Source: Candidatus Omnitrophota bacterium
GTDB lineage: Bacteria > Omnitrophota > Gorgyraeia > JAHIPI01
DNA: 15,415 nucleotides
Assembly (NCBI GenBank): GCA_030616695.1
Contig: JAUWWU010000003.1
Coordinates: forward strand, 1 to 15,415
Reading direction: 5' to 3'
The notes beneath the pieces were generated by a model. It was not told the origin of the DNA and did no database searches. It worked only from the letters and a program-made list of their open reading frames with translations. This document shows positions 1-15,415 of this stretch, piece by piece (within the stretch, counting starts at the first letter, position 1; every line of letters begins with the position of its first letter). Both the position numbers and the translations under genes were made by a program.

Positions 1-102
1 ATTATGAATCTTATATTTTTCACTGCCATTGTCATTGTTGTATTAGCTTATCGAAAAACAGGTAAAACAATTCGCCCCAAAGTGAAGGAGCAGTTTAAGT
101 AA
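1..102 (+). CDS. C-terminal end of a small membrane protein (5' end outside the window, or 32-aa peptide)
   Basis: The reading frame is open from the first base to a TAA at 100-102. An ATG at position 4 would give a 32-residue peptide. It has one hydrophobic stretch (about residues 4-15, rich in Ile/Val/Phe) followed by a basic tail with many Lys and Arg. This is the layout of a single membrane helix with a cytoplasmic basic end. No ribosome binding site can be judged because the sequence starts there, so it may equally be the end of a longer protein. The next gene starts 9 nt later with its Shine-Dalgarno directly after this stop, which suggests one transcript. Function unknown. Confidence 0.4.
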   Translation: MMNLIFFTAIVIVVLAYRKTGKTIRPKVKEQFK

Positions 103-111
103 GGAGGAGAA

Positions 112-450
112 ATGTTTTGCCCCAAGTGTAAGGGTGAATATAGAGTAGGTGTTATAACTTGTGCTGATTGCAATATGCCGTTGGTGGATAAACTTCCAGA
201 GGAGAAGAAAGATTATAAACCAGAGAGAAAATTAGTTTCTATACACCGCTATAATAATATTCCAGAATCTCACCAGATAGAAGCTCTACTTAAGAAAGCA
301 AAAATACCTTGCGAGTTACATTCTTTTGAAAACTGGGGTTACGATGGTGCCTTTAGAGGGCATATGGGCATGGGAGAAGTTATCGTTCCAGATGAATATG
401 CTGATAAGGCAAAGAAAATAATAGATAAGTTTATCAAAGATAATAAATAA
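112..450 (+). CDS. Small zinc-ribbon protein with DUF2007-like domain
   Basis: A 112-residue protein. The N-terminus shows two CxxC pairs (Cys3/Cys6 and Cys17/Cys20), the pattern of a zinc ribbon. The rest (from about residue 40, starting with a Lys-Leu-Val-Ser-Ile strand) reads like DUF2007, the 'putative signal transducing protein' family: a short ferredoxin-like fold with an Ala/Lys-rich last helix ending at the C-terminus. No signal peptide, so probably cytosolic. The start is fixed by a strong AGGAGG-type site at 103-109. The gene is AT-rich (20 of 60 bases are G/C at 181-240, 21 of 60 at 241-300), unlike glnS next door (34 of 60 at 961-1020). The family has no established biochemical role; zinc binding is inferred from the cysteines. 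Confidence 0.7.
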   Translation: MFCPKCKGEYRVGVITCADCNMPLVDKLPEEKKDYKPERKLVSIHRYNNIPESHQIEALLKKAKIPCELHSFENWGYDGAFRGHMGMGEVIVPDEYADKAKKIIDKFIKDNK

Positions 451-512
451 CCCCCTAAGTCTCCACCTTCCTTATATATAATACTTAAAATTCATGACAC
501 AATCCCGACACG

Positions 513-540
513 TTGACTTTTGGCGGAATTATAATATACT
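513..540 (+). promoter_or_regulatory. Candidate sigma-70 promoter upstream of the palindromic repeat
   Basis: TTGACT at 513-518 and TATACT at 535-540 with a 16-nt spacer. Transcription would start near 547, run through the 600-688 palindrome, and reach glnS with a leader of about 230 nt. Whether it serves glnS or a short RNA cannot be decided from sequence. Confidence 0.4.
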
Positions 541-599
541 ATAAATCAAACGGTTATGGAGATTGAGTTAGTATCCTCCACCCTCCGCCAGCATTTCAC

Positions 600-688
600 A
601 CGTCATTGCGAGGCCGACGAAGTCGGCCGAAGCAATCTCTAACCCCTGAGTGAGATTTAGGACCGTCCCCACATACACGCAATGACGT
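600..688. repeat. Nested palindromic intergenic repeat (REP-like)
   Basis: The outer arms are an 11-bp perfect inverted repeat (ACGTCATTGCG at 600-610, its complement at 678-688). Inside are a perfect 7-bp hairpin (GGCCGAC at 612-618, loop GAA, GTCGGCC at 622-628) and a 6-bp pair (AATCTC at 634-639 with GAGATT at 652-657). The arm motif CGTCATTGCGAGG followed by GAAGCAATCTC is familiar to me as a dispersed intergenic repeat in many bacterial genomes. Only one copy lies in this window, so dispersal here is inference. Confidence 0.75.
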
Positions 689-712
689 ATTAGTCTCCAC
701 CGGCTAATTTCC

Positions 713-740
713 TTGAAATTACACACAGATGATGTAAAAT
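713..740 (+). promoter_or_regulatory. Candidate glnS promoter
   Basis: TTGAAA at 713-718 and TAAAAT at 735-740 with a 16-nt spacer, giving a start near 747 and a leader of about 34 nt before the glnS ATG. It lies downstream of the palindrome, so glnS would not need to be read through it. Confidence 0.45.
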
Positions 741-780
741 AAGGAAGTTAGCTTTTTTATTTAAAACAGGGGTTTATGGA

Positions 781-2448
781 ATGGAGAATTTTGTAAGGGA
801 TATTATCGATAAAGACCTCGAAACGGATAAATACGGCAAAAAGGTCCATACCCGTTTTCCGCCGGAGCCGAACGGCTATCTCCATATCGGGCATGCCAAG
901 TCCCTGTGCCTTAATTTCGGCATCGCAAAAGATTACAAGGGGTTATGCAACCTGCGTTTTGACGATACTAACCCGATCACTGAGGAGGCCGCCTATGCCG
1001 AATCGATCAAGGCGGATGTCAGGTGGCTTGGTTTTGATTGGGGAAAGCGCCTTTTTTACGCCTCCGATTATTTTGATAAGCTCTATGAATACGCGCTGGT
1101 GTTGATAAAGAAAGACAAGGCGTATGTCTGCGAGCTGGGCCAGGACGAGGTAGGCAAATACCGCGGCACTGTGACAACACCGGGAAAAAACAGCCCTTAC
1201 CGCGAGCGCTCCGTAAAGGAAAACCTTGACTTATTCCGGCGCATGAAGGCGGGAGAATTCCCGGAGGGCTCCCGTACGCTCCGCGCAAAAATCGACATGG
1301 CATCCCCCCATATGATCATGCGCGACCCTCCGCTATACCGCATTAGAAAGGCAGCTCACCACAGGACAGGCGATAAGTGGCGCATCTATCCTATGTACGA
1401 TTTTGCCCACTGTCTTTGCGATTTCATAGAGAAAATCACACATTCTATATGCACCCTGGAATTCGAAAATAACCGCCCCCTATATGATTGGATACTTAAC
1501 GAACTCGGCGTATACCATCCGCAACAGATAGAGTTTGCGCGCTTAAACTTGAGTTATACTGTCCTTAGTAAGCGAAAACTCCTTCAATTGGTGGAGGGCA
1601 AGCATGTCAGCGGTTGGGACGACCCGCGCATGCCGACGCTGTCGGGGCTGAGAAGGCGCGGTTATACGCCGGAGTCCATAAGGAATTTTTGCGACAGGAT
1701 CGGAGTGGCGAAATCCAACAGTATTATTGATATTGCCGTCCTGGAAAACTCTATCCGCGAGGAATTGAATAAGAAGGCCCCGCGCGCAATGGCTGTATTG
1801 CGGCCGCTCAAAGTAGTTATCACCAATTACCCGGAAGATAAAGAGGAAGAGCTGGAGGCCGTTAATAATCCCGAGGATCCGCAGATGGGTACGCGCAGGG
1901 TTCCTTTTTCGCGCATCTTGTATATTGAGCAGGAAGACTTTCGCGAAGATCCGCCGGGCAAATTTTTCCGCCTGGCTCCCGGCCGCGAAGTGCGCCTGCG
2001 TTACGCATATTTTATCAAATGCGCAGATGTTGTTAAGGATAAAAAAACAGGCAGGATAACGGAGCTGCATTGCACTTATGACCCTGAAACAAAAGGCGGA
2101 AATGCCCCGGACGGGCGCAAGGTCAAGGCTACATTACACTGGGTTTCGGCCCGCCACGCGCTTGAAGCCGAGGTGCGTTTATATGACCATCTTTTCATCA
2201 AGCGAGACCCGGAGGAGGGCGAAGGGGGCGATTTTAAATCTAACCTCACCCCGGCTTCGCTTGAAACCCTCAAGTCCTGCCGCGTTGAGCCCGGCCTTAA
2301 AGGCGCGCGGCCAGGAAGCCGGTATCAGTTTGAAAGAAACGGCTATTTTTGCGTCGATACGGTCGACTCTTCGGCAGAAAAGCCCGTATTTAACCGAATA
2401 GTCGGATTACGCGATACCTGGGCAAAGATCGAACAGCGCAAGAGATAA
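781..2448 (+). CDS. glnS: Glutaminyl-tRNA synthetase
   Basis: Charges tRNA-Gln with glutamine using ATP (class I aminoacyl-tRNA synthetase, cytosolic). At 555 residues it is nearly the length of the E. coli enzyme. The HIGH signature is intact in a [15 protein letters not shown] stretch (HIGH at residues 35-38), and the KMSKS-type loop reads VLSKRK at 261-266. The MYDFAHC active-site segment begins at residue 205, and the Cys-Thr-Leu-Glu-Phe segment diagnostic of GlnRS over bacterial GluRS follows it. The second half is the two-barrel anticodon-binding domain. The start follows an AGGGG site at 768-772; the nearby ATG at 776 is in a dead frame. Presence of GlnRS implies direct Gln-tRNA charging rather than sole reliance on the GatCAB route. 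It appears to stand alone with its own promoter. Confidence 0.97.
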
Positions 2449-2473
2449 GGCAGTTGAATATTTGAAAATTAAC

Positions 2474-2502
2474 TTGCATATTTTTTCTTCAAGGTGTATT
2501 AT
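2474..2502 (+). promoter_or_regulatory. Candidate promoter of the coiled-coil/TPR gene
   Basis: TTGCAT at 2474-2479 and TATTAT at 2497-2502 with a 17-nt spacer; a TG dinucleotide directly precedes the -10. It lies in the 86-bp gap after glnS and gives a leader of about 25 nt. Confidence 0.5.
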
Positions 2503-2534
2503 TTAAAATAAAGGGGGATTTCCCGTTTAATACC

Positions 2535-3752
2535 ATGAGGAAGATATTGTTTATCTTAACATTATTGACGTTTGGGCTTTGTGCGGCCGCTTTTTCAGAC
2601 GTCATCTATTTAAAAAGTGGCGGAAGAGTGAGCGGCGAGATCGTTAATGAGACTGAGGAAGAAATAAAGATCGAGACAACGATCGCCACTATAACTATCA
2701 TGAAGGATCAGATAGATGAGATCGAGGTTGAGAAAGGTGATGAAGGCGCCGGGCAGGCTGAACCGGAAGTAGTTAAACCGGAGATAGAATCAAAGGATAC
2801 GAAAGAGCTTTCTTTTGCCGAGAAGATAATTCTTGCCAGAGCGCCTTTAAAAGAAAAAATACATTCCTTGGAACAGGAGCTTGAAACAGCGCGCGCCTCT
2901 CTTCCGAAAGAAATCGAACAGGCAAAAGCCCCCTTGCAGGAAAAGATAAAGTCTTTAGAAGGAGAACTTGAGAAGGCCCGGGTGTCTGTCCCCAAAGAGA
3001 TCGAACAGGCCAAGGCGCCTTTACAACAGGAAATAGATCTTCTCAAAAAAGAGCGTGAGGATTTATTTGCGCAACAGGAAAAACTCAGCCGGGAACTGGA
3101 GAAAAAGACGCTCGCTCTTGCAGAGGCCTATACCCCTGCAGTTGAGACTCCCGTCGCTGAGGCCGTAGAAATAGATACGGAAGATGCCGAGGCCTATTAC
3201 CAGCAAGGGCTCATCTATGATAAGAAAGCCCAATACGGCCAGGCCATTTTCTATTATACCAAGGCCCTGGAAATAGACCCGGAATACACCATTGCCTACA
3301 ATAATCGAGGCCTTGCCTATCGCTGCAGAGACCAATTTGACCGCGCCATTTCCAACTTCAACAAGGCAATAGAGATAGATCCGAACTATGCCAAGGCCTA
3401 TAACAACCGGGGCGTCGCCTACAAAAGCAAAGGCCTCTATAACCAGGCTATCTTTGACTATACTAAGGCCTTAGAAATAGAGCCGGATTATGTCGACGCA
3501 TACTACAACCGGGGAAATGCCCATTGCAGCAAAGAGCAACACTATCAAGCCATCTCCGACTACAACAAGGCCATAGAAATAGATCCGGCGTACGTCGAGG
3601 CCTACTTTAACAAGGCGATTGCCTGCGACAACGTGGATCGCCCAAAGGAGGCGCTTAGCACTTACAGGGATTTTGTCCAGTATGCCTCGCCCGATAACCA
3701 TAAGTCCAGAATCGAATATGCGAAAGAAAGAATAATGATATTGGGAAATTAG
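2535..3752 (+). CDS. Exported coiled-coil and tetratricopeptide-repeat protein
   Basis: A 405-residue protein with a Sec signal peptide (residues 1-21; likely cut in an AFS/DV context). A small beta domain follows (about 22-70), of the 'LKSGGRVSGEIV...IKIET...I' type often seen before TPR or coiled-coil segments in exported proteins. Residues 103-189 hold three 29-residue units starting Ala-Pro-Leu, charged and coiled-coil-like. From about 217 to 385 there are four clear TPR units and a weaker fifth, each with the A-Y-x-N-R-G ... A-I-x-x-Y-x-K-A-(I/L)-E-I-(D/E)-P pattern. TPRs bind other proteins, so a periplasmic scaffold role is likely; the partner is unknown. The ribosome binding site is odd: the AGGGGGA at 2512-2518 lies 16 nt before the ATG, with nothing better closer. 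Confidence 0.85.
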   Translation: MRKILFILTLLTFGLCAAAFSDVIYLKSGGRVSGEIVNETEEEIKIETTIATITIMKDQIDEIEVEKGDEGAGQAEPEVVKPEIESKDTKELSFAEKIILARAPLKEKIHSLEQELETARASLPKEIEQAKAPLQEKIKSLEGELEKARVSVPKEIEQAKAPLQQEIDLLKKEREDLFAQQEKLSRELEKKTLALAEAYTPAVETPVAEAVEIDTEDAEAYYQQGLIYDKKAQYGQAIFYYTKALEIDPEYTIAYNNRGLAYRCRDQFDRAISNFNKAIEIDPNYAKAYNNRGVAYKSKGLYNQAIFDYTKALEIEPDYVDAYYNRGNAHCSKEQHYQAISDYNKAIEIDPAYVEAYFNKAIACDNVDRPKEALSTYRDFVQYASPDNHKSRIEYAKERIMILGN

Positions 3753-3786
3753 CGATCCCCGCTGCGGAAATTTGCACCCTATTGAA

Positions 3787-3864
3787 GGCGCTATCGTCTA
3801 GTCTGGCCTAGGACGTCAGCTTCTCAAGCTGAAGACACGGGTTCAAATCCCGTTAGCGCTACCA
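3787..3864 (+). tRNA. tRNA-Glu, anticodon CTC
   Basis: The cloverleaf folds by hand. The 7-bp acceptor stem pairs 3787-3793 with 3854-3860, with one G-T pair at its end. The D arm is GTCT/GGAC. The anticodon stem is TCAGC/GCTGA with loop TTCTCAA (3821-3827), giving anticodon CTC at 3823-3825 (reads GAG). A 4-nt variable region and a 5-bp T stem ACGGG/CCCGT follow, with loop TTCAAAT. The discriminator A is at 3861 and the CCA end is encoded at 3862-3864. The last 21 bases are repeated exactly at 4207-4227. No clear promoter was found directly upstream. Confidence 0.95.
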
Positions 3865-4253
3865 GCTTCTAAATGTAGTGTGGGTTGATTTGAACTGAGG
3901 TTTCGCCATTGTCGGGTGCGACGAGTAAGGAGCACCGAGCGAACGTAGTGAGCGAAAGACAAGCCCGCGAGAAGGTGAACGGGCAGCAAGTGCGAGGAAA
4001 ATAGCTCGTTGATGACTTGTATCTATTTCCTTGGGGAACGCGCATAATAGGCCCTTGCCAAGATCTTGAGCGATGTTGCGAGATATAAGTCGAGAGCAAC
4101 CAATGGCCTGTGCCCAAGAAAAGCGCGTACATCGAAGAACTTCAAAAGATAGCGGCAGAAACCCAATGGCCGACCCGAACACCCTGGCGAAGCCGGGTGA
4201 GGGCGCCAAATCCCGTTAGCGCTACCATATTTTTTATTTTCAAGGTGTATAAA
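3865..4253. other. Gene-free stretch between tRNA-Glu and the GGDEF gene, bounded by a tRNA 3'-end copy
   Basis: A 389-bp stretch with no gene I can support. Its end carries a second copy of the tRNA-Glu 3' end (4207-4227), so 3865-4227 is a 363-bp unit between direct repeats. Directly before the copy is a hairpin (4180-4199: CACCC, a bulged T, GGC, loop GAA, GCC, GGGTG). Near 3937-3960 the GAGCGAA heptamer occurs twice within 20 bp. One forward frame is nearly open from about 4014 into the tRNA copy, interrupted by a TAA at 4086-4088, and might be a decayed gene. Open minus-strand frames across the region match no family I know. Confidence 0.5.
4207..4227 (+). repeat. 21-bp direct repeat of the tRNA-Glu 3' end (att-like)
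   Basis: Identical, base for base, to 3844-3864: the T-loop end, the 3' T stem, the 3' acceptor strand, the discriminator and CCA. No other tRNA portion is present here, so it is not a second working tRNA. Exact duplication of a tRNA 3' end is what tyrosine-recombinase integration leaves, but no integrase gene lies in between. Confidence 0.85.
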
Positions 4254-4961
4254 ATGCCGAGAATAGTCCGCATCCTGAGCGTTACCGCCTTCATCATTCT
4301 TGTCTTAGCAGTCATTCCCTGGATCTCGGATTACGCGGAAAAAGGGCACTGGCCGCAGCAACCCGTAGATTTTTTTAACGAGATAACCGCTTCCTGCATA
4401 ACCCTCCTTCTCGGAGCACTGATACTCTTTTTGATCTACGAGCACCATAAAGACATAGAAAGCCTCCTTGTTACCGACCACCTTACCAGCGTTTATAATA
4501 TGAGATTTTTTTCGGACAAAATACACTGGGTATTCGTGGCGAGTAAGCGCACGAAGATAAAATCCACCCTTTTATTTATGGATTTAGACGGCTTTAAGAG
4601 CTATAACGATACATACGGCCATTTAGAGGGCAATAAATTATTGGAGATAACGGGCGAGATATTGTTGCGCAGCACGAGGAAATTCCTTGATTGGCCTTTT
4701 AGGATAGGCGGCGACGAATTCGCGGTGCTGATGGAGTTTTCCGATAAAAAGGCCGCAGAAGGCCTTGCCCGCAGGCTCAAAAACAGGTTAAAGAGAGAAG
4801 CGCACGGCAGGGTCACGCTTACCGTCGGCATATCCGAGATAAAGGATTCCATGAAGGACGAGAAGGGTTGGATAAAGGAAGCGGATACCGAGATGTACCG
4901 GATAAAAAACCTGGAGGACCAGGCGCGGGCCGACAGTTTATTTTCCAAAGTGCCGAAATAA
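4254..4961 (+). CDS. Membrane-anchored GGDEF protein (probable diguanylate cyclase)
   Basis: Makes c-di-GMP from two GTP if active. The 235-residue protein has two membrane helices (about residues 4-24 and 44-62) joined by a short outside loop, then a GGDEF domain from about 70. The substrate motif DLDGFKSYND is at 110-119 and the active-site GGDEF is intact at 152-156. The inhibitory I-site would be RxxD at 143-146 but reads K-F-L-D, so product feedback may be weak. GHxxGD reads GHLEGN. I chose ATG 4254 with AAGGTG at 4242-4247. A longer frame from a GTG at 4110 would run through the tRNA 3'-end copy and gives no recognisable extra domain. A PilZ gene lies 1.3 kb downstream. Confidence 0.85.
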   Translation: MPRIVRILSVTAFIILVLAVIPWISDYAEKGHWPQQPVDFFNEITASCITLLLGALILFLIYEHHKDIESLLVTDHLTSVYNMRFFSDKIHWVFVASKRTKIKSTLLFMDLDGFKSYNDTYGHLEGNKLLEITGEILLRSTRKFLDWPFRIGGDEFAVLMEFSDKKAAEGLARRLKNRLKREAHGRVTLTVGISEIKDSMKDEKGWIKEADTEMYRIKNLEDQARADSLFSKVPK

Positions 4962-4982
4962 TCGTAGATACTTCAAAACCTC

Positions 4983-5011
4983 TTGCGCATAGCGCTTTTT
5001 TATTGTATAAT
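4983..5011 (+). promoter_or_regulatory. Promoter of the small exported protein gene and probably the genes after it
   Basis: TTGCGC at 4983-4988 and a perfect TATAAT at 5006-5011 with a 17-nt spacer; transcription would start near 5018. The next genes are tightly packed to 6859 and could share this transcript. A GCGC-ATA-GCGC-TTTTTT stretch overlaps the -35 and might weakly terminate the GGDEF transcript. Confidence 0.6.
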
Positions 5012-5042
5012 CCCGATATACTTATATATGAGGAGGTAAAGA

Positions 5043-5384
5043 ATGCGAAAAATTTTTATGATATCGATTGCATTACTTCTTTCGGCCGCTTTTGTATCAA
5101 CGGCATGCGCCGCCGACAGGGATGCCAGGATTCGTGATAAAGCAGAGACCAAATTCAGGAAGGCAAGAGCAGTCTATATAGCGGCGAAGGACGAATTAGT
5201 AGATGCCAAGATTGACTCATTGCCGACTATCGGCAAATCAGAGAAACAGGAATCGCTTGACCGGGTAAGGAAGGCACGGAAGGAATCAATAGCAGCCAAG
5301 AAAAAGTATAAAAAAGTTCTCAGCGAATTACATAAAGCCGAAATAACTATACATGCTAAAAGAGACAGATCGCCTTGGAATTAA
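5043..5384 (+). CDS. Small exported, Lys/Ala-rich helical protein
   Basis: A 113-residue protein not recognised as a named family. Residues 1-23 are a Sec signal peptide (basic start, Leu/Ala core, ACA cut site). The cysteine at 22 lacks a proper lipobox, with Ser at -3, so a lipoprotein is unlikely. The mature part is about 90 residues, highly charged (Lys, Arg, Glu, Asp with Ala), and looks like two long helices broken near a Leu-Pro-Thr segment. The start is set by AGGAGG at 5031-5036, 6 nt before the ATG. Its stop lies 19 nt before the start of the next exported protein. A periplasmic helical protein is the most that can be said. Confidence 0.75.
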   Translation: MRKIFMISIALLLSAAFVSTACAADRDARIRDKAETKFRKARAVYIAAKDELVDAKIDSLPTIGKSEKQESLDRVRKARKESIAAKKKYKKVLSELHKAEITIHAKRDRSPWN

Positions 5385-5403
5385 TCGGAACCGGACCAAA
5401 AGT

Positions 5404-6195
5404 ATGAGACAAAAATTTTTAATCATAGGATCTGCGGTTTTAATATCTTGCGCGCTTTTCGGCGGACCCTTGGCATATTCCGAAGAGGCTGAGGTGGCGG
5501 CTGAGCCATATCTCTGCGAGGGCGATACGCGCCTTTTCAATAACGAGATGGTAGAGGCCCGGGAGATCTATGAATTTGTGCTGCAGCAAAGCCCCGATAG
5601 CTATGGGGCCCTATGGAGATTATCGCGCCTTTATGTTTCATACGGAATGGCGGCAAAAAAGGCCAGGGATAAGAAAAAGAAGTGGAAAGAGGCCGAGGAA
5701 TACGCAAGGCGCGCCGTGATGACAAATCCTGACGGGGCAGAAGGCCACCTTTATACCGCAGTAGCCCTTGGCAAATTGGCGCTTCATTCGCCTCCGTCGG
5801 AGAAAATCAAATTTTCCTGGGAAATCAAGGAAGAGGCGGAAAAGGCCATGGAGCTCAATTCCGACGAACAGAAGGCCTATCTTGTCCTCGGCGCATGGCA
5901 TAGAAATGTCGCTACGGCGTCGTCGCTTGAAAGGCAGCTTGCCAGGATGTTTTTCGAAGAACTGCCGCAAGGCACCCTGGAGGAATCTTTGGAGTTTTTG
6001 TTAAAGTCCGTAAGCCTGGGCGGCGTAGATGTAAAAAATTATTATGAGTTAGCGTTGACATATGAAGCCATGGGCGATTATGAAGCCGCTAAGCGGGAAT
6101 ATAATAATGCATTAGCCGCGCGTCTCCTCTACCCGGAGGACAGAAAGACAAAAGCGGAAATAAAAAAGACACTCCGTAAATCCCGGTATAATTAA
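5404..6195 (+). CDS. Exported TPR protein, RMD-like helical repeats
   Basis: A 263-residue protein with an N-terminal signal peptide (1-26, AYS/EE cut context). It carries irregular tetratricopeptide repeats. Several segments (A-E-E-Y-A-R-R-A ... P-D-G-A-E-G-H; K-E-E-A-E-K-A-M-E-L-N; L-E-R-Q-L-A-R-M-F-F) recall bacterial proteins related to the 'regulator of microtubule dynamics' TPR family. I base this on memory of the pattern, with no search. Two starts are possible. ATG 5353 overlaps the previous gene and adds 17 polar residues in front of the signal peptide. I prefer ATG 5404 because the signal peptide begins there, although its ribosome binding site is weak. Likely a periplasmic protein-binding scaffold; the partner is unknown. 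Confidence 0.75.
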   Translation: MRQKFLIIGSAVLISCALFGGPLAYSEEAEVAAEPYLCEGDTRLFNNEMVEAREIYEFVLQQSPDSYGALWRLSRLYVSYGMAAKKARDKKKKWKEAEEYARRAVMTNPDGAEGHLYTAVALGKLALHSPPSEKIKFSWEIKEEAEKAMELNSDEQKAYLVLGAWHRNVATASSLERQLARMFFEELPQGTLEESLEFLLKSVSLGGVDVKNYYELALTYEAMGDYEAAKREYNNALAARLLYPEDRKTKAEIKKTLRKSRYN

Positions 6196-6219
6196 TCGTT
6201 TTTAGGAGCTTTAGGGGAT

Positions 6220-6609
6220 ATGAAAGGAAAAAGAGCCGAAAGAAGAAGGTTTGTAAGATTTAACTTCGATACAAATATCAAATTTAGATTTTTTGACAAT
6301 ATGGACAAAAACATAAAAGGCAAGGCGAAGAATATCTCCGCGGAAGGGCTATGCATTGTTGCGCACAAAGGAGTCCCCGTGAATAAGGATGTAGAGCTTG
6401 ACATGGCCCTTCCCGGCAAAAAAAGGCCGGTGAAGGTCCACGGTAATGTTATGTGGACACAAAGGGTAAAGGGCGCGGATAGAAATGCGCCGGACCGTTT
6501 CGAGGCCGGGATAAAATTATATACGATGGACAGGGATGACGAAAATACACTTTTAAAATATTACTGCGAGCGAATGATTGATAGCCTTAGCCAGTATTTA
6601 CAACATTAA
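6220..6609 (+). CDS. PilZ-domain c-di-GMP-binding protein
   Basis: A 129-residue single-domain protein. It shows both PilZ signatures: an RxxxR box at residues 9-13 within an Arg-rich start, and an NxSxxG box at 38-43. A beta-barrel pattern follows, with the usual hydrophobic strand after the box. These residues bind c-di-GMP in the family, so this is a probable cytosolic receptor of that messenger. It starts 24 nt after the TPR gene, with AGGAG at 6204-6208 (an AGGGG at 6213-6217 is too close to the ATG). The GGDEF gene upstream offers a possible source of the ligand. The output target is not evident. Confidence 0.88.
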   Translation: MKGKRAERRRFVRFNFDTNIKFRFFDNMDKNIKGKAKNISAEGLCIVAHKGVPVNKDVELDMALPGKKRPVKVHGNVMWTQRVKGADRNAPDRFEAGIKLYTMDRDDENTLLKYYCERMIDSLSQYLQH

Positions 6610-6658
6610 AAGTAACTGAAGTATATCGCCCAAGATTAGGATTAGGAGGTGCAGGCTG

Positions 6659-6859
6659 ATGGATAAGACAGGAAATATTATCGGCGGGGGCATAGCGGTA
6701 ATTCTCGGACTTTTGGGACTCATTCTTTGGTGGGATTTATTGATAGTTATCTTAAAAGGCAGTATTCCTATACTTTTACTTTTAGGCGGAATAATCTCGC
6801 TGGTGGCAGGAATAAGCGAGATGAAAGAAGTTTCCAAGACCAAAGAAGAGAAAAAATAA
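6659..6859 (+). CDS. Small two-helix membrane protein
   Basis: A 66-residue protein with two hydrophobic segments (about residues 7-24 and 28-49) and a Lys/Glu-rich C-terminal tail, likely a hairpin in the inner membrane. The first segment has a Gly-Gly-Gly start and a Trp-Trp pair at its end. The start is supported by AGGAGGT at 6644-6650, 8 nt before the ATG. It resembles short unnamed membrane proteins with LiaF/DUF5668-like helices, but I would not assign one. It is the last gene before the nrdJ control region. Confidence 0.7.
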   Translation: MDKTGNIIGGGIAVILGLLGLILWWDLLIVILKGSIPILLLLGGIISLVAGISEMKEVSKTKEEKK

Positions 6860-6891
6860 ACGGCCTTTCAAGACGGAAAAAACCCGTCCTT

Positions 6892-6907
6892 CCACTATAG
6901 GTTGGTG
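6892..6907. promoter_or_regulatory. NrdR box, distal (weaker copy)
   Basis: CCACTATAGGTTGGTG fits the known palindromic NrdR consensus ACACWATATATWGTGT at 10 of 16 positions, with a good left half (CACTATA) and TTG in the right half. It starts exactly 32 bp before the stronger box, three helical turns, the usual pairing of NrdR sites upstream of ribonucleotide reductase genes. Confidence 0.7.
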
Positions 6908-6923
6908 CCTCGCAGGTAACCAG

Positions 6924-6939
6924 ACCCAATATATAGTGT
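6924..6939. promoter_or_regulatory. NrdR box, proximal (strong copy)
   Basis: ACCCAATATATAGTGT matches the NrdR consensus ACACWATATATWGTGT at 15 of 16 positions. It ends 7 bp before the nrdJ -35 hexamer, well placed for the ATP-cone repressor NrdR to control transcription in response to nucleotide levels. Confidence 0.85.
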
Positions 6940-6946
6940 TTCACCC

Positions 6947-6975
6947 TTGACATTTTAACATTTTTGTGGTATATA
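6947..6975 (+). promoter_or_regulatory. nrdJ promoter
   Basis: A perfect TTGACA at 6947-6952 and TATATA at 6970-6975 with a 17-nt spacer. Transcription would start near 6982 and give an AT-rich leader of about 60 nt. The two NrdR boxes lie directly upstream. Confidence 0.75.
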
Positions 6976-7042
6976 TTTTTAATAGGTTATTTTTTTAGTT
7001 TATAAAAATATAAAAATTCGCAATTTTTTACGGAGGTTTATC

Positions 7043-10000
7043 ATGGCGGAAATAGGCGGCAAACTGGACATATCCGAGAATTCCAGGAGGGTTCTTGAGA
7101 AAAGATACCTCAAGAAGGATAAGGACAATAAAGTAATAGAGACTCCCGCCGGAATGTTTAGGAGGGTGGCGCAGAATATCGCGAAAGCGGATCAAAATTA
7201 CGCAAAAAAAGCCGATTTAAAAAAGACAGAGGATGAATTTTATTCCATTATGTCGAGATTGGAATTTCTGCCGAACAGCCCCACGCTTATGAACGCCGGC
7301 AAGGAACTGCAACAGCTAAGCGCGTGTTTCGTTTTGCCTGTCAGGGATTCGATGGAGGGTATATTTGACAGTTTGAAGTCAGCCGCACTTATACATAAAT
7401 CAGGGGGAGGGACAGGGTTTTCATTCTCGAGCCTAAGGCCGAAAAGCAGCGTCGTAAGGTCGACCGGCGGCGTAGCAAGCGGCCCCGTTTCGTTCATGAA
7501 GGTTTTTGACGCCGCCACCCAGGCGGTAAAACAGGGCGGCGCGCGCAGGGGCGCGAATATGGGCATATTGAAAGTGGACCATCCCGATATCCTCGAATTC
7601 ATCACCTGCAAGGAGAATAACAAAGATATCACAAATTTCAATATCTCCGTGATGGTCACCGACAAGTTTATGGAAGAAATGGAGAAGGGCCGGCCGTATC
7701 CGCTCATAGACCCTCACTCGAGAAAGAAGACGGGCGAATTGAATGCGAGAGAGGTCTTCGAGCTCATAGTCAAAATGGCGTGGAAGAACGGAGAACCCGG
7801 CATAGTATTTATCGACAGGTTGAATAAAGATAATCCTACCCCTAAATCCGGCATGATCGAATCCACTAATCCTTGCGTTACCGGCAATACTTTCGTATCT
7901 ACACAAAAGGGGCTGGTGAAAATAAAAGACCTCGCCGAACATTATAATAAAAGTGGCATAAACATATTTACCGATGATAGAGTTTTAGACATTCTTTACG
8001 ATAGCGAAGAATCAGGTAATTTAGCGGTGAAAACAAGATCGGCCCTTTCTTTAAACCGGATTTCCGCAGCTTTTAAAACAGGGGTAAAGCCCGTATTAAG
8101 GGTGACAACAGAATCCGGGTTCGAATTAATCGCCACTCATGACCATAAGATCATGGCGCCGAACGGATGGGTTAAAGCCGGAGATTTAAAACCGGGCGAT
8201 CAAGTTCTTATCCAATCGGGCTCAGGCCAATTTAATCCTAATAATGAACTTCCTTTTAATGTTCGAAATGAACATACAGGAGAAAATGGAAGAACATATA
8301 AACTTAATTTACCCGATAAGTGGTCAAGAGAACTAGGACAAGTTTTAGGCTGGCTTGTAGGTGACGGTTGGTTAAGAGATCAGGATGAGAACTGTCGTGT
8401 AGGTTTTACATTTAGTCAGGATGATAAAGAGACTCTCGACTATATAAAGCCTATTATAAATGGCTTTTATGGATATGATATCAAGGAAGTATTAAGGGAA
8501 AATAATGTATATCACCTTTCATACCATAGTAAGTATTTTGTTGAATTCTTCAAATGTTTGGGAGTTAAGCCATGGCAGTCAGAGCAAAAGGAGGTACCCG
8601 ATTCAATTTATACAGCACCGGAGGAAGCTGTAATTGCATTCTTGCAAGGGTTGTTTAGCGCTGATGGTACAATTAGAGATAGCCTCAAGAGTGCAAGTGA
8701 TTGGATAGCTCTGTCTTCCAAAAGTAAGAGACTTTTGAAAGACGTTCAAATTCTTCTTTTGAATTTAGGGATAAAAAGTACTATTTTCAATCGTTCAAGG
8801 ACACCGAGTATTAAATTTTCTTATATTAACAAAACCGGCGAGGAAAAATCGTACGAATGTGATGGTGTGTTATATGAATTAGGAGTCTTTGGGGAAAGTT
8901 TAGATAAATTTAAAGAAAAAATAAATTTTCTTCAAGAAAAGAAAAGGCAAAGATTAGAGAAGATTAGAAGAAAGTTGAGGAGACCCCAAGAGTTTATAGA
9001 GACAATAAAGAGAATTAAATATATAGGAGAAAAAGAGGTTTATAATTTAACCGAACCGATGACGCATTCTATGATTGTTAATGGGTTTGTGACCCGGCAA
9101 TGCGGTGAGCAGCCGCTCCTGCCTTATGAAAGCTGCAATCTGGGCTCCATAGACCTGTCGAAGATGGTTTCGGAAAATAACATTGACTGGAAAAAGCTTG
9201 CCAGGACCGTAGAGGCCGCCGCGCACTTCCTGGATAACGTTATAGACATGAATAAATTTCCCCTTGCCCTGATCCGCGAAAAAACGCGCGAAAACAGAAA
9301 GATCGGCCTGGGCGTTATGGGGTTTGCCGATATGCTTATAAAGTTGGGGATTCCCTATGATTCGGATGAGGCGCTTGAGAAGGCGGAAGATATTATGAGA
9401 TTCATCCTTGAAAATGCCGAAAAGGCCTCGGCGGAACTTGCCGAAAAGAGAGGAGTATTCCCGAATTTTGCGGACAGTATTTATAGCAAAAGTAAACGCG
9501 GATTAAGGAATGCCACGCTTACCACCATCGCCCCGACGGGGACGTTGAGCATAATAGCGAATTCTTCAAGCGGCATAGAGCCTATTTTCGCGGTCTCGTA
9601 TATAAGAAACGTCATGGATAACGATGAGCTCGTAGAGGTGCATCCGTTATTTCTTAAGATGGCGAAGGAAAGAGGCTTCTATTCGACCGAGTTGATGAAA
9701 GAGATAGCGGAAAAGGGCGGCATACAGGATTTTGAAGAGATACCTGATGACGTTAAGAGGCTATTCCGCACGTCGCTCGATATCTCTCCGGAATATCATA
9801 TAAAGATGCAGGCCGCATTTCAGCGCTACACCAATAACGCCGTTTCGAAGACAATAAATTTTCCGAACAGCGCTACTGTGGACGACGTCAGGAAGACCTA
9901 TATGCTGGCATATCAGAACGGCTGTAAGGGCATAACGATTTATAGAGACAAGAGCAGGGAAGAGCAGGTCCTTAATATAGGTAAGGTCAATAAGGCAAGT

Positions 10001-10585
10001 CCGGGCGCACAGGAGATCGGTCAGGAGGAGGCATTGGGCGCGGAGCTAAAGCCTAAACCGCGCAATGTAGTAACTCACGGGACGACTACAAAAGTAAGCA
10101 CGGGCTGCGGAAATCTATATGTTACTATCAATAATGATGACGCCGGCAGGCCGTTTGAGGTATTTATGCAGATGGGAAAGGCCGGCGGCTGCGCCATGAG
10201 CCAGCTGGAGGCTATAGGCAGATTGGTTTCCCTTGCCCTTAGAATAGGGGTGAGCCTGGATTCTATAATCGGCCAGCTGAGGGGTATCCGCTGTCCGTCG
10301 CCGAGCTGGGAAAAAGGCGGCAGCAGGATATTTTCCTGCAGTGATGCCATAGCCCGTGTCATAGAAAGGCGCATGTCGGATAATCAGGAGAAGAAGACCT
10401 CGAACGAAAAGGTGCTGGAGGAGAATGCGGAGCGTCTTGGCACCTCATTCGGGTCGGGCAAAACAACAGGCGCGACTAAAACCATGACCGGCAGCGTCGT
10501 AGGGGTCTGCCCCGATTGCGGGGCCGCTTTAAGGCACGTAGAAGGATGCCAGGTCTGCAACTCCTGCGGCTATTCCAAATGTTGA
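7043..10585 (+). CDS. nrdJ: Class II (B12-dependent) ribonucleotide reductase with an intein
   Basis: Reduces ribonucleotides to deoxyribonucleotides with adenosylcobalamin as radical source. The precursor is 1180 residues; without the intein (278-686) it is 771, normal for NrdJ. The N-extein has NSPTLMNAG, then SAC with Cys95 as one of the redox cysteine pair, and the GGGTG segment. The active site N-P-C-G-E is split by the intein: Asn-Pro ends at 277 and the thiyl-radical Cys is residue 687. The C-extein continues PYESCNLGS and has the PTGTLS motif. The C-terminal tail at 1156-1180 has six cysteines (CPDC ... CNSC ... KC), typical of the NrdJ reducing tail. The start has GGAGG at 7032-7036. 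It is controlled by the NrdR-box promoter and overlaps apgM by 7 nt. Activity needs protein splicing. Confidence 0.96.
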   Translation: MAEIGGKLDISENSRRVLEKRYLKKDKDNKVIETPAGMFRRVAQNIAKADQNYAKKADLKKTEDEFYSIMSRLEFLPNSPTLMNAGKELQQLSACFVLPVRDSMEGIFDSLKSAALIHKSGGGTGFSFSSLRPKSSVVRSTGGVASGPVSFMKVFDAATQAVKQGGARRGANMGILKVDHPDILEFITCKENNKDITNFNISVMVTDKFMEEMEKGRPYPLIDPHSRKKTGELNAREVFELIVKMAWKNGEPGIVFIDRLNKDNPTPKSGMIESTNPCVTGNTFVSTQKGLVKIKDLAEHYNKSGINIFTDDRVLDILYDSEESGNLAVKTRSALSLNRISAAFKTGVKPVLRVTTESGFELIATHDHKIMAPNGWVKAGDLKPGDQVLIQSGSGQFNPNNELPFNVRNEHTGENGRTYKLNLPDKWSRELGQVLGWLVGDGWLRDQDENCRVGFTFSQDDKETLDYIKPIINGFYGYDIKEVLRENNVYHLSYHSKYFVEFFKCLGVKPWQSEQKEVPDSIYTAPEEAVIAFLQGLFSADGTIRDSLKSASDWIALSSKSKRLLKDVQILLLNLGIKSTIFNRSRTPSIKFSYINKTGEEKSYECDGVLYELGVFGESLDKFKEKINFLQEKKRQRLEKIRRKLRRPQEFIETIKRIKYIGEKEVYNLTEPMTHSMIVNGFVTRQCGEQPLLPYESCNLGSIDLSKMVSENNIDWKKLARTVEAAAHFLDNVIDMNKFPLALIREKTRENRKIGLGVMGFADMLIKLGIPYDSDEALEKAEDIMRFILENAEKASAELAEKRGVFPNFADSIYSKSKRGLRNATLTTIAPTGTLSIIANSSSGIEPIFAVSYIRNVMDNDELVEVHPLFLKMAKERGFYSTELMKEIAEKGGIQDFEEIPDDVKRLFRTSLDISPEYHIKMQAAFQRYTNNAVSKTINFPNSATVDDVRKTYMLAYQNGCKGITIYRDKSREEQVLNIGKVNKASPGAQEIGQEEALGAELKPKPRNVVTHGTTTKVSTGCGNLYVTINNDDAGRPFEVFMQMGKAGGCAMSQLEAIGRLVSLALRIGVSLDSIIGQLRGIRCPSPSWEKGGSRIFSCSDAIARVIERRMSDNQEKKTSNEKVLEENAERLGTSFGSGKTTGATKTMTGSVVGVCPDCGAALRHVEGCQVCNSCGYSKC
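7874..9100 (+). mobile_element. Intein with LAGLIDADG homing endonuclease inside nrdJ
   Basis: A 409-residue in-frame insertion (precursor residues 278-686) that self-excises. Block A begins at Cys278 (CVTGNTFV). Block B is ATHDHK with Thr365 and His368. The endonuclease motifs are LGWLVGDGW at 435-443 and LQGLFSADG at 534-542. Block F is near VYNL and block G is VNGFVTRQ, followed by extein Cys687. The usual C-terminal His-Asn is Arg-Gln. C-terminal Gln inteins are a known rare class. The splicing part has a base composition near the host (27 of 60 G/C at 8041-8100, 29 of 60 at 8161-8220), but the endonuclease part is AT-rich (20 of 60 at 8281-8340, 18 of 60 at 8761-8820) against 34 of 60 in the extein at 9181-9240. 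Confidence 0.95.
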
Positions 10586-11865
10586 AGAAGTTACTATACG
10601 TGATACTTGACGGAGTCGGCGATCTACCCATAGAGGAGCTTGGTAAAAAGACTCCGCTTGAGGCAGCAGATACTCCCAATATGGACAGACTTGCCTCAGA
10701 AGGAAAGGCAGGTTTTGTTTATACCGTAGGAGAAGGCATAGCCCCGGAGTCGGATATAGGGGTAATAAGTATCCTCGGTTACGATGCTCATAAGTATTAT
10801 ACCGGCAGAGGGCCGCTTGAGTCTTACGCGGAAGGATTGGAAGTAAATGACGGCGACCTCGCCTATAGGGTTAATTTCGCAACGAAGGAAATAGATAGCA
10901 ATAAGATCATTGATAGAAGGGTGGGGAGAAACCTTACTACTGAGGAGGCAACGGCATTAGCCGGGGAGATTAATACAAAGGTAAAGCTGACCTCTGCGCC
11001 CGCAAAGTTTCATTTTAAGAACACTATAGGCCACAGGGGCGTTTTGGTGATAAAAAGGCAGGGCGGCAAATTGTCCGCAGAAGTCACAAACACTGACCCC
11101 GCATACGGAAGGGAAGGTGTTTTCGGAGTCGCCAAAGCCAAATTCGAAAAGGTCCTTCTTGAATGCGAGCCCGTGGCCGGACACCGGGATTCCGAAGAGG
11201 CAAGAATTGCGTCTGAACTTACGAACGAATTTATAGAAAAAAGCACAGCCGTTTTGAATGAATCGCCGGTTAACAGGAAACGCGCGAAGGAGAATAAGCT
11301 CGTCGGCAACCTGATCCTCACGCGGGATGCGGGCGACAGGCTGCCGAAATTCCCGGATTTAAGCAAGAAATATAATAAGCGTTTTGGCTGTTTCGTAGAG
11401 ATGCCGGTCGAAAGGGGAATAGCCCTTCTTACGGGGATGGAGATAGTGGACCTGCCGCTTCCTTCGGGAGACCTTAAAAAAGACTATGTCCTGCGTTCGA
11501 AAAAGGTATTAAACGCCCTTAAGGATTTTGATTGCCTTTACATCCATATAAAAGGGCCGGATGAGCCCGCGCACGACGGCGATTTTATGAAGAAAAAAGA
11601 ATCGATAGAATTGATAGACAAATACTTCTTCGGCGAGATCCTTCCGAAACTAAATATGAAGGATACCGTTATAGCCATCACTGCCGACCATGCCACGCCG
11701 TGCAAGGTGAAGGCGCATTCCGCCGACCCCGTCCCTCTTCTCGTTGCGGGAGGAGGGGTTTCGCCTGATGGCCTGAAATCTTTCGGGGAAAGCGAATCCC
11801 GCAAAGGCAGCCTCGGCAAGATGACCGGCCCCGAAATCGTCCCCCTCCTCATGAAACTCCTTTGA
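10579..11865 (+). CDS. apgM: 2,3-bisphosphoglycerate-independent phosphoglycerate mutase, archaeal type
   Basis: Interconverts 3- and 2-phosphoglycerate in glycolysis/gluconeogenesis; a metal-dependent enzyme of the alkaline phosphatase superfamily, cytosolic. At 428 residues it is near the family's usual length. The N-terminus LLYVILDGVGDLP has the metal-binding Asp11. PESDIG carries the Ser nucleophile (Ser58) with Asp59, followed by ILGYD and the YTGRGPLE signature. Near the end TADHATPCKVKAHSADPVP holds the other metal-binding Asp and His residues. I start it at ATG 10579, which overlaps the nrdJ stop by 7 nt, so translation is probably coupled. A further 21 codons upstream in frame lie inside nrdJ and encode an Arg-rich tail-like stretch, not conserved enzyme. 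Its stop codon is partly formed by the repeat starting at 11864. Confidence 0.93.
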   Translation: MLKKLLYVILDGVGDLPIEELGKKTPLEAADTPNMDRLASEGKAGFVYTVGEGIAPESDIGVISILGYDAHKYYTGRGPLESYAEGLEVNDGDLAYRVNFATKEIDSNKIIDRRVGRNLTTEEATALAGEINTKVKLTSAPAKFHFKNTIGHRGVLVIKRQGGKLSAEVTNTDPAYGREGVFGVAKAKFEKVLLECEPVAGHRDSEEARIASELTNEFIEKSTAVLNESPVNRKRAKENKLVGNLILTRDAGDRLPKFPDLSKKYNKRFGCFVEMPVERGIALLTGMEIVDLPLPSGDLKKDYVLRSKKVLNALKDFDCLYIHIKGPDEPAHDGDFMKKKESIELIDKYFFGEILPKLNMKDTVIAITADHATPCKVKAHSADPVPLLVAGGGVSPDGLKSFGESESRKGSLGKMTGPEIVPLLMKLL

Positions 11866-12009
11866 GACGTTTTCCAACCCAAAGCGGAGACGTTTTCCAA
11901 CTTAAAGCGGAAACTGTCCCCTTTAAGGGGGGCACCTTCCGCCTTGGAATGAAGACACTTTCCGCTTTGGGTTTGGGGCAGCTTCCCGATTGAGTTGGAA
12001 AACGTCTCC
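11864..12009. repeat. Nested palindromic element at the apgM stop codon
   Basis: It starts with two tandem 23-bp units (11864-11886 and 11887-11909; 2 mismatches), each beginning GAGACGTTTTCCAAC. The far end has the complement: 11886-11901 pairs perfectly with 11994-12009 (16 bp). Inside, CCCAAAGCGGA at 11878-11888 pairs with 11961-11971, AAAGCGGAAA at 11904-11913 pairs with 11959-11968, and CCCCTTTAAGGGG at 11918-11930 is a palindrome. No protein is coded. The layout fits a MITE/REPIN-like non-autonomous element; that class is inference. Confidence 0.8.
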
Positions 12010-12054
12010 AAAATCTCCAAAATCTATCCAAAATCTACATGACACCTAAAATCC

Positions 12055-12083
12055 TTGCCTTGTAGATATAATTATGATACAAT
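12055..12083 (+). promoter_or_regulatory. purH promoter
   Basis: TTGCCT at 12055-12060 and TACAAT at 12078-12083 with a 17-nt spacer; the start would be near 12090, about 20 nt before the purH ATG. It lies just outside the palindromic element. Confidence 0.55.
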
Positions 12084-12108
12084 CAAGCCCTCACTTTTGG
12101 AGGTATGT

Positions 12109-13683
12109 ATGAGGGTGAAAAGGGCGCTTATAAGCGTTTGGGATAAGACAGGCCTCGATGATTTCGTGAAAGGCCTTGATAAGCTCGGCATCGAGATACT
12201 TTCGACGGGCGGGACCGCAGAATTTATAAAGGCACTCGGCGTCAAGGTGAGGGATGTATCCGATTATACGGGATTTCCCGAGATAATGGACGGCCGGGTT
12301 AAGACACTGCATCCTAAGATACACGGAGCCCTTCTGGCGCTTCGCGGGAAAAATGAGCATATGCGGCAGGCGGAGGAGCATGGTATCGAACTTATCGACA
12401 TGGCCGTAGTAAACCTCTATCCCTTTGCAGATACAATATCGAAGGAAGGTGTTACTCTTGAAGAGGCGATAGAGCAAATAGATATCGGCGGGCCGTCGAT
12501 GCTGCGAAGCGCGGCCAAGAATTTCAAAAATGTTGCGGTAGTGTCCAGCCCTTCTATATACGGCGATGTCCTGCGCGAGCTTGAAAAGAACGATTGCTCT
12601 CTAAACAATAATACACTGCTTACGTTAGCTTTGGATGCATTCAAAAAAACATCGGGATATGACAGCGCCATCCTGCGCTATTTAAAAGGACAGGCAGGCA
12701 GCGTATCGGCTCCTTCGTGCGGCCTCTTCCCGGAGGCTATGAGCAAGGACTTCAGTAAAATACAGGACCTGCGATACGGGGAGAATCCCCACCAGAAAGC
12801 AGCTTTTTATAAAGACGGCTCTTCAACAAAACTGCCGTCTTTGACTTCGGCCAGACAGCTGCACGGTAAAGAGTTATCTTTCAATAACATTATAGACCTC
12901 AACGCAGCGCTGGAGCTTTCCTCTGAATTCAACGAAGCGGCGGCATGCATTATAAAACACGCCACCCCCTGCGGCGTCGCGGCGGGAGAAGAATTGAAAA
13001 ATGTTTTCATCGATGCCCTTAATTGCGACAGGATGAGCGCTTTCGGCGGGATAATAGGGTTGAATAGAAAAGTCGACGAAGCCGTTGCCATAGAGATAGC
13101 GGAAGCGGGCTTTCTGGAGTGCATCATAGCGCCCGGCTACGACGAAAAAGCGCTTAAGATCCTCACCAAAAAGAAAAACCTGCGCATTATAGAGGCAAAG
13201 CGCGGCGAAGGGAGTTTAGCCGCCGGTGATTTAGATTTAAAACAGGTGTCGGGCGGCGTGCTTTTTCAGGAAAAAGATAAAACTGACGTTAGAAAGAAAG
13301 ACCTCAAAGTAATCACGAAAAAACGCCCTACGGACAGCGAGGTCGATTCGCTCTATTTTGCGTGGAAGGTGGTCAAGCACGTGAAATCGAACGCGATTGT
13401 GTTATGCAAAGGCAAAAAGACCGTCGGAATAGGAGCAGGCCAGATGTCCAGGGTCGACTCGGCGCTAATAGCCGTAAGGAAAGCGGGCAAAAAGGCCAAA
13501 GGCTCGGTGCTTGCCAGCGACGCCTTTTTTCCTAAAGCCGACTCCATAGAAGCGGTTTCCAGGGCAGGCATAACATCCGTTATACAGCCTGGTGGTTCGC
13601 TCGCGGACCGGGAAATAATAGACGCGGCCGATAAAGCGGGCATAAGCATGGTCTTTACCGGCATCAGGCATTTCAGGCATTAA
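12109..13683 (+). CDS. purH: Bifunctional AICAR transformylase / IMP cyclohydrolase
   Basis: Catalyses the last two steps of purine synthesis: formylation of AICAR with 10-formyl-tetrahydrofolate, then ring closure to IMP. At 524 residues it is the usual length. The N-terminal cyclohydrolase (MGS-like) domain starts ALISVWDKTGL, with STGGT at 32-36 and the MDGRVKTLHPKIHG stretch. The transformylase domain shows RYGENPHQ, then KHATPCG at 283-289 with the catalytic Lys-His pair, and ends in the conserved P-G-G-S ... FTGIRHFRH. The start ATG 12109 is set by GGAGG at 12099-12103; an in-frame ATG 18 codons earlier overlaps the promoter and adds no family residues. folC follows after 9 nt, so they are probably co-transcribed. 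Confidence 0.97.
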   Translation: MRVKRALISVWDKTGLDDFVKGLDKLGIEILSTGGTAEFIKALGVKVRDVSDYTGFPEIMDGRVKTLHPKIHGALLALRGKNEHMRQAEEHGIELIDMAVVNLYPFADTISKEGVTLEEAIEQIDIGGPSMLRSAAKNFKNVAVVSSPSIYGDVLRELEKNDCSLNNNTLLTLALDAFKKTSGYDSAILRYLKGQAGSVSAPSCGLFPEAMSKDFSKIQDLRYGENPHQKAAFYKDGSSTKLPSLTSARQLHGKELSFNNIIDLNAALELSSEFNEAAACIIKHATPCGVAAGEELKNVFIDALNCDRMSAFGGIIGLNRKVDEAVAIEIAEAGFLECIIAPGYDEKALKILTKKKNLRIIEAKRGEGSLAAGDLDLKQVSGGVLFQEKDKTDVRKKDLKVITKKRPTDSEVDSLYFAWKVVKHVKSNAIVLCKGKKTVGIGAGQMSRVDSALIAVRKAGKKAKGSVLASDAFFPKADSIEAVSRAGITSVIQPGGSLADREIIDAADKAGISMVFTGIRHFRH

Positions 13684-13692
13684 AATACACTG

Positions 13693-15012
13693 ATGACTTA
13701 CCAGGACGCCCTCACATATCTCGACTCTTTAATCAATCACGAAAAAATAAGCGGCTTCGATTATAAAAAATCCTTTAAGCTCGAAAGGATGAAGTCATTC
13801 TCGCGCCTTTTCGGCGATCCCCCAAAGGGCATAAGGGCAATCCACATAAGCGGGACAAAGGGAAAGGGCTCGGTAGCCTCGTTTATAAATTCTATTTTGA
13901 TGGAAGCGGGCTATAAAGTGGGGCTCTATACTTCCCCGCATCTATTTTCGTTCAGGGAGCGCATAAGGATAAACGGTGAGGCGATCGGAGAGAAAAACGT
14001 AGCGCAGTTGATCGGCGAAATAAAGCCGCATATCAAGGCGATGAACAAAAAAGGCAATAGCCCAACGTATTTTGAAGCCTGCACGATGATGGCTTTTTTA
14101 TATTTCAAAAGAGAGAACGTCCAGTTTATGGTGCTGGAAGTCGGCATGGGCGGAAGGCTTGATTCCACGAATATTGTGGAGCCGCTTGTCTCCGTAATAG
14201 CGCCTATAAGTTATGACCATACTCAATATCTCGGCTCCGCTTTAAGCGATATAGCTTTTGAAAAATGCGGCATCATAAAACAGGGCTCTATAGTGATAAG
14301 TTCACCGCAAGATCCCGAGGCAATGGATGTCATAGAGCGGATCTCAAAAGAAAGAAATTCAAGGCTCTATGTAGTGGGCAGGGATATATTTTTTGAGACC
14401 CTTGATTCGGATATGGACGGAGAGAGTTTCAGGCTTATTACTAGATGCGGCGAATATCCGCATTTGCGGATCCGTCTACTCGGCGATTTTCAGGTTGAAA
14501 ACGCCGCCGGCGCAGTGATGGCAGTGGAGGCATTGCGCGCCAGAGATATATTTATAGACGCCGAAGTTATAAAAAGCGGGCTTGGGAAGGCCAGATGGCC
14601 GGGCCGGTTAGGGCTTATAAATAAAAAACCGCTTATCGTTGTAGACGGAGCGCAGGACGTAAACAGCGTTTTAAGGCTGAAAAAGGCGCTAAAGAATAAA
14701 TTCAGCTATAAAAAACTGATCCTCGTCATCGGCGCGATGCAGGATAAGGATATAGACGGCATGTGCCGGGAGTTCGGCGATATAGCGGATTATGTCATAA
14801 CGACAAAAGCCAAAACCGAGCGCGCGTGCCCGCCAAGGACCATCAAGGAAAAAGTGTTGCATTATAATAGCAATATCGGCGTCGTTGCGACAGATTCGGT
14901 GGAGGAAGCGGTGAAAAAAAGCAGGGCGCAGGCGGGCGAAGACGACCTCATCCTCATAACCGGTTCGCTATACGTCGCCGCCGAAGCAATGAAAGGGGAC
15001 GTTTCACCTTAG
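13693..15012 (+). CDS. folC: Folylpolyglutamate synthase / dihydrofolate synthase family protein
   Basis: Adds glutamate to dihydropteroate and/or folates with ATP (Mur-ligase-like fold), keeping folates in the cell. At 439 residues it is typical. The P-loop SGTKGKGS is at 53-60, then the YTSPHL segment, the GMGGRLDSTN motif, and SYDH. The usual DGAHNP of the C-terminal domain reads DGAQDV. The conserved ITGSLY strand is near the end. Whether it has both activities cannot be told. The start lies 9 nt after the purH stop with no strong Shine-Dalgarno, suggesting coupling. The last six codons (Lys-Gly-Asp-Val-Ser-Pro, stop TAG) fall in a 26-bp tandem repeat, so the C-terminus has been rewritten by the element. 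Confidence 0.93.
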   Translation: MTYQDALTYLDSLINHEKISGFDYKKSFKLERMKSFSRLFGDPPKGIRAIHISGTKGKGSVASFINSILMEAGYKVGLYTSPHLFSFRERIRINGEAIGEKNVAQLIGEIKPHIKAMNKKGNSPTYFEACTMMAFLYFKRENVQFMVLEVGMGGRLDSTNIVEPLVSVIAPISYDHTQYLGSALSDIAFEKCGIIKQGSIVISSPQDPEAMDVIERISKERNSRLYVVGRDIFFETLDSDMDGESFRLITRCGEYPHLRIRLLGDFQVENAAGAVMAVEALRARDIFIDAEVIKSGLGKARWPGRLGLINKKPLIVVDGAQDVNSVLRLKKALKNKFSYKKLILVIGAMQDKDIDGMCREFGDIADYVITTKAKTERACPPRTIKEKVLHYNSNIGVVATDSVEEAVKKSRAQAGEDDLILITGSLYVAAEAMKGDVSP

Positions 15013-15166
15013 CAATGAAAGAGGACGTTTCACCTTAACGCAACGCTTTATGTATAAACAAGTTACAACATGACGTTTTCCAGTTTTAATACCTTTTCAT
15101 GTGGAAAACCACGTGTTATAACTTTATATGCTGTAATGAGTTAGGACAAAGTGAAACGTCCCCTTT
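14985..15166. repeat. Nested palindromic element across the folC stop codon
   Basis: Two tandem 26-bp units (14985-15010 and 15011-15036; 1 mismatch) each contain GGACGTTTCACCTT. The far end has the complement: 14992-15007 pairs perfectly with 15151-15166 (16 bp). The centre is a 23-bp imperfect hairpin (15060-15082 with 15102-15124; 19 of 23 pairs, 19-nt loop). Its arm contains GACGTTTTCCA, an 11-mer also present in the element after apgM. No protein is coded. Same plan as 11864-12009. Confidence 0.8.
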
Positions 15167-15193
15167 TGAAGGTGTTCCTTTTGGAAGGTTTGT

Positions 15194-15415
15194 ATGCGGA
15201 GGAATTTTAATAACGAGACGATAGTGGCGATTTCGACACCTGTCGGAGAGGGCGGCATAGGCATAGTTCGCCTTAGCGGAAAAGGCGCCGTCAGGATAGC
15301 CGGTAGGATATTTGTGTCTCCGGACAAGAGAAAACTATCGCGGTTCAAGACGCACACCATCAATTACGGCTGCATCGTTGACAGGAAAGAGATCATTGAC
15401 GAGGTGCTATTGACG
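15194..15415 (+). CDS. mnmE: tRNA uridine-5-carboxymethylaminomethyl modification GTPase, N-terminal part
   Basis: With MnmG it modifies the wobble uridine of certain tRNAs using a tetrahydrofolate one-carbon unit and GTP. Only the first 74 codons are in the window and the frame is open at the right edge. The signature NETIVAISTPVGEGGIGIVRLSG is the conserved start of MnmE, which opens the folate-binding TrmE_N domain; R-I-F-V-S-P follows as usual. The start ATG 15194 has GGAAGG at 15183-15188. It lies directly after the palindromic element and probably belongs to the purH-folC group, though an own promoter in the 181-bp gap cannot be excluded. Confidence 0.95.
   Translation, partial: MRRNFNNETIVAISTPVGEGGIGIVRLSGKGAVRIAGRIFVSPDKRKLSRFKTHTINYGCIVDRKEIIDEVLLT

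Follow-up and report, generated by a model that had tools for sequence, protein, structure and literature searches.

A class-1-type ribonucleotide reductase intein from an Omnitrophota bacterium with a doubly altered, probably functional C-terminal active site

The ribonucleotide reductase (RNR) inteins of Chilo iridescent virus (CIV), which ends in Gln, and of Carboxydothermus, which ends in Asp, were reportedly described by Amitai et al. in 2004. In the sections of PMC4031507 drawn on here, whose block numbering we follow, the C-terminal Asn of an intein is described as replaceable by Gln, Asp or Glu. Gln may stand in for Asn at step 3 of splicing, and activation of the terminal side chain may fall to the block F His. 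The penultimate His plays an assisting part that some inteins do without, and ~5% of functional inteins have another residue at this position. Gln-ended inteins and inteins without a penultimate His are both known to splice. Block F position 4 of class 1 inteins is most commonly Asp (PMC4031507), and in the RecA intein this Asp is described as coordinating both junctions (PMC6195587). In the CIV RNR intein, splicing is better with the native Gln than when Asn takes its place, whereas the two Gln-ended Pol II inteins of Pyrococcus (Pab and Pho) are reported in the excerpts cited to be slow and temperature-dependent, and to perform better with Asn (PMC4031507, PMC8175363). In the Pho Pol II intein, which has a His-Gln end, the distance between the block F His and the carbonyl of the Gln is 3.4 Å (PMC8229266). 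The split intein NrdJ-1 interrupts an RNR active-site motif, with native flanks NPC and SEI (PMC13123727, in part). Titles and abstracts of the literature searched, mostly from non-subscription journals, made no mention of an Omnitrophota NrdJ intein or an Arg-Gln end.

We analysed a 15,415-nucleotide stretch of a Candidatus Omnitrophota genome (hereafter the window) that carries an intein in nrdJ, the gene for a class II RNR (Table 1). Like the CIV intein, to which it is likened by description only, the window intein ends in Gln (PMC4031507). It also resembles the Pab and Pho Pol II inteins in having a C-terminal Gln with a block F His nearby; those are mini-inteins in a DNA polymerase, however, and the Pho intein keeps its penultimate His165, as far as described in PMC8229266 and PMC8175363. 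NrdJ-1 shares the RNR active-site motif but is inserted one residue later, is split, and has a +1 Ser and an Asn end preceded by His (PMC13123727, in part).

Table 1. Positions of the host gene, intein and splicing or endonuclease motifs within the window.
Feature	Position	Strand	Basis or remark
nrdJ, class II (B12-dependent) ribonucleotide reductase precursor with intein	7043..10585	+	1180 aa, stop codon included
N-extein, residues 1-277	7043..7873	+	ends Glu-Ser-Thr-Asn-Pro; -1 residue Pro at 7871-7873
Intein, residues 278-686, 409 aa, class-1-type, putative LAGLIDADG endonuclease	7874..9100	+	PF14890, PF14528; 77 same-site inteins
Cys1, block A nucleophile	7874..7876	+	Cys in 75/75 rows reaching the column
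Block B Thr88-His-Asp-His91 (TxxH)	8135..8146	+	Thr and His in 77/77; codons checked
Endonuclease region, residues ~134-345 (approximate limits, set by us)	8273..8908	+	PF14528, LVGDG and FSADG motifs
Catalytic-type Asp164	8363-8365	+	Asp in 75/77
Catalytic-type Asp264	8663-8665	+	Asp in 73/77
Block F position 4, Asn391 (AAT) replacing Asp	9044..9046	+	Asp in 75/77; Asn solely in window and G003
Residue 396	9059-9061	+	with tail 397-409, the 14-residue candidate module
C-terminal tail, residues 397-409: THSMIVNGFVTRQ	9062..9100	+	tracks end type, not body similarity, family-wide
Block F His398 (taken as F:13)	9065..9067	+	kept in window; Ser in G003
Penultimate Arg408 (CGG), terminal Gln409 (CAA)	9095..9100	+	codons read
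+1 Cys (Cys687), the Cys of NPCGE, RNR radical cysteine	9101..9103	+	alignment to 1xjk
C-extein, residues 687-1180	9101..10582	+	frame and NCBIfam match

The nrdJ frame is open over all 1180 residues with no internal stop codon. It matches the B12-dependent RNR family PRK08665 (1176 bits against a cut-off of 961, NCBIfam) and contains the Pfam domains Intein_splicing (PF14890) and LAGLIDADG_3 (PF14528). Once the intein is removed, the joined exteins comprise 771 aa, the first 572 of which align without gaps across STNPCGE to 1xjk, a solved B12-dependent RNR; the family match and the restored NPCGE motif place the host protein among class II RNRs (NrdJ). The intein starts with CVTGNTF and ends with VNGFVTRQ, directly followed by Cys687. 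The same nrdJ site is empty in a genome of the same family (G001), so these boundaries are not guesswork. Placing the intein start after NPC was rejected, as position 1 would then be Val and the +1 residue Gly. A first-pass annotation of the sequence had proposed a 409-residue intein between Asn-Pro and the radical cysteine, and an NPCGE active site after its removal; the open frame, both family databases, the empty site and the structural alignment bear this out (its interval, 7874-9103, was the intein plus the +1 Cys). The Cys of NPCGE bears the thiyl radical in RNRs. Because the active-site loop is broken in the unspliced protein, the precursor should be inactive until spliced, judging from RNR chemistry, as the annotation had also argued in identifying Cys687 as both the +1 residue and the radical cysteine. 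Downstream, the gene at 10555-11865 (+) passed the apgM phosphoglycerate mutase model (415 bits); a model for the phosphonate enzyme PhpG scores higher (453 bits), yet below its own cut-off. By eye, a similar gene also follows nrdJ in genome G035.

The window intein has the Hint fold, Cys1, block B Thr88 and His91 and the +1 Cys687 of a class 1 intein. The less conserved block F His is represented by His398, which we take to be F:13 from its motif position, and the terminal residue by Gln409, a known substitute for Asn. Block F position 4 is Asn391 where class 1 inteins most commonly have Asp, which is not a strict requirement, and Arg408 replaces the penultimate His, a departure of an allowed kind (codons at the intein end: ACC CGG CAA TGC). 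A class 3 mechanism was rejected, given that Cys1 is present and block F position 4 is Asn391, not Cys. Two LAGLIDADG motif helices with catalytic-type Asp residues (Asp164 and Asp264) and the PF14528 match indicate that the intein carries a putative LAGLIDADG homing endonuclease. An AlphaFold model of the intein had a mean pLDDT of 91.8, and its best PDB matches were endonuclease-bearing VMA inteins.

We found 77 distinct inteins at the same NrdJ site, among Omnitrophota, archaea, Bacillota, viral contigs and others. These derive from 118 extractions, reduced to 74 distinct sequences with one re-cut and three added; 65 come from public genomes, nine from other genomes only (the window intein among them) and three from viral contigs, and two rows (L068 and L082) begin at a contig edge. 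Of 66 confirmed loci in the public genome collection, 65 have a readable C-terminal junction before CGE, in hosts including Omnitrophota, Methanoperedens, Heimdallarchaeota, Woesearchaeota and Bacillota. Seventeen viral loci were found and 12 inspected; beyond the three in the set, L161 is a fourth same-site viral intein, ending His-Asn by eye and missed by the extraction pattern. That pattern accepted only N, D or Q before the junction Cys, and looser readings (of 22 of the 30 loci L033-L062, five of the remaining eight, and 65 of the 66 public loci) revealed no other end residue. Besides L161, the set leaves out the decayed L128, L057-L059 (C-terminal junction unrecognised) and weaker matches from the same class. 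Broader searches, all of whose counts include other inteins and sites, gave matches in 50 of 59 relatives for the whole precursor (mostly to NrdJ itself), in 72 of 384 genomes of the class for the window intein, and in 52 of 384 genomes of the phylum for a 10-row intein alignment. The position before the radical cysteine, to which the first-pass annotation had drawn attention, is therefore not special to the window intein: an intein there is an ordinary, widely shared allele. This agrees with the preference of inteins for conserved sites noted in PMC2814812 (in part). The residue at -1 is Pro in all 74 rows of our alignment A2, and since the portion cited of a recent NrdJ-1 study (PMC13123727) calls a -1 Pro incompatible with normal splicing and describes it as disturbing step 1, the whole same-site family is odd at this position.

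Within the order, the sample comprised four genomes: the window genome, G003, G002 and G001. The inteins of G003 and G002 are 70% and 64% identical to that of the window, respectively. The G002 nrdJ (L005 / L063, a 1636-aa frame) holds a second intein between ...ALIHK and SGGGTG, starting with CLTPETL and ending THN before the Ser, so that one RNR is interrupted by two inteins. In G044 (G044:C101:12679-16302), nrdJ lies in a 1217-aa frame whose intein-like insert occupies a third site in the gene, at approximately residue 167 of the window NrdJ, and the radical-cysteine site there is empty. The decayed same-site relative L128 (JAKASB010000029.1, 3001-4045) has 15 in-frame stops and an end that is out of frame.

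Terminal residues across the 77 inteins were Asn (33), Asp (29) and Gln (15). The most frequent end pairs were Leu-Asp (22), Ser-Asn (16), His-Asn (15) and His-Gln (13), followed by Val-Asp (4) and Ala-Asn (2), with Arg-Gln, Ala-Gln, Arg-Asp, Phe-Asp and Tyr-Asp seen once each. All 29 Asp-ended inteins are without both the penultimate and the block F His, whereas His and Asp of block F are both present in all 13 His-Gln inteins. Among the 33 Asn-ended inteins the penultimate residue is His, Ser or Ala, and 27 keep the block F His. A Val-Asp-ended clade from Heimdallarchaeota (L086, L087, L089 and L096; support 100/100) has the NG of block G replaced by GA or SA. The first-pass annotation had singled out the Val-Thr-Arg-Gln end, and alignment at the same RNR site confirms both this end and the rarity of Arg-Gln among homologues (one of 77). 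Its two departures are real; taken singly, however, each is normal here, with Gln in 15 of 77 and no penultimate His in 49 of 77, and what is uncommon is Gln without the His (2 of 77).

The two exceptions among the 15 Gln-ended inteins are the window intein (Arg-Gln) and that of G003 (Ala-Gln), from the same family. These two also share a third departure that the annotation had overlooked: block F position 4 is Asn in them and Asp in the remaining 75, and column 391 is the sole column at least 85% conserved in those 75 at which both depart in the same way. The exceptional feature is thus the combination of Gln without a penultimate His and a block F Asn (2 of 77), of which the block F Asn is a stronger departure than the two named earlier. 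The two inteins are sisters on a tree omitting blocks F and G (support 100/99). They differ in the penultimate residue and in the block F His, which is retained in the window and replaced by Ser in G003. The 13 His-Gln NrdJ inteins (for example L068, L078, L088 and L118 from Omnitrophota, L070 from Methanoperedens, and L071 and L075 from Bacillota) lie at the same site, between NP and CGE and beginning with Cys, and share with the window intein the LAGLIDADG scaffold, the C-terminal Gln and the block F His; all 13 differ from it in keeping the penultimate His and the block F Asp.

Comparison of tails and bodies across the family shows modular behaviour of the last 14 residues. In two hand-chosen sister pairs with bodies 69-72% identical and different end types, 4-5 of 14 tail residues are common, as opposed to 8-10 of 14 in five hand-chosen pairs with bodies 49-55% identical and the same end residue. 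Over all pairs at matched body identity, same-type pairs exceed different-type pairs by 0.20 identity over the 11 tail columns not used to define type, whereas the same excess reaches a maximum of 0.076 in 34 control windows along the body and is 0.03 in block F. The end residue changed at least 13 times on the tree built without blocks F and G. Coupled changes run in the same direction in approximately six independent pairs, with a median p of 0.03 for three couplings (sign tests, 5-7 pairs); for the coupling of Asn with Ser the median p was 0.125, short of 0.05 (sign tests on starred branches, 5-7 pairs). The tail is either exchanged between lineages as a cassette or strongly co-adapting. 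That of the window shares 10 of 14 residues with each of L118, L068, L088 and L078 (His-Gln type), 7 of 14 with L076 and 4-5 of 14 with two Asp-ended inteins, and so appears closest to the His-Gln type among those compared, with His changed to Arg.

We hold it to be reasonably probable that the intein works, is of class 1 type and carries a LAGLIDADG homing endonuclease, and that at the shared NrdJ site it follows the usual four steps through a variant of the His-Gln-type active site. The N-extein would pass to Cys1 as a thioester and from there to the +1 radical cysteine, forming the branch; Gln409 would cyclise and release the intein, and an S-N shift would leave an intact NPCGE. More of the catalysis may fall to His398 and to Thr and His of block B. 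Since the window intein retains His398 but has Arg in the penultimate position, His398 would be the likeliest helper of Gln409 cyclisation, and Arg408 might, speculatively, stabilise the intermediate. The insert would persist as a homing element with no regulatory role. In favour of splicing, the 1180-aa frame is intact and Cys1, the block B Thr and His, the +1 Cys and both endonuclease Asp residues are present. The combination of Gln without His and block F Asn appears to have been kept over a long divergence, since it is common to the sister intein at 70% identity. Against splicing, neither the penultimate His nor the block F Asp is present (G003 is also without the block F His), and the -1 Pro is said to disturb step 1 in the part of PMC13123727 cited.

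The RNR complement of these genomes also bears on function. The window genome (75% complete) and G003 (95% complete) have one PF02867 (NrdA/NrdJ-type) gene each, as do all four genomes of the order, and NrdD was not found in any of the four. Among nine relatives without NrdJ, eight have NrdD, so an RNR is nearly always kept. The ninth, G005 (96% complete), had no detected NrdJ/NrdA-type gene and no detected NrdD, and an RNR match is therefore not always found. A failed intein would leave the window and G003 cells without a detected RNR. On this ground, and from the intact frames and the 70% identity of the two inteins, we infer that both splice through the altered active site.

An intein in decay, with impaired splicing, a cell living on residual splicing or imported deoxynucleosides, and an endonuclease that sustains the element, is an unlikely alternative to a working intein. 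Assisting residues have been lost (two in the window, three in G003), a clearly decayed relative exists in L128, and each of the two splicing parts has a further departure: Ala95 in the window, where 71 of 75 others have Thr and none Ala, and Arg99 in G003, where 67 of 75 others have Trp and none Arg. Between window and G003, the intein has a dN of 0.197, close to the 0.176 of the C-extein, which favours a working intein; the N-extein has 0.142. Within the intein, dN is 0.256 for the splicing part and 0.146 for the endonuclease; dN/dS-type ratios were given no weight because dS is saturated. Faster change of the splicing part is, however, the rule (57 of 63 comparable pairs). The splicing-to-endonuclease divergence ratio of this pair is high (1.69 against a median of 1.47) but is reached by nine of the 63 pairs, itself included, and relaxed selection as a clear signal was rejected. 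Moreover, the frames are intact in two diverged genomes with a single RNR gene found in each, and Cys1, block B and the +1 Cys are retained. An error of sequencing or assembly at the 3' end of the intein might be suspected in a draft MAG of 966,800 bases in 162 contigs and 75% completeness, but is highly improbable: G003, a separate genome, also has the block F Asn and Gln without His, on which ground assembly error was rejected, and CGG is two substitutions from any His codon, so that one sequencing error would not suffice.

The first-pass annotation had read the two end departures as predicting that splicing is slow or conditional and could act as a switch on dNTP synthesis. Slow or conditional splicing of the window intein is possible; the prediction does not follow from the departures, as published variants go both ways in the excerpts cited. 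Restoring a penultimate His helps some inteins and impairs others (PMC4031507), and a phage intein with a penultimate Gly was slowed by His replacement (PMC5050341). It seems quite unlikely that the altered end acts as a switch, slowing step 3 or tying it to a cue such as redox state or temperature and thereby letting splicing set the timing of dNTP synthesis. Such a switch would draw on the expected inactivity of the unspliced enzyme and on the Gln-ended Pol II inteins, which besides being slow and temperature-dependent need a Cys1-Cys+1 disulfide to be reduced, according to the part of PMC8175363 cited; the window intein has both cysteines. These residues and the -1 Pro are, however, common to the 74 rows of A2 and therefore not special to the window intein. 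No regulatory element was found: Rfam matches above the gathering score in the window amount to one tRNA, with no known RNA element near nrdJ, and we found no pointer to regulation particular to this intein. Effects of an intein on its host enzyme are possible by analogy with Aquifex R2, whose RNR intein, located at metal-ligand residues, increased the iron loading of the mature protein (PMC8772380, in part). The tail data allow a further reading, which we consider possible though somewhat doubtful, in which four coupled end types would have been swapped repeatedly as a 14-residue cassette: His-Asn, Ser/Ala-Asn, His-Gln, and Leu/Val-Asp without the block F His. The window and G003 inteins would then be a functional fifth state that lacks the penultimate His and the block F Asp (G003 lacking the block F His as well), with steps 1 and 3 catalysed differently than in the other four.

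We conclude that this is probably a functional class-1-type RNR intein that carries two alterations in its C-terminal active site. The 77 homologues form a natural series in which only certain combinations of end residue, penultimate residue, block F His and block F Asp occur. The window and G003 sister pair breaks those combinations, in a way that is testable by swaps of 14 residues or single positions on one scaffold, and 29 inteins with a natural Asp end are available at the site too. Good splicing by the pair would mean that the block F Asp is dispensable in a class-1-type intein, even beside a -1 Pro. The family-wide coupling of the last 14 residues may interest specialists above the window case alone.
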